Of a stretch of 64,000 bases of DNA, positions 1 through 64,000 are shown piece after piece. Under the pieces are notes generated by a model. That model made no database searches. It had not been told where the DNA came from and saw only the letters and a list, made by a program, of their open reading frames with translations. The position numbers and the translations under genes were made by a program. Every line of letters begins with the position of its first letter. Positions within the stretch are counted from its first letter, which is position 1. This stretch comes from Clostridia bacterium (GTDB taxonomy: Bacteria > Bacillota > Clostridia > Oscillospirales > CAG-272), in assembly GCA_017453305.1 (NCBI GenBank), contig JAFTKJ010000006.1, positions 20,966 through 84,965 on the forward strand. Reading direction: 5' to 3'.

Positions 1-168
1 ATCATCCGCGCCGTTAACACCACCGACGCTATGAGCGCGACCATTGAGGAGATCCCGTACGCGCTCCTGCACCACATCACCGCCCGCATCACCGCCGAGG
101 TAGACGGCATCAACCGCGTCCTCCTCGACCTGACGCCAAAGCCGATTGGAACGATTGAGTGGGAATAA
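1..168 (+). CDS. guaA: GMP synthase (glutamine-hydrolysing), 3' end only
   Basis: Last 55 codons of the enzyme that aminates XMP to GMP with glutamine-derived ammonia in purine synthesis. The visible part contains AVNTTDAMSAT and ends KPIGTIEWE, which matches the C-terminal dimerisation domain of GuaA (the family usually ends in a PPATIEWE-like tail). The start lies outside the window. The last bases of the gene form one copy of a 13-bp direct repeat found again at 2515, and the 3' end of guaA is an established integration site for genomic islands. GC-rich codon use here contrasts with the AT-rich genes just downstream. Confidence 0.9.
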   Translation: MIRAVNTTDAMSATIEEIPYALLHHITARITAEVDGINRVLLDLTPKPIGTIEWE

Positions 169-169
169 T
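157..169 (+). repeat. Direct repeat, left copy (island attachment site at guaA 3' end)
   Basis: GAGTGGGAATAAT spans the last codons and stop of guaA. The same 13 bases recur at 2515-2527, where no guaA reading frame exists. A duplicated gene tail of this kind is what site-specific integration into guaA leaves behind. Confidence 0.75.
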
Positions 170-224
170 AAACGTAAGTCGAAAAAGCCTTATATATCAA
201 GGGCTTTCGGCACGTGGGACGGAT

Positions 225-245
225 TTTTGATACTGTTTTGATACC
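225..245 (+). repeat. TTTTGATAC-type repeats, left side of island
   Basis: Two spaced copies of TTTTGATAC. A closely similar arrangement lies at 2391-2412 near the other island end. They could be recombinase arm sites, which is inference from position only. Confidence 0.4.
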
Positions 246-261
246 AAACAGAATAATAAAC

Positions 262-290
262 AACGGCAGGATGTAAATAATTCTGCCGTT
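262..290 (+). terminator. Hairpin after guaA
   Basis: Stem AACGGCAG / CTGCCGTT with a 13-base loop, followed by AT-rich sequence with no clean T-run. It resembles the hairpin at 2643-2667 beyond the other att copy, so one probably derives from the guaA terminator. Confidence 0.5.
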
Positions 291-317
291 ATTTATATAA
301 AAATTTGCCTTTTTGTA

Positions 318-346
318 TTGACAAATGCACCAAAAAAGGATATAAT
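318..346 (+). promoter_or_regulatory. Promoter of the ToxI-ToxN module
   Basis: TTGACA at 318-323 and TATAAT at 341-346 with a 17-base spacer: a perfect consensus pair placed immediately upstream of the 36-nt antitoxin repeats. Confidence 0.85.
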
Positions 347-352
347 ATAAAT

Positions 353-497
353 GTGGGTGTATCTCAGCCCTAAATGAGAAACTTACTAAGCGAACTTCTC
401 TTGGTTCTTTCAAGAAAGTTACAAGTGAGTGTTTCGCTACTCAGAATGCGAAAGTTATGTGATGAGGGCAAGGCACACTTGCCCTCATTTGCTATTT
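353..497 (+). ncRNA. ToxI-like antitoxin RNA: 36-nt repeats ending in an attenuator terminator
   Basis: Downstream of the consensus promoter, two degenerate 36-nt units begin GAAACTTAC (378) and GAAAGTTAC (414), and a third partial unit begins GAAAGTTAT (450). The spacing is exactly 36 nt. They are followed by a strong hairpin and then the toxin gene. Promoter, repeated RNA antitoxin, leaky terminator and toxin is the defining layout of type III toxin-antitoxin systems, where each repeat folds as a pseudoknot that binds one toxin monomer. The repeats are degenerate and fewer than in the classical ToxIN, so the number of active units is uncertain. Confidence 0.75.
463..497 (+). terminator. Attenuator terminator between antitoxin RNA and toxin
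   Basis: Perfect 10-bp stem TGAGGGCAAG / CTTGCCCTCA with loop GCACA, then TTTGCTATTTT. Its place between repeats and toxin fits the partial read-through terminator that sets the RNA to toxin ratio in type III modules. Confidence 0.8.
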
Positions 498-508
498 TGG
501 AGGACTCA

Positions 509-994
509 ATGGACAACCTTAAGCTTTACGAAATTAACGCAAGCTATATTACATACCTCTCGGCGTATGCTCCGCATCTGTTTCAGAATAAGAAGTCCGG
601 GCAGAAGAACGAGAGGAAATATATCGGTATCGTTTTACATATCAATAGCTTTGATTACTTCGCGCCGCTTTCCTCGTTCAAGGACAAGCACAAGCTGATG
701 AAGGAAGGGCTTGATTTTATTAAGATCAAGGACTATGCCGTTATCAATCTGAACAATATGTTCCCGGTGCCGCTGAGCGAAACCAAGTACGTTGACATCA
801 GAAACGAGCCTGATCCGCACTACCGCGCTTTGCTTCTCGCCGAGTACCGTTATATCAAGTCAATTCAAGAGAAGATTTGGAAGAACGCGCAGAACGTATA
901 TAAGATTAAAATCAAGGACGGCGATGCTTCATCTCTCGCCAAGCGCTGCAACGATTTTCTTCTGCTTGAGAAGGCGTGCAAATATTACAGATAA
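509..994 (+). CDS. Type III toxin-antitoxin system ToxN/AbiQ-family endoribonuclease toxin
   Basis: Predicted 161-aa sequence-specific RNase that cleaves host mRNA unless held by its RNA antitoxin; such modules commonly abort phage infection. Seen: N-terminal LKLYEINASYITYL (residues 4-17), RKYIGIVL (36-43) and FAPLSSFKDKH (51-61), the pattern of the ToxN/AbiQ fold, in which a Tyr near residue 10 and a Thr/Ser-Ser-Lys group near residue 55 are important. The start at 509 is chosen because TTGGAGG lies just upstream and the longer frame from 374 would run through the antitoxin repeats and terminator. Expression should depend on read-through of that terminator. The module lies inside the guaA island, consistent with horizontal transfer. 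Family assignment is strong; activity is inferred. Confidence 0.85.
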   Translation: MDNLKLYEINASYITYLSAYAPHLFQNKKSGQKNERKYIGIVLHINSFDYFAPLSSFKDKHKLMKEGLDFIKIKDYAVINLNNMFPVPLSETKYVDIRNEPDPHYRALLLAEYRYIKSIQEKIWKNAQNVYKIKIKDGDASSLAKRCNDFLLLEKACKYYR

Positions 995-1005
995 AGGGGG
1001 ACAAT

Positions 1006-2295
1006 ATGAAAAACATAGCTGCAAAAAAAGTGATTGCCTCATACTATATTTTATCCCTTCTTTTAACGCTTCCGTTGTCGATACCAATTTGGCTTATCAA
1101 AAATCCTCTTGGCGTGATTCTTTATTTTCTTTGCTTCCTGATCTATATGAGGATAGCCATATACTTTGCTGTACGAATAACCATTATGTCTTCACTTTGG
1201 AAAGAGCTTGATGCTGAAAAATATGCTGCAATCATAAACGCCAAGTTTTTTCTGGCTAATTATTCCTACAAGCTGAATTTAGATTTCGCAACGGGTAACT
1301 ACCAAAACGCGCACAATATTATAAATTCTGTGTTGTTGCAACACAAGAACGTCAATCAAAAAGTTTACGGACATTTGCTTCTCTGCCGTGTTTGCTTTGA
1401 GCGAGGAGATTATGAAGGAATCAAAGATAATCTCGCTCAAATTGATAACTATCACAAATACAATCCGACGTTAAAACTTTCAAAACCGAATAAGGCAGCA
1501 TATGAGTTTTACTGTGCATTTTCCAATGCCGACTATACCTCTGCCTGCGCTATCGCGGAAAAAGGTATTGATAAATACTCAAAAAAGAAAAACCTCAATT
1601 ATTTAGTCTTGATGCGCCAATATCAATTAGCCGTTACAAAACGAATGAAGGGCGACATTGATGAGGCGGTTGAGCTTTTTGAAAGCATTATGGAAAAAGC
1701 CCCAAAACTTATTCTTTCAACACTTGCTCAAAAGCAGCTTGACTATATTTCCGGAGTACTTGAAGAAACAGCGCCCGAACGGTTAGAGGTCACAGAAAAC
1801 CACATTGTGAAATCTAATCGCAAAATAAAAATTTCCGTGCGTATTGCTTATTGCGTAGGAATCCTTCTTATACTTGTGGGAATAATCCTTACTCAATTAG
1901 ATTCTCCTAAGCAAAAAGACAAGGATTTGAACTATATTGCTCAAATAGAAAAAACTATTGAAGACGAATACGAAGAATATCAAGTTTTGGGATATTTTTA
2001 TATTTATTCTGATTATGCAGATGAAACCTATATGATGAGCATAGATTCGCTGTTTTTGGTAGAGGCAGATGGGAAACTTGATTTGCATACTCTCTACCAA
2101 TTAAACGGAGAATACAAAAACATTTTGGACGTAAAAGACATTCAAGTAGATACGCTGTATGAATATGAGATATATTTTATACCAAAAAAAGTAGAATTTA
2201 TTATAACAGAAAAGGAGCGTAATATTCCGAAGGATACGCTATATTATTATGAAATAGACGGATATTATTTCTGCGTAATTAGCATATCAGATTGA
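1006..2295 (+). CDS. Membrane protein with TPR-like central region, unknown function
   Basis: 429 aa, start supported by AAAGGGGG seven bases upstream. Two hydrophobic segments near residues 10-60, a long helical region (about 90-260) with tetratricopeptide-like spacing of Ala/Tyr/Leu (for example YEGIKDNLAQIDNYH and DEAVELFESIMEKAPK), one further transmembrane helix near 290-310 (CVGILLILVGIIL), and an acidic, Tyr-rich C-terminal domain. It starts 11 bases after the toxin stop, so it may be co-transcribed and be cargo of the same island. Composition is clearly AT-rich compared with the chromosomal genes around it. I do not recognise a specific family; a role with the toxin is possible but unproven. 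Confidence 0.55.
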   Translation: MKNIAAKKVIASYYILSLLLTLPLSIPIWLIKNPLGVILYFLCFLIYMRIAIYFAVRITIMSSLWKELDAEKYAAIINAKFFLANYSYKLNLDFATGNYQNAHNIINSVLLQHKNVNQKVYGHLLLCRVCFERGDYEGIKDNLAQIDNYHKYNPTLKLSKPNKAAYEFYCAFSNADYTSACAIAEKGIDKYSKKKNLNYLVLMRQYQLAVTKRMKGDIDEAVELFESIMEKAPKLILSTLAQKQLDYISGVLEETAPERLEVTENHIVKSNRKIKISVRIAYCVGILLILVGIILTQLDSPKQKDKDLNYIAQIEKTIEDEYEEYQVLGYFYIYSDYADETYMMSIDSLFLVEADGKLDLHTLYQLNGEYKNILDVKDIQVDTLYEYEIYFIPKKVEFIITEKERNIPKDTLYYYEIDGYYFCVISISD

Positions 2296-2327
2296 TAATT
2301 CTTCTCAAATGATATTTGTAAAACCTC

Positions 2328-2356
2328 TTGTATTTATTCTTATTTTATGGTATAAT
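2328..2356 (+). promoter_or_regulatory. Promoter-like pair facing a gene-free stretch
   Basis: TTGTAT (2328-2333), 17 bases, TATAAT (2351-2356). No reading frame follows before the hairpin at 2643. It may be the promoter of a lost integrase or of a short RNA. Confidence 0.4.
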
Positions 2357-2386
2357 GAATTGTCGGGAATAATGTGATTTTCAGTC

Positions 2387-2412
2387 GGTATCATTGATAC
2401 CATTTTGATACC
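2387..2412 (+). repeat. Palindrome GGTATCATTGATACC plus TTTTGATACC
   Basis: A perfect 15-bp palindrome at 2387-2401, followed directly by another TTTTGATACC half. It resembles 225-245 at the left end of the island. Confidence 0.5.
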
Positions 2413-2514
2413 GCTTTTCGCAGACTCCATAGATGAAGCGGAAAAAGGCGGTCAAATCTCCCGAAAAGCCGCGCGAAAAGACCTAAATTCACGGGGTATA
2501 ATGCTAATTTAAGC

Positions 2515-2527
2515 GAGTGGGAATAAT
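2515..2527 (+). repeat. Direct repeat, right copy (island attachment site)
   Basis: GAGTGGGAATAAT, identical to 157-169. The 2.36 kb between the copies holds the toxin-antitoxin module and the TPR-like gene. No integrase lies inside. Confidence 0.75.
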
Positions 2528-2642
2528 TGCCTGCGGCGAGTGATCGGTTATGATACGCTTCGTGTTGTTATAATGCACCTTCGGTGCAGGTTGAAGTTAC
2601 GAGAGAGCGTAATAGCAAAAAAGTTGAGCAAATAAGAAACAA

Positions 2643-2667
2643 CGGCAGGAATGTTACATTCCTGCCG
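2643..2667 (+). terminator. Strong hairpin right of the island
   Basis: CGGCAGGAATG / CATTCCTGCCG with a 3-base loop, followed by an AT-rich stretch. Likely the original guaA terminator displaced by the insertion. Between 2296 and 2841 I see no gene: only the promoter-like pair, the palindrome, the att copy, this hairpin and a -10 element. Confidence 0.55.
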
Positions 2668-2841
2668 CATTTTATATTTCGATCTTGTCACGGTGGCGTG
2701 TATATTTTATATCAGTTCACACATTTTCCTCAAAAATATGGTATAATATAAAAAACTTTCAAAAATCCTTACACACTTTCCAATTTTTTGGTACTACTAT
2801 TTATGAAGGGGCTTTCAAATACGCGAGGGAGGAGGCAAGTT

Positions 2842-3438
2842 ATGGAACTTCGGGGAAAACAAACGGTGAGAACACCTATGGACGATGAAAAGATCGTTGC
2901 CCTTTATTGGGAACGCGACGAAAAAGCGATTGAGGAAACCGATTTCAAATACAAGAAATATCTGTTTTCCATTGCTTATAACGTTCTTCACGACCGACTT
3001 GACTGCGAGGAATGCTTGAACGATACATACCTTGGCGCGTGGAACGCAATTCCACCTACAAAACCGAATGTGCTCAAAGCATTTTTGACGACGATCACAC
3101 GAAGAATTGCGATCAAACGCTACCACAGCAAAGGAAAACAGCGTGTGATACCTTCCGAAATGACGTCTTCTCTTTCCGAGCTCGAAGATTTCGTAGCCGG
3201 TGACGGTGACGTTGATGCGGATTTTGATGCGGAGAGACTTGGGCGTGTCATCAGCGACTTTGTTCGCTCGCTTTCCGAACGCAGACAATTCATATTTATG
3301 AGTCGGTACTACTTAGCCGATCCCATTGATACAATTGCAAGTGACTTGAGTTTGAGCCGTTCAATGGTGAACAAGGAGCTTGCCGCCATCAGAAGTGCCT
3401 TGAAAGAAAAACTTGAAAGTGAGGGGTATTCGATATGA
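2842..3438 (+). CDS. RNA polymerase sigma factor, sigma-70 (ECF-like) family
   Basis: 198 aa. Region 2 is visible in SIAYNVLHDRLDCEECLNDT with GAWNAIPP following, then the TTITRRIAIKRYH helix. An acidic linker leads to region 4, ending RSMVNKELAAIRSALKEKLES (the recognition helix area). The start at 2842 follows GGAGGAGG by six bases; a shorter start at 2878 (MDDEK) would align better with the paralogue at 40091, so the N-terminus is slightly uncertain. It overlaps the next gene by four bases (ATGA), and that gene encodes a membrane protein, the usual sigma/anti-sigma layout. A TATAAT at 2742 may be its promoter. Confidence 0.85.
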   Translation: MELRGKQTVRTPMDDEKIVALYWERDEKAIEETDFKYKKYLFSIAYNVLHDRLDCEECLNDTYLGAWNAIPPTKPNVLKAFLTTITRRIAIKRYHSKGKQRVIPSEMTSSLSELEDFVAGDGDVDADFDAERLGRVISDFVRSLSERRQFIFMSRYYLADPIDTIASDLSLSRSMVNKELAAIRSALKEKLESEGYSI

Positions 3439-4319
3439 AAAAGAAAGAATGGAATGAAGGTTTGAATCACATTGATCCCGATCTTGTTGAAAAATACGTC
3501 CTGCAAAAGGAGCGGCTCAGAGAGAAAAACAAAAAGCCGAAAAGCGCATGGTTGCGTTTTGGAGCAATCGCGGCTTGCTTTGTGCTGGTTTTGAGTGCAG
3601 TCATCATTGTGCCGCTGTTGCGAGAAGATGATCCGGGTGTTATTCCGGGACCGGGGGGTATTCCGGGACCGGGGGTTGAAATTATTCTTCCTTCTCCTCC
3701 GGAGTATTCTTCGTATGACTATGAGTCTTACAATGACATTCATGCCGCTTTGACAAATCCACTTGCTCCTCAATTTGAACAATTGCGGACTGAACAGAAA
3801 AATTGCGGTGAGCTATATCAGCAAACTCTATCGGATTTCGCTTCGGGCGAGATAAAGGTTGCAGTACCTCAAATTGGAGGGAAAAATATTGACCTTCGCA
3901 ATCAAGAAGGGTTTAGCAATGTAACTTGGTTTACGAATGAATTATATAATCTTCCGTGGCTGTGGTATCATTGTTTGATAAACGAACAGGATTTGACAGT
4001 AAGTATCGCATATTTGAGTGTACTTGATCGAACTGAACTGAATTCTGCCACATCGTATTACCAAGTCTTAAAAATGATCTCTCCTAATTCGCCTTCTCCG
4101 GATAATTATAAGAAATCAGCATCCTATAAAAACATATATGAGAAAGAAATCACACTCGGAAATGGCGAGACGGTCACCGCCATGATCTCGGAGTTAAAGA
4201 ACGATTCCAGAATCTACGTCTGCCTGTATTTGGATGGTATGCTGGTAACTTTACGTGGGGATGAGGCATTGCTCACAGAGGCGTTTTTTCGGACATTCAA
4301 TATGGCGTATATGAAATAA
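3435..4319 (+). CDS. Single-pass membrane protein, probable anti-sigma factor
   Basis: 294 aa, translationally coupled to the sigma gene. A charged cytoplasmic N-terminus (about 1-38, with LNHIDPDLVEKYV) is followed by one transmembrane helix (about 42-60, FGAIAACFVLVLSAVIIV), a low-complexity Pro/Gly linker made from a tandem DNA repeat (GIPGPG units), and an extracytoplasmic domain of about 200 aa. The N-terminal segment resembles that of the membrane protein paired with the second sigma factor (40639). Gene order and topology suggest it binds the sigma factor until an external signal arrives. The outer domain is not recognised. Confidence 0.65.
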   Translation: MKKKEWNEGLNHIDPDLVEKYVLQKERLREKNKKPKSAWLRFGAIAACFVLVLSAVIIVPLLREDDPGVIPGPGGIPGPGVEIILPSPPEYSSYDYESYNDIHAALTNPLAPQFEQLRTEQKNCGELYQQTLSDFASGEIKVAVPQIGGKNIDLRNQEGFSNVTWFTNELYNLPWLWYHCLINEQDLTVSIAYLSVLDRTELNSATSYYQVLKMISPNSPSPDNYKKSASYKNIYEKEITLGNGETVTAMISELKNDSRIYVCLYLDGMLVTLRGDEALLTEAFFRTFNMAYMK

Positions 4320-4336
4320 AAAGCATGAATAATCTC

Positions 4337-4367
4337 AAAGGCGAGCGTTTCCGCGCTCGCCTTTTTT
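4337..4367. terminator. Bidirectional terminator between convergent genes
   Basis: Stem AAAGGCGAGCG / CGCTCGCCTTT with a 6-base loop, T-run on the plus strand and A-run on the left for the minus strand. It sits between the anti-sigma gene and the convergent amidotransferase gene. Confidence 0.85.
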
Positions 4368-4386
4368 GTATTCATAAGTAAAAGTA

Positions 4387-5076
4387 TTACCGACACTTCT
4401 CGCACGCGGCAAGGAAGTTGTCAAACAGGAGGTGCTCGGGGGTGCGCTCACCGCGCAAGGCAAGCTCGGGGTGCCATTGTGTGGCAAATACGTTGTGCTC
4501 CTTCCATTCAATGGCTTCGGCAACGCCGTCGTCGGTCGTAGCCACAACCTTGAGGTCGGGTGCGATGCGGTCCAGCTCCCACGCGTGGTAGCTGTTGACC
4601 GTTGTTCTCTCGCAGTTGAACATATCGTAAACAAAGGAGCCCTTGACGATATTGATCTCATGCTTGTGTGCGGTGTCGTTTTCGTGTGCCTTGGAATCCT
4701 TCATGCGACGGATCGAACCGCCGAAAAAGACGTTGATTGCCTGATGCCCACCGCAAATGCCGAGAATGGGCTTTTTGGCTTCGTAAAAACGGCGGATGAG
4801 CGCGCTGTCAAGTGCATATTCGTCCACGGGGGGATCCTTTTCCAAGGGATCACCGTTATAATATACGGGCGGAATATCGGTGGGGGAGCCTGGAATGATG
4901 AGTCCGTCGCAAATGCCGCAGACTGAATCGATCGCCTCCTCGGAAAGCACCGCGATCACGCCTGCGCCGTATTGCTTTGCAAAATGTATATAGTCCTCGG
5001 AGGTATACCAGCGGGTGTTCCAAACGGCATTTTCAACGCCCAGATTCAAATAACGAAGTGAGATTGCAAAATTCAT
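4387..5076 (-). CDS. Class I glutamine amidotransferase-like hydrolase, peptidase C26 (PuuD-like)
   Basis: 229 aa. Members hydrolyse gamma-glutamyl amide bonds, for example gamma-glutamyl-GABA in putrescine breakdown. Seen: the nucleophile elbow GICGGHQ (Cys about 108), the oxyanion segment IIPGSPTD (about 60-67) and the catalytic His-Glu in QWHPE near residue 204. Length is normal for the family. The start at 5076 follows GGAGGAAG; an upstream Met six codons earlier has no ribosome site. It stands alone between convergent and divergent neighbours, so the real substrate cannot be read from context. Confidence 0.8.
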   Translation of the reverse strand: MNFAISLRYLNLGVENAVWNTRWYTSEDYIHFAKQYGAGVIAVLSEEAIDSVCGICDGLIIPGSPTDIPPVYYNGDPLEKDPPVDEYALDSALIRRFYEAKKPILGICGGHQAINVFFGGSIRRMKDSKAHENDTAHKHEINIVKGSFVYDMFNCERTTVNSYHAWELDRIAPDLKVVATTDDGVAEAIEWKEHNVFATQWHPELALRGERTPEHLLFDNFLAACEKCR

Positions 5077-5185
5077 GATCTTCCTCCAATGCATGCTTTT
5101 GATAGTACTATTGTATCACAAAGTGCACGCTTTGTCAAGCGGAAAGTTCGTGTGAAAGAGAATGTAATTTACATCAAATTAGCTC

Positions 5186-5215
5186 TTGACATCCGCACCT
5201 TTGCCGTGCTATAAT
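5186..5215 (+). promoter_or_regulatory. Promoter of the polysaccharide deacetylase gene
   Basis: TTGACA at 5186, 18-base spacer, TATAAT at 5210. Confidence 0.8.
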
Positions 5216-5256
5216 GATACCGTACCCCAACGCAAAACGGAAAAGGAGAACACACG

Positions 5257-6117
5257 ATGAAATATTGCTTTTTACGCTTTCCCGGCGGAAAAATGAAGGC
5301 TTTGACGCTCAGCTACGACGACGGTGTCAGGGAGGATATTCGATTTGCACAAACGTTGGACCAATACGGAATGAAGGGAACCTTTAATATCAACAGCTCT
5401 ACCGTTGGCAACGGGCGCAATCTGACAGCCGAGGAGATCCAGACCTGTATTTTGGATCGCGGACACGAGGTTGCCGTGCACGGGGAGCGTCACATGGCGC
5501 CCGGTATCGGCTTTCCGCCCTTGGCGCTTGCGGATGCCTTGAACTGCCGCCTCTCCTTGGAAAAACGCTTTGGTCGCATCATTCGCGGCATGGCGTATCC
5601 CGACTCCGGCGTGACCAAGATGCACAACGGCAACGATTATCAGACCGTCAGGAGCAATTTGCAATCCTGCGGCATCGTTTATGCACGGACGCTGGGCGGC
5701 GACAATCACGACTTTATGCTCCCCACGGATTGGTACGCGTGGATGCCGACCGCGCACCACAACAATCCCAATTTGTGGGAGTGGGTAGAGGAGTTTCTTG
5801 CTTTGGAGGATGAAAAGATATACCTCACCCGTCGCTATCCCCGTCTGTTTTATCTGTGGGGGCATTCCTACGAGTTCAAAAACAATCAAAATTGGGATCG
5901 TTTGGAGCGCTTTTGCGAGACCGTTTCGGGAAAAGACGATATTTGGTACGCCACCAATATCGAGATCTACGAGTACGTCCAAGCGTATCAATCTTTGATC
6001 CGCAGTGCCGATGGAAATCGCATCTATAACCCCACCCTGCGCGAGATCTGGTTTATGGCGGACGGTAAAAACTATCACATGAACCCCGGCGAGGAGCTTT
6101 GGATCGAGGAAGTTTGA
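5257..6117 (+). CDS. Polysaccharide deacetylase-family protein
   Basis: 286 aa with a NodB-type fold. Seen: the metal-binding motif LSYDDG (Asp21-Asp22), NIN(S)S after the second strand, a motif-2 variant VAVHGERHMAPG, and the late WGHSYEF segment with the motif-5 His. The family removes N- or O-acetyl groups from chitin-like chains, peptidoglycan or xylan; no signal peptide is visible, so it probably acts inside the cell on oligosaccharides. It has its own consensus promoter and AAAAGGAG ribosome site, and precedes a glycosidase-like gene and a sugar-binding lipoprotein in the same direction. Confidence 0.75.
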   Translation: MKYCFLRFPGGKMKALTLSYDDGVREDIRFAQTLDQYGMKGTFNINSSTVGNGRNLTAEEIQTCILDRGHEVAVHGERHMAPGIGFPPLALADALNCRLSLEKRFGRIIRGMAYPDSGVTKMHNGNDYQTVRSNLQSCGIVYARTLGGDNHDFMLPTDWYAWMPTAHHNNPNLWEWVEEFLALEDEKIYLTRRYPRLFYLWGHSYEFKNNQNWDRLERFCETVSGKDDIWYATNIEIYEYVQAYQSLIRSADGNRIYNPTLREIWFMADGKNYHMNPGEELWIEEV

Positions 6118-6165
6118 TCTTCGTGTCTCGTCTAAAAAATAACCATTGTTTTTTTCTATAAATGC

Positions 6166-6193
6166 TTGACAATTTTGCCCGATGTGTTATAAT
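6166..6193 (+). promoter_or_regulatory. Promoter of the DUF4838 gene
   Basis: TTGACA at 6166, 16-base spacer, TATAAT at 6188. Confidence 0.75.
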
Positions 6194-6243
6194 AAGGTAA
6201 CGCATCGGGCGTTTTCATTTTGACCGAAAAAAGGAGATATGGT

Positions 6244-8199
6244 ATGAAAATCAGTATTGTAAGGGATAGCGAAACTCTGCGCTACGCCGCGGAGGAGCTT
6301 GCAAAATATTTGCATCTGATGGATGCGGACGTCAGCGCCGAGGTGTTGGTATCCAATGCATGCGGAGAGGGCATCACACTGGGATTGCTCTCCGATCTTG
6401 GATTGCCGACGGATGACGTGGATGACGAGATGATCGACGACGTCATCGATGCAGATATCAACGCGCTTTGTGGCTACGTTGCAGGCAGCAACGAACGAAG
6501 CGTGCTGATGGGGGTTTACAATTATCTCAAGTCGGCAGGGTGCTATTGGGTGCGTCCCGGTGCCAATGGCGAATATATTCCGCAAAAAAGCATGAAGGAG
6601 CACGTGTTCCGCATGCGCAAAAAGGCAGATTATCCCTTCCGCGGTCAATGCATCGAGGGGGCTGTCAGCTTCGAGCACGTGTACGAAACCATCCTCTGGC
6701 TCCCCAAGGTCAATATGAATTTGTTTATGATCGAGCAGATCATTCCTTACAACTATATGAACCGTTGGTATCGTCACACGGTCAACACACGCCTGGATGA
6801 GAGCAACGAGCCGCCTTACGAGCAGTATTGCGCATACGTCGACGAATGGGAAAAAGCAATTAAAAAGTGCGGCTTGCAGTTCCACGCATTGGGACACGGC
6901 GCACTCAACGAGCCATTTGGAATCAGACATATGATCTCGGGGCAGCATTACGACGTGCCCGAAGAGACCAAAAAGGCGTTTGCCTTGGTTGGCGGCAAGC
7001 GCGAGCTTTGCAATTCTTCTCCATTCTTTACGCAGGTCTGCATGTCGCAGGATTGGGTACGCAAGAGAATTGTCACTTGGCTTGCCGACTATCTGGAGGA
7101 GAAGCCCTACATCGACTTTTTGCATTTTTGGCTTGCGGACTACAAAAACAACCATTGCGAATGCGAGGACTGCATTCAAAAAACGCCCTCCGATTGGTAC
7201 GTGCAAATGCTCAACGAGTTGGATGCCGAGCTGACTACGCGCGGAAATCATGCAAAAATCGTCTTTATCATGTACGTAGATACGCTTTGGCCGCCCATTG
7301 TTGAAAAGCTGAACAATCCGCGCCGCTTTATTCTGACCACTGCGGCAACCACACGTGCACCGGGGGACACCTACTCCGACCGTCGTTGCCCGGACGGAAT
7401 TCCTGCGTGGAAGCGAAATCAGCATTCCTCTCCCAACAAGGGCTTTGAGCAGCTGCTCTCCTTTGTTGACGCATGGAAGCCCGTATTTGACGGACCGCGC
7501 TTTTTGTTTGAATACTTCCTTTACACCAAGCATTTTGAGGATCCCGGCTACATGCAATTTTCGCGCAACCTGGCACGGGATATGAAGCATCTGCATCTGA
7601 CGGGTTTCCACGGTGTGATGAGCGATCAGACCCAGCGCGCCTCTTTCCCGACGGGATTGCCGAATGCAATGCAAGGTGAGTTCCAATTTGACAGCAGTGC
7701 TGACGTCGAGGCGTACATCGATTCTTACATGCAGGTGTCCTTTGGTACGGATTGGCAGGCGGCGAAGAATTACCTTGACGGTATCACGCAATTGTTTGCG
7801 GTGGATTCCTTGGCACAAAAGACCGACGTCACCGCGCAGGATACGGGGGCAGAGGACGACCATTCCAAAAAAGCGGATATTTTTGGCAACGAAGAGGCAG
7901 GGAAGAGCATTGCGCAGGTTTCGGCATACGTCGATGCGTTTGCGGATACGGTGACAAAAAATCTGCAGGTCTCCGATCCTTGTCAGCGTGAGTCCTGGCG
8001 TATCCTTGTCTACCACGGTGAATACTGCAAGCGTCTTGCAGGCATTTACGTGGAGCTTTCTAAAAACAATGCTGAGGGCGCAACGCGCTTGCTTGACAAT
8101 ATGATCGACTATCTTTCCGAGGTCGAGCCCGAGATCCATTCCTACTTTGACCTGGTCCTTTTCGCTCAGCGCATCAAGCAGATCATCGCAGGCATATGA
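6244..8199 (+). CDS. DUF4838-type glycosidase-like protein
   Basis: 651 aa, start after AAGGAG. An N-terminal domain (about 1-110, ISIVRDSETLRYAAEELAKYL) of the kind that precedes alpha-glucuronidases and GH20-like enzymes is followed by a TIM-barrel-like region (about 125-480). The CxCxxC motif at residues 305-310 (CECEDC) sits where DUF4838 proteins carry it. The C-terminal part is helical. No signal peptide. Likely acts on oligosaccharides delivered by the transport system that uses the lipoprotein encoded next. The substrate is unknown; N-acetyl-sugar or uronic-acid glycosides fit the neighbourhood. Confidence 0.6.
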   Translation: MKISIVRDSETLRYAAEELAKYLHLMDADVSAEVLVSNACGEGITLGLLSDLGLPTDDVDDEMIDDVIDADINALCGYVAGSNERSVLMGVYNYLKSAGCYWVRPGANGEYIPQKSMKEHVFRMRKKADYPFRGQCIEGAVSFEHVYETILWLPKVNMNLFMIEQIIPYNYMNRWYRHTVNTRLDESNEPPYEQYCAYVDEWEKAIKKCGLQFHALGHGALNEPFGIRHMISGQHYDVPEETKKAFALVGGKRELCNSSPFFTQVCMSQDWVRKRIVTWLADYLEEKPYIDFLHFWLADYKNNHCECEDCIQKTPSDWYVQMLNELDAELTTRGNHAKIVFIMYVDTLWPPIVEKLNNPRRFILTTAATTRAPGDTYSDRRCPDGIPAWKRNQHSSPNKGFEQLLSFVDAWKPVFDGPRFLFEYFLYTKHFEDPGYMQFSRNLARDMKHLHLTGFHGVMSDQTQRASFPTGLPNAMQGEFQFDSSADVEAYIDSYMQVSFGTDWQAAKNYLDGITQLFAVDSLAQKTDVTAQDTGAEDDHSKKADIFGNEEAGKSIAQVSAYVDAFADTVTKNLQVSDPCQRESWRILVYHGEYCKRLAGIYVELSKNNAEGATRLLDNMIDYLSEVEPEIHSYFDLVLFAQRIKQIIAGI

Positions 8200-8246
8200 C
8201 GGTCGGTTCATTTCGTTAAAATACACAAAACTGAACCCCGATTTTT

Positions 8247-8274
8247 GGAGGCTTTGTCAATTGACAGAGCCTCC
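8247..8274. promoter_or_regulatory. 28-bp near-perfect palindrome overlapping a -35 box (candidate operator)
   Basis: Symmetric about 8260/8261: half-site GGAGGCTTTGTCAA matched by TTGACAGAGCCTCC, 13 of 14 base pairs complementary. It covers the -35 of the solute-binding-protein promoter, so a dimeric repressor could block it. It could also act as a terminator stem for the upstream gene, but no T-run follows. Confidence 0.55.
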
Positions 8275-8289
8275 TGTTCGTGCTATACT
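8261..8289 (+). promoter_or_regulatory. Promoter of the solute-binding lipoprotein gene
   Basis: TTGACA at 8261, 17-base spacer, TATACT at 8284. Confidence 0.75.
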
Positions 8290-8329
8290 GAAAAAGTAGA
8301 ATTATTATAATAAGAGAGAAGGAGAAAGT

Positions 8330-9874
8330 ATGAAAAAATTTTTGATTCTTATACTGACCCTGACGATGGTAGCATCTCTCCTCATTTCCTGCACTACGGG
8401 AAACGGAAACGATGATACCACGCCTGCAGACGATGGCAAAAATGAAGTTACCACACCTGAAGAGGGGGGCGACGACGACGGACTCCCCGAGGTGATCGAC
8501 ATGAGCTCCAACGGGCAGGACTACGTTTACAAGGCATACGTTCGCTCCAAGGAGGACGGAGACCTTGGAAACGGCGGATTTTTGTGTGAGGATTTCTGGG
8601 TAGCCGAAACCAGCGAGGACGCACTTTCCTTTGCTGTGTATACCAGAAACAATACCATTCAGGAGACCTATCACTGCCGCATCCACCAGCAGGATTCCAC
8701 CGGTTCTACGTATCAGGAGCTGAAGGATTTCTATGCGAACAGCGAAAAGTACGATCTTTCCATTCTTCTGGCAATTGAGGCAGCACCTGCCGCAACCTCC
8801 AATCTGTTGCAGGATATCAAGTCAATGGGTCACGTCGATCTGACGCATTCCTCCTATGACCAGAACTCTGTTGCACAGTTCTCTATGGGTGGCAAGCTCT
8901 ACTATCTGAGTGGAGACATGAACATTTCTACTATGGATAATACGGCTCCTACCGTTGTAAACATTGAAATGTACAACAGCCACAAGGAATCCTTTGTTGA
9001 GGCCTTCGGCGACGAAATTTACAGTAATATCTATGATCTCGTTACCGAGCACGAGTGGACGATGGATACGCTTTTGACCATGGCAGAGATCGTTAACGTG
9101 GACCAAAACAAGTCCGACGGTGCACTTTCCGTCACCAAGCAGGATACGCTGGGCTATTTCCAATATTCCGCATCTCCTCTTTACTATTTCTACGGTGCGG
9201 GCGGTCGCATCACGCAGATCGATGAGGACGGTTATCCCGAGCTTGTCATCGGTGAGAGCATCAATCAGGAAATCTACGATTACGTCTACAGAAATCTGAA
9301 CACCGTCTCCACGTCTTGGATCCCCAACGGCAACTCCGGCCCGCGCGGTGATAACTTCTACGGCGGCGTTTGCCTCTTTACAGACATGACCCTTTGGGAT
9401 ATCCGTAAGATCCTTTACACCAAGGATGCATTTGAGTACGGTATTATTCCGAACCCCTTGTACGAGGCAGGGGATGATTATCACGGCGTGGTATATTTCC
9501 AGGGCTGTGCGCATCTGTGGAGTGTTCCCAACATGTGCACCAACCAGGAATATGCTGAGCGCATGCTGCAGATCCTGACCGTTTACTCCGGTATGAAGGA
9601 TTCCACTATGGATGCTTACTATACCAAGACCATGTATATGACGGTTGCACAGGATAAGGGCTCGAGAGCGGCAATGGATATCATTCGCACCTCCCTGGTA
9701 TATGACATTGCACTGCTTTACGACTGGGGTGGCTTCCAAGATCTGCTTCTGAATGCAGATACCGCAACCTCTAATCAGTACCAGACCTATTACAACAAGC
9801 TCGACGTTGCCGAGGAGGCAATGCAGTTGACCCTGGAGCAGTTCAAGAACCCGACCTACGTTCCCGATAACTGA
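8330..9874 (+). CDS. Extracellular solute-binding lipoprotein (ABC sugar uptake type)
   Basis: 514 aa. Signal peptide MKKFLILILTLTMVASLLISC with a lipobox (LISC, Cys21), then an acidic Thr/Asp-rich linker, then a large mature domain with Tyr/Trp-rich segments (for example GYFQYSASPLYYFYGAGGR and YFQGCAHLWSVPN) typical of family 1 solute-binding proteins for sugars. Length fits the oligosaccharide binders. No permease or ATPase genes are adjacent, so it must work with a transporter elsewhere. The terminator at 9914 and palindromic operator make it a single-gene unit. A direct regulatory link with the glycosidase gene upstream is likely but inferred. Confidence 0.65.
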   Translation: MKKFLILILTLTMVASLLISCTTGNGNDDTTPADDGKNEVTTPEEGGDDDGLPEVIDMSSNGQDYVYKAYVRSKEDGDLGNGGFLCEDFWVAETSEDALSFAVYTRNNTIQETYHCRIHQQDSTGSTYQELKDFYANSEKYDLSILLAIEAAPAATSNLLQDIKSMGHVDLTHSSYDQNSVAQFSMGGKLYYLSGDMNISTMDNTAPTVVNIEMYNSHKESFVEAFGDEIYSNIYDLVTEHEWTMDTLLTMAEIVNVDQNKSDGALSVTKQDTLGYFQYSASPLYYFYGAGGRITQIDEDGYPELVIGESINQEIYDYVYRNLNTVSTSWIPNGNSGPRGDNFYGGVCLFTDMTLWDIRKILYTKDAFEYGIIPNPLYEAGDDYHGVVYFQGCAHLWSVPNMCTNQEYAERMLQILTVYSGMKDSTMDAYYTKTMYMTVAQDKGSRAAMDIIRTSLVYDIALLYDWGGFQDLLLNADTATSNQYQTYYNKLDVAEEAMQLTLEQFKNPTYVPDN

Positions 9875-9913
9875 TTTCCAAAAGCGGACACGCGACCGTA
9901 AGTCGCACACTTG

Positions 9914-9957
9914 CGCGCTCCTTGCCACGGCAGGGAGCGCGTTTTGCATCTTTTTTT
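9914..9957 (+). terminator. Terminator after the solute-binding protein gene
   Basis: CGCGCTCC ... GGAGCGCG hairpin followed by TTTT and a second run of seven T. Confidence 0.8.
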
Positions 9958-9978
9958 GTAAATATTTGTCTTTTTTTC

Positions 9979-10007
9979 TTGACTTATGGCAAAAGAACAT
10001 GTATAAT
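9979..10007 (+). promoter_or_regulatory. Promoter of the PsiE-like gene
   Basis: TTGACT at 9979, 17-base spacer, TATAAT at 10002. Confidence 0.75.
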
Positions 10008-10050
10008 GATAATATCCGAGAACGTTTGTTTTTGAAAGGGAATTGAAAGC

Positions 10051-10482
10051 ATGCCAAGGAAAATGAGTTTGTTCTTTTATAAAGCCGTGCACGTGCTGGA
10101 ATACGTGATCGCCGTTTTGACGTTGGTGGTTCTTGTAGGGCTGCTTGGTTTGGAGGTGTACAAGATGATCACCGTGAACGGATATTTTTCCGCAGCGGAT
10201 ACGTATCTGCACAACATTCTGACCATTGTCGTCGGCTTGGAGTTTGTGCGCATGCTGATCAACCTCACGCCTGCAAACACGCTGGAGGTGCTCATTGTTG
10301 CCATCGCGCGCCAGGTTATCGTCAACCACGAAAACACGTTGAGCAATATCGCGTGCGTGCTGTGTATCGGTGGCTTGTTTGCCATCCGCAAGTTCCTCAT
10401 TTCCAAGGCGGACCTCGCCAAGGAGCTTTCCGAGGATGATCCGCAGGAGGCAACCGATGCGGAAGTGTCCGAGAAAAAGTGA
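10051..10482 (+). CDS. PsiE-family (phosphate-starvation-inducible) membrane protein
   Basis: 143 aa with four predicted transmembrane helices (about 17-40, 55-75, 78-100, 105-122). The segment HNILTIVVGLEFVRMLI, followed by NTLEVLIVAIARQVIV and FAIRKFLI, is the characteristic core of the PsiE family (PF06146). The function of the family is poorly known beyond phosphate-starvation induction in enterobacteria. The acidic C-terminal tail is cytoplasmic. The gene has its own promoter and terminator and is functionally isolated here. Confidence 0.75.
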   Translation: MPRKMSLFFYKAVHVLEYVIAVLTLVVLVGLLGLEVYKMITVNGYFSAADTYLHNILTIVVGLEFVRMLINLTPANTLEVLIVAIARQVIVNHENTLSNIACVLCIGGLFAIRKFLISKADLAKELSEDDPQEATDAEVSEKK

Positions 10483-10498
10483 ACAAACTGTAAAAAGT

Positions 10499-10541
10499 AC
10501 CGCAGATGTCCCTCGAAGGGGATGTCTGCGGTGCTTTTTTT
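10499..10541 (+). terminator. Terminator after the PsiE-like gene
   Basis: ACCGCAGA ... TCTGCGGT outer stem with an inner CCC/GGG arm, followed by seven T. Confidence 0.85.
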
Positions 10542-10562
10542 ACGTATCGTGTTTTCCAAACC

Positions 10563-10592
10563 TTGACAAAGGCAGGTGTTATATTGTATAAT
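10563..10592 (+). promoter_or_regulatory. Promoter of the leucine-rich-repeat genes
   Basis: TTGACA at 10563, 18-base spacer, TATAAT at 10587. Confidence 0.75.
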
Positions 10593-10639
10593 AAAATTGT
10601 AGAGCCAACTGCAAAAAAATATGAAAGGAGAAACGTAGT

Positions 10640-13042
10640 ATGAAAAAGCTCTTATTGTTCGTTTTGTTGATTGTTCTGTCTCTTTCTCTGTGCGCGTGCA
10701 CGGATCTGCTCGACCTGCTTGAGATGATTGCCCCGGATGAGACGGAAGCGCCTACCGAGGAAGCCTCGACTCCCGAGGACACCACCCCTTCACCCGATGA
10801 CCCCGAAAATCCTGCGAACCAAGGGCTGGTATTCGTTTCCAACGGAAACGGAACCTGCAAGGTAGCGGGGCGCGGTACTTCTACCGAGGTGAACGTTATC
10901 ATTCCCGACGTTTCTCCCGATGGAGATACGGTTATTGAGATTGCTTCCAGAGCCTTTGCCACAACCAATATCCAAACGGTTGAGATCCCCGCATCTGTGG
11001 AAACGATCGCTCCGGGCGCCTTTATGGATTGTCGCGAATTGATGCACGTAAATTTTGAAAGCGGCTTGAAGTACGTCGGTTCTTCTGCATTTGAGCATTG
11101 TACCAAGCTGGTGGAAGCCGATCTGCCGGATACGGTGAAATCCATCAACGGTTCTGCCTTCCGTCGTTGCTCATCTCTGATTGCCGTAACCCTGCCCGAA
11201 TCTTTGGTGACCATTGGAGATTCTGCCTTTGAAGCAACCGCAATCAAGACGGTCAAAATTCCTTCAAAGGTTGCAATCATTGGTACGGGAGCATTCCAAA
11301 GTTGTAAGAGTTTGCGCGAGGTAACGATTTCCGAGGGAGTAAAAGAGATCTTCCCGAATGCTTTTTACGCTTGCTCCAAATTGCAAACTGTTTTGCTTCC
11401 AAGCTCCTTGCAAGCTATTGGAGCAGATGCGTTTCATGGGTGTGAGTCAATCAACGAGATCGATTTACCAGACAACTTGTTTACAATCTTTGGCAGTGCT
11501 TTTCAGGGCTGTAAAAAAATTCAGTCTTTGACCATACCCGGCAAGGTCAGCTACCTGGGCGAGAGGGCGTTTGCAACCTGTACCGCGCTTGAGACTCTGG
11601 TATTTGAGGAAGGCGTTCGGTGCGTTAGCAAAAACAGCTTTTACTCTTGCTCATCTCTGACGGACGTTCGTTTTGCTTCTACGATCGACACAATTCAGTC
11701 GGAGGCGTTTCGCTACACGGCGGTTCAAAAAATCGTTTTGCCGGACGGACTGCGAGAATTGGGATCCTGCGCTTTTGGAAACTGTGAAAAGCTTACCGAG
11801 GTCCAAATGGGCAATAACCTTTCAAAGTTTAACATCAACGCATTTTTGGGTTGCAATTCGCTGACAAAGTTTGAAATCTCCAAGGACAATCCTTACTATA
11901 AGGTCAATGGAAGCTGCGTGATCGATATCGCGGCGAAATCTGCAGTAAAGGGCGTTGATCCGTCGGATATCCCCACTGACGGAAGCGTTACAAGCATTGG
12001 CGATTCGGCGTTTGAAGGTTGTCCCATGGAAAAGGTGGTCATTCCGGATTGCATTACCGTAATCGGTGCGAGCGCGTTTTCACGCAGTGCCGTTACCGAG
12101 TTGGTGCTCCCGGAAAGCTTGACCAGAATTGGAGAGTACGCGTTTGCAAGCAGTCACATTACCGAGTTGGTGCTCCCGGAAAGCTTGACCGTGATTGAGG
12201 AGGGGGCTTTTCAGATCTGTTGTTATTTGGTCAGCGTTGAATTTCCAAAAAGCAAGGTAGAACTTGAGGCAGGCGTATTTGGTGCTTGTTATGGATTGAA
12301 GGAGGTCGTCCTTCCTGAGTATCTTACGGTCATTCCAAACTCAACGTTTGCATATTGCTGGAAATTGGAAAAGGTGGTGCTGCATTCCTCCATCACCGAA
12401 ATCGGTGAATACGCATTTTATGGGTGCGACAAATTGAAGCAGCTTGAAGGCTTGCACGAAACGGCGCTCACAAAGATTGGGAATGGCGCGTTTAGGGAAT
12501 GTTTGGCTTTGACAGAGGTGATCTTCCCACAAACGATGCAAACCATTGGAAGTAGTGCATTTTCGCACTGTGTCAAGCTTGCCCACATTTATATTCCCAA
12601 GCAGGTATCCGATATTGCGTACGGCGCCTTTGAGAATTGCCCGAATTTGGCAAACGTTGAAATTGAGGAGGGGAATGAAAACTATTGGGGAACGGGGAAC
12701 TCCATCATTCGCACCAAAATGCGCCGCTTGGTGTATGCACATGCAAGTGCTGTTCTTCCAAATGACGGCAGCGTGCAGTCTTTTGGCGAATACTCCTTCC
12801 ATTGCACGGGGCTTGAAGAAGTGGTCGTTCCCGCGACGATCAAGCGTTTCAGACTTTTCTCATTCGTGGATTGTAAAGATTTGAAAATGATCATTTTCCT
12901 TGGAACGATAGAAGAGTGGAACTCCATTACCAAAGAAGAGAGTTGCTTTGGATCCTCCATGATCGCTAATGTCATCGTCGTTCAGTGTAGCGACGGTACG
13001 ACCGAGGTGCACATAAACAGGAAAGACGTTGACGGGAAATAA
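10640..13042 (+). CDS. BspA-like leucine-rich-repeat (LRR_5) surface lipoprotein
   Basis: 800 aa. Signal peptide ending LSLCAC (lipobox Cys20), an acidic Pro/Thr linker (about 30-65), then about 25 repeats of roughly 23 residues with the LRR_5 signature (I-x-x-x-A-F-x-x-C-x-x-L-x-x-V-x-L-P). One interruption lies near residues 415-435 (DPSDIPTDGSVTSIG), and a second near 700. Such solenoids bind host matrix proteins, other bacteria or polysaccharides; in gut Clostridia they are usually surface adhesins. It is followed 43 bases later by a paralogue, with an identical-type anchor region. Ligand unknown. Confidence 0.8.
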   Translation: MKKLLLFVLLIVLSLSLCACTDLLDLLEMIAPDETEAPTEEASTPEDTTPSPDDPENPANQGLVFVSNGNGTCKVAGRGTSTEVNVIIPDVSPDGDTVIEIASRAFATTNIQTVEIPASVETIAPGAFMDCRELMHVNFESGLKYVGSSAFEHCTKLVEADLPDTVKSINGSAFRRCSSLIAVTLPESLVTIGDSAFEATAIKTVKIPSKVAIIGTGAFQSCKSLREVTISEGVKEIFPNAFYACSKLQTVLLPSSLQAIGADAFHGCESINEIDLPDNLFTIFGSAFQGCKKIQSLTIPGKVSYLGERAFATCTALETLVFEEGVRCVSKNSFYSCSSLTDVRFASTIDTIQSEAFRYTAVQKIVLPDGLRELGSCAFGNCEKLTEVQMGNNLSKFNINAFLGCNSLTKFEISKDNPYYKVNGSCVIDIAAKSAVKGVDPSDIPTDGSVTSIGDSAFEGCPMEKVVIPDCITVIGASAFSRSAVTELVLPESLTRIGEYAFASSHITELVLPESLTVIEEGAFQICCYLVSVEFPKSKVELEAGVFGACYGLKEVVLPEYLTVIPNSTFAYCWKLEKVVLHSSITEIGEYAFYGCDKLKQLEGLHETALTKIGNGAFRECLALTEVIFPQTMQTIGSSAFSHCVKLAHIYIPKQVSDIAYGAFENCPNLANVEIEEGNENYWGTGNSIIRTKMRRLVYAHASAVLPNDGSVQSFGEYSFHCTGLEEVVVPATIKRFRLFSFVDCKDLKMIIFLGTIEEWNSITKEESCFGSSMIANVIVVQCSDGTTEVHINRKDVDGK
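10681..10765 (+). repeat. 85-bp leader repeat, copy 1
   Basis: Encodes the lipobox and start of the linker in the first LRR protein. 84 of 85 bases match 13127-13211, far above the similarity of the rest of the two genes. Confidence 0.85.
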
Positions 13043-13085
13043 GGGTAGATTTGTTTTTGATACTTTTTGAGAAAGGAGTTTGGAT

Positions 13086-15389
13086 ATGAAAAAAATTACG
13101 TTGCTTGTACTTTTGGTTGCGTTGTGTCTTTCTCTGTGCGCGTGCACGGATCTGCTCGACCTGCTTGATATGATTGCCCCGGATGAGACGGAAGCGCCTA
13201 CCGAGGAAGCCACCACGCCAAAAGAGGAGCCGACAACAGCAGAGCCCGAAAAGGAAGCACCTCCTGCAAAGGAAGCTACCGAGGAGCTGGAGTACCGCTC
13301 CAACAACGATGGGACCTGCGTGGTGACCGGAATTGGAAAGATTACAGCCAAGGAGATTGTGATTCCCGAGGTTGCTCCCAACGGTGACCGCGTGGTAGCA
13401 ATTGCCGAGGGTGCATTCAAACATGCACTCATTCATTCGGTGGATATTCCCGGTAGCGTAAAAACCATCTCCGCAGAGTCATTCTACGCTTGTAAGTCAC
13501 TGAAGCAGGTGATCCTTCGGGAGGGGGTTCTTGAAATTGGCGTGGATGCGTTCAATAAGTGCTCTGCCTTGACGGATATTTACTTTGCAGACAGCATCCA
13601 AATCATTGACGAGCGCGCTTTTCGCGGTTGCGTTACGCTTGCAGATGTGGTGTTGCCCAAGGGCTTGAAAATAATTGAAGCAGAAGCCTTTGCAAAGTGC
13701 TTCGCATTGGAAAAGATCGCCTTTTTCCCAAACCTTGAAACCATTGCCCAAAAAGCTTTTTGGGAGTGCAAGGTGCTTGCTGAGGTGACCCTTCCCAAAA
13801 CGGTAAGCCTTGTGCACACGACCTCCTTTTTGACATGCCCTGCATTGAAGCTGTCGGTCCACAAGGACAATCCCGTTTATCATAGCGTGGACAATTGCTT
13901 GATTCATACCGATTCCAAGATGCTGGTGCTGGTATTGAATGGCTACGTGATTCCATGCGATGGCTCGGTGACCAGAATCGGACCGCGCGTATTTTATGAA
14001 AATAAGGATCTTATTTCCATAACCATTCCCACTGCCATTACGTATATCGACGAATATGCCTTTTACGCCTGCTCCCGTTTGGAGTCGGTGGTCGTTGAAG
14101 GTAACTTACAATCCATCGGCGACTATGTATTTTATAATTGCTCCAACCTGCAAAATATCAATCTGCCCTCTACGGTAGCCTCTATCGGGAAGTTTGCGTT
14201 TTATGATTGTGCCAATTTAAAGCAGATCGATTTTCCGCCTGCCTTATCTCATATTGGGGAAAGTGCCTTTAGCAGATGCTCCGGTTTGCTGAAAATTGAG
14301 CTCCCGAAAACCTTGACGACGATTTCCAAAAACGCGTTTTCCTCCTGCAAGGGCTTGCTTGAGATCACCGTTCCCGAAAACGTCAAAACGATTGGGGAGG
14401 GCGCCTTTGCAGCCTGCACGAGTCTGGTGACCGTGGTTTTGGAGAAGGGCGTAATTACCATTGAGGCAAATGCATTTGCAGGCTGTGAAAATCTGCAATT
14501 TCTGACGCTTTCCTCTACGCTGGAGCAGATCGGGGATGCCGCATTTTTGAATTGCAAGTCCTTACAGCATCTGACCTTGCCCGATTCTCTCAAAACGATT
14601 GGAGCCGAGGCGTTCCGATATTCGGCAATCAGATATCTCACCATTCCGCACAACGTAAAATCCATTGGTCAGTACGCCTTTTCCGCTTGCAGATCACTGA
14701 TGTCGTTGGATGTAGAAGGCGACGGAGGCACCCTCTACATCGGTGCGTATGCGTTTTCCTATACCGGATTGTTTTATCTTGATTTGTTTTATTACGGTGA
14801 GATATGGCTTGGAGAAGCTGCTTTTACTGGCTGTCCGTGGCTGCGTGCTGCGGATTTGAGCGACACAAAATCTGTCCCCAAAAAGCTGTTTGCACATTGC
14901 TCCAAGTTGAGTTCGGTATCCCTTTCGGGGGGTGTTACTCGCATTGGTGAGGATGCATTCCTCGGTTGCAATCTGTTGACTGATATTCGATTTTCCTACA
15001 CCAACAAGGCATATAAGGTGGTTGGAGGTTGCTTGATCGACGTTGCAAAGAAGTGCGTGATCTTTGGAATCGATCCGCGAAATCTTCCAACCGACGGCAG
15101 CGTTACAAGCATCGGAATGCATGCGTTTTACGGGTGCAAAATTTCTCCGCTTGTTTTGCCCGATACGATCGAATCGATTGGTGATTATGCGTTTGAGAAC
15201 AGCACCTTTTATGAGATCACGCTCCCTGCAAATTTAAAGGAGCTCAGCTCAAATGCGTTTTTCGGTTGCACGAATTTAAAGATGATCTACTTCCAAGGCA
15301 CGATTGCCGAATGGAAAGCCTTGGTGGGAGACAACGCTCAGTTTGGATGTTCTCCGACAATTCAATGCAAGGATGGCGTGATAAACTGA
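13086..15389 (+). CDS. BspA-like leucine-rich-repeat surface lipoprotein, paralogue
   Basis: 767 aa, start at the ATG seven bases after AAAGGAG (a TTG at 13080 is also in frame but too close). Lipobox LCAC is followed by TDLLDLLDM identical in plan to the upstream protein, then a Glu/Thr/Pro-rich linker and about 25 LRR_5 units. The insert FGIDPRNLPTDGSVTSIG corresponds to the interruption in the neighbour. Same strand and short spacing suggest one transcript. The repeat arrays have diverged while the leader is almost unchanged, pointing to tandem duplication with repeat shuffling or gene conversion at the 5' end. Confidence 0.8.
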   Translation: MKKITLLVLLVALCLSLCACTDLLDLLDMIAPDETEAPTEEATTPKEEPTTAEPEKEAPPAKEATEELEYRSNNDGTCVVTGIGKITAKEIVIPEVAPNGDRVVAIAEGAFKHALIHSVDIPGSVKTISAESFYACKSLKQVILREGVLEIGVDAFNKCSALTDIYFADSIQIIDERAFRGCVTLADVVLPKGLKIIEAEAFAKCFALEKIAFFPNLETIAQKAFWECKVLAEVTLPKTVSLVHTTSFLTCPALKLSVHKDNPVYHSVDNCLIHTDSKMLVLVLNGYVIPCDGSVTRIGPRVFYENKDLISITIPTAITYIDEYAFYACSRLESVVVEGNLQSIGDYVFYNCSNLQNINLPSTVASIGKFAFYDCANLKQIDFPPALSHIGESAFSRCSGLLKIELPKTLTTISKNAFSSCKGLLEITVPENVKTIGEGAFAACTSLVTVVLEKGVITIEANAFAGCENLQFLTLSSTLEQIGDAAFLNCKSLQHLTLPDSLKTIGAEAFRYSAIRYLTIPHNVKSIGQYAFSACRSLMSLDVEGDGGTLYIGAYAFSYTGLFYLDLFYYGEIWLGEAAFTGCPWLRAADLSDTKSVPKKLFAHCSKLSSVSLSGGVTRIGEDAFLGCNLLTDIRFSYTNKAYKVVGGCLIDVAKKCVIFGIDPRNLPTDGSVTSIGMHAFYGCKISPLVLPDTIESIGDYAFENSTFYEITLPANLKELSSNAFFGCTNLKMIYFQGTIAEWKALVGDNAQFGCSPTIQCKDGVIN
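13127..13211 (+). repeat. 85-bp leader repeat, copy 2
   Basis: One mismatch against 10681-10765. Confidence 0.85.
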
Positions 15390-15420
15390 AATGAAATGAA
15401 CTAAGGAACCGTGTATTTTT

Positions 15421-16080
15421 ATGACCAAGCTTTGTATTTTTGACCTGGATGGAACGGTGCTGGACACCGTTCCGTCCATTGCCTACTATGCCAACGGGGC
15501 ATTGATAAAAAATGGAATTGAACCGATTGAGGAGGGGCAGTACCGCTACCTTGCGGGCAAGGGAATTGCCAATTTGGTAGAGGGGATGCTTCGCTTTCGC
15601 AACTCTTACAGCGAGGAGCTGTATGCGCGCGTGTATCACGATTACGATACGGCGTACAATGCCGACGTATCCTACAAAACAAGCATTTTTGCAGGACTGA
15701 AGGAGGTTCTTGACTGTGTGCGCGAAAGGGGGATCCGCATGGCGATCGTTTCCAACAAGCCCGATTTTGCCGCGCGTACCGTTGTGGATCGCCTTTACGG
15801 CAAAAACTATTTCGATTACGTTACGGGACAAAAGCCGGGCGGCATTCTCAAGCCCGATCCTTCGGTGGTGCTCTCCGTGATGGAGCAATTTGATGCCCGC
15901 CCCGCGGATTGCGTTTACGTTGGGGACACCTCTACGGATATGCTCACCGGCAAAAACGCAAATCTCTATACCGTTGGCGTGCTTTGGGGCTTTCGTGACC
16001 GTGCCGAGCTGGAGGAAAACGGTGCCGATGCCATTGCCGCCACCCCTGCGGAGCTTTTGGAGCTGATTTTGAACAGATGA
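15421..16080 (+). CDS. HAD-superfamily phosphatase, phosphoglycolate phosphatase-like
   Basis: 219 aa. Motif I DLDGT (Asp8, Asp10), motif II Ser-Asn in AIVSNKPDF (about 114), motif III Lys in KPGGILKPDP and motif IV GDTSTDM are all present, with a helical cap between motifs I and II (subclass I). Such enzymes dephosphorylate 2-phosphoglycolate, nucleotides or sugar phosphates. The ORF starts 31 bases after the LRR gene and has no obvious promoter, so it may be read from upstream; the ribosome site is weak. Confidence 0.8.
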   Translation: MTKLCIFDLDGTVLDTVPSIAYYANGALIKNGIEPIEEGQYRYLAGKGIANLVEGMLRFRNSYSEELYARVYHDYDTAYNADVSYKTSIFAGLKEVLDCVRERGIRMAIVSNKPDFAARTVVDRLYGKNYFDYVTGQKPGGILKPDPSVVLSVMEQFDARPADCVYVGDTSTDMLTGKNANLYTVGVLWGFRDRAELEENGADAIAATPAELLELILNR

Positions 16081-16119
16081 TCTATCCCGGAGATGATATT
16101 TTGAAAGGAGAAAAAACTT

Positions 16120-16509
16120 GTGAAAAAGCTGATTGCCGTACTTTTATCTTTGATTTGTATCCTTTCCTTTGCAGGCTGTTCGCATCAAGATGCGTCCGAA
16201 TATGTCGTGAAGGATGGAGATAATCCGTATTTGATCTTGCCCGAATCCGAGGAACGTGTTTATTTTTGGCCTAATAATGGACTTGAACCGTATTTGGAGC
16301 ATATTGATCTCAACATGCTGAAAAAAGCAGAGAGAGTATTAAAAGAGAAAGCGGAACCGTATGAAAAAAACGATCCTTCCTATCAGTTGGATGTAGAAGA
16401 CGGCAGGTTATATCTGGTTCTTCTGGCTTATCTTGAGCCCCATATGGGATGTGGGAATCGCCCGTTTGATGTTTTTCAAGAACCCATCTCTCGCGTTGTA
16501 AGAAATTAA
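16120..16509 (+). CDS. Small lipoprotein, unknown function
   Basis: 129 aa, GTG start after GAAAGGAG. Signal peptide with lipobox LSFAGC (Cys21). The mature part is acidic and Tyr/Pro-rich and matches no family I know. Followed by a strong terminator, so it closes the transcript that includes the HAD phosphatase gene. Confidence 0.55.
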   Translation: MKKLIAVLLSLICILSFAGCSHQDASEYVVKDGDNPYLILPESEERVYFWPNNGLEPYLEHIDLNMLKKAERVLKEKAEPYEKNDPSYQLDVEDGRLYLVLLAYLEPHMGCGNRPFDVFQEPISRVVRN

Positions 16510-16519
16510 CTTTAAAATA

Positions 16520-16565
16520 AACAGAGCAAGCGGAAAGGATTTGGCTTACGCTTGCTCTGTTTTTA
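16520..16565. terminator. Terminator between convergent genes
   Basis: ACAGAGCAAGCG ... CGCTTGCTCTGT stem with T-run on the plus strand. Confidence 0.85.
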
Positions 16566-16587
16566 TCTCGTATATTGCGGATTGGTA

Positions 16588-17340
16588 TCAGTCGATCTCT
16601 ACCGTGTCATTATCGCGTGCAAAGACGATGGGGAAGGGGTAGCCCTGCTCCTTGGCGAGTGCGGCGGTTTGTTCGATCTTTTCGGGGGGACAAAAATGGT
16701 TGATGCGCACCTGCTTTGCGCGGCAGGTGGCAAAATGGGGAGCGAGGATCTCTGGCGGAAAGTGCGCCATCTCACACACAAAAAGGTCAAGCTCACGCTC
16801 GGAGGCAACGGTGGGGAAGTCGTTCTTTTCCAAATTTTTTGAAAGATCTCCCGAAAAGAGAACCGCCTTGCCCTCTGCCTCCAAAAGGATCGCATAGCTT
16901 GGATGCGGATCGCAATGGTGCGTGGGAATATAGGTTGCCTTCAGCACACCGTCGTTGTAAACCTCGCCCGCGTGTGCCACGTGGGGGCGCAGGCGTTCTA
17001 TGGGAAATTCTCTGCCTTCCTCCATAGCAGAAACGCAGGGCATCATGGTGTCGGCAATTACCTGCTCAGTCACGTAAAAATCAAAGTCGGTGATCATTCT
17101 GTAAAACCACGTGCACGTGTCCAAAAGCTGGAGAAGTCCCACCGTGTGGTCACTGTGACAGTGGGTGTGAAAGACCGCCTTGATGCGCGAGGGATCAATC
17201 GCATGCTGACGGATGGCGTCGGTCATAGGTGCGCCCGTATCCACAAAATAGATCCGCTCGCCCACTTCGATCATGGTACAGGAGCAATGGCGGTCGGCGT
17301 CCGGCATTCCCGCGGACGTACCCAAAAACGTGATTTTCAT
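16588..17340 (-). CDS. Metallo-beta-lactamase-fold hydrolase
   Basis: 250 aa. The zinc motif HTHCHSDH (residues 58-65), an early FLGTSAG loop, FVDTG and a late FSGDLSK segment with an Asp ligand place it in the MBL superfamily, closest in style to RNase Z / PhnP-like phosphodiesterases. Cytoplasmic. The gene is monocistronic, with its own promoter about 140 bases upstream. Substrate not deducible; cyclic phosphodiester cleavage is one possibility. Confidence 0.75.
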   Translation of the reverse strand: MKITFLGTSAGMPDADRHCSCTMIEVGERIYFVDTGAPMTDAIRQHAIDPSRIKAVFHTHCHSDHTVGLLQLLDTCTWFYRMITDFDFYVTEQVIADTMMPCVSAMEEGREFPIERLRPHVAHAGEVYNDGVLKATYIPTHHCDPHPSYAILLEAEGKAVLFSGDLSKNLEKNDFPTVASERELDLFVCEMAHFPPEILAPHFATCRAKQVRINHFCPPEKIEQTAALAKEQGYPFPIVFARDNDTVEID

Positions 17341-17479
17341 ATATTTTTCCTCCGTGTTGCTTTAATTTCGCAGTTTTCCTTTTAAAAAGCAGGATTTACA
17401 CAATTGTTTGCAAGATCTGCATAGAAAAGCCAATATCAATACTGTATAATATCGGCAAAGGTGCCATTTTGTGCTATAC

Positions 17480-17508
17480 ATTATACAGCAAAGATGTCGA
17501 AATGTCAA
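17480..17508 (-). promoter_or_regulatory. Promoter of the MBL-fold hydrolase gene
   Basis: On the minus strand: TTGACA (17508-17503), 17 bases, TATAAT (17485-17480). The rest of 17341-17540 appears to be untranslated leader and AT-rich spacer. Confidence 0.75.
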
Positions 17509-17540
17509 GAAAGAATTTGAACAAATTCGGTAAGAACGGT

Positions 17541-17634
17541 AATCCTTGTGTCTTTATTTATAAATTCTATGTCCGTTTTTGGATTCACATTCAAAAATGG
17601 TCAGTGTATAATTATAATATCACAAAGCTATCAA
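17541..17634 (+). promoter_or_regulatory. 94-bp regulatory cassette, copy A
   Basis: Matches 34127-34220 at 91 of 94 bases. It contains an imperfect palindrome TTTTTGGAT ... ATTCAAAAA (17576-17597) and a TATAAT at 17613. It lies immediately upstream of a consensus promoter for the glycosidase-like gene, while copy B lies between a divergent AraC regulator and a GH109-type gene. Likely a shared operator for that regulator. Confidence 0.75.
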
Positions 17635-17638
17635 TTAC

Positions 17639-17668
17639 TTGACAAACCGTGGAGTTTTGTGCTATAAT
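17639..17668 (+). promoter_or_regulatory. Promoter of the glycosidase-like gene
   Basis: TTGACA at 17639, 18-base spacer, TATAAT at 17663, starting four bases after cassette A. Confidence 0.8.
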
Positions 17669-17726
17669 GACATTGGTTCCGTACAGAATGAAACACGCTT
17701 TGATCAAAAAGAAAAAGGAGATTTTC

Positions 17727-19799
17727 ATGGAATACATGCTTCCCAAAATCGGAAAGGCGGCAATTCCGCTTTCCCATTTTCCAACGCGCCACCAGGCGTT
17801 TATTTTCCGCGCATCCGAGTTTGTCAGCGCCGAGCGTATGGCAAACATTTTGCGCACGACCAAGGAGAACGTCATTCAAGCCGCAAATGAGATGGGCGTA
17901 CCCTATCGCGCCGAGGACGACGTTTGGCTGAATAAAGGATACATTACCATTGTGCGTCAGCTCTGGCATATTTTGCCCTACGAGCAGCTTTTGGAGCTGT
18001 TGGAAATGGACGAAGCAACCTTTGCTACCATCCTGCGCGAGGAGGATTTTTTGGATGTTAAGCTTGGCGATAAGCCCGACTGCGAGCCGGTGTATTTTCG
18101 CGCTTTGACCGAGGAAGAACAGGCACGCACGAAAAAGATCAAGGAAATTATGTCCGCGCTTCCTGCGGCACAAACCAAATCCTTTGATTTTCAATACCGC
18201 GTGCCAAAGCTGCAATTTTCGGGCGACGAGGTCTTTCATACCCGTATGATCTACGCCTTCTCGGGGTTGTATCAAAACGCGTTTGAGGTGGATAGCCGCA
18301 CGTATTTGCCCGACGAGCTTTTGGCGGCGTACCGTAACATCGGTGTGAACGCCATTTGGACGCAGGGGCTTCTTTCACAGCTGACGGAATTTCCGTGGGC
18401 ACCCGAGATCTCAAACGGATGGCAAGCGCGCATCGAGCGCATGCGTGACCTGACCGACCGATTGGAAGCATACGGCATCAAGCTCTTTTTGTATCTCAAC
18501 GAGCCGCGCAGCATGCCAAAAAGCTTTTACGTCGATCACGCCGAGCTGCAGGGGCATCGGTATTCTGAGGATAAGCTCTGCCTTTGCATCTCCACGCCCG
18601 AGGTGCGTGAATATTTGACCTCCGCGGTAGAAAAGCTCTGCCGCAGTGTTCCAAAGCTTGGCGGATTTTTCACCATTACGCGCTCCGAAAACCCAACCAA
18701 CTGCTACTCGCATGCCGTTCCCGAAAGCTGCACCTGCCCGCGTTGCTCCAAGCGGAGCGTTGCGGATGTCATTGCGGATACGATTGCCTGCTACCGCAAC
18801 GGTGCCGACCGCGTCGATCCCAATATCAAGGTGATTGCGTGGAGTTGGCAATGGAGAGAATTTGCGGATGAGATCATTCAAAAGCTTCCAAAGGGTGTCA
18901 TTCTGCAGGCACAGAGCGAATTGGACGTCCCCTTTGAAAAGGGCGGCGTCAAGGGCAGGGTGTTGGATTATTCCATGAGCAACATCGGCCCCGGGGAGCT
19001 GGCGCTTGGTCAATGGAAGCTTGCACGTGAGCGCGGCTTGGAGGTGTCTGCCAAGGTGCAGGTCAATACCTCGTGGGAGGCTTCCACCTGTCCCGCACTT
19101 CCGGTCTATCCCCTGATCGAGGAGCATATCCGTCGCTTGAAGGAGGTTGGCGTTTCCAACATCATGCTCAGCTGGACGCTGGGCGGCTATCCCTCCCTCA
19201 GCGTGGCGCACGCGGCAAAATACTTCTATGAGCACTGTGATTTTCCGCAGCTTTCCGACAACGTCAAGCGCGCCTCCGAGATCTTTTCCGAGGCGTTTTG
19301 CGAGTACCCGTTCCATTGCAATATGGTCTACTGCGGACCTCACAACGCAGGTCCCTCCTCACTTCTGTTTGAAAAAAAGACCGGCTACACCGCAACCATG
19401 ACCTGCTACGCCTACGACGACATTGAAAGCTGGCGCTCCATTTATCCCTTGGACGTTTGGGAGAGCCAATTTGCAAAGCTTTGCGACAAATGGAAAGAGG
19501 GATTGGCACTGCTTGAGGGGGAAGAACAAAGCGAAACCAAGATCATGGCGCAGGTTGCCTACCTGTTGTTCCGTTCCTCTTTGGATCAGATGCGCTTTTA
19601 CCGCGCACGCGAGGCGGGGGATCGCGCGCAGATGCTCCTTTGTGCCGAGCAGGAGCTGAAAAGCGCCGAGGAGATGCTTTCCTTGATGCTGATTGAGCCT
19701 GCCATTGGCTTTGAGGCGGCAAACCACTATTATTTCTCGCGCGGTCAGCTTGCAGAAAAGATTCTCAACTGCCGCTATCTGATTGAAACGTTGAAATAA
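17727..19799 (+). CDS. Glycosidase-like TIM-barrel protein with CxCxxC motif
   Basis: 690 aa, start after AAAAAGGAG. The N-terminal region (about 1-150) is helical. The central region (about 170-480) looks like a (beta/alpha)8 glycosidase core (IKLFLYLNEP, VIAWSWQW, SNIMLSWTLGGYP). CTCPRC at residues 335-340 is the same CxCxxC pattern as in the DUF4838 protein at 6244, again following a CISTPEVREYL segment. No signal peptide. The GH family is not certain; GH20/GH84-like or DUF4838-like barrels are the best guesses. Probably regulated with the GH109-type gene through the shared cassette. Confidence 0.5.
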   Translation: MEYMLPKIGKAAIPLSHFPTRHQAFIFRASEFVSAERMANILRTTKENVIQAANEMGVPYRAEDDVWLNKGYITIVRQLWHILPYEQLLELLEMDEATFATILREEDFLDVKLGDKPDCEPVYFRALTEEEQARTKKIKEIMSALPAAQTKSFDFQYRVPKLQFSGDEVFHTRMIYAFSGLYQNAFEVDSRTYLPDELLAAYRNIGVNAIWTQGLLSQLTEFPWAPEISNGWQARIERMRDLTDRLEAYGIKLFLYLNEPRSMPKSFYVDHAELQGHRYSEDKLCLCISTPEVREYLTSAVEKLCRSVPKLGGFFTITRSENPTNCYSHAVPESCTCPRCSKRSVADVIADTIACYRNGADRVDPNIKVIAWSWQWREFADEIIQKLPKGVILQAQSELDVPFEKGGVKGRVLDYSMSNIGPGELALGQWKLARERGLEVSAKVQVNTSWEASTCPALPVYPLIEEHIRRLKEVGVSNIMLSWTLGGYPSLSVAHAAKYFYEHCDFPQLSDNVKRASEIFSEAFCEYPFHCNMVYCGPHNAGPSSLLFEKKTGYTATMTCYAYDDIESWRSIYPLDVWESQFAKLCDKWKEGLALLEGEEQSETKIMAQVAYLLFRSSLDQMRFYRAREAGDRAQMLLCAEQELKSAEEMLSLMLIEPAIGFEAANHYYFSRGQLAEKILNCRYLIETLK

Positions 19800-19813
19800 C
19801 CGTTTGATATCGG

Positions 19814-19847
19814 CAACGCCCCGTTCCTGCGGAGGAGCGGGGCGTTG
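19814..19847. terminator. Terminator between convergent genes
   Basis: CAACGCCCCG / CGGGGCGTTG stem. One of several GCCCCG-type terminators in the window (26555, 36741, 54668). Confidence 0.75.
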
Positions 19848-19862
19848 TCAGATGATTGTATG

Positions 19863-20714
19863 CTACGGTTGCTCCGCAACGGATGTCTCCAAAATCTCAA
19901 TCAAGCGGCGCACGGGCGCTTGAGTGGGGGTGCTTTTTGGGGTACAAAGGTAGGTCGTACGCGTGTGTGACTCCAAGGGGAGGAGAGAAACGTCGCTTGA
20001 AAACTGTCCCGCCCACGAAAAAACGGGTACAAAGCTGACACCAAGCCCCAATTCCACGCATTTGCGCAAATAGTACGGGTCGTCCGATTCAATGGCAACC
20101 CGAGGGGAAAAGCCTGCTTTACGGCAGATCTCCTCCATCATTTTGTAATAATCACTCCCATGGCGCAGGGTAATAAAGGGCTCGTTGGCAAGCTCTGACG
20201 CAGAGATCTTTTTGCATTCCGCAAGCCGATGCGAGCGGTGCACGGCAAGGGCAACCTGCTCGGTGAGCAGGGGCTGATGCCGATAGTCGGCAAACGTCGA
20301 TAGATCGCTGGTGACGACAAGATCGTACGTTTCCGTCGTGCTGCCAAAGTGCACCGTGCACACCGTGACGTCGGGATATTCTGCTTTGAATTGCTCCATT
20401 GCCTGCATGACGATGCGGCGATTGCAGTTGACGCAAATATTCAGGCTTTTGACCGTGTTGCCGACACGGATCTGCTTTTTTGCTGTTTCCAACAGTTCAA
20501 GCGCTGCCGTTGCGCTTTCATAAAAGCGCGCGCCGTCGGCGTTGAGATACAAGCGGTTGGCACTGCGGTCAAAAAGAGGAGTGCCAAGCTCGTTTTCCAG
20601 GCGGCGAATGCTTTGCGAGATGGCAGACGGCGGAACCGTAAATTTTTCAGCAGTTTTGCTGAAATTCTGACTTTCTGCGGCTTCGCAGAAGTATTTCAGT
20701 TGCAATAATTCCAA
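19863..20714 (-). CDS. LysR-family transcriptional regulator
   Basis: 283 aa. N-terminal winged HTH (FCEAAESQNFSKTAEKFTVPPSAISQSIRRLENELGTPLFDR, about 9-52), followed by a type 2 periplasmic-binding-like effector domain from about 90. The start is a TTG at 20714 preceded by GAGGTGAT. It is divergent from the class II glutaminase-like gene at 20892, the standard position for regulating that gene. A truncated copy of its first 35 codons plus the intergenic operator region is repeated at 22055-22250 in front of the creatininase genes, so it may control both units. Confidence 0.85.
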   Translation of the reverse strand: MELLQLKYFCEAAESQNFSKTAEKFTVPPSAISQSIRRLENELGTPLFDRSANRLYLNADGARFYESATAALELLETAKKQIRVGNTVKSLNICVNCNRRIVMQAMEQFKAEYPDVTVCTVHFGSTTETYDLVVTSDLSTFADYRHQPLLTEQVALAVHRSHRLAECKKISASELANEPFITLRHGSDYYKMMEEICRKAGFSPRVAIESDDPYYLRKCVELGLGVSFVPVFSWAGQFSSDVSLLPLESHTRTTYLCTPKSTPTQAPVRRLIEILETSVAEQP

Positions 20715-20810
20715 AAGATCACCTCCGTTTTTTATATTCTAACACATTTGAGCATCACTTTCAAGATGTAGTAGCAAATTATATTTCATTCTTGTGTGTT
20801 GCGGTACAAG
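20613..20810. repeat. LysR 5' end plus divergent control region, copy 1
   Basis: Aligns by eye with 22055-22250 across the first codons of the LysR gene, its ribosome site and about 75 bases of upstream DNA (TTTTTTATATT, AGCATCACTTTCAAG, ATATTTCATTCTTG). Confidence 0.75.
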
Positions 20811-20829
20811 CGAATATAATTGCGGCGTG

Positions 20830-20858
20830 TTGACAAAGCCGAAAAATTATGCTATAAT
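20830..20858 (+). promoter_or_regulatory. Promoter of the class II glutaminase-like gene
   Basis: TTGACA at 20830, 17-base spacer, TATAAT at 20853. Confidence 0.8.
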
Positions 20859-20891
20859 GAAAAAAATTTAACCTACAAAAGGAGATATGCC

Positions 20892-22019
20892 ATGTGTGTG
20901 ATCGCGGGTTACAGCGGAAAGAGGCGCGCGGCGCCCATTCTGATCGAAATGCTTAAAAAAATCGAATACTTTGACGGTGGGTATGCCACGGGGATCGCGA
21001 CGGTCCATGAAGGGAAGATCTATTGCGCCAAGGCGATCGGTGACGTGGAAATGCTTTTGCGTACGACAAATGCACTCGATCTCCCGGGTACGACGGGAAT
21101 CATCCACACGCGCCCAAACGGAGAGTTTTTTAGCGTTACGCACCCGTACTTTGATGCGCGCGGAAAGCTTGCAATGGTAGAAAACGGGGGCACGGGGGCG
21201 ACCGCCTGCCCCGCACTTCACGCGGAGTTTTGCGCCGTTATGAATGAGATGCTTGACCGCGGAATCGTATCTCCCTCAAGTCGGGATCTGAATGCCAAAA
21301 CGCATCAAAACTTTTTTACACGGGACGGAAAGCCCTTTTATTACATTGAGGCGTATTCCCTTTTGCTTGGAGAAATGCTGAGAAATGTACCAAAGGATTC
21401 CTTAAAAGGTGAGATCGCGCTTGCCGTAAAAAAAATGCACGAGCGCCTACCTGCCGATAACGTTACCGTGACCGTTTACGATGACCTTCCCGATACCGTC
21501 ACTGTGGGAACCGTTACCCGTCCGATGTCCGTTTTGGAAGCGGACGGCGAAACCTTGATCGCCTCCTGCGCGACCGCGTTCCCGGAGGAATTACAGCATT
21601 TTCCCGTCACGCATTTGCCGGTGTGCTCCGTCTCGCAAATCACGCCGCAAGGACTTGAGATCGTTTCGGTCGGGATGGAGGGTGTTAGGAGCGAGCCTGT
21701 GACCGAGCGTGCGGTGCAGTATTACAAGGCATTTCTTGAGGCGACCTTGACCGGGAAAGAGGACGCGCCTTTGTCTCTCTATGATATCAAGCTCCCAATG
21801 GATATTTGGTCAGAGCCGATGGTTGATTGCAAATACGCGGGGACGGTGCGCCCATTGAAGCCGTTGATGTGTGCTGTTTATCAGGCGTTTTGGGAATTGC
21901 ACCGTGAGGGGAGGCTGCACAGTCGCCTCGGTGTTGTTTACAGCCGTGACGTTTCTTGGCCAAACGTCGATTGCTATTTTACTAAATTTTGGATCGACGA
22001 AAAGAGGAACGAAAGATGA
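20892..22019 (+). CDS. Stand-alone class II glutamine amidotransferase-like (Ntn hydrolase) protein
   Basis: 375 aa. MCVIAGYSGKR at the start places Cys2 as the N-terminal nucleophile, as in GlmS and PurF glutaminase domains. The segment GTTGIIHTRPNGE (GlmS: GGTGIAHTRWATHGE) and VENGGTGA (GlmS: VHNGIIEN) follow in order. No SIS or PRTase domain follows; residues from about 210 are unrecognised. It may provide ammonia to, or hydrolyse an amide in, the pathway encoded downstream. Start at 20892 chosen because of AAAAGGAG and the required N-terminal Cys. Regulated by the divergent LysR protein, by position. Confidence 0.7.
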   Translation: MCVIAGYSGKRRAAPILIEMLKKIEYFDGGYATGIATVHEGKIYCAKAIGDVEMLLRTTNALDLPGTTGIIHTRPNGEFFSVTHPYFDARGKLAMVENGGTGATACPALHAEFCAVMNEMLDRGIVSPSSRDLNAKTHQNFFTRDGKPFYYIEAYSLLLGEMLRNVPKDSLKGEIALAVKKMHERLPADNVTVTVYDDLPDTVTVGTVTRPMSVLEADGETLIASCATAFPEELQHFPVTHLPVCSVSQITPQGLEIVSVGMEGVRSEPVTERAVQYYKAFLEATLTGKEDAPLSLYDIKLPMDIWSEPMVDCKYAGTVRPLKPLMCAVYQAFWELHREGRLHSRLGVVYSRDVSWPNVDCYFTKFWIDEKRNER

Positions 22020-22054
22020 AGTCTGCTGCAAAGGAAGACTTTTCGGACGGTGTG

Positions 22055-22164
22055 CTTCTGCGCTCGATGACGGCAGATGGCGGAACGGTGAATTTTTCAG
22101 CGGTTTTGGTGAAATTCTGATTTTCTGCGGCTTCGCAGAAGTATTTCAGTTGTAATAATTCCAA
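22055..22164 (-). pseudogene. Truncated LysR regulator remnant
   Basis: Encodes LELLQLKYFCEAAENQNF and TKTAEKFTVPPSA, nearly identical to the start of the intact LysR protein at 19863-20714, including TTG start and GGAGATGAT ribosome site. The frame then diverges before the HTH recognition helix. The rest of the gene is missing. Confidence 0.8.
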
Positions 22165-22250
22165 AAGATCATCTCCGTTTTTTATATTATAGCACATCTT
22201 AGCATCACTTTCAAGTGATGGTAGAAAAATATATTTCATTCTTGACATGA
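22055..22250. repeat. LysR 5' end plus control region, copy 2
   Basis: Second copy of 20613-20810. The regulatory part now lies directly upstream of the creatininase promoter, suggesting that the operator rather than the gene has been kept. Confidence 0.75.
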
Positions 22251-22270
22251 TTCTCGATTTATGATATGAT
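22242..22270 (+). promoter_or_regulatory. Promoter of the creatininase-family operon
   Basis: TTGACA at 22242, 17-base spacer, TATGAT at 22265. Confidence 0.75.
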
Positions 22271-22346
22271 GATACTGAAATGAAGCATATTCTATCATAT
22301 GCACGCTTCAAAAAAGATTATCTTGCAAAAACAGGAGGAGCAAATT

Positions 22347-23240
22347 ATGAAATGGGAATTCTTGAGAGAAGAAGAATTTGAGGGCGCGATCGAGCGCTCG
22401 GGCGGTCTTTGCGTTATGACGCTGGGGTGCCTGGAAAAGCACGGTCAGCATTTGCCGGTTGGCACCGACTCCTTAAAGGGGGATCGCATTGTAGAGCTTG
22501 CCGCCGAAAGGGCAGACGTTGTGATGTTCCCGACGACAATGTGGCTGGGGGACGTTTCCTCGGCACATATTTTTGAGAACCCCTCCAAAACGAAAAAGCA
22601 CGGCTTTATCGGAATGAATCCTCAAACTATGCTTAACGTTTTAGAGGAGCTGTGCGACGAGATTGCGCGAAACGGCTTTACCAAAATCTTGATCTGTGCT
22701 TCTCACGGCGGAAACAGCTCCTTGCTTGGGCTGTTCACGCGCTCTCAGCTTTATAAGAAAAGAGACTACATCGTCATGAGCTGTAAGGCGTACGATTTTG
22801 CGGATCAATTGGATCCCAAAAACGTTTTGGAGGCGGCAAAAAAGGATCCCGAATACTTCTCGATGCTGACGGAGGAGGATCTGAAAACGCTGGAAAGATT
22901 TGCCCAAACGGGTACCGGCGGAGGGCATGCGGACTTCAAGGAAACTGCGTTGCTTTACGGCACGCATCCCGATTTGGTGGCGCCCGACCGCTTTGATGCA
23001 GAGAGCGGAATCTCTACGAACCGCTTGACTTTTCCGCCTCAATACGGCATTTCCACGTATGCATCCTGGATCGCAAATGTGCCAAACGTCTTTAGCGGTT
23101 ACGCGCCCATCGGTTGCACTCCCACCATCGGCGAGGCTTACTTAAAGCTTTCGGTTGATCGTCTTGCAGAAATTTTCACCTATCTTAAAAATAACGACGA
23201 CTGTGTAGACGTGATCCGAGAGATCAAGGAAACGCAATAA
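22347..23240 (+). CDS. Creatininase-family amidohydrolase, copy 1
   Basis: 297 aa, start after AGGAGGAG. Metal-binding pattern LGCLEKHGQHLPVGTD (about 27-42), ICASHGGN (about 113-120) and a GTGGGHADF loop match the creatininase / MftE-type amidohydrolase fold (PF02633). The family opens cyclic amides or trims peptide cofactors with Zn or Mn. Tandem with a closely similar paralogue (23316). Because the family includes maturases of small molecules, a role in biosynthesis as well as catabolism is possible. Regulated by the LysR operator copy upstream. Confidence 0.8.
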   Translation: MKWEFLREEEFEGAIERSGGLCVMTLGCLEKHGQHLPVGTDSLKGDRIVELAAERADVVMFPTTMWLGDVSSAHIFENPSKTKKHGFIGMNPQTMLNVLEELCDEIARNGFTKILICASHGGNSSLLGLFTRSQLYKKRDYIVMSCKAYDFADQLDPKNVLEAAKKDPEYFSMLTEEDLKTLERFAQTGTGGGHADFKETALLYGTHPDLVAPDRFDAESGISTNRLTFPPQYGISTYASWIANVPNVFSGYAPIGCTPTIGEAYLKLSVDRLAEIFTYLKNNDDCVDVIREIKETQ

Positions 23241-23315
23241 CACGGTTTTAAGATGTAAGGGGGCTTACTGTAAGCACGTTTCAAAGCTAATCATATTGTA
23301 AAGGAAGAACGAATT

Positions 23316-24206
23316 ATGAAATGGGAATATTTGAGAGAAGAAGACTTTGAGGGCGCGATCGAGCGCTCGGGTGGCCTTTGCGTTATGACGCTGGGGTGCC
23401 TGGAAAAGCACGGTCAGCATTTGCCGGTTGGAACCGACTCCATCAAGGGGGATCGCATTGTAGAGCTTGCCGCAGAAAAGGCAGACGTTGTGATGTTCCC
23501 GACCACGATGTGGCTTGGCGACGTAGGTCCGGCAGATGCGTATAAGAATCCCTCTAAAACAAGAAAACACGGCTTTATTGCAATCAGCTGCCAAACTATG
23601 CTCACCGTTTTAGAGGAGCTGTGCGACCAGATCGCGCGAAACGGCTTTACCAAAATTTTGATCTGCGCGTCTCACGGTGGCAATACATCCTTGCTTGGAC
23701 TTTTCTCACGTTTTCAAAGCTCCAAGGACTATGCCGTTATGAGCTGTAAGGCGTACGATTTTACCAATCAGCTGGATCCCAAAAACGTTTTGGAGGCGGC
23801 AAAAAAGGATCCCGAATACTTCTCGATGCTGACGGAGGAGGATTTGAAAACACTGGAAAGATTTGCGCAAACGGGAACGGGCGGCGGTCACGCTGACTTT
23901 AAGGAGACTGCGTTGGTTTACGGCACGCATCCCGATTTGGTGGCACCCGACCGCTTTGAGGCAGAGAGCGGAAGCTCTGCGAACCGCTTGAATTTTCCTC
24001 CTCAATACGGTATTTCCACGCTTTTAACGTGGTTCGCAAATTTTCCAAACGACTTTTCAGGCTACCCCTCTATCGGTTGTACTCCCACCATCGGCGAGGC
24101 CTACTTAAAGCTTTCGGTTGACCGTTTGGCAGAGATCTTTACCTATCTTAAAAATAACGACGACTGCGTAGACGTGATCCGAGAGCTCAAGCAGAAGAGG
24201 CAGTAA
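23316..24206 (+). CDS. Creatininase-family amidohydrolase, copy 2
   Basis: 296 aa, most residues identical to the upstream copy, including the LEKHGQHLPVGTD, SHGGN and GTGGGHADF metal and active-site segments. Differences cluster at about 80-105 and 135-150, around the likely substrate pocket or subunit interface, as well as near residues 245-255. Both copies are intact, which suggests two related substrates or a hetero-oligomer rather than decay. The spacer between copies is 75 bases with GGAAGAACG as ribosome site. Confidence 0.8.
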   Translation: MKWEYLREEDFEGAIERSGGLCVMTLGCLEKHGQHLPVGTDSIKGDRIVELAAEKADVVMFPTTMWLGDVGPADAYKNPSKTRKHGFIAISCQTMLTVLEELCDQIARNGFTKILICASHGGNTSLLGLFSRFQSSKDYAVMSCKAYDFTNQLDPKNVLEAAKKDPEYFSMLTEEDLKTLERFAQTGTGGGHADFKETALVYGTHPDLVAPDRFEAESGSSANRLNFPPQYGISTLLTWFANFPNDFSGYPSIGCTPTIGEAYLKLSVDRLAEIFTYLKNNDDCVDVIRELKQKRQ

Positions 24207-24274
24207 CACGATTATAAATTTCAAAATAGAAGGCAAATGCGGAATGACGCTGTTTGCCATACGGAGGAAAATGT

Positions 24275-25459
24275 ATGAATACGGAATTGACGCTGCTTGC
24301 CGAGCGGCTTGGTGTTACGGAGTATCCGGAGGAACTTGAGCCGATCTATGCAAGCCTTTGCCAAAAAGCGCCGCTTTGCGGAATCACCGAAACCATAGAA
24401 CAACTTCACTTGGAGTATGCCCCCTTTGGTAGCTACTATGATTTTGTTTTGCGTGGCACACGGGCGCTCTTAAACGACAAGGATCTGCTTGCATGGCTGA
24501 CGCTTGGCGTTACTTATTGTACGGAAGCAAGTGAAAAGGATGCCGCACGTTTTCCGATCCCTGCGGGGGACGGAAGTGAGGCAAGAGATGTTTTTCCCAT
24601 TCTTCTGGTTGCTTTGGAATTCCCGGAAACCGTAATCCGCCATCGTGCGCGCGGATTTGACGAGGCACAGATCAAAAAGAATCTTGGCAATCTTGGCGAA
24701 AATATTCGCGTTCATGATCTGACGCAAGGCAGACCATCGATCAGCCAAGGCTTATACACGTGGTTGACACACTATACCAAGGCGCGCATTTTTGATCACA
24801 TGGGATTCAATTTTCAAGCTTCCAATTGGGGCGATGAGGCGATGATGATTCGCAATCGCCAAAGCGGAGAATCCGTCTTTTTGATGCTCGGGGGGAACTT
24901 TACCGCAAACGGAACGTTGGTGGGACTGCGCGGCGCCGAGGACGTACCCGCCTTTTTTGAGGCAACGTTTGAGGAAACGGAGGATGCCTTTATCGGATAC
25001 CGTGCCGTTGGGCAGCGCGTTTGCACCGAGCGCGAGTGCTTTTCAAAAAAAGAATGGGAGGCAATTTTGCGCCCGGGGGATGACGTCATCAAATTCCATA
25101 TTCCGCGCGGCGCAAATTTTGATCCCGCACATGTGGATGAAAGTATGGAGCAGGGATGGGCTCTTTGCAAGAAATACTATCCCGAATGCGATTTTCGAAA
25201 GATTGTTTGCACCTCGTGGATGCTTGATCCAAAGCTTTTGGACATTCTTCCCGAGCATGCAAAGATTGCGCAGTTCATTCGTAGATTTATCCTGTTTCCC
25301 TCGAGAGATACCGCAGGGAATGCCTGCATGAGCTATGTTTGGCCCGGGGAAACCTGTCCCACCGAGGAGCTTCCCGAAAACACCTCTCTGCAACGCGGTA
25401 TCAAGCGCATGATGTTGGAAAACTCGTACATCTTTTGGACCTCCGGCGCTTGGAAATAA
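24275..25459 (+). CDS. GNAT_C-type acyltransferase domain protein
   Basis: 394 aa, start after GGAGGAAA. An N-terminal helical region (NAT_N-like, about 1-120) and a C-terminal region containing FHIPRGANFDPAHVDESM, RKIVCTSWMLDPKL and FIRRFILFPS match the two-domain acyltransferase family often annotated simply as acyltransferase. Acceptor unknown. It follows the creatininase pair with short spacing, so it probably acts in the same pathway. Confidence 0.6.
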   Translation: MNTELTLLAERLGVTEYPEELEPIYASLCQKAPLCGITETIEQLHLEYAPFGSYYDFVLRGTRALLNDKDLLAWLTLGVTYCTEASEKDAARFPIPAGDGSEARDVFPILLVALEFPETVIRHRARGFDEAQIKKNLGNLGENIRVHDLTQGRPSISQGLYTWLTHYTKARIFDHMGFNFQASNWGDEAMMIRNRQSGESVFLMLGGNFTANGTLVGLRGAEDVPAFFEATFEETEDAFIGYRAVGQRVCTERECFSKKEWEAILRPGDDVIKFHIPRGANFDPAHVDESMEQGWALCKKYYPECDFRKIVCTSWMLDPKLLDILPEHAKIAQFIRRFILFPSRDTAGNACMSYVWPGETCPTEELPENTSLQRGIKRMMLENSYIFWTSGAWK

Positions 25460-25487
25460 AAAAGAACTGATTCCAAAAAAGAAAGGA

Positions 25488-25793
25488 ATGATTGTTTTGA
25501 GTGAAATTCTTGAAATTCTGATGGTTGTCAGCTTTGGCGCATCCTGGCCCTTTAACGTGGTCAAATCGTTTCGGGCGAGAACCACAAAAGGGAAGAGCCT
25601 GCTCTTCCTTTGCCTGATTCTGTTCGGCTACGTTGCGGGCATCATTTCCAAGCTGGTCAACGAATCTTACATGGCGTCCTTTGCCTCCAAATGGTACGTG
25701 CTCTTTTTCTACGTGCTCAATTTTATCATGGTGGGCGCCGATCTGATCCTTTACGTCAGAAACTACAAGCTGGATAGGGAGCGTGAAAAATAA
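25488..25793 (+). CDS. Small PQ-loop (SemiSWEET-like) membrane protein
   Basis: About 100 aa with three transmembrane helices. GASWPFNVVKSFRARTTKGKS carries the Pro-containing loop typical of PQ-loop/SWEET half transporters. The ATG at 25488 is too close to the GAAAGGA ribosome site; the TTG at 25497 (MSEILEILMVVSFG) has better spacing and matches family N-termini. Overlaps the next gene by one base (TAATG). Half-SWEETs dimerise to move sugars or small metabolites, so it may export or import the substrate of this cluster. Confidence 0.65.
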   Translation: MIVLSEILEILMVVSFGASWPFNVVKSFRARTTKGKSLLFLCLILFGYVAGIISKLVNESYMASFASKWYVLFFYVLNFIMVGADLILYVRNYKLDREREK

Positions 25794-26542
25794 TGCTTTA
25801 CGCCGATCTTGCTTACGGTAAAAACGATGCACAGCGGCTGGATCTGTATCTTCCGGAAACATCTGCCACAGCGATGATGGTCTATTTTCACGGCGGTGGA
25901 TTGAACGCGGGAGATAAGGACGGCTCTAAATACTTTGCCCCCTATCTTGCAGAACGTGGGATTGCGGTTGCCACGGCAAATTACCGCATGTATCCCGATG
26001 CGCGCTTTCCCGATTTTGTGGAGGATGCCGCGGCGGCGGTTGCTTGGGCGCGAGATTATATGCGTACGCATCTTGGGTGCGATAGACTGTACGTTGGTGG
26101 AAGCTCCGCGGGCGGGTATCTTTCGATGATGCTCTGCTTTGACAAGCGATATTTGGAGCAGGCAGGCGTTGCGCCGACTGAGGTCAGCGGATATTTTCAC
26201 GATGCGGGACAGCCTACCGCACATTTTAACGTTTTGCGCGAGCGCGGCGTGGACTCTCGCCGTGTGATCGTGGATGAAACGGCACCGCTGTATTACATTG
26301 GCTTGGAGGAATCCTATTCTCCCATGCGATTTATCGTTTCGGATCAGGATGTGCACGGTAGGTACGAGCAGACCATGCTGGTCCTCTCGGCGCTTTCTCA
26401 CTTCCAATATACGGGCTTTGATCACGTAGTTGTGCACGGGAAGCATTGCGCCTATTGGAATCAAAGCGATGAGAATGGCGAGAGCCGACTCGGGCGCATG
26501 ATCCTTGATTTTATTCAACACGTTGAACATTTACCAAAATAA
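25793..26542 (+). CDS. Alpha/beta-hydrolase, carboxylesterase type
   Basis: 249 aa. Oxyanion motif HGGG (33-36), nucleophile elbow GSSAG (Ser105) and a late His in VVHGKH. Similar to hormone-sensitive-lipase-like small-ester hydrolases. Coupled to the PQ-loop gene by a one-base overlap, last gene of the run that begins with the creatininases, followed by a strong terminator. Could remove acyl groups added by the acyltransferase in this cluster, which is inference. Confidence 0.75.
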   Translation: MLYADLAYGKNDAQRLDLYLPETSATAMMVYFHGGGLNAGDKDGSKYFAPYLAERGIAVATANYRMYPDARFPDFVEDAAAAVAWARDYMRTHLGCDRLYVGGSSAGGYLSMMLCFDKRYLEQAGVAPTEVSGYFHDAGQPTAHFNVLRERGVDSRRVIVDETAPLYYIGLEESYSPMRFIVSDQDVHGRYEQTMLVLSALSHFQYTGFDHVVVHGKHCAYWNQSDENGESRLGRMILDFIQHVEHLPK

Positions 26543-26554
26543 AACACCAATGCA

Positions 26555-26595
26555 ACCGCCCCGTTCCAAATGTAGGAACGGGGCGGTGTGTATTT
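26555..26595. terminator. Terminator between convergent operons
   Basis: ACCGCCCCGTTCC / GGAACGGGGCGGT stem with a 7-base loop and nearby T-run. Very similar to 36741-36772. Confidence 0.8.
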
Positions 26596-27498
26596 TTAAA
26601 GCATGGTTTGCGTATCGTTGGGATCTCCCTCGCGTGCGAGCTTGTATTCCTCCGACCAATCCAGATAGCGGTATTTTTCACCTCTGGGATCGGTTTGGAT
26701 CCAATTGGTCAGCATATCAAGCATTTCCTCGGTCCAGGTCGCTCTGTCGATCTGCGCGGTGGTAAATCTGCCCGCGGAGATCATATCAAAGCCAAAATCA
26801 TCCTTGACGTGCGTTTTTGCCGCGCCCTCAACAACCTCCTTGACCAGGTGGCTGGGAATGAACAGCACGCCGCCGCCCGCACCGTATACAATATCACCGG
26901 GAAGAACGGTTGCCTTGCCGATTCTCGTAATGCCGTTAAAATCCTTGATGACAAACTCACGGATCGGGGTGGGGTCAATGCCTCTGTAATAGACCTGAAC
27001 GTCGGGGACCTGCTTCATCTGCTCGGTATCGCGGATGCCGCCCCAAATAACGCCGCCGCCCGTTTTGGTACGGGTGCGAATGGCAGTGGTCAGGTTTCCG
27101 CCAAGAAAGGTGCCCTTGTAGATCTTGTCGTACATGTCAACCACCACAACGTCGCCCTCGACCAGCGTATCGATCACCCACTGATTGAAGTTGCCCTTTC
27201 TGCCTTCCTTTTTTCCTTGCCCCATGGCAACGTCCAAAAGGTCGGGACGGGTGGGGACGTAGGTCGCGGTAACGGCACGGCCGATCAGCTTTCTGCCGTC
27301 GTCGTGCAGGGTTTTGAGGTCGCCCTCAAATTGGCTTTCGTAGCCCTTTAAGTAGATGGGCTTCCAAAGCTCCTCCAGGGTCATTTTATACATTTCATCG
27401 ATGTACTTTTGCTCTACCTTCGGGCGTCCGTCGGGGAATCTTTCTCCTTTCCAAAGGGGAGTCAAGGCAATAATTTCATCTCTGTCATTAAATTTCAT
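26596..27498 (-). CDS. RraA-family protein (aldolase-like)
   Basis: 300 aa. The RraA/HMG-aldolase core is visible: DGRKLIGRAVTATYVP, a GTFLGGNLTTAIRTRTKTGGGVIWGGIRD block with the substrate-binding Gly-Arg and metal Asp, then PGDIVYGAGGGVLFIP. Extensions of about 60 aa at each end make it longer than classic RraA (about 160). Last gene of the hexuronate operon and overlapping the GH39 gene by four bases. Family members cleave or decarboxylate 2-keto-4-hydroxy acids; in this operon it could act on a keto-acid such as KDG or a derivative, since no kdgA is present. That role is inferred. Confidence 0.75.
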   Translation of the reverse strand: MKFNDRDEIIALTPLWKGERFPDGRPKVEQKYIDEMYKMTLEELWKPIYLKGYESQFEGDLKTLHDDGRKLIGRAVTATYVPTRPDLLDVAMGQGKKEGRKGNFNQWVIDTLVEGDVVVVDMYDKIYKGTFLGGNLTTAIRTRTKTGGGVIWGGIRDTEQMKQVPDVQVYYRGIDPTPIREFVIKDFNGITRIGKATVLPGDIVYGAGGGVLFIPSHLVKEVVEGAAKTHVKDDFGFDMISAGRFTTAQIDRATWTEEMLDMLTNWIQTDPRGEKYRYLDWSEEYKLAREGDPNDTQTML

Positions 27499-28982
27499 TT
27501 TGCTTCTCCTTTCACCGTAACCAGATACGTGCAGTTGGCTGTCAGATCAAGCTTGATCTCGTCGGTCTTTCCTGAAAAGATCGGCGTCAGAAGCCCCTCG
27601 CTTTGCAGGAGCTTCAGTTGCTCCGCATTCGGGACGAGCATATCGTTTTTCAATGCCATAGCATAGGGGTTGGTATGCGTTTTGTCGATGCAGTAGATCT
27701 CAATTTCCTTTCCGTCAAGGCTGTCGGAAAGGGCAAGAATCTCGGTGCGCGCGGGCAGATCCTCATCAAACAGCTCGGAGGCGTAGGTCAAAAGGATCGC
27801 GTAATCGCCGTTTTCGGTCTTGGTGGGGATCACGAAGATATTTTCGTCCTCCACCTCTGCAGGCAAAAGTCCCTCGCCGAGCCTGGATGCCATAAGGTGC
27901 GCGTTGTAGATGGGCTTTGCGATAAAGTTGAGGGTGAAGAAATTGCGGAAGCCCGTAAAGTCCTCTACCATTTCGTGCTGTCCCGAAAGGCAGATCATCA
28001 GTGTTGCCGCGTGGAAATCGTGCTTGATGAACTCGGACACCAGCTTGACGTAATAAGCGGCAAACTTTTCGGTTTCGCGGAACATCAGCGAGGGGCATTC
28101 CTCCTTGTTGAGGAATCCGCCTGTTGCAAAGCCCCACTCGTCAATTACGACCTTGGTATCCCCATAGCCGTGCTCCTTGATGGTCTTTGCGTATTTTTGA
28201 TGCCGTTTGATATTGTTTGCAACGGTAATGACGCGCGAGCCGTCGTTCAGCTCCTCGGGCATACAGCCGTAGTTATGGAAGGAGATAAAGTCAAGGCGCA
28301 GCTTATTTTCGGTAACGTAATCCAAAAATCTGCCCAAAAAATCCTGCCTGTGCGCAAGCGCAGGACCGCCGATGGTCATTTTTTCGGAGGCGCGTCTGAT
28401 GCCGTTTTCGTAAGCCTTGTAGAGCTTGCAGTACTCGGCGCATCGGATTTCCCATTGATCCTCATGTACGTCACCCATAAAGAAGGCGGCAACGTCGGGC
28501 TCGTTAAAGCATTGAAGCTGCCATTTTGCAACAACGTCCTCGCCGTAGCGCTCGATGTTGTGCTTGGTGTATTCGTAGCAGATCTCCTCCCAAAGGGCGT
28601 AGTCGCATGGAATGGAGGTGTTCCACATTTTTCCTTTATAGCGTGTCTTGTTTTTGGAGACGCTGGTCTTGCTGGAGGTGCTGGCGGCAATGCAGTCGGG
28701 CATGCCCGCATAGGCGACCAACAGCTTAAAGCCGAGAGAGGTCAGGTAATCGAGGCGCAGGTCGCTCAAACGGAAGTCGTAGCAGAGCTTTCCGTCCTCA
28801 TCGAGGTAAACGATATCCTCGAACATGGAATATACTCTGACGGTGTGGATCGATTTGTCTGCGGCAAGGCGGTCGAGAATGCGTCTGCCCCAAGGATCCT
28901 CTACGGCGTCGGTGGGATGAAAGAGTGCCGTGCTCCAAAAGTTTTCTTGCTTTTTGATGATCTCATTTCCAATTTTAATCAT
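27495..28982 (-). CDS. GH39-type glycoside hydrolase
   Basis: 495 aa. TIM-barrel with the clan GH-A pair: acid/base in CFNEPD (Glu161) and nucleophile in VVIDEWG (Glu282), followed by a C-terminal beta-sandwich (from about 390). GH39 contains beta-xylosidases and alpha-iduronidases. The uronate-degrading neighbours make a uronidase attractive. No signal peptide, so it acts on imported oligosaccharides. Overlaps uxuA by eight bases and the RraA-like gene by four, so it is translationally coupled on both sides. Confidence 0.75.
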   Translation of the reverse strand: MIKIGNEIIKKQENFWSTALFHPTDAVEDPWGRRILDRLAADKSIHTVRVYSMFEDIVYLDEDGKLCYDFRLSDLRLDYLTSLGFKLLVAYAGMPDCIAASTSSKTSVSKNKTRYKGKMWNTSIPCDYALWEEICYEYTKHNIERYGEDVVAKWQLQCFNEPDVAAFFMGDVHEDQWEIRCAEYCKLYKAYENGIRRASEKMTIGGPALAHRQDFLGRFLDYVTENKLRLDFISFHNYGCMPEELNDGSRVITVANNIKRHQKYAKTIKEHGYGDTKVVIDEWGFATGGFLNKEECPSLMFRETEKFAAYYVKLVSEFIKHDFHAATLMICLSGQHEMVEDFTGFRNFFTLNFIAKPIYNAHLMASRLGEGLLPAEVEDENIFVIPTKTENGDYAILLTYASELFDEDLPARTEILALSDSLDGKEIEIYCIDKTHTNPYAMALKNDMLVPNAEQLKLLQSEGLLTPIFSGKTDEIKLDLTANCTYLVTVKGEAK

Positions 28983-29964
28983 ATTTATGTTCTCCTTTGC
29001 TTGAAAGGGATGTATTCAATGCGTCGTTTGCCTCAAGAATGCCCTTGAGGTAGCCAATGGCAAACAGTCTGCCCATGGCATCGTAGCCTGCAAAACTTGA
29101 GGTCTCGCCCGCCATTGTGGGAACGTGGTCCACGCGGATCGGCACGTCAACGCCGTATTTTTTGTAAACGCGCATGATCTGTGCCATATCAATGGCACCG
29201 TTGTCGTGGAAGGTCTCGCGGAAGTGGTGAAGCTCTCCTACCGTGTTTCTGAAATGAACGAGATAGATGCGATCGGCAAACTCCTTGATCGTATCCTCCA
29301 GATCCTCGCCCATGATGTAGTAATTTGCCTGACACATCGTAATGCCGAGGCTGTCGCTTTTGACGATCCCATTTACGGCGTGTCTGATATTTTTGCGCGA
29401 GATCATGATTCTTTCCACGTCGCCAAGGCGCGGCACGGGCGGATCGTCGGGGTGGAGGGCGAGCTTGATGCCGTATTTTTCGGCATCGGGAATGACCGCC
29501 TTGATAAAGTACTCGTAGTTGCTCCAAAGCTCATCGGCGGTGATCTTTGCTCCCGTGGGGGTAAAGTCTGCCATCTTGAACTCGGTCACGCGTGCGCCGC
29601 CGCGTTCGGGAACGGTGCTTGACGTGCGGAGCCAACCGATGTGCGCCATCCAGTTAAAGCAGATGGTATTGATCCCAAGGCTTTGCATGATAGGGAACAT
29701 CTTGAGCACGCGCTCAATGCAGGCATCCCGAAGCTCGTCTCCTGCCTTGATGTGGTCGTGCACCTCGTTGGGCATTGGTTCAATGACAAGCGGCTGGATG
29801 CCAAAGTCTGTAAAGCGATCGTAAACCGTTTGCCAATGCGAGGGATCGGTCAGATCAAAATCGGCGGTCTCGGGAAGGCGGATCACGCCGTGACGGACAC
29901 CCGACTGGAGAGCAAAATCCCAGGTCGCGTCGTGCGTGCTTCTGAAATAATCGGTTAAAATCAT
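28975..29964 (-). CDS. uxuA: Mannonate dehydratase
   Basis: 329 aa. Converts D-mannonate to 2-keto-3-deoxygluconate. Diagnostic segments LALHPDDPP, YLVHFRNTVG, FHDNGAIDM and PIRVDHVPTM carry the metal and substrate residues of UxuA. Slightly shorter than the usual 350-395 aa, but complete from MILTDYFRSTHD to the stop. Third step of the glucuronate pathway, directly after the isomerase and reductase genes. Confidence 0.9.
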   Translation of the reverse strand: MILTDYFRSTHDATWDFALQSGVRHGVIRLPETADFDLTDPSHWQTVYDRFTDFGIQPLVIEPMPNEVHDHIKAGDELRDACIERVLKMFPIMQSLGINTICFNWMAHIGWLRTSSTVPERGGARVTEFKMADFTPTGAKITADELWSNYEYFIKAVIPDAEKYGIKLALHPDDPPVPRLGDVERIMISRKNIRHAVNGIVKSDSLGITMCQANYYIMGEDLEDTIKEFADRIYLVHFRNTVGELHHFRETFHDNGAIDMAQIMRVYKKYGVDVPIRVDHVPTMAGETSSFAGYDAMGRLFAIGYLKGILEANDALNTSLSSKGEHKYD

Positions 29965-29993
29965 TGCAGGTCACCTCAATTTTTTCTTCGGGA

Positions 29994-30842
29994 TCAAACG
30001 CCGCCAAGCGTCAAAAATCCACCGTCCACGGGAATGGTAGCACCTGTCACGAACGCCGACGCCTCGTCATTGAGGAGCCACTCGGCACAGCCGAGCAGAT
30101 CGGCAGCCTGACCGAATCTTCCCATGGGGGTATGAGAGATTACGCTTTCGCCGCGCTTGGTCAAGCCTTCCTCTACTGTTCCAAGGTAAGCCTTGCTGCG
30201 CTCGTTTACCATAAATCCGGGCGCGATCGCATTGATGCGGATGTTGGCGGGCGCAAAGTAAGCGGCAAAGGATTGCGTCAGATTGGTGATTGCCGCCTTG
30301 CTCATTGCATAGGCAAAGCAACGGGTAAGGGGACAGTAGGAGTTCATGGAGGCAAAGTTGATCACACTGCCGCCGCCAAGCTTTACCATTTGCTTTGCAA
30401 ACTCCATGGTCGGAATGACCGTTCCCATGGTGTTGATGTTGAGCACGCTTTCAAACGCGTCCATATCGATGTCATAAAGCCCTCTTGTGCCCTCGGGGAG
30501 CTCGCCCGTCAGCTCACGGGGGTCAAAGCTTGTAATGGTGGGCATCGCCTTTGCGTTGTTTCCACCCGCGCCATTGACAAGACAGGAGCAAAGACCGACG
30601 TTTTCCTCTACGTATCTTGCAAGTGCCGCAACGCCCTCGCGGTCGGTCACGTCGCAGGCATAGGTGTAGGCGGTGCCGCCAAGACGGGCGATCTTTTCTG
30701 CTACTGCCTGCAGCTTTTCCTCGGTTCTTCCAACCAGCACGACCTTGGCACCGAGCTTTGCCATGTGGATCGAAATTTCGGAGCAGAGCGTGCCGCCCGC
30801 ACCCGTTACCACAACGACCTTGTTTTCAAAATTTGCGTTCAT
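29994..30842 (-). CDS. SDR-family fructuronate reductase (D-mannonate oxidoreductase), UxuB equivalent
   Basis: 282 aa. Rossmann motif VVVTGAGGTL (about 11-20), DVTD, the SDR Tyr-x-x-x-Lys in FAYAMSKAA and a C-terminal VDGG. In Gram-positive bacteria the reduction of fructuronate to mannonate is done by an SDR enzyme of this type (YjmF/UxuB-like). Located between uxaC and uxuA and overlapping uxaC by four bases, exactly where this step belongs. Specific substrate rests on context. Confidence 0.8.
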   Translation of the reverse strand: MNANFENKVVVVTGAGGTLCSEISIHMAKLGAKVVLVGRTEEKLQAVAEKIARLGGTAYTYACDVTDREGVAALARYVEENVGLCSCLVNGAGGNNAKAMPTITSFDPRELTGELPEGTRGLYDIDMDAFESVLNINTMGTVIPTMEFAKQMVKLGGGSVINFASMNSYCPLTRCFAYAMSKAAITNLTQSFAAYFAPANIRINAIAPGFMVNERSKAYLGTVEEGLTKRGESVISHTPMGRFGQAADLLGCAEWLLNDEASAFVTGATIPVDGGFLTLGGV

Positions 30843-32194
30843 TTGTTTTCACCAATCCTTCTCAAAGCATTTTTAAAAGATATTTTTTCAACGATTTCAC
30901 CAAGCGTACGCACGTCGGTTTGGAAGATGCCGCCGTCGTACTTTTCGCCCAGCCAGGAGCAAAGCACACGTCTGAAATAATCGTGCCGCACGAACGATAG
31001 GATGCTGCGCGAGTCGGTCGTCATACCGATAAACTCCGAAAGCACGCCAAACGAGGAGATGCATTCAAAGGTGTTGACCATTCCATGGCGGTGATCGCAC
31101 CACCACCAAGCAGGGCCAAGCTCAACCTTTGCGGCAACATGGTCTTCCGAGAAGGAGCCCTCCAGCACCGAGATGGCGGCGTGATCCTTCATATCAAGCG
31201 GAAAGAGCACGGTTTTCGGCAGTCCGCCGAGATCCTCCATTGCTGAGAGGAGATCTACCACGTGCGATACGCGCAGGCTACCGCCCACCGCGGCATATCC
31301 GCCGGCAGGACCTGCCAGGCGCGCGAGTCGGCTGCTGGTCTTTCTTTTGGCGTCCAGGTGGAGCAGCAGGGTGTAATTTCTTTTTGCGTATTCCGCTCCA
31401 AGACGAGCAAGGATCGCACTTTTCAACGCTGTGGAATCCTGCAGGGGCAATGCTTCGCCGGCAAGGAGCCTTGCAAGTCTTGCATCGTTTGCTCCGTCGT
31501 CCGGGAGGAAGGCAAAGCCGTCGTCCAGCGCGTGGTCGGCAAATTTACAGCCTGCCGCCGAGAATTGATCCAACCGCTTGGCAATTGCCGCGAGGTAGCC
31601 GTCAAGTGTCGTGCTCCCGTTGTCGCCGCACGCCAAATCCGCGATCAGCTCTTTTGTGGGGGAGAGCAGATTGTCGCCGCGCAGGGAGGGCGCAAAGCCT
31701 TTGCGCGAATAGGGGGAGAGGTCGTCAAGGATCCCCGCAACGGGGGACTGATATTGGATGCCAAAGCGCGAAAGGATCGCTTGGCAACGATACTCCTCAC
31801 TGCCAAGCATTTCGGTGACGGTATCATAGATGCGGTCGGCGTTTTCGGAAGAGGGAATTTCGTCCAAGCCGAATACGGTTGCAAGCTCCATCAGCGACCA
31901 ATCGTACACGGGATTTCCCACAAGATAGGGGAATACCGATGCGAATTTGCGGAATTTTTCACGCGGCGATGCATCTCCCGTAATATACTGCTCGGGAATG
32001 CCCGAGATGCGCATCAGGCGGTGCTTGTACGGGTCGGGGGCAAGCCACAGCTCGGTCAAATTTTCAAATTTTTTGTTCGTCTGTACGTCCGCGGCGCTGA
32101 TGTGGTTGTGATAATCCACAATGGGAAGTGCCTTTGCGTGATCCTCATACAAAAGCTTGGCGGTTTTTCCGTTCAAAAGAAACGAATCGTTCAT
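30839..32194 (-). CDS. uxaC: Glucuronate isomerase
   Basis: 451 aa. Isomerises D-glucuronate to fructuronate (or galacturonate to tagaturonate). Family hallmarks: VDYHNHISAADV (26-37), LWLAPDPYKHRLMR, and the C-terminal GMTTDSRSILSFVRHDYFRRVL. First gene of the minus-strand operon uxaC-SDR-uxuA-GH39-RraA. Its promoter region is shared with the divergent AraC gene, has TATAAT (32272-32267) but a poor -35, suggesting dependence on an activator. Confidence 0.92.
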   Translation of the reverse strand: MNDSFLLNGKTAKLLYEDHAKALPIVDYHNHISAADVQTNKKFENLTELWLAPDPYKHRLMRISGIPEQYITGDASPREKFRKFASVFPYLVGNPVYDWSLMELATVFGLDEIPSSENADRIYDTVTEMLGSEEYRCQAILSRFGIQYQSPVAGILDDLSPYSRKGFAPSLRGDNLLSPTKELIADLACGDNGSTTLDGYLAAIAKRLDQFSAAGCKFADHALDDGFAFLPDDGANDARLARLLAGEALPLQDSTALKSAILARLGAEYAKRNYTLLLHLDAKRKTSSRLARLAGPAGGYAAVGGSLRVSHVVDLLSAMEDLGGLPKTVLFPLDMKDHAAISVLEGSFSEDHVAAKVELGPAWWWCDHRHGMVNTFECISSFGVLSEFIGMTTDSRSILSFVRHDYFRRVLCSWLGEKYDGGIFQTDVRTLGEIVEKISFKNALRRIGENK

Positions 32195-32266
32195 TTTTGT
32201 TCTCCCTTTCGTAAAGCTGCAATGCGGCAGTAGTGTCGCTTGGTTTTCTCTTCTTCATTTTACCAT

Positions 32267-32295
32267 ATTATACGATCCGAAGCAACCCCTAAAAC
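32267..32295 (-). promoter_or_regulatory. Probable activator-dependent promoter of the hexuronate operon
   Basis: TATAAT on the minus strand at 32272-32267; the expected -35 position reads GTTTTA, far from consensus. Confidence 0.45.
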
Positions 32296-32328
32296 GATAT
32301 TTTTTAACACAATTCGATCATTTTTGAA

Positions 32329-32357
32329 TTGACAAAAAGATTCAGGCGTGCTATAAT
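32329..32357 (+). promoter_or_regulatory. Promoter of the hexuronate AraC regulator
   Basis: TTGACA at 32329, 17-base spacer, TATAAT at 32352. Confidence 0.8.
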
Positions 32358-32374
32358 GATCACGAGGTGATACA

Positions 32375-33151
32375 ATGCGATTTCAATATATTTCCGAGCA
32401 GCCGCGCTTTACCGTTCGGGACATTGACGTGGTGGACGTTGCACGGGATAAAAATTTCAGCCATTCCTACCGCACGGGGCGCATCAAGCACGGCTTTATT
32501 TACACCGTGCAAGGGCAGATCTGCTACAGCTTTGTCTCGGGGGAGGAGAAGAAGATCTACGCCAAAACGGGCGAGCTGGTGTTCGTCCCCAAGAACTGTG
32601 CATATACGGGAACGTATCTGGAGGACGGCACGGAGCTGAAGATCGTACAGTTTGAGCTTGCGGACGGCACCCTTCCCGAATATCTTCTGCAGCCAAAAAG
32701 GATCGAGCTTCCCGATGCGGCAAATCTGATCGAACGTTTTTTCCTTTTGAATAAAAACGGTTTGGAGGCGCATCCGTTCTATTATCTTTCGGGCTTGTAC
32801 GAGCTGCTTTGGAAGATCGACGGAGCTTACTCCAGCATTCCAAAACGCTACAAAAAGCTCCGCGCCGCGCTGGGGGAGATGTCGGAGCGTTATTACGAGG
32901 ATCGCCCGATCTCTTACTACGCCGCGCTTTGCGGCATGAGTGAGGTGAACTTTCGCAGGCTCTTTCGTGATTATACGGGAAAAACGCCCGTTGAGTACCG
33001 AAACGATATCCGCCTGGAAAATGCCGCCGTCCTGCTTGGGAGCGGCGAATACACCGTGTCCGAGGCGGCGGAGTCTTGCGGTTTTTCCAATCTCTCATTC
33101 TTTACCCGCCTTTACAAAAGAAGGTACGGTCACACACCCAAAGACGAGTAA
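32375..33151 (+). CDS. AraC-family transcriptional regulator of the hexuronate operon
   Basis: 258 aa. N-terminal cupin-like sensor (about 1-130), C-terminal double HTH (about 165-258): the first helix pair around ISYYAALCGMSEVNFRRLFRDYTG, the second around TVSEAAESCGFSNLSFFTRLYKRRYGHTP. Start after GAGGTGA. Divergent from uxaC, which marks it as the local regulator responding to a uronate. After the gene, 33152-33289 holds only short imperfect repeats with GCC-TTCGGC-type mini hairpins. Confidence 0.85.
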   Translation: MRFQYISEQPRFTVRDIDVVDVARDKNFSHSYRTGRIKHGFIYTVQGQICYSFVSGEEKKIYAKTGELVFVPKNCAYTGTYLEDGTELKIVQFELADGTLPEYLLQPKRIELPDAANLIERFFLLNKNGLEAHPFYYLSGLYELLWKIDGAYSSIPKRYKKLRAALGEMSERYYEDRPISYYAALCGMSEVNFRRLFRDYTGKTPVEYRNDIRLENAAVLLGSGEYTVSEAAESCGFSNLSFFTRLYKRRYGHTPKDE

Positions 33152-33289
33152 GTGGGCGTGAGCGTTTCTTCTTTTGTGATGGCACGTTCTGTGATAAAGT
33201 AGGTCGCGGAACGATGTTTGCCTTTGCAGGCAAGTGATGTCGGCTTCATCTTGTGATGTTGTGCCTTCGGCAAACTCACATTTGTGAGC

Positions 33290-34120
33290 TTACTTTTTAT
33301 AAAGACGGATATATTTGGAAGGAGAGATTCCTGTTTTCACTTTGAAAAACGTGGAAAGATAGGAGGCTGAGGAAAAGCCCATCAGGGTTGAGGTTTTGGA
33401 AATAGAGTACCCCTGCAAAAGCAAGGTCTGAATCTCTTTGATGCGCAGGGAGGCAAAGTAGGACATCGGTCCCTCTCCCGTATAGGTATAAAATAGCTTT
33501 TTGACATAGCTTGGGCTGATGTGATGCATGGCAGAAATCCGCTCGAGCGTCAACGGCTCTCGTACGTGCTCGGTCATCGTGTGGATCAATCTGCGGTATT
33601 CCTCCGCTCCCGCACCTTTTGCAATGCTTTTCTCCGAGCCTTTATTCAGCGAAAGGGAAATCAAAAACGCTTCCAGCCTGTGTCTTGCAGTAATCGCGGC
33701 GTGTACGTTTGGCGCCGCATCCCCGGCATCCCATTGATAGACGTACTCGTGAAATACGGCAAACAGTTCTTGATATTCTGTCAATGCTGCATCCTCCAGG
33801 GCAAAGATGCCTTGCTTAAGGGAGGAGGGAAGTGCGCCCGTATGTGCAAAGGAACAGACAAGCACGTGTGGGGAGGTGCCGCCCGCACTTTTGATGCGGT
33901 GAAATTCCCCGGGGGCATGCAAAATCATTTCGCCGCCGTGCAAGAGATAGGATTGATCATTTTCAACGACCTCTACCTCTCCCGTCAGAACGGTGACGAT
34001 CTCCCAAAAATCATGATCCTCACCTTTAAAAATAAAGTTTTGATCCCACCTGTAATCCAGTGCTGAAAAGAGCGCCGTGATTCGAAACGGTGTCGGAATT
34101 TCATAGCTTTTATGCTTCAT
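33290..34120 (-). CDS. AraC-family transcriptional regulator (cassette regulator)
   Basis: 276 aa. Cupin sensor domain (DHDFWEIVTVLTGEVEVV, about 35-52; GGEMILHAPGEFHRI) and C-terminal AraC HTH (LTLERISAMHHISPSYVKKLFYTYTGEGPMSYF ... ISPSKYI). Its start lies six bases from the 94-bp cassette B that separates it from the divergent GH109-type gene. A second copy of this cassette lies upstream of the glycosidase-like gene at 17727, so it probably governs both. Sensor ligand likely a sugar. Confidence 0.85.
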   Translation of the reverse strand: MKHKSYEIPTPFRITALFSALDYRWDQNFIFKGEDHDFWEIVTVLTGEVEVVENDQSYLLHGGEMILHAPGEFHRIKSAGGTSPHVLVCSFAHTGALPSSLKQGIFALEDAALTEYQELFAVFHEYVYQWDAGDAAPNVHAAITARHRLEAFLISLSLNKGSEKSIAKGAGAEEYRRLIHTMTEHVREPLTLERISAMHHISPSYVKKLFYTYTGEGPMSYFASLRIKEIQTLLLQGYSISKTSTLMGFSSASYLSTFFKVKTGISPSKYIRLYKK

Positions 34121-34126
34121 ACGTCA

Positions 34127-34220
34127 ATCCTTGTGTCTTTATTTGTAAATTCTATGTCCATTTTTGGATTTACATTCAAAAATGGTCAGTGTATAATTAT
34201 AATATCACAAAGCTATCAAA
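34127..34220 (+). promoter_or_regulatory. 94-bp regulatory cassette, copy B
   Basis: Three differences from 17541-17634. Palindrome TTTTTGGAT ... ATTCAAAAA and TATAAT (34199-34204). Occupies the whole divergent control region between the AraC regulator and the GH109-type gene. Confidence 0.8.
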
Positions 34221-34255
34221 AAAGCAATACTGTTTTGGAAAGGAATTTCAAAGAT

Positions 34256-35545
34256 ATGATACAAAGAGAAAAGAAAACCAAGGTGAAAGTAGGCTATATC
34301 GGGTTAGGAAGGCGCGGGTATTCCATGCTGAGCCGTTGCTTTGCTAACATGGCAGACGTGGATTTTGCATGGGTGTGCGATCTCTCCAGGGAAAAGCTGG
34401 ATCGTGCGGTGCAGACTTTGACCGAAGCGGGACGCCACGAACCCAAAACCACAACCAATTATCACGATATTCTGGCAGATCCCGACGTAGATGCTGTAAT
34501 TGTTATGACGGGGTGGGATATGCACGTTCGGTGTTCACTCGATTCTCTCAAAGCAGGAAAATACACCGCCGTGGAGGTGGGATGCGCCTACGATATTTCC
34601 GAGTGCTACGAGCTTGTGAAAGCGTATGAGGAAAGCGGTGCCCCCTTGATGATGCTTGAAAACTGCTGCTATGGCAGACGCGAGATGATGGCGTTGAATA
34701 TGGTCAAGCAGGGGCTCTTTGGCGAGGTCGTGCATTGCGACGGCGGATACCTTCATTATTTGAATGATGCCGAGCTGTTTGTAAAGAGATTTGGAGAGCC
34801 TACTTACTCGCATTACCGTGCATTTGACTATCTCAATCGCAATTGCGAGCAGTACCCGACGCATGAATTCGGACCCATCTCCAAGGTTCTTGGTATCAAT
34901 CGCGGAAACCGTATTCTGACGCTTTCTTCCTTTGCAAGCAAGAGTCGCGGTGCGGAGAGCTTTTTGAAGGAGCATCCCGAATTGGAGCACCCGATGGGGG
35001 GAAAACACTTTCGGCAAGGCGACGTTATTACCACCGTTATGACCTGCGCGAACGGAGAAACGGTGCGCCTGACGCTGGATACCACCCTTCCGCGCCCTTA
35101 TTACAGCCGCAATTTTACGGTGCGCGGTACCAAGGGCTGCTGTGTGGAGGAGGGCGGATTTGGAACCTTTTTCCTGGAGGGAATGAAGGAGCCTGTTGCC
35201 AACAATGAGGAAAGCTTTTACGAAAAGTACGATCACCCGCTGTATGCGGAATACGCAAGTCTTGGAATTACAGACGACCACGGCGGCATCGATTGGCTCG
35301 TCGGACGCGCGTTTATTGAGAGCGTCAAGGCAGGAACGGATACCCCGATCGATGCATACGATACTGCCACCTGGCTGGCGATCGCATCACTTTCCGAGGC
35401 TTCTATCGCCAAGGGAGGAGCTCCCGTGGAATTTCCGGATTTTACAAACGGAAAATGGTTCCGCCGCGAGCCTGCCGTCAGGGGAAAATACTGTTTGGAT
35501 GAGATCTGCAGCGACCCCTCCGTTCCCTTTATCCCACAAGGATGA
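34256..35545 (+). CDS. GH109-type NAD-dependent alpha-N-acetylgalactosaminidase-like (Gfo/Idh/MocA fold)
   Basis: 429 aa. N-terminal Rossmann motif VGYIGLGRRG (about 12-21) for NAD(H). The middle part follows GH109 closely: MMLENCCYGRREMMALNMVKQG, YPTHEFGPISKVLGINRGNR, SSFASKSRG, DHGGIDWLV and the terminal VEFPDFTNGKW. GH109 enzymes hydrolyse alpha-GalNAc by transient oxidation at C3. Note CAYDISECYELV where other Gfo/Idh/MocA members have EKP. No signal peptide is visible, so it acts inside the cell. Controlled by cassette B. Substrate specificity may differ. Confidence 0.75.
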   Translation: MIQREKKTKVKVGYIGLGRRGYSMLSRCFANMADVDFAWVCDLSREKLDRAVQTLTEAGRHEPKTTTNYHDILADPDVDAVIVMTGWDMHVRCSLDSLKAGKYTAVEVGCAYDISECYELVKAYEESGAPLMMLENCCYGRREMMALNMVKQGLFGEVVHCDGGYLHYLNDAELFVKRFGEPTYSHYRAFDYLNRNCEQYPTHEFGPISKVLGINRGNRILTLSSFASKSRGAESFLKEHPELEHPMGGKHFRQGDVITTVMTCANGETVRLTLDTTLPRPYYSRNFTVRGTKGCCVEEGGFGTFFLEGMKEPVANNEESFYEKYDHPLYAEYASLGITDDHGGIDWLVGRAFIESVKAGTDTPIDAYDTATWLAIASLSEASIAKGGAPVEFPDFTNGKWFRREPAVRGKYCLDEICSDPSVPFIPQG

Positions 35546-35814
35546 GGGATACTGTGGGGGATACAAAATGGGAAGCCGTTTTGCATGCCTTGAAGCTGCT
35601 TGCCGATCGCTTTGAATGGGTGAATTCCACCTTGGTTTATGAGGAACCACTGTACGCGATCGTAACCGTGGAGGGAACCCACGTGAGGATCGAGGGAACG
35701 GAGACGAGGATGCTCCACGGCGTAACGTTGGATGCGGTCACGGACAAGATCTACAGCTCCAGGGGAAGGACCTGTGAACCGATCATCCGAAGCGCGGATA
35801 TTACCCTGCATTGA
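35542..35814 (+). CDS. Small protein of unknown function, coupled to the GH109-type gene
   Basis: 90 aa. ATG overlaps the stop of the GH109-type gene (ATGA), strong evidence of translational coupling. Alternating hydrophobic residues (LYAIVTVEGTHVRIEGTETRML) suggest a small all-beta domain. No signal peptide or family recognised. Could be an accessory or sensor subunit of the enzyme. Confidence 0.5.
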   Translation: MRDTVGDTKWEAVLHALKLLADRFEWVNSTLVYEEPLYAIVTVEGTHVRIEGTETRMLHGVTLDAVTDKIYSSRGRTCEPIIRSADITLH

Positions 35815-35969
35815 CCGCAAGGATCTTGCCTGAAAACGGGAGATTAAATTTTAATTTGCAGGTTTAAGCACATCATGGAGAGCAAAAAAGATTACTGAAC
35901 AAGCACAGGTAAGCTTGTATTTCAAAATATGATAAAATAATACGTAAAATAAAAAAGGAGAACACAGTT

Positions 35970-36695
35970 ATGCAATACCGCGCGCACAGAGGTCATTCGG
36001 GCTATCCCGAAAATACGATACCCGCATTTCGCCGTGCCGTTGAGGCCGGCTTTGATCAAATTGAGACCGATCCCGCTTTTACAAAGGATGGCGTGATCGT
36101 TTTGATGCACGATTATACGATCAACCGAACCTGCCGCAAGCGCGACGGCTCGCCGATTGGTGGAGACGTACGTCTTGTCGATATTACCTACGAGGAGCTT
36201 TTACAATATGACGCCGGAATCGCTTTTGGAGAGCAATTCCGTGGGACGACCGTACCTCGTCTGGAGGAGCTTTTGCAGCTGCTGGACGGTACGGATATCC
36301 TGCTGGATTTGGATAAAAAGATTACAACCGACCACATCGAGGTGCTGATGGAGCTGGTAGGAAAATATAACGTCCGCGCGGAATATTCCTGCGGTGATCT
36401 TACGCGCATTCAAAGGGCGCTTGCATACAATCCCAAAGCGCTGATCAACTATGACGGCAATACCACCGAGCAGGACCTGGAGGCGGTGTGCGCACTGGTT
36501 CCAAAGGATCAGCTGACGGTTTGGATGTATTACGACAACCCGCAATTTGCATGGCTGACCGATCGCTTTAAGGCCTCACCCGAAAACTGCGCGCGCGTCA
36601 AAAAATATGCACAGCTCGGCATTGCGAACGTTCGCACCCCTTATGAGATGCGGGATGCGATCCGCTTTGGCGCAGATGTGATCGAGCCGTTTTAA
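35970..36695 (+). CDS. Glycerophosphodiester phosphodiesterase-family protein
   Basis: 241 aa, start after AAAAAAGGAG. GDPD signature: HRG (His6-Arg7-Gly8), PENT (about 14), IETDP, and LMHDYTINRT with the catalytic His-Asp. The DLDKK and EYSCGD segments supply later barrel strands. Cytoplasmic. Hydrolyses glycerophosphodiesters to glycerol-3-phosphate and an alcohol. Shorter than the typical GDPD only at the C-terminus. Separate transcription from the GH109 unit is likely. Confidence 0.8.
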   Translation: MQYRAHRGHSGYPENTIPAFRRAVEAGFDQIETDPAFTKDGVIVLMHDYTINRTCRKRDGSPIGGDVRLVDITYEELLQYDAGIAFGEQFRGTTVPRLEELLQLLDGTDILLDLDKKITTDHIEVLMELVGKYNVRAEYSCGDLTRIQRALAYNPKALINYDGNTTEQDLEAVCALVPKDQLTVWMYYDNPQFAWLTDRFKASPENCARVKKYAQLGIANVRTPYEMRDAIRFGADVIEPF

Positions 36696-36740
36696 TTAAA
36701 AAGCAAAAAGAAAAGGTGTACGCCAACACCCGATGAAAAA

Positions 36741-36792
36741 CCGCCCCGTTCCAGTCAACAGGAACGGGGCGGCGCCCATGAGGGGCTTTTTT
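36741..36792 (+). terminator. Terminator after the glycerophosphodiesterase gene
   Basis: CCGCCCCGTTCC / GGAACGGGGCGG stem, then a GCCC-ATGA-GGGC mini-hairpin and six T. The first stem is almost identical to 26555-26587. Confidence 0.7.
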
Positions 36793-36924
36793 GTTGCCGT
36801 CATGCACGCTCGCATCCGAGCGACGCCGATGGCTTTTGTTGTGAAAAAACAAATTCACAGACTTCTTTTTTCACACGAACCTGCGGAAACAGTATCCGCA
36901 TAACGAAATAGAGAAGAGCTTTCC

Positions 36925-37122
36925 TTATTTCGTCTTAATGGAGTTCTCGTAGGACTCGATCATCTTCTTGACCATCTGTCCACCAACGGAACCGGCTTGC
37001 TTTGCGGTGATGTCGCCGTTGTAGCCCTGCTTCAGGTTTACGCCGACCTCATTCGCAGCCTCCATCTTAAATCTCTCGAGTGCTTCCTTTGCCTCGGGAA
37101 CAAGAGTCTTGTTGCTTGCCAT
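36925..37122 (-). CDS. Alpha/beta-type small acid-soluble spore protein
   Basis: 65 aa. Coats and protects DNA in the dormant spore. The sequence KMEAANEVGV holds the GPR protease cleavage region, and AKQAGSVGGQMVKKMIES is the signature DNA-binding helix of the family. The start at 37122 follows an AGAGGAGAA ribosome site; an upstream in-frame Met lacks one. Direct evidence that the organism makes endospores. Expected to be read by the forespore sigma factor; no vegetative promoter is seen. Confidence 0.92.
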   Translation of the reverse strand: MASNKTLVPEAKEALERFKMEAANEVGVNLKQGYNGDITAKQAGSVGGQMVKKMIESYENSIKTK

Positions 37123-37359
37123 GGTTTTCTCCTCTTCTGAACGGTCTGCAATCACAAACCGTTCATCTGTGAAACAAATGAGGATTTGAAATTGCTTACG
37201 CGTTCGTTTATCTATATCATTGAGTCACACTTTCGCGCGGCTCTGTCATTATTATGAGCCGCAATGAGCGAGATATGAATGGAATTTTTTGCAGAAAAAT
37301 CGGCAATTTTGAAAAAGGAACTCAAAGCAAAGCGCATTCCGTTGAGGTACTGTTGTAGC

Positions 37360-37735
37360 AATGGCGCAGGAAGGGGCTTTTTTGAAAAAGCCCCTCCCAC
37401 ACCCTCCTCAAAAATTTTTGTCGGGGGTGTCTCAAATGCAAAATTTGAGACACCCCCGAAGGGGCTAGTCAGATTTAGGCGAGAATCGTCGATTTTGGGG
37501 CGTGAGGCGTACGAGGGTACGTCGAGCCCCAAAAGCGGCGATAGAAAAAGTCCGTAAATATTTGGAGAATTTCGAAGAAATTCAACCTTATCCTGTCTCA
37601 TTTGTCGTTTTTGACGGCGAGCGGGACTTTTTTCTTTACGCCACGGGCTTTTTCGGTCTCGTCAAATGTGACAGCCCCGATCAAAGCGCTTGGGGTGTCG
37701 GGACCTTCTTGCAGAAGGTTCTAACAAAAAACAAT
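37360..37735. repeat. Composite intergenic repeat locus R1
   Basis: Hairpins AGGGGCTTTTT/AAAAAGCCCCT (37372-37395), GGGGGTGTCTCAAAT / ATTTGAGACACCCCC (37423-37457), TTTTGGGGC / GCCCCAAAA with an inner CGTAC/GTACG arm (37494-37534), and GGGGTGTCGGGACCTTCTT with its complement (37692-37725). The second and last modules recur in R2. Apart from these, 37123-37747 holds no gene; frames there are by-products of the repeats. Confidence 0.7.
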
Positions 37736-37747
37736 ATCGCTACCCAA

Positions 37748-38533
37748 TCAGAGCATAAAGGTGCGGATGAAGTCACGGGTGAAGGCAACGCCGGCGTCGC
37801 CGAGCTCGCCTCTCCAGGTTGCGGAGTGGGGCTCGATGCTCAGGTCGCCCGTGTACTTTCTTGCATAGAGGATAGAGAAGAGGGGACGCCACAAAATGTC
37901 GTCCATACCTGCGGGGGGATCGTCCACCGCTCTTTTGCCTGCGTGGGTTGTGCCCTTGATGTGCACGTGTGCTACGCGCTCGCACCAATCCGAAAGCTCG
38001 GCGAGGTAGTCGTCGCCGCGGTTGTAGGTATGAGAGGGGTCAAACTTGATGTAGAGATCGGGGTTTTCGCCAAGGACGATCTTCCAATGCTCGGGGGAGA
38101 CGATAAAGTTATTCCAATTGCAGTTTTGAATGGCGACCTTGATGCCTTTGCCCTTTGCGCGCTCGGTCAACGTGCCCAAAAACTCCAGCGCGTTGCAGTA
38201 GTTGCGCCACAGGCTGATGCTCTCGTCGTAGTTACAGCCGCAAACAAAGGTTTTTGCACCAAGCTCAACGGCGGTATCCAGCAGGGTGAGGTACTGCGCA
38301 GCCTTTTCTAGGTTGATGGTGCCGTTTTCCAGCACGCTGTGGTTCCATCTGCCCACACTGGAGACGTCAAGTCCCGTGCGTGCGATCTCTGCCTTTACGC
38401 TGTCCTTTGCGGCGATCAGACGGTCGGCATCCTCGGCGTTGTTACAGCAGATCTCAATAAAATCCAAGCCGCTGTTTTTGACCAGATCAAAGCCCTGCGC
38501 GGTATAGTTGTTTTGAATTCTTCCAAGTCTCAT
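37748..38533 (-). CDS. Sugar phosphate isomerase/epimerase-family protein (xylose isomerase-like TIM barrel)
   Basis: 261 aa, start after AAAGGAG. Metal-ligand pattern: IEICCNN (Glu), IQNCNWN, KFDPSHTYNRGDD (Asp-His), HVHIKGT and SIEPHS (Glu). This is the AP-endonuclease-2/xylose-isomerase-like barrel used by sugar and inositol epimerases. Monocistronic between R1 and a PTS gene. It could interconvert a keto-sugar from one of the catabolic clusters. Confidence 0.75.
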   Translation of the reverse strand: MRLGRIQNNYTAQGFDLVKNSGLDFIEICCNNAEDADRLIAAKDSVKAEIARTGLDVSSVGRWNHSVLENGTINLEKAAQYLTLLDTAVELGAKTFVCGCNYDESISLWRNYCNALEFLGTLTERAKGKGIKVAIQNCNWNNFIVSPEHWKIVLGENPDLYIKFDPSHTYNRGDDYLAELSDWCERVAHVHIKGTTHAGKRAVDDPPAGMDDILWRPLFSILYARKYTGDLSIEPHSATWRGELGDAGVAFTRDFIRTFML

Positions 38534-38758
38534 GATATCAAGCTCCTTTGCATCGTTCAAAATGCGACGGTCACTTGCCGCCGCGTATGTGTGGTTTACA
38601 GCATAATTATACACCAGCTTTTTGCAAAATGCAATACGTATGTGCATAATTTTCTTCTTCTTCTTTTTTTGAGGAGGGGGTCAAAAAAAGTCTTGTTTTG
38701 TACCAAAAGAGCACCAAAAAGAGGAGCTCGATTTTAGAAAATTTGTGAAAAATGAACC

Positions 38759-38787
38759 TTGTTACCAAACGCCAAATGTGATATACT
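38759..38787 (+). promoter_or_regulatory. Promoter of the PTS IIC gene
   Basis: TTGTTA at 38759, 17-base spacer, TATACT at 38782. Confidence 0.6.
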
Positions 38788-38820
38788 ATTGGAAAGAAAA
38801 TTCGGAGGTTTGATAAAAAA

Positions 38821-39906
38821 ATGAAGGAAGTATTGAAAAAGTACGCAAAGCGGTACTTCATTGATGCAATGGGAGCTATGGCGCTCGGTCTTTTTGCTTC
38901 CTTGCTCATCGGTACCATCTTTAACACCATCGGTATGATCCCCGGGCTTTCCGTTATGTCCACCATCGGTAAGGGTGCACAGGCGGTTGCAGGCGCGGCA
39001 ATGGCAATTGCAATTGCGGTCTCCCTCAAGGCAGATCCCTTAGTCGTTTACACCTGCGCGGCAGTCGGCTATCTTGCAAACGCAAACGGCGGCGCGGGCG
39101 GCCCCTTGGCAGTTCTCTTTATCGCCATCATCGCCTCCGAGGTTGGCATGCTGGTATCCAAAAAGACCAAGGTCGATATTTTGGTCACCCCGTTCGTCAC
39201 GCTTCTCGTAGGCGGTATTCTCAGCGTGTTCTGCGCGCCCTACATCGGTCAGCTGGTCGGCTTTGTCAGCAACTTTATCGGCTGGGCGACCACACAGCAG
39301 CCCTTCCTGATGGGCATTATCGTTTCCGTTGTGATCGGTGTTGCTCTGACCTTGCCTATCAGCTCGGCGGCGATCTGCGCGGCGATCTATCTTTCCGGTA
39401 TGCCTGCGTTCGATGCCGCAGGTGAGTTGATCCTGCGCGACTATGCAGGGCTTGCGCTGGCAGGCGGTGCCGCTGTGGCAGGCTGCTGCGCGCAGATGGT
39501 CGGCTTTGCCGTAATGAGCTTTAAGGAAAACAAATGGGGCGGTCTTGTTTCGCAGGGAATTGGCACGAGCATGCTGCAGATGCCCAACATCATCAAAAAT
39601 CCGCGCATTTGGATCCCCGCAACGTTGACCAGCGCCATTACGGGACCGATTGCCACCTGCGTATTCCACATGCAAATGTACGGCGCGGCAATCAACTCGG
39701 GCATGGGTACGTGCGGACTTTTGGGCCCCATCGGCATCATTTTGGGCTGGTTTGGCGGCTCTTATCCCGAAACGGTGACCGCAATGGATTGGATCGGACT
39801 GATCCTGATCTGCTTCATTCTTCCCGCGGTACTGACACTGGCGTTCAGCGAGCTTCTTTACAAGCTCAAGTGGATCAAGCCCGGCGACCTCAAGCTGCCG
39901 GAATAA
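38821..39906 (+). CDS. PTS transporter subunit IIC (PTS_EIIC_2 family)
   Basis: 361 aa with about ten transmembrane helices (starts at about 15, 50, 75, 95, 120, 170, 215, 270, 300 and 325). Family features: GGAGGPLAVLF, LTLPISSAAICAAIYLSG, GCCAQMVGFAVMSFKEN and PNIIKNPRIWIPATLTSAI. No EIIA or EIIB gene is nearby, so phosphorylating partners must come from elsewhere or the protein acts as a facilitator. Transcribed alone with its own terminator. Confidence 0.8.
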   Translation: MKEVLKKYAKRYFIDAMGAMALGLFASLLIGTIFNTIGMIPGLSVMSTIGKGAQAVAGAAMAIAIAVSLKADPLVVYTCAAVGYLANANGGAGGPLAVLFIAIIASEVGMLVSKKTKVDILVTPFVTLLVGGILSVFCAPYIGQLVGFVSNFIGWATTQQPFLMGIIVSVVIGVALTLPISSAAICAAIYLSGMPAFDAAGELILRDYAGLALAGGAAVAGCCAQMVGFAVMSFKENKWGGLVSQGIGTSMLQMPNIIKNPRIWIPATLTSAITGPIATCVFHMQMYGAAINSGMGTCGLLGPIGIILGWFGGSYPETVTAMDWIGLILICFILPAVLTLAFSELLYKLKWIKPGDLKLPE

Positions 39907-39915
39907 AAATAAAGA

Positions 39916-39963
39916 GGGGTGAGTCACGTGCGGTTGAATGCGGTGCTCACCCCTTGCGCCTTT
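39916..39963 (+). terminator. Terminator after the PTS IIC gene
   Basis: GGGGTGAG / CTCACCCC stem with a 21-base loop, then TTGCGCCTTTTG. Confidence 0.6.
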
Positions 39964-40090
39964 TGTAGAAGGGCTGTTACAAAAAATTGCAAAAAAAATT
40001 GAAAAAAATTCCTCATGCTGTAAGATTTTGAATTGCTTTTGCGACTATATAGGTGAAAGGCCTTTTAAAACGATATAAGGAGGTGACCGT

Positions 40091-40642
40091 ATGAAGGACG
40101 AAAAAATCATTTTGCTGTATTGGGAGCGCAACGAAAGCGCCATTCGGGAAACCGAGCTGAAATACGGCAAATATTGCCACACCGTCGCCTACAATATTCT
40201 TCACTCGCACGAAGATGCCGACGAATGTGTCAACGACACCTGGAACGGCGCTTGGAACGCCATGCCTCCCCAAAAGCCGACCCGATTGCAGAGCTTTCTT
40301 GCTCGCATTACCCGAAATATTGCCATCGACCGCGTTCGTTATGAAAGCGCGCAAAAGCGCGGTGCAGAGGTGGAGAGCGCCATTGACGAATATTGGGAAT
40401 GCATTCCGAGCGAGGATGCCTCATTGGAGGACGAGATCGCGCTAAAGCAGGCAATCAACTCTTTTCTTGCTTGTCTTGATACCAAAACACGTGTGATATT
40501 CATGCGCAGATATTGGTACACGATGAGCGTCAAGGAGATTGCCGACGGTATGCACCTTTCGGAAAGTCACGTCAGCGTCGTCCTGCACAGAACCAGACGC
40601 AAATTCAAAGATTATCTTACAAAGGAAGGGATATTTGTATGA
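40091..40642 (+). CDS. RNA polymerase sigma factor, sigma-70 (ECF-like) family, second copy
   Basis: 183 aa, start after AAGGAGGTGA. Aligns with the sigma factor at 2842: MKDEKIILLYWERNESAI, DADECVNDTWNGAWNAMPP (region 2), ITRNIAIDRVRY, and region 4 ending SVKEIADGMHLSESHVSVVLHRTRRKFKDYL, a clear HTH. Overlaps its membrane partner by four bases, the same architecture as 2842/3435. Confidence 0.88.
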   Translation: MKDEKIILLYWERNESAIRETELKYGKYCHTVAYNILHSHEDADECVNDTWNGAWNAMPPQKPTRLQSFLARITRNIAIDRVRYESAQKRGAEVESAIDEYWECIPSEDASLEDEIALKQAINSFLACLDTKTRVIFMRRYWYTMSVKEIADGMHLSESHVSVVLHRTRRKFKDYLTKEGIFV

Positions 40643-42543
40643 AGAAAAAGAATTGGTATCGCAGCCTCAGCCTTGCCGACGATCAATATATTGCCGAGGC
40701 ACATCCCGCTCACGTCATCCATCCAAACAGATCAAAGGTGATCGTTTCGCTTGTGGCGGCATGCGCGTGCCTCGCACTCATTTTTGGCAGCTTGTGGCTC
40801 TTCATTCCGTTTGACACTACACCACCCGACGTATCGCGGTATGCGCAAAGCGAATATTACGAAATCATTCAAAAATTGAACGCGCTCACGTTCCAACCGC
40901 CCAAATATAAAAACAATGCCGAAAAGCTTTGGGCAGGGATCAAAACATTTCACCTGAATTTTGATGCCGCCGGTGAAGCCATTCCCGAAGATAATTCAGC
41001 AACAGATGGAATAAACAAATATCAAGAAATCACCGACAACCAGGTAGCAGGCATTGTTGAAGCCGACCGCATCAAGCGGAGTGATACACACATTTATTTT
41101 TTGGATGATCAAACGCTTCGTATCTTCTCCATCGACAAAGAAAACACAAAAGAGGTTGGCAACTACTGGATCAGCGGTGCATTTGGCGAATTTTATCTTT
41201 CGGACGATTGCAAAACCATAACGGTGGTAACTCAATATTATAAAAAATCCGATAGCAACTATGACCGTTACGTTGGTCTGATCGCACTTGACGTCAGTGA
41301 TCCTGCCAAGATTGTCCAAAAAGAGGAATTCACTGTTTCGGGGGCTTATATGTCCTCCCGCAAGGTGGGCGGCAGCATTCTGCTTTTGACAGAATTCGCG
41401 CTCCACAGGCAAGAGCTTGATTTTGACGACGAGAGCACCTTTCTTCCCCAAATTGACGAAGGAAACGGCTCATACAGCATTCCCGTCGACGGCATCGTAT
41501 TCCCCGAAAACCTGAACAACACGCGCTATACGGTAGTGATGAAGTTAGATGAGAATACGCTTGCTCTCAAGGGTACCGCAGCCTATCTCTCTTACTCCGA
41601 GGACGTGTACGTTTCCATGGAGCACGTTTTTCTGACGCATGTGTTTGCCGACGAAAAGGAAAGCGGGGACGGGAAAACCACGAGAAACTCCATGACAAAG
41701 ATCTCTTGCCTGACCTATGGTGGTGATCACTTTGAGGAAAAAGGAAATGTAACGGTTAGAGGTTACGTCAAGGATCAATGGAGCATGGATGAGTACGAAG
41801 GGATTCTTCGCGTTTTCACTACCACCAACGCCACGACCATTCGGGAGCATGTCTATCAAAACGGTACCGTGTCTGCAGAGATTCTGCAAACGGCAACCGG
41901 AAATTCTAATGCAAGCCTTTATTGCATCGATCTTTCCACATTCGAGGTCGTAGCGTCTGTAATCGATTTTGCCCCTCCGCGCGAGGAAATACAATCGGTA
42001 AGATTCGATCAGAAAACGGCATACGTTTGCACGTCTATCGAGCTCTCCGACCCCGTATTCTTCTTTGATCTTTCCAATCTTGACAACATCACTTATAAGG
42101 ACACCGGTACGATCGAGGGGTTTTCCACCTCGCTGATCAACCTTGGAAACGGGTATTTGCTTGGCATCGGCAGAGGCGACAGTGCTAGGAGTTTTAAGGT
42201 TGAAGTGTACGAAGAAGCCGAAAATGGCGTTCGTTCCGTTTGCGCGTACGAGCTTGAACTCACATACTATTCCACCGACTATAAATCCTATTACGTAGAC
42301 CGCAAAAATCAGCTTGTTGGTGTTGGCATTATTGATAGGAGCGATTATGCCACGGATCAATATTCGGGCGGAGTAAGCCGATATATCCTTTTGTATTTTG
42401 ACGGATACGAGCTTGTAGAGCTTTTGAACGTACCGCTTGACGGTGATCCTTCCGATATGCGCGGCGTTTATATTGACGGCTATATGTATCTGTTTGGATC
42501 AAACGACTTTAAAGTGCGAAGCGTTTCGCTTCCAAAGCCGTAA
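40639..42543 (+). CDS. Membrane-anchored beta-propeller protein, probable regulator of the adjacent sigma factor
   Basis: 634 aa. A charged N-terminus (MKKKNWYRSLSLADDQYIAEAH) like that of the other sigma partner, a transmembrane helix (about 35-55, VIVSLVAACACLALIFGSLWLF), then a large extracytoplasmic part that matches secreted beta-propeller proteins (PF09826): ADRIKRSDTHIYFLDDQTLRIFSI and repeated blades such as LYCIDLSTFEVVASV. The propeller probably senses an external ligand or cell-wall state. The start is fixed by the ATGA overlap. Confidence 0.75.
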   Translation: MKKKNWYRSLSLADDQYIAEAHPAHVIHPNRSKVIVSLVAACACLALIFGSLWLFIPFDTTPPDVSRYAQSEYYEIIQKLNALTFQPPKYKNNAEKLWAGIKTFHLNFDAAGEAIPEDNSATDGINKYQEITDNQVAGIVEADRIKRSDTHIYFLDDQTLRIFSIDKENTKEVGNYWISGAFGEFYLSDDCKTITVVTQYYKKSDSNYDRYVGLIALDVSDPAKIVQKEEFTVSGAYMSSRKVGGSILLLTEFALHRQELDFDDESTFLPQIDEGNGSYSIPVDGIVFPENLNNTRYTVVMKLDENTLALKGTAAYLSYSEDVYVSMEHVFLTHVFADEKESGDGKTTRNSMTKISCLTYGGDHFEEKGNVTVRGYVKDQWSMDEYEGILRVFTTTNATTIREHVYQNGTVSAEILQTATGNSNASLYCIDLSTFEVVASVIDFAPPREEIQSVRFDQKTAYVCTSIELSDPVFFFDLSNLDNITYKDTGTIEGFSTSLINLGNGYLLGIGRGDSARSFKVEVYEEAENGVRSVCAYELELTYYSTDYKSYYVDRKNQLVGVGIIDRSDYATDQYSGGVSRYILLYFDGYELVELLNVPLDGDPSDMRGVYIDGYMYLFGSNDFKVRSVSLPKP

Positions 42544-42561
42544 AATCCTGCATTCATCAAA

Positions 42562-43235
42562 CAAAAGGGGCTGTCTCAAATGCGATAAAAAGCATTTGAG
42601 ACAGCCCCTTGGCTCGCGCCGCTTCGCTACGCCGGTCCCTACAGGTTTGTGCGAATTTTGCGCGGTGTGCACAGAGGGGGCTCCCATGATAGAGGATGCA
42701 ACTTTTCCTTTGGAAAGCTATTGGTAATCCTTCGTAGATCCCGCTTCGGCACAAGTGCCTCGCGCTTTTGCTTGCTCGAGCGCCTGCGGCTTCTCTCGAC
42801 TCGCAAAAGTTCGGCTTCGTTCGCCGCACACGGCTCTCTCCGCTCAGGATGACACGTTAGAGGTAATACGGCGCGAACAAAATCATTTTCCATCGCCAAA
42901 CAACTCTCTGAACGAGCAGGGGCTTGGAGGTGCCTGCGAGTTGGCGGGAGCCGAGCGCGACGAATGGAGCGCGCCGAAAAGTGATTCGATTGCTAACAAG
43001 TTCAATGCACAAAACAAAACGGGAGAGCACGAACTCTCCCATTTTTACTTTCAAGAACTTCCTCTTTGGGGAAGTTCATGAAGGGGTGTGGGGGGACGCA
43101 CGCGTTTCGCCGGCGAAACCGTGCCGTAGCAACGGAACGTTGCGATGTTTTTCTCAAGAAGTCCCCCCACAAAAAAGCGTTAAAAGTTTTGGGGGTGTCG
43201 GGACCTTTTTCAAAAGGTCCTGACAAAAACCTCCA
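42562..43235. repeat. Composite intergenic repeat locus R2
   Basis: Starts with a perfect 17-bp stem GGGGCTGTCTCAAATGC / GCATTTGAGACAGCCCC (42567-42608), then a GCTTCGC-rich stretch ending CTCAGGATGACA. The core shared with R3 and R5 spans about 42855-43080. It is followed by a long imperfect stem bounded by GTGGGGGGAC / GTCCCCCCAC (43088-43169) and by GGGGTGTCGGGACCTTTTT (43192-43227), the R1 module. Lies between convergent genes. Reading frames here are artefacts of the repeats. Confidence 0.75.
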
Positions 43236-43280
43236 AGATTTTATCACGCATATTTCCTATGCCACTATTACCGAGTTTTG

Positions 43281-44924
43281 TCAAATCGCACTCGCCGATG
43301 CGTTCAGGCTCCACTTGTTCAGGGCGGCGATTTGATCGGTTGAGGTATCGATGCCTAAAAGGCCGAGATATTCATCGCCCGAGGGATAGAGTCTGTTAAA
43401 GGGAAGAATGACCTCTGCAAGCTCCTCGATGACGTCGACCTCACCGTTGACGTACGCGAGCAGACGCTCACGGCAGGAGCGCAGACGCATGGCAAGACCG
43501 CCCAAGCGGAGCTCCTGCACGTCAAAGCCAAAGGGCTTGTTTTCGGTGTGCCACAGCTTGAAAAAGGCGCGGTAGAAGGTCTCCAGCTTTTCGGAGGCGA
43601 GGGCATAGTCGTCACACAGTGCGGCAAGCGCCTGCTTGTCGCCTGCTTGGTACGCCGCTCTGGTGCGCACGCCAAGGTCGTACTTGACCGACATCAGATC
43701 ACACAGCGCTGCCTCACTTTCAAAAATGTAAGCATACTTTTTGCTGTTTTTTGCATAGGAGGCGAGCAGCTTTGCGTGCTCGGCATACTCGGCGGGCGCG
43801 TAGGGCTTTGCGGTGGAATCCATAAAGCCGCCGAAGGGATCGTTGTAGAGCATGTGCTTGGAGGGGTTGGTGTCGCGCTGACAAACGCCGCCCAAAACGT
43901 CGGGCAGATCCAACGCCATCATCTCATCAAAACGCTCGCCCGTCAGCTCGTAAAACTCCTTTTTGATCACGTCCATATCACTCACACCGTCATAGATTCT
44001 GCGAACGGCGTACAGCGCGGGGAGCGCGGAGTAGAAGGAGGTCTCCTTGCCGTTGTCGCCCCACATGGTCAAAAAGATGTTTTCAATGTTCTGCTCGGCG
44101 CAGGACTGCATCGCAGGGGTCATGCTTTCAATGGTCCAGGAGTTTACGGGTGCAAAGCCGCTCCAGGTCCATGCACCGCCTGCAAACCAGGTCTCCCCAC
44201 GGAACTTTTTGTGCGATGCCAGCATATTATCGTACACTTTTTTATCGTTGTGATAGTAATCCCAATATACAATGTCAACGCCCTCGGGGCAGGAGGCAAC
44301 GACCTCGTCGGTGATCAGATCCTCGGTAGCAAAGTACTCGCCGCTGTTGACCAAGCGGAAGAACATATCCGACCACATGATGGGGCGGAAGCCGTATTTT
44401 TTTGCAATCTCCAATACGCGCTCCAAATGCTCGTGAATGATATCAAAGCGATTGCGGAAGCCATGCTTTTCAAGGTATTTTCCAAGGCCGAGCATGTGTG
44501 CCTCGTCCATACCCACGTGAATGATATCGGTGGTAAAGCACTCGCGCAGGGTTTTGATCATGCGCTCGATCAGCTCGTAGGTGCGTTTCTCGCCCACCAT
44601 CAAAATGTCGTCCGCATCGCGGATCTCGCGGTAGGTGTTCCAATGAAAGATCTGATTGAGGTGTGCCAGCGTTTGAATGCAGGGAATGATCTCCACGCCA
44701 ATGGAATTGCAGTAGGAAACAACGTCGCGCAGCTCCTCCTTGGTGTATCTGCCGCGCAGATAGCCAATGTAAGGCTCGCCCTCTACCTCGTAGGTATCCT
44801 CGGTATAAAGCTGGATCATATTATAGCCAAAGGAGTGCAGCAGCGTTGCCATGCGCTTGATCTCCTCGGGCTTCATAACTGCGTTTCTCGACATGTCGAG
44901 CATTACGCCAAAACGGTTTGCCAT
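43281..44924 (-). CDS. GH20-type beta-N-acetylhexosaminidase-like enzyme
   Basis: 547 aa, start after AAGGGAGG. TIM barrel beginning FGVMLDMSRNAVMKPEEIKRMATLLHSFGYNMIQLYTEDT, with the GH20 Asp-Glu pair in HVGMDEAH (Asp140-Glu141), where Glu is the acid/base in substrate-assisted catalysis. WSDMFFRL and GGAWTWSGFAP line the pocket. It lacks the usual GH20 N-terminal domain and signal peptide, so it acts on imported chito- or mucin-type oligosaccharides. Fits with the GH109-type enzyme as amino-sugar degradation. Alone in its transcription unit. Confidence 0.75.
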   Translation of the reverse strand: MANRFGVMLDMSRNAVMKPEEIKRMATLLHSFGYNMIQLYTEDTYEVEGEPYIGYLRGRYTKEELRDVVSYCNSIGVEIIPCIQTLAHLNQIFHWNTYREIRDADDILMVGEKRTYELIERMIKTLRECFTTDIIHVGMDEAHMLGLGKYLEKHGFRNRFDIIHEHLERVLEIAKKYGFRPIMWSDMFFRLVNSGEYFATEDLITDEVVASCPEGVDIVYWDYYHNDKKVYDNMLASHKKFRGETWFAGGAWTWSGFAPVNSWTIESMTPAMQSCAEQNIENIFLTMWGDNGKETSFYSALPALYAVRRIYDGVSDMDVIKKEFYELTGERFDEMMALDLPDVLGGVCQRDTNPSKHMLYNDPFGGFMDSTAKPYAPAEYAEHAKLLASYAKNSKKYAYIFESEAALCDLMSVKYDLGVRTRAAYQAGDKQALAALCDDYALASEKLETFYRAFFKLWHTENKPFGFDVQELRLGGLAMRLRSCRERLLAYVNGEVDVIEELAEVILPFNRLYPSGDEYLGLLGIDTSTDQIAALNKWSLNASASAI

Positions 44925-44957
44925 GATAAAAACCTCCCTTAAATTCACATTATTCAT

Positions 44958-44986
44958 ATTATAGCATACTATCTGCAAAAAATCAA
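44958..44986 (-). promoter_or_regulatory. Promoter of the GH20-type gene
   Basis: On the minus strand: TTGATT (44986-44981), 17 bases, TATAAT (44963-44958). Confidence 0.7.
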
Positions 44987-45119
44987 CTTTAAATTTGGAT
45001 ATCGCAATTCAAGCCTTTGATTTTCCCGTTTTCGGAATTTGGAATTCCAAAAATGGATCAAAAAACAGAAAAATGCGAAATAAAATACCAAAAACGGAAA
45101 AATATATTTGAAAAAGTAC

Positions 45120-45148
45120 TTGACAAATACAAAAAAAAGAGGTATAAT
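45120..45148 (+). promoter_or_regulatory. Promoter of recA
   Basis: TTGACA at 45120, 17-base spacer, TATAAT at 45143. I see no clear LexA box of the GAAC-N4-GTTC type in 45080-45216. Confidence 0.8.
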
Positions 45149-45216
45149 GAGGGCAATCAAGTTCCAAAAAAAGAAAAAGCGGAGCTCAAACGCGCCGCGA
45201 GAAAGGATTCATCATT

Positions 45217-46350
45217 ATGGCATCTACAAAAAAGGCAAAGCTGGCAGTGCCTACCGGTCTTGACGAGGCGGGAAGAAAGCAGGCGCTCAAAACCGCCATG
45301 ACGCAGATCGAGCGCGACTTTGGCGCGGGATCGATCATGAAGCTTGGCGAAAACTCGCACATGGAGATTCAGGCAATCCATACAGGTTCACTCTCTTTGG
45401 ATTTTGCACTCGGTATCGGCGGTGTTCCGCGCGGAAGAATCGTAGAGATCTTTGGTCCCGAATCCTCCGGTAAGACCACGGTTGCATTGCATATTTTGGC
45501 AGAGGTGCAAAAAACGGGCGGAACTGCTGCGTTCATCGATGCGGAGCACGCGCTGGATCCCGTCTATGCAAAGGCACTTGGCGTAGATATCAACGAGCTG
45601 TTGGTTTCTCAGCCCGATTGCGGCGAGGATGCTTTGGAGATCTGCGAGGCGTTGGCGCGTTCCGGTGCGGTGGATGCCATTGTCATCGACTCGGTTGCGG
45701 CACTCGTACCCCGTCAGGAGATCGAGGGCGACATGGGTCAATCGATGGTTGGCGTGCAGGCAAGAATGATGTCGCAGGCAATGCGTAAGCTCTCGGGCGT
45801 CATTTCCAAGAGCAATTGCGTGGTTGTTTTTATCAACCAGATCCGCGAAAAGGTTGGCGTTATTTACGGCAACCCCGAAACCACGCCCGGCGGTCGCGCG
45901 CTTAAGTTCTTTGCCTCTGTGCGCATCGATATCCGCAAGACCGAGCAGTTGAAGGACGGCAACGACGTATACGGCAACCACGTTAAGTGCAAGATCGTAA
46001 AAAATAAGGTGGCACCTCCGTTCCGTGTTGCGGAATTCGATATTCTGTACGGTAAGGGCATTTCGCTTTCCGGTGAGGTCCTCGATTTTGCAATCGCATT
46101 GGATATCATCAAAAAGAGCGGCTCCTGGTTCTCCTATAATGGAGAGAGAATTGGACAGGGCAAGGAGAACATTCGTAAAATGATCGAGGGCAATCCTGCC
46201 ATGATGAGTGAAATTGAGGAAAAGGTTCGCCGCATGAGCGAGGAAGCCAAGCTGACCATGGACCAAGACTTTGAGGTTGACGACGAGGACGAGGATGACG
46301 ACGAGTTCGATCTGCGCCTTGGTAGCAACGGCTGCGACGATGACGAGTGA
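45217..46350 (+). CDS. recA: Recombinase A
   Basis: 377 aa. Strand-exchange ATPase for homologous recombination and SOS coprotease. Walker A GPESSGKT (80-87), [40 protein letters not shown], the loop-2 region around [14 protein letters not shown] and FINQIREK are all canonical. The C-terminal tail is unusually acidic ([11 protein letters not shown]), as in many RecA proteins where it tempers activity. Overlaps recX by 11 bases. Confidence 0.97.
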
Positions 46351-47014
46351 AGCAATTGATCCCGTACGCTCCGGTGCACCGCTGACCATCACCGTTCGTT
46401 CCTTGCGCGCGCAAAGCGAAGGGGCAGAGATGCTGTTGCAGATCCTTTTGGAGGACGGCGAGCACCGGGAGCACAAAACGCTGATTCTGACCACCGAGCA
46501 ATACTGCGAACTCAAGCCGCAACGAGGCGTGATCTCCGAGGAGGCGTATGAACGACTTGAGGAGGCGGCACAGCTCTGTCGTGCCTTGCGAAGCGGAGAA
46601 AATCTGCTTTCCTACGGCTCCAATTCCGTGCAAATGCTGTCGCGTAAGCTGATGCAACGTGGATATTCCCGTGAGGTCGCCACACTTGCCGCCGAGCACT
46701 TGGCACTAAGAGGCTTGATCAACGAGGAACGCGACATGCAGCGCGAGGTGGAAAAATGTCTGCGCAAGCTTTGGGGTGCAAAACGCATCAGCTCACATTT
46801 ATGGAGTCGCGGCTTTGCCGCCGACGCCATGCAAGGTCTTTCAGAACTTTTAGAAGAGATCGACTTTGAGCAAAATTGCGCTACGCTGATCCAAAAACAC
46901 TACGGTGGCGTCCCCGACGATGCAGACGACCGTCGCCGCATGGTTGCGGGACTTTCGAGATATGGATATTCCATCAGCGAGATCCGTGGAGCAATGAAGT
47001 CGTTGCAAGCATAA
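46340..47014 (+). CDS. recX: RecX regulatory protein
   Basis: 224 aa. Limits RecA filament growth. The three-helix repeats characteristic of RecX are visible: [53 protein letters not shown] and [22 protein letters not shown]. The start at 46340 lies inside the end of recA, giving translational coupling. Preceded by an N-terminal beta-rich domain (about 1-60). Confidence 0.88.
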
Positions 47015-47050
47015 ACCTTAAAATTGCAAATGCGCAAAGGGGTAAAAGCC

Positions 47051-47482
47051 GTGAGAAAGTGCGAACTTTTACAGCAAAAAGCCAAGGAGGAGGGGCTTCC
47101 TCCTTACATGTATCAACCATATCACGAGCCTCTCATGCCAACGTCGGCATGGGAGGTATTGCCGTCCCATTATGAGGAGCACGTCAAGGAGAAAAATGCA
47201 AAGGTGTGTGCCTTGATGCGCGAAATGAGTGAGTGCGAAGCATTTGTATTTTTTGCAGATGCGCATGTTCGCCAAAACAGTATGGCGTCGGTGCCCATCA
47301 TCCGCTCGATCCTGGAAAATACCGAGGTCAAAAAGGTGATTTACGGTGGTGATACCGTCAGCGATAGCCTTTTGGACGTGATCCTGATCGATTGCACAAG
47401 CGGACGCATTCAAAGCGTGCGCTACGGCGGAGGAAAAGACCGCATTATTAGAGAAGCAACTGAATCAAATGTCGGGAGCTGA
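47051..47482 (+). pseudogene. Metallophosphoesterase remnant with internal deletion
   Basis: GTG start after AAAGGGG; 143 codons remain open. FFADAHVRQNSMAS followed by KKVIYGGDTV matches the first metal-binding blocks of calcineurin-like phosphoesterases (D-x-H, GGD). The frame then jumps directly to DVILIDCTSGRIQSVRYGGGKDR, which looks like the family C-terminus, missing the GNHD and GH-x-H blocks that complete the active site. Probably an in-frame internal deletion, so catalytically dead or repurposed. Located between recX and the phage module and may belong to the phage region. Confidence 0.55.
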
Positions 47483-47507
47483 GGCAAAATGCCTCAGCTC
47501 CTTTTTT
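47475..47507. terminator. Terminator between recX unit and phage module
   Basis: Perfect 11-bp stem GGAGCTGAGGC / GCCTCAGCTCC with loop AAAAT and six T. It overlaps the stop of the upstream frame and faces the convergent phage operon. Confidence 0.9.
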
Positions 47508-47544
47508 AGTGCGGAGGAGAGGAACTCTCCTCCGCTGAAAATTA

Positions 47545-47943
47545 TCAGATCAAGCCGTAGCGGTCGCTGATCGGTTCGCAAACGCAGGGCAACTCCTGAC
47601 GAATTGCAAGGATCATGTCGATGTAGTGGTCAAAGAAACGGTCGCTCAGCTCTTCATTTTCATCAATGGTGAGCTGCGAGGCAAGGTAGCTGACTGCCGC
47701 AGGGACAAACACGTCGCTCAAGGGAAATGCATCGCTCAGCGAAACGCAGACCGTGTCAGTTGCAACCTCGACCTCGGGGATCTTGTGCGCCAAACGGTAT
47801 TGTCGATCAGCGTTTGCGTACAATCCGACAAAGCTTGCCAAAAGGTAAGGTGCACGTTCCGTATAGTCGGTCAGACTTGCCGAAGTTCTCGTGCTTTCAC
47901 ATGCCGCCAGCGTTGCACTGTCCAAAATGTCCTGGTAGGTCAT
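47545..47943 (-). CDS. Phage head-tail connector-like protein
   Basis: 132 aa, last gene of the capsid module. Largely helical with LTDYTERAPYLLASFVGLYANADRQYR and a C-terminal ISDRYGLI. Position immediately after the major capsid gene, size and helical content fit a gp6-like head completion/connector protein. No strong sequence signature, so the call rests on synteny. Confidence 0.55.
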   Translation of the reverse strand: MTYQDILDSATLAACESTRTSASLTDYTERAPYLLASFVGLYANADRQYRLAHKIPEVEVATDTVCVSLSDAFPLSDVFVPAAVSYLASQLTIDENEELSDRFFDHYIDMILAIRQELPCVCEPISDRYGLI

Positions 47944-47954
47944 GTGTTACCTCA

Positions 47955-48791
47955 TTAAGCGTTGGCGGGCTTGAGGTTCAGAAGGACCATTTCGTTGGGG
48001 TAGACCACCTTTGCACCGTACAGATGCAAGCCCTTGACGGCGTCCGCAAAGCGGAGCTCGGGACGATATGCGTCGATCTCGGAGAGCTGCTCGGCAAAGG
48101 CGATGGCGCGCTTGGTACGAGCAAAGCACTTGTGCGTGTAGCCGCTCTCACCCTCTACCTTGACGATGTTGTTGGATACGAAGATCTTACAACCGCCGAT
48201 CGATCCGATGCAACCTGCTTCCAGGGAATCGGTGTTGTCGGTAGAAAGGTGTACCTTCGCTTTCAGGATCAAGCCTGCAATTTCGGGAGATACTTCGATA
48301 ACGATGTCACCGGGATCGGAAACGTTGCCTTCAAAGAGCGTGGTTCTGGCATCGATCAAAAGGTCGACGATGTTTTCGGCCGTCACAGCTTCACTGGTAA
48401 GTGTCTTGCCTGCCTGAGAATACAGATTGAATACGTAGCTGTCGGCATCGTTTGCCAGCGCGTTTGCCGCATTCTTCATTGCTGCCTCCATCAGCTTAGG
48501 AGAGGATTGGGCGCGGTCAATATCGTCGATCTGGAAGTTAAAGTACTTCGCCTGGTCGATCACAAGATCGCGTACGGTGTCGGAGAGCGCGGCAGGTGCA
48601 CTCATGTTTGCGTTCTTGGTGTACTCGGATACGATGACGTCATTGATGCCGCAGATGCGAACGGTGTTGCCGCGCTCGCGGATCTCGCCCTCATACTCAC
48701 GGTTGCAGTTTGCAACTGCAATGTACTTCTTGTCCAACTCCTGATACAGGTTTTCGCTCCAAACGGTAGGGATAAAGTTCTTAATAGCCAT
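47955..48791 (-). CDS. Phage major capsid protein
   Basis: 278 aa. MAIKNFIPTVWSENLYQELDKKYIAV at the N-terminus, the RERGNTVRICGI segment, QAKYFNFQIDDIDRAQS, and VIEVSPEIAGLILKA match coat proteins of the P22-gp5-like/HK97-fold group seen in many Firmicutes phages. RBS GAAAGGAAC. Directly follows the scaffold gene, as expected. Intact, no frameshift. Confidence 0.8.
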   Translation of the reverse strand: MAIKNFIPTVWSENLYQELDKKYIAVANCNREYEGEIRERGNTVRICGINDVIVSEYTKNANMSAPAALSDTVRDLVIDQAKYFNFQIDDIDRAQSSPKLMEAAMKNAANALANDADSYVFNLYSQAGKTLTSEAVTAENIVDLLIDARTTLFEGNVSDPGDIVIEVSPEIAGLILKAKVHLSTDNTDSLEAGCIGSIGGCKIFVSNNIVKVEGESGYTHKCFARTKRAIAFAEQLSEIDAYRPELRFADAVKGLHLYGAKVVYPNEMVLLNLKPANA

Positions 48792-48834
48792 AATTTTTGT
48801 TCCTTTCTTTAAATAAAAACTATTCTTATTCTAA

Positions 48835-49452
48835 TTACTTCCATTTTTGCATGGATCTCATGATTTTTGGGAGGTTTTCGCGCACCTCTTCGGGTGTCAT
48901 GGCGCGTACCTCTGCGGGAGAAAATTCCAGATTTTCTGTGGGGCGAAGTGCCCCGGATGAGCGCATACGATTGGTGTGGTTTACTTGCGCCGCCTGCGCC
49001 TGCTCCAATTGACGGCGACGCTCACTCAAGGCATATGCCGCGGCAAGCGGTGTTCCGCCTGCCACCGCTTCCTGGACGTCGAGTGGGATGCTTGCAAGTG
49101 AGACCTCGGGGTAAAGCGTGGCAAACTCGGTGTACTCGCGCTCCAATCGTTCAAGCCGGGCAAGGTGCTTGTCGCGTTCCTCCAAAAGGCGACGCACTTC
49201 ACTCAGTTCACTTCGCAGGAGTTCCAGTCCGTCCGCCTCAGGCGGATCGCCAGCGCCCTGGCAATCAAGATCAGAATCTGAACCGGAAACCGCAGAAACC
49301 GCAGTACCGTCACAAGCGACGGTTGCCACCTCTGTTTCGTCTCCGTGCTCGACTGCTTCATTTGATTCCGGCGCATCTTGTGCAAGAGGCGGATCGTTCT
49401 CTTCATACGCATGTTCGTTCTGATCTTCAGCAATAGTGTTTTCATCATTCAT
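48835..49452 (-). CDS. Phage scaffolding protein
   Basis: 205 aa, start after AAAGGAG. Strongly acidic N-terminal half, a coiled-coil segment (about 78-115, LELLRSELSEVRRLLEERDKHLARLERLEREY), and a basic C-terminal end (IMRSMQKWK) that would bind the coat protein. This charge layout and the position between portal and major capsid are typical of internal scaffolds. Overlaps the end of the portal gene by eight bases. Confidence 0.7.
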   Translation of the reverse strand: MNDENTIAEDQNEHAYEENDPPLAQDAPESNEAVEHGDETEVATVACDGTAVSAVSGSDSDLDCQGAGDPPEADGLELLRSELSEVRRLLEERDKHLARLERLEREYTEFATLYPEVSLASIPLDVQEAVAGGTPLAAAYALSERRRQLEQAQAAQVNHTNRMRSSGALRPTENLEFSPAEVRAMTPEEVRENLPKIMRSMQKWK

Positions 49453-50995
49453 TTTTCGACGCTCCTTTCTCGTAGAATTTTTCCAGGATTGCTTCGCGGT
49501 TCGAAATGACACCGGGAGGGAGGAGCTCAATGTATTCCGCCGCGCTCAACTGTCCGAGTTGCAGCAGCTTGTCCAGCGTTGCAATGGTGGTAGACGGTGT
49601 GTAACGGCTTGTGGAGCCGGCATCAACAGATGCGTAAAGCAGCGCCTTTTTCAGCAGCTGATAGTCAACCTTCTCGGCGTGCAGACTGCCATCTGCGTCT
49701 AAAAAGCTCAACTTGCGATCGTTTTGACAGTAGGTGCACAGCATATCCGCCCAAATTGCCGCAAGCTCGGAGATACAGCGATAAAACTGCACGCGCACGT
49801 GGGCAAGATTCATTGCAGATGCGCTCTGCAGAGCGAGAATGGCACTGGTGTTGTTTGCCTGCTCGTCACCCAGTGCAGAGTCTGTTGCGCCCATCATAGC
49901 CTTGGTGTTTTCAATGACGTGGGTGATCAGATCAAGGTATCCGTCCTGAATCTCACCAACCCCAACGACCGACACGGCATCCGAAATATTGCCGCCTCCC
50001 ATCGCGCCAATCGCCTCTCCGATCTCGTTGGACCACTCCGGAATTCTGGATTTGTCATAGATGACCTTGGAAAAGGCGGTGTTGCTCATATGCTTGAGTG
50101 CCATAGCGTACGCCGAATTGATGCATTTCTGATTGGCTACCATATCGCTGATGGGTGAGGAGCCGTGGAAGCAGTTTTTGCTGTTGTGCCAATGGAAGTA
50201 GGCTACGGGGTAGAGCTTGAGCCCCGTGTGAACGCGCTTGATCAATGCGTTTTTGACGGATTTTTCAAAAACCACCTCACCGTTCTCACGGAAGAAGCGG
50301 ATCAGGAAGGTTGCCTTTTCCGCCCCGGGCAGCTCGCACCCTCCAAGGTCGGAGGAATAGCATCCACCAAGGCTTTGGTCACTGACGATGCGTGCGATCG
50401 TCTTTTCATCAGCACCTGCTTCCATTGCTTCGCGGCGCAGACTGTCCACGTTTCCGCGTCCTGCAAGGATCACGTATTCCTGCGATTGAAGGTCGGAAGA
50501 ATTGACGTCTGCGACAAAGAGATTGGTCGAATCGATCAGATCGGTGTGAACGTCACCGCTGTAGCATTGACCGTCGCGGTAATCGGGATCCCACCAGCAG
50601 TAGAACACACCGTCGCCGCTGATTGCCGCGTCCAGAAGTGCTTGGTAGGAGAGCGCCTCCATGTGGCTGTGCTTCCAGCGCCACGCGGCATTTTTATTTA
50701 AGGTTTCGATCGAGTGAAGCAGAGCAGTCTTTTCCCGCTCGGAGGAGATAAACGGCAGGCTCTCATCGGAATAACGGATCGAAACGTCACCTCCCATCAC
50801 GGAGGCTACCTGATAGTCCGTAATTCTGCGGACAAAGTTAAAGATTGGTCGGGGAAGGTCGGTGCTTGTGCCGTACCAGTGGTCACCGCGGTAAAAGCGT
50901 TCGTTGCGTCGCACCGTTTCGTAAAGACCGATGCGTTGCTTGTAGGCTTTTCCCGCCTCGTACGCCTTCCACGCCGTTTCGTAGATTTGAGAAAT
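49445..50995 (-). CDS. Phage portal protein
   Basis: About 516 aa. Forms the dodecameric gate for DNA entry. Portal features: RRNERFYRGDHWYG, a long helical stem region with YAMALKHMSNTAFSKVIYD, and DSALGDEQANNTSAILALQSASAMNLAHVRVQFYR. The only standard start in frame is GTG at 50914, but codons upstream (ISQIYETAWKAYEAGKAYKQ, then RIGLYETV) read as the normal portal N-terminus, and an AAAGGGGG ribosome site sits seven bases before an ATT at 50995. Either initiation uses ATT or a base has changed. I give the extended form. Confidence 0.8.
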   Translation of the reverse strand: MSQIYETAWKAYEAGKAYKQRIGLYETVRRNERFYRGDHWYGTSTDLPRPIFNFVRRITDYQVASVMGGDVSIRYSDESLPFISSEREKTALLHSIETLNKNAAWRWKHSHMEALSYQALLDAAISGDGVFYCWWDPDYRDGQCYSGDVHTDLIDSTNLFVADVNSSDLQSQEYVILAGRGNVDSLRREAMEAGADEKTIARIVSDQSLGGCYSSDLGGCELPGAEKATFLIRFFRENGEVVFEKSVKNALIKRVHTGLKLYPVAYFHWHNSKNCFHGSSPISDMVANQKCINSAYAMALKHMSNTAFSKVIYDKSRIPEWSNEIGEAIGAMGGGNISDAVSVVGVGEIQDGYLDLITHVIENTKAMMGATDSALGDEQANNTSAILALQSASAMNLAHVRVQFYRCISELAAIWADMLCTYCQNDRKLSFLDADGSLHAEKVDYQLLKKALLYASVDAGSTSRYTPSTTIATLDKLLQLGQLSAAEYIELLPPGVISNREAILEKFYEKGASKNE

Positions 50996-51025
50996 AAGGA
51001 TTCCCCCTTTCTGTAATAGTTTGCC

Positions 51026-52741
51026 TTACGGCTTGGTGTAAAGATCGCACCGATACACGTGCGAAAGAGCTGTCGTGGTCAGCGAAACCGTGACCCGTAC
51101 AAAACGGAAACGTCCACCCGAGGCACGAAAATCGTAGTAGTCGGGAAGATCCCCCTGCGCTTGTGCCTTCAGAGAATAAATGCGGTTGCCGCGCTCGTTC
51201 TCAAGGGAGAAGTACCCACCTCCTCCGTTGATGTCGGCACACAGAATTGCACGCAGGGAACGGCGAATCTGCTCGGGCGCATCAAAATCGAGGTATCCGG
51301 TTTTATAGATACTGATGATCTCTGCGCCGTCGTCGGTATGTACCGTGTGGTCAAACACGTAAAGCGTGTTCCCACAGGCAAAACCGACTTGCTCCTCACT
51401 TTGGAAGAAAAAGGATGCTTTAATGTGGGAGAAGCGATACCACGTTTCCAGCGCACAGTTCCAGACCCATACCTCGCCCGAGGTGTTTTCGGGGTCGCGA
51501 AGCCAGATTTCATCGCGTTCCGTATAGCGAAGCAGATGCATGCGTGCAAACGCCGCTACGGGAATGCGTCCATCAATTGCGTCGGAGAGACATTTGAGCG
51601 AGATCTGTTCCGGATGCGTACTCGAAGCGCTCAAAGCATATAAGCCGCCGTTGCAAAGTGCCAGTACCTCGTGGTTGCGTGCCACCGTTCCAAAAAAGGA
51701 TCTGCTGCCAAACCCTTCAAGGGCAGGTGTAACGTCGGGAACTCCATCCGAAAAAGTGATGCAGTAGACGCGTTCTGCCGTAAATGCCCAAAGAGCGTGA
51801 TACATGGGGCAAAGGGAAGTCACGGGGCTGGATGCGTCTCCAAGAAACAGGACGTCGTCGGAGCGGAAATAAAGAGGTTCGCTGTTTGGGTAGAAGACCT
51901 TTGCGGCAAGGCGCGAGATCTCGTCTACATGCTGCGAATAGTAAAGACGGGAATCGTTTCCAAAGAGGAACATCCGCTCTTTTCCCTCATCGCGATGAAC
52001 GTAAGCGCGCTGTGCGGCAAGCATTTGCGCACGGGTCTCTTCGTTGAGTGAAACGGTAAAGGCGATCTCCACCGTAGAGGGGGCGGTGGAAGAGGTCAGA
52101 TATACCGTGTTGTCACCCGTGGTAAAGGTGAAAGCGGTGCTGACCCTTCCGTCGGCACGAAGCTGATCGATCTTATCCGCGTAAAAGGGAAGCACAAACG
52201 CTTTGGAAGAGGTCGCGTTGTGATAGTGCACGCGCAGGCGAGGGGAGAGCAGATTGATCTCCTCATAAACGTCACCGTAGGCGGTTGGATGCCAATTCAA
52301 GCCGTAAAGAGGTGCGTATGCCTCCAGGGGCATAAATTGGTTGTAGGAAGGGCGATAAACCAGGATGGTATTTCCATCCAAAAGATAGAGCTGACCTCGG
52401 TAGCAGCAAAACTCCACAAGTCCGTCTCCGTCGACAATCGTACCGACCTCTTGCTGTGCATTGGTGGCTTCATCCCATCGGTACACGATCGTTCCAACCG
52501 CCGCAAAGCGGTAGGGAGTGCCGTCAAGCGTCCCCTCCCATACGCCGCGGACCACCGCCCCCTCCGCAAAGGAAGCATGAAGGCGAAAGCCGGAGCGTGT
52601 GTGAATGCTGCCATCCTGCGAGATGCAAAAGTTACACAGATCCTCCACACCCATTCCCGAATGGGCGTCACGGTTGCCGATGCCGCCAAATTTGCAGGAG
52701 AAGGCTTGGGTTGATGCGCGTTTTGGTTTGATTCTTGCCAT
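51026..52741 (-). CDS. Phage structural protein, beta-propeller-like, between terminase and portal
   Basis: 571 aa. Many short beta blades with repeated Trp/Tyr (YRGQLYLLDGNTILVYRP, LWAFTAERVYCITFSDG, NHEVLALCNGGLYALS, WVWNCALETWYRFSH). Ends in a compact beta domain (FRFVRVTVSLTT). The sequence resembles tail-accessory/needle-type virion proteins of podoviruses rather than enzymes. Start Met33 of the open frame, preceded by AAAGGAG at a somewhat long distance. Adjacent order terL - this gene - portal is unusual. Confidence 0.5.
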   Translation of the reverse strand: MARIKPKRASTQAFSCKFGGIGNRDAHSGMGVEDLCNFCISQDGSIHTRSGFRLHASFAEGAVVRGVWEGTLDGTPYRFAAVGTIVYRWDEATNAQQEVGTIVDGDGLVEFCCYRGQLYLLDGNTILVYRPSYNQFMPLEAYAPLYGLNWHPTAYGDVYEEINLLSPRLRVHYHNATSSKAFVLPFYADKIDQLRADGRVSTAFTFTTGDNTVYLTSSTAPSTVEIAFTVSLNEETRAQMLAAQRAYVHRDEGKERMFLFGNDSRLYYSQHVDEISRLAAKVFYPNSEPLYFRSDDVLFLGDASSPVTSLCPMYHALWAFTAERVYCITFSDGVPDVTPALEGFGSRSFFGTVARNHEVLALCNGGLYALSASSTHPEQISLKCLSDAIDGRIPVAAFARMHLLRYTERDEIWLRDPENTSGEVWVWNCALETWYRFSHIKASFFFQSEEQVGFACGNTLYVFDHTVHTDDGAEIISIYKTGYLDFDAPEQIRRSLRAILCADINGGGGYFSLENERGNRIYSLKAQAQGDLPDYYDFRASGGRFRFVRVTVSLTTTALSHVYRCDLYTKP

Positions 52742-52805
52742 GAATCTGAAAAAACTCCTTTCAAATTGTTCTGTCACAGAGCGAGTGGATATATACCTTG
52801 GCGGA

Positions 52806-54131
52806 TCAGAAGAGAAGATCCTTGCGTGTACTTGCAAAGCGGAAATTGCGGTCGGGAAGATCTTCGTTTGCGGTGTAATGCGTGCGACTCATTACGGCGT
52901 AGCGCAAAGCCTCCGGTGCATGGGTGATGCTGTGCGGCTCATCCGAGGCATCCTCGGGGCGCACCGTATCACACAAAAGCGCAGGCAAAGAGCGGATCAG
53001 CTCGGTACATTCCGACGATATCCAAAGCTTTGCACCCGTCTTTGTCGGGCTGAGGTATTCGCGCAGAACACGCCATCCGGGTACGCGGCGATTGTCGGCG
53101 GCACACATCGGTGGCATTCCGTAAACCGATTGCATCAGCTCAAATCCGCTTTTTCCGCTGTCCTGACGCCGATTCCATAAGTCGGGGGAGGCGACTGCAT
53201 ATGCCACGTGCTTGTCGGCACAAAGCTTTGACACCGCTTCTGCGGCTTGACGCAAGGTCAGATTTGGTTGACAGAGCTCCCGAAGCACGTACAAGTTCCC
53301 GGCCTCGTCACATCCCATTAAAAGGGCGGCAAGCATGTCGAAGCCATAATCCAGGGCTACAAAAAACTGCAGCTCCCCCGGGATCCGTGCAGGCGGGCAA
53401 ACGTGTGCTTCATAAGAAAATTCGGGAAAGAACTGTCCCTCAAATACGTCCCAGCGACCGTAGAGCCAGGCGTCCTTGAGCTTTGGCGGAAGGGTTTCCA
53501 ATTGACGAACGTAGCCGGGGTCTGCCTGCATCAGAATGGGGTTGTCGTATACCTGTGCAGGAATGAACAGATAATCAAGCGGATCCTCATCCGAACGGTA
53601 CGCGCGGTCCACAAACAAGCGCTTGACCCAAGCGTGTCCGATCCCACCGGGATTGCAGGTCAGATACATTCGGCGAGGTGCTTGAGAGGTTCCACGCAGG
53701 CAAGCCTTGAAGATCGAGAACTGATATTCACTCAGCTGTGTTGCCTCGTCAATGGCGATCACGTCGTACTCCTGACCCTGATAGCGTAGCGTATCACGTG
53801 TCGATGCGCAATACCCAAGGGCAATATAGCTCCCGTTTGGAAAGCGCAGGAGCTTGTCCTTTTCGCTGTATTCCAGCACCCCCGCATATTCCTCCAACAG
53901 CGGTTGCACGTGATTGTTTTTTAGCTCCGCATAGGTCCTTCGTACCAGCAAGCAACGGATTTGTGGGTAGTGCAAGCAAAGCCCTACCAGCTTGCGTCGC
54001 AAAGCCCAGGATTTTCCGCCGCCGCGTGCCCCTCCGTAAGCTGTGTAACGGGCACGGGAAGCAAAAAATCGCTTTTGCCGTTCGTTGGGGGTGCCGTGAA
54101 CGTGCAGGATCTTGTCCTCACGCTCACTCAT
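52806..54131 (-). CDS. terL: Phage terminase large subunit
   Basis: 441 aa. ATP-driven DNA packaging motor and nuclease. Walker A GGARGGGKS (33-41), Walker B VIAIDEA (about 124-130), coupling motif LTCNPGG, and the RNase-H-like nuclease Asp in VALDYGFDM. Overlaps terS by four bases. Complete and without disruption. Confidence 0.92.
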   Translation of the reverse strand: MSEREDKILHVHGTPNERQKRFFASRARYTAYGGARGGGKSWALRRKLVGLCLHYPQIRCLLVRRTYAELKNNHVQPLLEEYAGVLEYSEKDKLLRFPNGSYIALGYCASTRDTLRYQGQEYDVIAIDEATQLSEYQFSIFKACLRGTSQAPRRMYLTCNPGGIGHAWVKRLFVDRAYRSDEDPLDYLFIPAQVYDNPILMQADPGYVRQLETLPPKLKDAWLYGRWDVFEGQFFPEFSYEAHVCPPARIPGELQFFVALDYGFDMLAALLMGCDEAGNLYVLRELCQPNLTLRQAAEAVSKLCADKHVAYAVASPDLWNRRQDSGKSGFELMQSVYGMPPMCAADNRRVPGWRVLREYLSPTKTGAKLWISSECTELIRSLPALLCDTVRPEDASDEPHSITHAPEALRYAVMSRTHYTANEDLPDRNFRFASTRKDLLF

Positions 54132-54523
54132 GCGCCGTCCTCCTCAATGTCATGATCAAAGATCAATCGTACCTCGCCACAGCTTGCCGCCACACCTCCT
54201 GCACTCTGCCCGTCGTATCCGAGCCGCTTTTTTAAATAGTAAGAAAGCAAGGACGGGGAGGGGAGAAGTGTGATCAAGGCATCCTCAAGTGATGCGCAGA
54301 TCCATCCGTACAGCTCCGGTTCATTTTTGCAAAGCTCCTCCAGCTGAGCGATCCCACAGCCCAAAAACCGGCAAAAGCCGGCAAGGTTGGGGAGTCGAAC
54401 GCTTTGCTTTTTGGACTCCTCTGCAGGGGAGGGATCACAGCTTTTGAGGTATTTCAGAAATACTCTCTTGAAGCGATCCTTCTTCGCCTTTGTGTCAAGG
54501 GACTGTGGCATTCGTTCTGTCAT
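54128..54523 (-). CDS. Phage terminase small subunit-like protein
   Basis: 131 aa, ATG preceded by GGAGGTGAT at about 12 bases. Helical N-terminal region (FKRVFLKYLKS, then FCRFLGCGIAQLEELC, an HTH-like element) with an acidic tail ending DHDIEEDGA. Position before terL with a four-base overlap defines it as the DNA-recognition subunit. The longer frame from 54625 would run through the tandem repeat and is not used. Confidence 0.7.
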   Translation of the reverse strand: MTERMPQSLDTKAKKDRFKRVFLKYLKSCDPSPAEESKKQSVRLPNLAGFCRFLGCGIAQLEELCKNEPELYGWICASLEDALITLLPSPSLLSYYLKKRLGYDGQSAGGVAASCGEVRLIFDHDIEEDGA

Positions 54524-54585
54524 ACAAAATACATCACCTCCGTTTGGGTTATTTGCCCTGTGACGCTTGTATTTTAGCATGCAAA

Positions 54586-54625
54586 TTTGTGCCAAACCGT
54601 GCCACTTTGTGCCAAACCGTGCCAC
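54586..54625. repeat. 20-bp perfect tandem repeat upstream of terS
   Basis: Two adjoining copies of TTTGTGCCAAACCGTGCCAC. Read on the transcribed strand they give GGCAC four times at 10-base phasing, like an iteron or operator array facing the start of the packaging operon. Confidence 0.8.
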
Positions 54626-54667
54626 ATTTTTAAAGAAAAAACAAAAAAATCAGCGAAAAAATAAAAA

Positions 54668-54700
54668 AACGCCCCGAGCGCTGTTTGCGCTCGGGGCGTT
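54668..54700 (-). terminator. Terminator of the oadBG unit
   Basis: Perfect 14-bp stem AACGCCCCGAGCGC / GCGCTCGGGGCGTT with a 5-base loop; followed on the minus strand by a long T-run. It also separates this unit from the phage promoter region. Confidence 0.9.
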
Positions 54701-54722
54701 TGATGATTCTTGAAATTGATTT

Positions 54723-54869
54723 TTAAGCCTCGTCGTCCTTCTTTTTCTTAGAGGAAAGCTTATTGAGAAGCATGGTGACCAGAATGATCACGCCCATAAC
54801 GACCATAATACCAAGCATGCCTTTTCCAAGGTATTCAAGGCTGGTGATAAAATTCATAGGTTCAAACAT
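54723..54869 (-). CDS. Sodium-pump decarboxylase gamma-subunit-like small membrane protein (OadG-like)
   Basis: 48 aa. One transmembrane helix (LGIMVVMGVIILVTMLL) followed by a Lys-rich and Asp/Glu tail, starting MFEPMNFITSLEYLGKG. Start after AGGAGGAAA. The size, topology and position directly after oadB match the gamma (OadG, PF04277) subunit that assembles the decarboxylase complex. Confidence 0.75.
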   Translation of the reverse strand: MFEPMNFITSLEYLGKGMLGIMVVMGVIILVTMLLNKLSSKKKKDDEA

Positions 54870-54884
54870 GTGTTTTTCCTCCTA

Positions 54885-56024
54885 TTACATAAAGAAGTTC
54901 AGGATCAAGCCGCCTGCAATGACGGATGCGATCTGACCGGAAACGTTGACACCGATGGAGTGCATCAACAGGAAGTTCTGGGGATCCTCCTGCAGACCCA
55001 TCTTGTGGACGATACGACCGGACATGGGGAATGCGGAGATACCTGCCGCGCCGATCATAGGATTGATCTTCTTCTTGGAGAAGAGGTTGATCAGCTTTGC
55101 AAAGAGAACGCCGCCTGCGGTATCAAAGATGAATGCGAACAGACCAAGACCCAGGATGAGCAGGGTATCCAAGTTGAGGAACTTATCCGCGGTCATTTGC
55201 GATGCGATGGAGATGCCAAGGAAGATGGTGATGAGATTTGCAAGAACCTTTTGTGCGGTTTCGGAGAGGGAATCCAGCACGCCGCACTCACGGATGAGGT
55301 TACCAAACATGAGGAAACCGACCAAAGATACCGCAGAGGGAGCAACCAAGCCCGCAATGACGGTGATCACAATGGGGAACAGGATGCGCGTCAGCTTGGA
55401 AACCTCCTTTGCCTCATAAGGCATACGGATCTGACGCTCTTTTTTGGTGGTAAGAAGCTTGATGATGGGGGGCTGAATGATGGGCACGAGTGCCATATAG
55501 GAATAAGCCGCCACCATAATTGCACCAATGATATGCTTCATCGATTCATCGTTTCCGATCAGCTTTTGTGAAACAGCAATTGCAGTAGGACCGTCAGCCG
55601 CACCGATGACAGCGATAGATGCTGCTGCATCTTCGGGGAAGAAGATAGATGCGAGACAAAGGGTAATAAAAATACCAAACTGTGCCGCCGCACCGAAGAT
55701 CATCAGCTTGGGATTGGAGAGCAGAGGACCAAAGTCGATCATTGCACCAATACCGATGAACAGGAGCAAGGGGAAGAGCTCGTTTGCGATACCTGCATTG
55801 TAGAGCGTGGTGAGTGCGCCGTGCTCGGTGATGGCATCTGCGAACGGAATATTAACGAGAATTGCGCCAAATCCCATGGGCAACAAGAGCGTGGGCTCCA
55901 TCTCTTTTTTGATGGCAAGAAAGATCAAAAGACCGCCGATGAGCCACATAACGGGCATTTTCCAAGCGCCGGGCTCTTGGAAGAAGTACAAGATGTTTTC
56001 ATACAGAAATTCGATAAATTCCAT
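54885..56024 (-). CDS. oadB: Sodium ion-translocating decarboxylase beta subunit (OadB/GcdB/MmdB family)
   Basis: 379 aa with about nine transmembrane helices and two re-entrant regions. Hallmarks: PLLLFIGIGAMIDFGP, the catalytic Asp in GAADGPTAI (the Na-binding DGPT block), GNLIRECGVLD, GAAGISAFPMSGRIVHK and HSIGVNVSGQIASVIAGG. It couples decarboxylation of a carboxybiotin or acyl-CoA intermediate to Na+ export. The alpha and biotin-carrier subunits are not in the window, so the substrate (oxaloacetate, methylmalonyl-CoA or glutaconyl-CoA) is open. Confidence 0.9.
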   Translation of the reverse strand: MEFIEFLYENILYFFQEPGAWKMPVMWLIGGLLIFLAIKKEMEPTLLLPMGFGAILVNIPFADAITEHGALTTLYNAGIANELFPLLLFIGIGAMIDFGPLLSNPKLMIFGAAAQFGIFITLCLASIFFPEDAAASIAVIGAADGPTAIAVSQKLIGNDESMKHIIGAIMVAAYSYMALVPIIQPPIIKLLTTKKERQIRMPYEAKEVSKLTRILFPIVITVIAGLVAPSAVSLVGFLMFGNLIRECGVLDSLSETAQKVLANLITIFLGISIASQMTADKFLNLDTLLILGLGLFAFIFDTAGGVLFAKLINLFSKKKINPMIGAAGISAFPMSGRIVHKMGLQEDPQNFLLMHSIGVNVSGQIASVIAGGLILNFFM

Positions 56025-56219
56025 ACTTAGTCCCTTTCTTTATTTGATTTGATATGATAACCCCATCATTATACCGCAAAACGTCCTTGAATTCTATAAA
56101 CAAATTGTTAAAAAAAGTCGCAAAAAGTGAATAGTTTGTAAAGTTATCAAATGTTGCCTGTAAAAAGGGATTGTTCATAATAAAATAGGGATGAAAATTG
56201 TAAATAAAATAAAAAGCCC

Positions 56220-56248
56220 TTGCAAAAGCCACCGACATCTGCTATAAT
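56220..56248 (+). promoter_or_regulatory. Promoter of the DUF1538/PII-like operon
   Basis: TTGCAA at 56220, 17-base spacer, TATAAT at 56243. Confidence 0.6.
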
Positions 56249-56299
56249 ATAAATAGGTATATTTTTTACCCGAGTTACCAAGAAAGGAAACGGAATCTT

Positions 56300-57850
56300 T
56301 TGGGAAATCTTATCAAATCCAAGCTGTTGGAATCCTTCCAATCCATCATTCCCATTGCCTTGATCGTGGCGGTTTTAGCCATCACCATCACGCCAATGGA
56401 GCCGGGAATCTTTTTGCTGTTTATTTTCGGCGTCGTGTGTCTGATCTTTGGTCTTTCGCTCTTTACCATGGGGGCGGAGATGTCCATGCAGACCATCGGT
56501 TCAAAAATCGGTGCTTACCTTGCAAAATCGGGTAAGATATGGCTCATTGCGCTGGTCAGCTTTCTCATTGGTATTTTCGTTACCATTTCCGAACCCGATT
56601 TGCAGATCCTTGCAAAGCAGGTGGCAGATCTTTCGGGAAATGCCGATATGATGCTGATCCTGACGCTTACCATCTCCGTCGGCGTCGGTATCTTTTTGGT
56701 CATCGGCATGCTGCGCATCCTTTTTAAGATCAATCTTTCCATTTTGCTCATCGGCTTTTACATCCTCACCTTTCTTCTTTGTATCTTCTTCGTTTCTCCC
56801 GATTTCTGGGCGCTTGCCTTCGACTCGGGAGGAGTGACCACAGGACCCATGACCGTTCCCTTTATCATGGCAATCGGCGCAGGCGTTTCCGGCATGCGTT
56901 CGGGTGAGGAAGGGCATGACGACGCCTTCGGTCTTGTATCTCTTTGCAGCGTAGGCCCCATTCTCTCGGTTATGATCCTTGGCATCTGCTTCTCCATTGA
57001 GGGCGGCAGCTACGTGGGCGCCCCCATCGAGCAGATCACCGATACGCAGGACCTGATGGGACGCTACTTGCACAGCCTTGGCGAGCACGCACAAGAGATC
57101 GCCGTGGCGCTGCTTCCCATCATCGTGTTTGCGCTTTTGTTCCAGCTTTTGACGCGTGCCTTCACCGCGCGCAAGCTGTTGCGTGTGGGCATTGGCGTCG
57201 TGTATACTTTTGTTGGTCTTGTGATCTTCCTTACGGGTGCCAACGAGGGATTTTTGCCCGTAGGTCAAGAGCTTGGCCGTGCGCTTGCATCTCTTGACGG
57301 CATATGGAAGTGGATCCTCATCCCCGTGGGCATGCTCCTCGGTTACTTTATCGTCAATGCCGAGCCCGCCGTTTACGTTTTGAACAAGCAGGTCGAGCAG
57401 ATCACCGCAGGTGCGATCTCGGCAGGGACCATGCGTCTCTCCCTTTCCATCGGTGTGTCGGCGGCATTGGGACTTTCCATGCTCCGCATCCTGACGGGCA
57501 TCAACATTTTGTGGATCCTGATCCCCGGCTACGTGATCGCCTTGGGATTGACCTTCTTCGTTCCCAAATTCTTCGTGGGTATCGCATTCGACTCGGGTGG
57601 AGTTGCCAGCGGTGCCATGATGAGTGCATTTGTTCTGCCGCTTGCCACGGGCGCGTGCCTCTGTTTGGGCGCAAACGTTATGACGCAGGCGTTCGGCTGT
57701 GTGGCATTCGTTGCGCTGACGCCGATCATCTCCATTCAGATCTGCGGATTGATGTATAACCTCAAATCCAAGCAGGCAGTCAGCCGCTTTATCTCCGAGC
57801 AGGAGTACTTTATCGACTATACCGAGCAAAACGCGGAGGTGGAAGTATAA
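56300..57850 (+). CDS. DUF1538 family membrane protein, probable transporter
   Basis: 516 aa with about 12 transmembrane helices in two homologous halves. Each half has FGLSLFTMGAEMSM / GYFIVNAEPAVYVL type openings, TISEPDLQILAKQV or EPAVYVLNKQVEQIT, and AFDSGGVTTGPMTVPF / AFDSGGVASGAMMSAF, the inverted-repeat architecture of PF07556. TTG start after AAAGGAAA. Overlaps a PII-like gene by one base. Cargo unknown, but coupling to a PII-type sensor implies control by nitrogen or energy state. Confidence 0.75.
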   Translation: MGNLIKSKLLESFQSIIPIALIVAVLAITITPMEPGIFLLFIFGVVCLIFGLSLFTMGAEMSMQTIGSKIGAYLAKSGKIWLIALVSFLIGIFVTISEPDLQILAKQVADLSGNADMMLILTLTISVGVGIFLVIGMLRILFKINLSILLIGFYILTFLLCIFFVSPDFWALAFDSGGVTTGPMTVPFIMAIGAGVSGMRSGEEGHDDAFGLVSLCSVGPILSVMILGICFSIEGGSYVGAPIEQITDTQDLMGRYLHSLGEHAQEIAVALLPIIVFALLFQLLTRAFTARKLLRVGIGVVYTFVGLVIFLTGANEGFLPVGQELGRALASLDGIWKWILIPVGMLLGYFIVNAEPAVYVLNKQVEQITAGAISAGTMRLSLSIGVSAALGLSMLRILTGINILWILIPGYVIALGLTFFVPKFFVGIAFDSGGVASGAMMSAFVLPLATGACLCLGANVMTQAFGCVAFVALTPIISIQICGLMYNLKSKQAVSRFISEQEYFIDYTEQNAEVEV

Positions 57851-58587
57851 TGGCAAAACGGACAACAACCGAAAAACGCGTCAAGCTTTTGGTGTGCATC
57901 ATCAAAAAGGGCGACGAAAACGCCTTGACCGAGGCTTGCCTGGAGTGCTGTGCCGCGCTGAACTTTTCGGCAATCGGCTACGGCACCGCAAAATCGCATT
58001 ATATGAGCTATCTCGGCTTGGATGAGATCGAAAAGCGGATCGTTTATTCTCTGATCCCAAATTACTGCGAGAGCCGCGTCCTGCGTGCCATCAATAAGCG
58101 TCTCAAGCTTTACCTGATGGGCAACGGAATTGCCTTTACCATTCCGCTCTCGGGCATATCCAATCTCATCAGTAACGCCATTCTCTCCACGCCCTACCGC
58201 GAGGAGAACACCGAAATGCAAAAAAACACAAAGGATAAGGAGAACCGAAAAATGCACGAACTCATTGTTGCTGTGGTAAACCAAAAATTCACCGACGCCG
58301 TCCTGGATTGCAGCCGCGCGGCAGGTGCTACGGGAGCCACCATTTTGCATACACGCAGTGTCAATAACAAGCAGGTCGAGCAGCTGATCGGCACCTCCTT
58401 CAAGCAGGAGACCGATACCATCGCCTTTTTGACCTCGCACGAATACAAGCAAAAGATCATGGAAGCCATCCGTGAGTGTGCGGGATTGAAGACCGACGGC
58501 GGTGCCGTGTTGTTTTCGCTTCCCGTCGACTCCTTGGTCGGCATCGGCAGATTCGACGAGGATGACGACGAAGCAGAGGAAGAATAA
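57850..58587 (+). CDS. Double PII-like signalling protein
   Basis: 245 aa. Two PII-like (ferredoxin-fold) domains: the first (about 9-115) has LVCIIKKGDENAL, GTAKSHYMSYLGL and GNGIAFTIPLSG, the second (about 134-235) has ELIVAVVNQKFTDAV, GATGATILHTRSVNN, and ends ALFSLPVDSLVGIG-like. GnB1/GlnK proteins normally have one domain and trimerise; a fusion of two would give a pseudo-symmetric assembly. Linked by a Lys/Glu-rich spacer. Acidic tail. Overlaps the DUF1538 gene (TAATG), so it most likely gates that transporter. Confidence 0.7.
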   Translation: MAKRTTTEKRVKLLVCIIKKGDENALTEACLECCAALNFSAIGYGTAKSHYMSYLGLDEIEKRIVYSLIPNYCESRVLRAINKRLKLYLMGNGIAFTIPLSGISNLISNAILSTPYREENTEMQKNTKDKENRKMHELIVAVVNQKFTDAVLDCSRAAGATGATILHTRSVNNKQVEQLIGTSFKQETDTIAFLTSHEYKQKIMEAIRECAGLKTDGGAVLFSLPVDSLVGIGRFDEDDDEAEEE

Positions 58588-59115
58588 AAAATCGATTGTG
58601 GGGGAAGTTTTTTGAGGGGGGACTTTTTGAAAAAAGTCCCCCCACGCCCCTTCAAAAACTTCCCTAAAAGGAAGTTTTTAAGGCAGCGATATTGGGAAAG
58701 CTCGTGCTCTCCCGTTTTGTTTTGTGCATTGGATTTTTCAGCGAGTGCATCGTGGGAATGCCGCGAACCGCAGGTTCGCTTGGCTCCCGCCAGCGCGTGG
58801 GCACCACCAAGACCCCGCGCGCTCAGAGAGTTGTTTGGCGTTGGAAAACGATTTACCTTTAACACATCATCTCTGAGAAGGCGCGTTAAAGGTAATACGG
58901 TGCAAACAAAATCATTATCCTTTCGGCAAACTAATATTGGTGAGCGTTTTGGGTGGTGGAACCAAAACGCTTGCGGGAGCAATTGCTTGATATCGCGCAG
59001 GAAAGCAAAAAATTCAGTTGGAAACCCTCTTTTAAAAGTTCTTGAGGGGGTGTGGGGGAACTTCTTCTCAAGAAGTTCCCCCACAAAACACTCCCACAAA
59101 ACGCCCCCTCAAAAA
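58588..59115. repeat. Composite intergenic repeat locus R3
   Basis: Contains the R2/R5 core in reverse orientation (about 58610-58860), including GGGGGGACTTTTT/AAAAAGTCCCCCC (58617-58645) and GGGAAAGCTCGTGCTCTCCC (58700-58719), then a GTGAGCGTTTTGGGTGGTGG module (58936-58983) also found in R4 and R5, then GTGGGGGAACTTCTT/AAGAAGTTCCCCCAC (59053-59090). Lies between convergent genes and holds no credible gene. Confidence 0.75.
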
Positions 59116-59119
59116 ACTC

Positions 59120-60277
59120 TCAAAAAGTTCCTCCACAAATTTGGATCTGTGCCACTGCCTCCGCAAAGGCATCCACGTGTTCGACGGTGTTTGAGAGGGA
59201 AGGGCTGAGTCGGATCGCTCCCGTTGGGGGTGTTCCGAGCGTTTTGTGTGCCAGGGCGGCGCAATGAAATCCCGCGCGTACGCAAAAGCCGCGTGCATTC
59301 AATTCCTCTGCCACGCGCTCAGAGGGGATTCCCTCCAAGTTAAAGAGTAGGACCGATCCCACGTGATGCGGTGCGTAAATCGTAATTCCGTCCATTGCCG
59401 CAAGGCGACTTGTAAGACGAGAATTCAACGCCTGCTCATGCTTAAAAATAGCTCCTATGCTACGCCGCCTGACCTCGCGAATGCCCTCCAATAGCCCTGC
59501 AATGGCAGGTGTGGGGAGCGTTCCCGCTTCGTATCGCTCGGGGGAGTCCTGCGGCATGGCGGCATCCAGAGAGTGGTATCCGCTCCCACCCTCGATCAAG
59601 GTCTGTGCGCGGAGTCCGTCAGCCAAAAGGAGCATTCCCGTCCCCTGGGGACCAAGCAAACCCTTGTGTCCCGGGACGCAGAGGGCATCGATCTGCATTC
59701 CCTCCACGTCAATGGGCAAATGTCCTGCGGATTGTGCTGCATCCACCACAAAAAGAATGCCTTTTTTACGACAAAGCGCGCCGATCTCCGCAAGCGGAAG
59801 GGCGGCAGAGCAAATATTGGAGGCGTGCGCACAAATGAGCATGCGTGTGTTTGCGCGCACCTTTTCCAAAATTGAACCGCATATTTCCGCGGCACTCCTT
59901 TGGCGAGTGGGATCGTAGGTGGAAAACACGTCGTAGGTGATGATCCCACGCTGTGAAAGCAGTTCTATAGGTCTCCACACCGCGTTGTGCTCCATGTCCG
60001 AGATCAAAACGTGATCCCCGTGGTGCAACAACCCTTTGATGGCAAGGTTGAGGGACATGGTCGTGTTGAGGGTGAAGATCACGTTTTCGGGATGCGAGGA
60101 GCCAAAAAAGGAAGCGGCTTCCTCGCGGCATTCATAAATTTTTTCGGCGGCAGCCATCGAAAGAGCGTGAGAGCCTCTTCCGGGGTTGCCGCAATAATAT
60201 TGCATACAGCGCATCTGCTCTTCACAAACGCGCCGCGGCTTTGGAAAGCTGGTGGCAGCATTGTCAAGATAGATCAT
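59120..60277 (-). CDS. Cysteine desulfurase-family PLP enzyme
   Basis: 385 aa. Class V aminotransferase. MIYLDNAATSFPKP opening, SDMEHNAV, VVDAAQSAGHLPID (PLP-binding Asp and Gln), the Schiff-base Lys205 in GHKGLLGPQG and the persulfide Cys in RAGFHCAALAH near residue 345. Liberates sulfur (or selenium) from cysteine. Overlaps the DUF3343 gene by four bases. That neighbour belongs to a family named as putative Se/S carriers, which supports a dedicated sulfur or selenium transfer pair. Confidence 0.85.
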   Translation of the reverse strand: MIYLDNAATSFPKPRRVCEEQMRCMQYYCGNPGRGSHALSMAAAEKIYECREEAASFFGSSHPENVIFTLNTTMSLNLAIKGLLHHGDHVLISDMEHNAVWRPIELLSQRGIITYDVFSTYDPTRQRSAAEICGSILEKVRANTRMLICAHASNICSAALPLAEIGALCRKKGILFVVDAAQSAGHLPIDVEGMQIDALCVPGHKGLLGPQGTGMLLLADGLRAQTLIEGGSGYHSLDAAMPQDSPERYEAGTLPTPAIAGLLEGIREVRRRSIGAIFKHEQALNSRLTSRLAAMDGITIYAPHHVGSVLLFNLEGIPSERVAEELNARGFCVRAGFHCAALAHKTLGTPPTGAIRLSPSLSNTVEHVDAFAEAVAQIQICGGTF

Positions 60278-60516
60278 AAGTCACCCTCGCCGTAAAAGCC
60301 TCGCACGCGGATCCCTGCATTTTCAAGAATCGTGCGCACGTTGTTGTCCTGATTGCAAGAATAGGAAAGTGCATAAGCGCAGCCGCGCCGCGTCAATGCG
60401 GAGTCTGCCTTTACGATCTCCGCACGCAAGGCGGCGTTTGCCAGCACCCTTTGCGCTCGCAGGGCTTGCGTCATCGATCCAATCATCGCCACACATCCGT
60501 TGAACTGTTCGTGCAT
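60274..60516 (-). CDS. DUF3343 protein, putative Se/S carrier
   Basis: 80 aa, start after AAAGGAGGTG. Sequence GSMTQALRAQRVLANAALRAEIVKADSALTRRGCAYALSYS with a Cys at 47 in RRGCAYAL and a further Cys at about 55; members of PF11823 share such a TRRGCAYG-like motif. It precedes and overlaps the cysteine desulfurase gene, so it most likely accepts the persulfide. The longer frame start at 60579 is rejected for lack of a ribosome site. Confidence 0.75.
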   Translation of the reverse strand: MHEQFNGCVAMIGSMTQALRAQRVLANAALRAEIVKADSALTRRGCAYALSYSCNQDNNVRTILENAGIRVRGFYGEGDL

Positions 60517-60584
60517 TGCCGCACCTCCTTTCAATGTCATTTTATGCCAAATCATGAAAAAAGGTGTCGATTTCCGCATAACTC

Positions 60585-60860
60585 AAACTTCAAAGAAGGC
60601 TTTTTTTGTGCGGAAATTCTCCCAAGAAGTCCCCCACAAAAAATGTACCATCGCCCGCTGTGCGAACATTTTTCTCAGAAAACGAACATTGGTGAGCGTT
60701 TTGGGTGGTGGTAGCAAAACGCTTGCGGGAGCAATGGCTTGATACAACGCACGAAAGTAAAAAAATTAGTTAAGAACCCACTTTTAAAAGTTCTTGAAGG
60801 GGCGTGGGGGGACTTCTCTCAAGAAGTCCCCCCACAAAAACCAAGCTTTCAAGAAGCAAA
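60585..60860. repeat. Composite intergenic repeat locus R4
   Basis: Contains the GTGAGCGTTTTGGGTGGTGG module (60688-60735) with its GCGTTTTG / CAAAACGC stem, then AAAAGTTCTTGA and GTGGGGGGACTTCT/AGAAGTCCCCCCAC (60806-60836). It is the shortest locus and lacks the 250-nt core. Lies between two minus-strand genes. Confidence 0.7.
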
Positions 60861-60865
60861 AGCGG

Positions 60866-62317
60866 CTATTTTTTTACCTTGCTGTCTTTTAAACGGTCCT
60901 TGCGCAGTCGAACAAAAAGCGAGAGCAGGGCTTTTCCGTCAAAGGGGATCAAGGGGTACAAATAGGAGCGCTTGCCGTTGACCGTTTTGTTGGTGAGAAG
61001 GAGGATCAGAATGGTGACACTTCCAATGGCAAAACCGATCAAATTCAAAAATTGGATCAGGATCACAAGACCGATGCGCATAAATTTAAAGGCGTAGCCA
61101 AGCTCGTAGCTTCGCTGCGTAAAGTTGGCAATTGAAACGAATGCCATATACAAAATGACCTCCGGGATCAGCCAACCAATGCTGACGGCAAAATCGCCAA
61201 GGATCAAGCCGCCCACCACAGAGAGGGAATTGGAAAGCATGCTGGGCGTATTCATCGACGCCAGACGCAAGCCGTCGATCATAAATTCTACCAAGATCAA
61301 TTGTACAAAGATGGGGATGCGCCCCACCTCCTGCGGCAAAATAAAGAGTAGCCACGAGGGGATCAGATTGGGGTTGCGGATGAGTAAAAACCAGATCGGC
61401 ACCAAAAACAGCGTTGACCAGAATACCAGATGCCGCACAAGACGAATATACGTTCCCGTCAAGGGAGGAAAATAAAAATCGTTCGTTTCTTGCATAAAGT
61501 CAAAGATGGTGTTGGGCAGGACCATGACCTCGGGAGAGTTGTCGCATACGATCAGAACGCTCCCTTCAAGCAGCTGTGCCGATGCCACGTCGGGACGCTC
61601 GGTGTAGCGGATCTTTGGAAAAGGATTGAACCACCGCTGATGGATCAAAAGCTCCGCCAGGGATTGATGCCCCATCGTCAACGCTCCCGTTTGAATGCCG
61701 TCAAGCTTTTCACGCAGGCGTTTGACGTAGTCTGCGTCGGCAATGCCGTCAATATAGCACAGCACTACGTCGGTTTTGGAATGAGAACCGATGGAGGTGT
61801 AGTGCATGGTCAGGGCAGGATCGCGAATGCGTCGGCGGATCATTGCCGTGTTGAATACCAACGTCTCCACAAAACCGTCGCGAGAGCCCATCATCACGCG
61901 GTCGGTCTCTGGCTCGGCGACCGATCGTGCAGGGTAAGTGCGCGAATCGATGATAATGGCGTACGCGCCAAAGCTTTCGCCCAGCATCAGCGTTGTGCCC
62001 GATAGCAGCATCTGTATCATCGTGTTGGGATTCTCACATACCTCCGCCTCGGCGTAAGGCATGTGATGCTGTGCAAAATACCGCGCATGTGCATCGGGGG
62101 CGTCGTCGTTTGGCTCTCCCAATCCGGAGAGGGAAAGAAAATAGATCATCAGCTTGTTGAGCGAACCGCTGTCCACAAATCCGTCAATATAGTACAGCGT
62201 GGTTTCCTGTTCTCCAATAAAAAGCGTTTTTTTGATGATATCGAAGTTTTGTTCCACGCGCAGCTCCGCATCTACCAAGCGCACGTTTTCGCGGTAATTC
62301 GTACCCAGCCGTTTCAT
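60866..62317 (-). CDS. Spore germination protein, GerA family (A subunit)
   Basis: 483 aa. N-terminal cytoplasmic domain (about 1-285; DVVLCYIDGIADADYVKRLREKLD, and LAELLIHQRWFNPFPKIRYTERPDV), then five or so transmembrane helices from about 300 (VFWSTLFLVPIWFLLI; PSMLSNSLSVVGGLILGDFAVSIGW). These are family hallmarks of GerAA-type receptor subunits, which sense nutrients in the spore inner membrane. Normally co-encoded with GerAB and GerAC, both absent here, so this is an orphan subunit. Confirms a spore-forming life cycle. Confidence 0.9.
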   Translation of the reverse strand: MKRLGTNYRENVRLVDAELRVEQNFDIIKKTLFIGEQETTLYYIDGFVDSGSLNKLMIYFLSLSGLGEPNDDAPDAHARYFAQHHMPYAEAEVCENPNTMIQMLLSGTTLMLGESFGAYAIIIDSRTYPARSVAEPETDRVMMGSRDGFVETLVFNTAMIRRRIRDPALTMHYTSIGSHSKTDVVLCYIDGIADADYVKRLREKLDGIQTGALTMGHQSLAELLIHQRWFNPFPKIRYTERPDVASAQLLEGSVLIVCDNSPEVMVLPNTIFDFMQETNDFYFPPLTGTYIRLVRHLVFWSTLFLVPIWFLLIRNPNLIPSWLLFILPQEVGRIPIFVQLILVEFMIDGLRLASMNTPSMLSNSLSVVGGLILGDFAVSIGWLIPEVILYMAFVSIANFTQRSYELGYAFKFMRIGLVILIQFLNLIGFAIGSVTILILLLTNKTVNGKRSYLYPLIPFDGKALLSLFVRLRKDRLKDSKVKK

Positions 62318-62446
62318 AAAATCCGCCCCTTTCTTTTCTGTTTTGTTATTCTGCCAAGGATTCCCGAATTTTATTCATAAAAGCCGTATTTTGCGCATAA
62401 GATGCAATAAAATCGGATTTTCCAAAAAGGAAAGGAGTAACAGAAA

Positions 62447-63424
62447 ATGATCATGGATCAATTTCGCCCTGAGGGGACGTTGCTGGATACTACCGCCAAT
62501 AAAGAGCATCTCGCTTCTCCGGCAGGGCTTGAGCGCGCCATGCTGTCGGGGGCGACCGTAGAGGGAATCGTCACCCTGTGTGATGAAAATATGCGCCTGC
62601 ACGTCGATCTGCATTGCGCCGAAGGGCTGATCGACGTCGAAGAGGCTGTCTATTGCCGCGAAGGGGAGGAGCGCAAGGATATTGCCGTTATCACACGAGT
62701 GGGAAAGCCCGTGGCGTGCAAAATTTTGGCAATCGAGCATCGGGACGGTGCCATTCGCGTACAGCTCTCACGCCGCGCGGCACAAAAGGAGTGCATGAAC
62801 GCATATATGAAGCATTTGCGAGAGGGCGACGTTATCCCTGCGCGTGTGACGCATATGGAGCCGTTCGGCGCTTTTTTGGATATCGGCTGCGGCGTTTCCT
62901 CGCTTCTGTCGGTAGATTGCATCTCAGTCTCGCGCATCTCACACCCGAGGGATCGTCTGCAAAATGGCATGTTCGTGCACGTGGCAGTCAAAAGTGTACA
63001 GCCCGAAAGTGAACGCATCTACGTGACCCTGCGTGAGCTGCTTGGGACGTGGCAGGAGAACGCAAGCGCATTTGAGGCAGGGCAGACCGTTACCGGCATT
63101 ATCCGAAGCGTGGAAAGTTACGGCGTGTTTGTGGAGCTGGCACCAAACCTGGCAGGACTTGCCGAGGTACGGGAGGCAGATGCCGACGCCTTGCGTGCGC
63201 AGATCGGGCAGAGCGTGGTCGTATACATCAAAAGCATCGTGTCCGAGCGCATGAAGATCAAGCTCGTGCTCATAGACTCTTGCCCCGTTGGAATCGCAAC
63301 CCGAACGCCTTTGCGCTACTTTGTGGACGGGGAGAGGACCAAGCACCTCTCGCGCTGGCGTTATTCTCCCACCTGTGCCGCCAAGATCGTGGAAACCGTC
63401 TTTGATGATGGAGCGGATATTTAA
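62447..63424 (+). CDS. S1-domain RNA-binding protein (ribosomal protein S1-like)
   Basis: 325 aa, start after AAAGGAGTAAC. Three S1-type OB-fold repeats: a degenerate one at about 35-115 (GATVEGIVTL), a clear one at about 120-205 (GDVIPARVTHMEPFGAFLDIGCGVSSLL) and one at about 210-285 (GQTVTGIIRSVESYGVFVELAPNLAGL). C-terminal segment of about 40 aa with RYFVDGERTKHLSRWRYSP. Clostridial S1-like proteins of this kind assist translation initiation or RNA decay. Divergent from gerA. Confidence 0.8.
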   Translation: MIMDQFRPEGTLLDTTANKEHLASPAGLERAMLSGATVEGIVTLCDENMRLHVDLHCAEGLIDVEEAVYCREGEERKDIAVITRVGKPVACKILAIEHRDGAIRVQLSRRAAQKECMNAYMKHLREGDVIPARVTHMEPFGAFLDIGCGVSSLLSVDCISVSRISHPRDRLQNGMFVHVAVKSVQPESERIYVTLRELLGTWQENASAFEAGQTVTGIIRSVESYGVFVELAPNLAGLAEVREADADALRAQIGQSVVVYIKSIVSERMKIKLVLIDSCPVGIATRTPLRYFVDGERTKHLSRWRYSPTCAAKIVETVFDDGADI

Positions 63425-64000
63425 ATATTCTTTTTTGTGGGGGTGGTTTTTGTGGGGAAACTTCTTGGAGAAGAACATCGCAACGTTCCGTTGCTGCGGC
63501 ACGGTTTCGCACGCGAAACGCGTGCATTTCCCCACACCCCTTCAAGAACTTTTAACGCATTTACAGGTATGACTAAATGGGAGTGTTCAGCTCCCTTTCC
63601 TTTGTTTTTTACTACAAGATATTCTTTCACTTGTTGACTCATACATTAGCTCCCGCAAGCGTTTTGGTACCACCACCCAAAACGCTCACCAAAGTTAGTT
63701 TGCAGAGGAAAAAAGACGTTCGCACCGCACATCTCACTATGCTCTTACGAAAGAAAGTGCACAGGTGGGTGATACGGTGCGAACAATGTCTCCATTCGGT
63801 AAACAAATCTCTGAGCGAGCAGGGTCTCGGCGGTGCCTGCGAGCTTGCGAGAGCCAAGCGAACCTGCGGTTCGCGTCATTCCCACGATGCACACGCTGAC
63901 AAATTACGTCCGCAAAACAAAAGGGGAGAGCACAAGCTCTCCCGATATTGCTGTCAAAAAGCTTCCTTTTTGGGGAAGCTTTTTGGAAGGGGCGTGGGGG
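63425..64000. repeat. Composite intergenic repeat locus R5 (runs off the window)
   Basis: Begins with the long imperfect palindrome of R2 in opposite orientation (63452-63545: GTGGGGAAACTTCTT, ACATCGCAACGTTCCGTTGC, GCACGGTTTCGC, CCCCACACCCCTTC). Continues with the GTGAGCGTTTTGGGTGGTGG module inverted (63645-63693), and then the 250-nt core (63764-64000) in the same orientation as R2, including GGGAGAGCACAAGCTCTCCC. No gene is recognised. Confidence 0.75.

Follow-up and report, generated by a model that had tools for sequence, protein, structure and literature searches.

A predicted type III toxin-antitoxin module of a gut Clostridia bacterium with an antitoxin array of three non-identical pseudoknots

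Can an array whose units share little beyond a linker motif act as the antitoxin of a ToxN-type toxin, or is it the remnant of a classical repeat array? The question is raised by a locus of a gut bacterium, located near the start of the window, i.e., the whole stretch of 64,000 nucleotides analyzed here. An initial annotation had read the locus as a type III toxin-antitoxin module with degenerate repeats.

The toxin gene and its surroundings

The module spans positions 318-994 and comprises a promoter, an array, an 11-bp hairpin and the gene for a 161-aa toxin, in that order (Table 1). The layout of the ToxIN family, with the promoter 5' of the array and a terminator before the toxin, is present, by consensus matches; the promoter and terminator calls are such matches, and a promoter match is no sign that the promoter is used. 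The perfect promoter of the initial annotation is confirmed, all 12 positions of the sigma-70 type consensus being present. Its 10-bp attenuator stem is indeed perfect but measures 11 bp.

A ToxN/AbiQ-like toxin had been proposed at the outset, together with a ToxN profile search that could refute it. The search returned a match: Pfam ToxN_toxin (PF13958) covers residues 4-160 with 158.9 bits (E 1.5e-46; cut-off 25). The PADLOC AbiQ model scores 124.3 bits, and the toxin also matches four solved ToxN/AbiQ chains (4ato, 2xd0, 7d8o and 4glk), which bears out the assignment. These family matches, along with the toxin tree described below, support the type III module reading on the level of sequence. 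The active-site residues of ToxN are given as K33, T52, S53 and K55 (PMC5086642, PMC8860590). In the alignment to 2xd0 they correspond to R36, S55, S56 and K58 of the toxin; R36, S56 and K58 are kept in all 50 rows of the clade alignment and S55 in 49 of the 50. Judged from this alignment, the active site is retained, with K33 to R and T52 to S as conservative replacements.

We also considered translation through the array, as a frame of 206 aa (374-994) stays open in register with the 36-nt spacing, which equals 12 codons. This was rejected: GGAGG serves the ATG at 509, the Pfam match to the 161-aa form already starts at its residue 4, and the loop lengths of unit U1 differ among relatives, so that the frame would shift.

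The host genome, about 80% complete as assembled, contains a single ToxN-type gene and a single array of this type. The module and the gene that follows it lie between imperfect direct repeats at 227-298 and 2394-2677 (19 nt at 89%, 47 nt at 74%), which may mark a mobile boundary. The matches of two relatives (L006 and L008) start at window position 235, where their contigs end, and the main matches of three others (L003, L005 and L007) end at 979. The gene directly after the toxin (1006-2292, 429 aa) shows weak TPR-type matches below cut-off, and its DNA is kept only in L002 among 17 close relatives compared by blastn. Further on, at 2842-4319, a gene with a sigma-70 region 2 match (a sigma factor, probably ECF) is followed by a gene without Pfam match.

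Table 1 Features of the module, with positions counted from the first letter of the window.
Feature	Position	Strand	Basis
Promoter, sigma-70 type	318..346	+	TTGACA 318-323, 17 nt, TATAAT 341-346; 12/12 consensus
Pseudoknot U0, GGGT-gta-TCTCA-GCCC-taaa-TGAGA	355..379	+	knot search; helices 1 and 2 with 99.5 and 100% of cells paired
U0/U1 linker and predicted ToxN cut site GAA^ACTTAC	378..386	+	direct reading; cut by analogy with E. coli ToxN (PMC8860590)
Pseudoknot U1, GAAC-ttc-TCTTG-GTTC-ttt-CAAGA	392..415	+	knot search; helices 3 and 4 with 100 and 99.6% paired
U1/U2 linker and predicted ToxN cut site GAA^AGTTAC	414..422	+	direct reading; cut by analogy with E. coli ToxN
Pseudoknot U2, conserved core	427..451	+	knot search (there as 426-453); helices 5 and 6 with 100% paired
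U2 3' tail and third predicted cut site GAA^AGTTAT	450..458	+	direct reading
Terminator/attenuator hairpin in the array-toxin gap	461..489	+	perfect 11-bp stem, 462-472 with 478-488; terminator-like
Ribosome binding site GGAGG	499..503	+	read directly from the sequence
toxN/abiQ-like toxin gene, 161 aa	509..994	+	PF13958, PADLOC AbiQ, solved ToxN/AbiQ chains

Three pseudoknots in the array

The motif GAAACTTAC / GAAAGTTAC / GAAAGTTAT occurs at 378, 414 and 450 with a spacing of exactly 36 nt and the consensus GAAA(C/G)TTA. A search of 353-460 for H-type pseudoknots, run without knowledge of this linker motif, recovered three knots in register. Their best-three score of 70.2 was reached by none of 150 dinucleotide shuffles (mean 34.1, maximum 58.7). 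The three knots have different stems and one shared architecture. In the core of U2, GAGT (427-430) pairs with ACTC (439-442) and TCGC (434-437) with GCGA (448-451); in many relatives the 3' tail of this unit reads nnGTAAC instead of GAAA, unlike the linker motif. Depending on where transcription starts, U0 of the window may have no 5' tail. Two further knots proposed in a search of a wider stretch were not counted as units; the one at 459-485 shares sequence with the terminator hairpin, and the other, at 488, is weak.

The array had initially been described as two and a third repeats. The 36-nt spacing of that description holds, whereas the count does not: it omitted the first knot at 355-379, which precedes the first GAAACTTAC, and what it took for a third of a repeat, at 450, belongs to the third knot as its 3' tail. 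The proposed check for an H-type pseudoknot finds one in each unit, by pairing and covariation, as is a feature of the ToxIN family. Near-identical tandem nucleotide repeats, also a family feature, are absent from the window by Tandem Repeats Finder (TRF), with the pseudoknot as a structural repeat instead. Rfam returned no family covering the array at E values up to 5, and a blastn search for plasmid copies of the array found none.

Pairing was assessed in relatives, of which 82 were fetched: two from viral contigs and, out of 110 in named genomes, the best 80. The alignment has 50 rows (49 distinct) chosen by motif, which represent 57 of the 82 relatives considered plus the window; the other 25 (L046, L050, L051, L055-L059, L061-L064, L067-L069, L071-L079 and L081) were excluded on the basis of the motif or manually. 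Across the six helices of the 49 distinct loci, 99.8% of the 1274 pair cells hold standard pairs. Changes on both sides occur at 7 of 26 pairs, in 56 cells, with a covariation score of 0.152. The paired fraction, the both-sides counts and the covariation score were each reached by 0 of 500 shuffles, and control structures slid by 1-3 columns had 36-54% of cells paired. In stem 1 of U1, both sides have changed at three of the four pairs (in 15, 13 and 11 sequences). Such changes are present in five of the six helices, helix 6 having none. The number of further pair types does not stand out, being equalled or exceeded in 463 of 500 shuffles, and 14 of the 26 pairs are invariant and thus uninformative on covariation.

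To compare the units with each other, we used 37 loci with toxins less than 90% identical (mean 66%), which provide 111 units. Laid in one register, a count that includes a fifth stem-2 pair often missing in U2, these have 97.1% of 999 cells paired, versus a mean of 82.2% and a maximum of 84.2% in 500 shuffles, and 173 doubly changed cells versus a mean of 57.7 and a maximum of 76 (500 shuffles). The outer pairs of stem 2, beside the linker, are near-universal, with U-A in 110 units and U-G in one, followed by C-G in all 111.

Units within one locus show mean identities of only 0.55-0.64. Same-position units of different loci reach 0.93, 0.81 and 0.84, compared with 0.58 for units of different position, and the nearest neighbor of every one of the 111 units is the same-position unit of another locus. 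Over the 666 locus pairs, mean identity is 0.92 for the stems, 0.82 for the linker motif and 0.71 for other array columns; the third codon positions of the toxin have 0.42 over the same pairs. By these comparisons, the units are three non-identical, structurally equivalent pseudoknots and no decayed copies. Avoided mispairing as the sole cause of their divergence was rejected, since pairing across units is possible in most representatives: with wobbles allowed, the 5' strand of U0 stem 1 could pair fully with the 3' strand of U1 or U2 in 33 of 37 each, and the 5' strand of U1 stem 2 with the 3' strand of U0 in all 37.

Distribution in one toxin clade and detection by repeats

A tree of 89 toxins, in which the clade was sampled mainly via the window toxin and the rest via Pfam searches and seven similarity records, places 50 in one clade (SH-aLRT 99). 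With limits of 0.70 and 0.80 that we set for heterogeneous and repeat-like arrays, the 50 clade representatives comprise 43 heterogeneous arrays, 5 intermediate ones, 1 repeat-like and 1 without upstream sequence. The single repeat-like member, L057, has two U0-like units. The 39 toxins outside the clade divide by the same index into 29 repeat-like, 6 intermediate and 4 heterogeneous. As sampled in this tree, the heterogeneous array is a trait of one ToxN clade, and arrays of unlike units are also seen outside it (L092, L094, L105, L126, L131, L138 and L139).

Record titles of the relatives include Clostridia, Oscillospiraceae, Lachnospiraceae, Faecalicoccus, Holdemanella, Treponema and Selenomonas. 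In four Treponema/Spirochaetaceae loci (L046, L050, L073 and L078) the knots again number three, with stems that are largely different, and the toxins are 62-64% identical in the best segment. In samples drawn blind to the array, from PF13958 matches that in some cases outnumbered the loci fetched, the clade accounts for 6 of 10 fetched loci at the family level, 8 of 29 at the class level and 1 of 15 at the phylum level.

Unit number and order vary to some extent. Two units are found in L055 (the same locus as L103), one in L077 and L081, and one plus an odd one in L071, L074 and L075. A second U0-like unit replaces U1 in L057, L058, L153 and L265, and two unlike U0-type units precede U2 in L059, L063 and L072. 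Automatic labeling gave the order U0-U1-U2 in 50 of 90 labeled loci, mis-chaining by the knot finder being part of the shortfall; the U2-type unit comes last in these 50, in three U0-U0-U2 and in two U0-U2 loci.

In a screen of E. coli, tandem arrays were spotted by hand and verified by TRF at settings 2/7/7 and score 50 (PMC8860590), and a review describes the same tandem-array search logic (PMC5086642). At those settings, with periods below 25 ignored, identical upstream sequences counted once (96 to 81 and 39 to 38) and clade membership of off-tree loci assigned by origin, TRF reports the array in 2 of 81 distinct clade loci (L057 and L058) versus 25 of 38 others. Before removal of duplicates the counts are 2/96 versus 25/39, and for full-length toxins only, 2/77 versus 24/35. 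In the window the repeats on which published screens rely are absent; taken strictly by them, the module is no ToxIN member, and we file it as a variant. Because most clade loci fail this repeat criterion, their antitoxins would tend to go unrecognised while the toxin is recognisable. Among the papers listed in our literature searches, the titles and abstract openings hold no mention of non-identical units.

Proposed mechanism and comparison with known systems

From the potential knots with their pairing and covariation, the position-specific conservation, the toxin homology and the assignment to one clade, all of them features of sequence, we consider it very probable that the locus is a type III module of the ToxIN/AbiQ kind which works like ToxIN, with three non-identical, structurally equivalent pseudoknots as antitoxin. 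For transcription, cutting, inhibition, the 3:3 ring and the fixing of unit number, we infer the following course. One promoter would yield the array transcript; the hairpin would stop most transcripts, and a minority would read on into the toxin gene. ToxN, as a sequence-specific RNase, would cut the precursor in the GAAA(C/G)UUA linkers. By analogy with E. coli ToxN, which cuts GAA^AU (PMC8860590), cuts are predicted after 380, 416 and 452, giving a 5' unit of ~28 nt and two 36-nt units. These products would keep ToxN inactive, probably as a 3:3 ring like that of the ToxIN complex (PMC5086642), and three units would supply one ring.

Recognition would proceed via the shared parts, i.e., the outer UC/GA pairs of stem 2, the fold and the linker, so that the stem interiors could diverge. 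ToxI activity is reported to stay intact after a compensating pair of stem changes (PMC3475682), which likewise suggests that stems may diverge. Divergence would take away the identity needed for slippage and tend to fix the unit number at three. Repeat number has been seen to vary, with slippage proposed (PMC3475682), and phage defence by AbiQ drops if a unit is gained or lost (PMC5086642, PMC5772629). Divergence may thus lock the number of units; such locking is not absolute, as one- and two-unit loci exist.

Arrays also occur without an adjoining toxin gene. In the genome of L055 (G594), three two-unit arrays stand beside a single toxin match; arrays without a toxin of their own (L055:2590-2710, G594 C26:17503-17578 and 27020-27095) lie 0.3 and ~10 kb from a complete module. 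The viral contig L335 (IMGVR_UViG_3300026522_000176), which carries terminase, portal and major head protein genes, contains three knots at 7768-7960 with all 26 stem pairs kept (101 bits, E 3.6e-20). Both inner linkers are without the TTA motif, and a promoter-like site with 10 of 12 matches precedes the array. No terminator was found by scan and no ToxN match on the 13.3 kb of this contig, which may be a fragment. The array is possibly a phage antitoxin decoy.

The U0 pattern matches 12 viral stretches, some of them near-duplicates, and a ToxN gene adjoins seven; a control pattern with the last five bases reversed had no match in viral sequences. Pattern scans with ~14-15 fixed bases gave mostly chance matches among those listed, and the U0-pattern match in L175, inside an apparent reading frame, was taken as such. 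One or two ToxI-like knots lie on the viral contigs L166 (9434-9541), L186 (5830-5920, minus strand) and L221 (8110-8160, minus strand), without ToxN match. AntiQ-like knots without a ToxN match in the loci covered are present in L478 (3525-3660, identical to 8258-8393 of Lactococcus phage 05802) and L167 (7840-7880), where they sit between the resolvase and endolysin genes of small Lactococcus phages. Part of the stretch is matched by 28 Lactococcus phage records, the large ones listed (AM1, P1048 and others) sharing a 39-nt piece only. In L477 (6480-6750), the contig passes from this Lactococcus phage locus directly into the apparent antiQ terminator and AbiQ gene start of L137, which makes it a recombinant phage or a chimeric assembly. 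L474 (G398 C22:15547-15658, minus strand) has an array of another type, with three units and a hairpin after it, in a genome for which no PF13958 match is listed. We set aside L471, a worn array with no ToxN match listed for its genome, and L463, whose contig ends just past the toxin start. Taken together, these arrays without toxin suggest that antitoxin RNAs are carried by phages in nature.

The initial annotation had suggested that each repeat drifted, or that only the second and third are functional. In the same vein, the locus could be a decayed classical ToxIN array of which one or two units suffice, as the low identity within loci and the full antitoxicity of a single repeat in CptIN (PMC4627078) would allow. 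Drift, however, would not preserve three separate identities: the units are conserved position by position, as the nearest neighbors document without exception, stems are kept with paired changes in five of six helices, and they are far better conserved than the third codon positions of the toxin. Decay is thus already contradicted by the data, and we give it hardly any credence. No more plausible is a riboswitch-like or attenuator leader that controls the toxin gene in cis without a trans-acting antitoxin. The array does lie between promoter and toxin together with a terminator-like hairpin, and it is covered by no Rfam family at E values up to 5; yet its interlaced knots have the topology of type III antitoxins and are joined by an A-rich linker, and arrays without adjoining toxin gene exist in L055/G594 and L335.

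Ordered assembly of the ring, in which each knot of one transcript takes a fixed place and the units are not interchangeable, would account for the position-specific conservation and for the U2-type unit in last place, and three units fit the 3:3 ring of ToxIN (PMC5086642). Loci in which a U0-like unit replaces U1, loci with one or two units, and the full order in just 50 of 90 labeled loci argue against it, which leaves it rather unlikely. To be held with similar reserve is the idea of a pre-programmed kit, in which three different knots form the fixed edges of one 3:3 ring, stoichiometry and order are encoded in the RNA, and phages answer with uncuttable three-knot decoys such as that of L335. 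On the preferred reading, three equivalent units recognised through their shared parts, knots that differ in their stems may all serve one and the same ToxN. The features read by the toxin (linker, outer pairs and shape) would then be set apart from those free to vary, and the interchangeability of type III antitoxin units and the stabilisation of unit number by divergence become testable.

Like ToxIN of Pectobacterium, Bacillus and E. coli and AbiQ/antiQ of Lactococcus, the module encodes a ToxN_toxin family protein preceded by tandem pseudoknots of ~36 nt, a hairpin before the toxin and an A-rich cut motif. The clade departs from ToxIN in one tested feature, the near-identical repeats by which such systems were sought: units of ToxIN and AbiQ/antiQ are near-identical, as in the AbiQ-type relative on a plasmid (L137; 3.1 copies with 96% matches by TRF), unlike those within a locus of the window clade. 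CptIN of Eubacterium rectale also belongs to the type III systems, comes from a gut Firmicute and contains H-type pseudoknots, but it has 45-nt repeats and a 2:2 complex (PMC4627078); the window toxin matches ToxN_toxin, in a comparison that covered the profiles of Pfam and PADLOC. A phage-borne, toxin-less ToxI-like sequence is known as pseudo-ToxI in phage PhiTE, and those of L335, L166, L186, L167 and L478 resemble it in this respect. Wild-type PhiTE carries 1.5 repeats, which must expand to act (PMC3475682), whereas L335 carries three whole knots with altered linkers.
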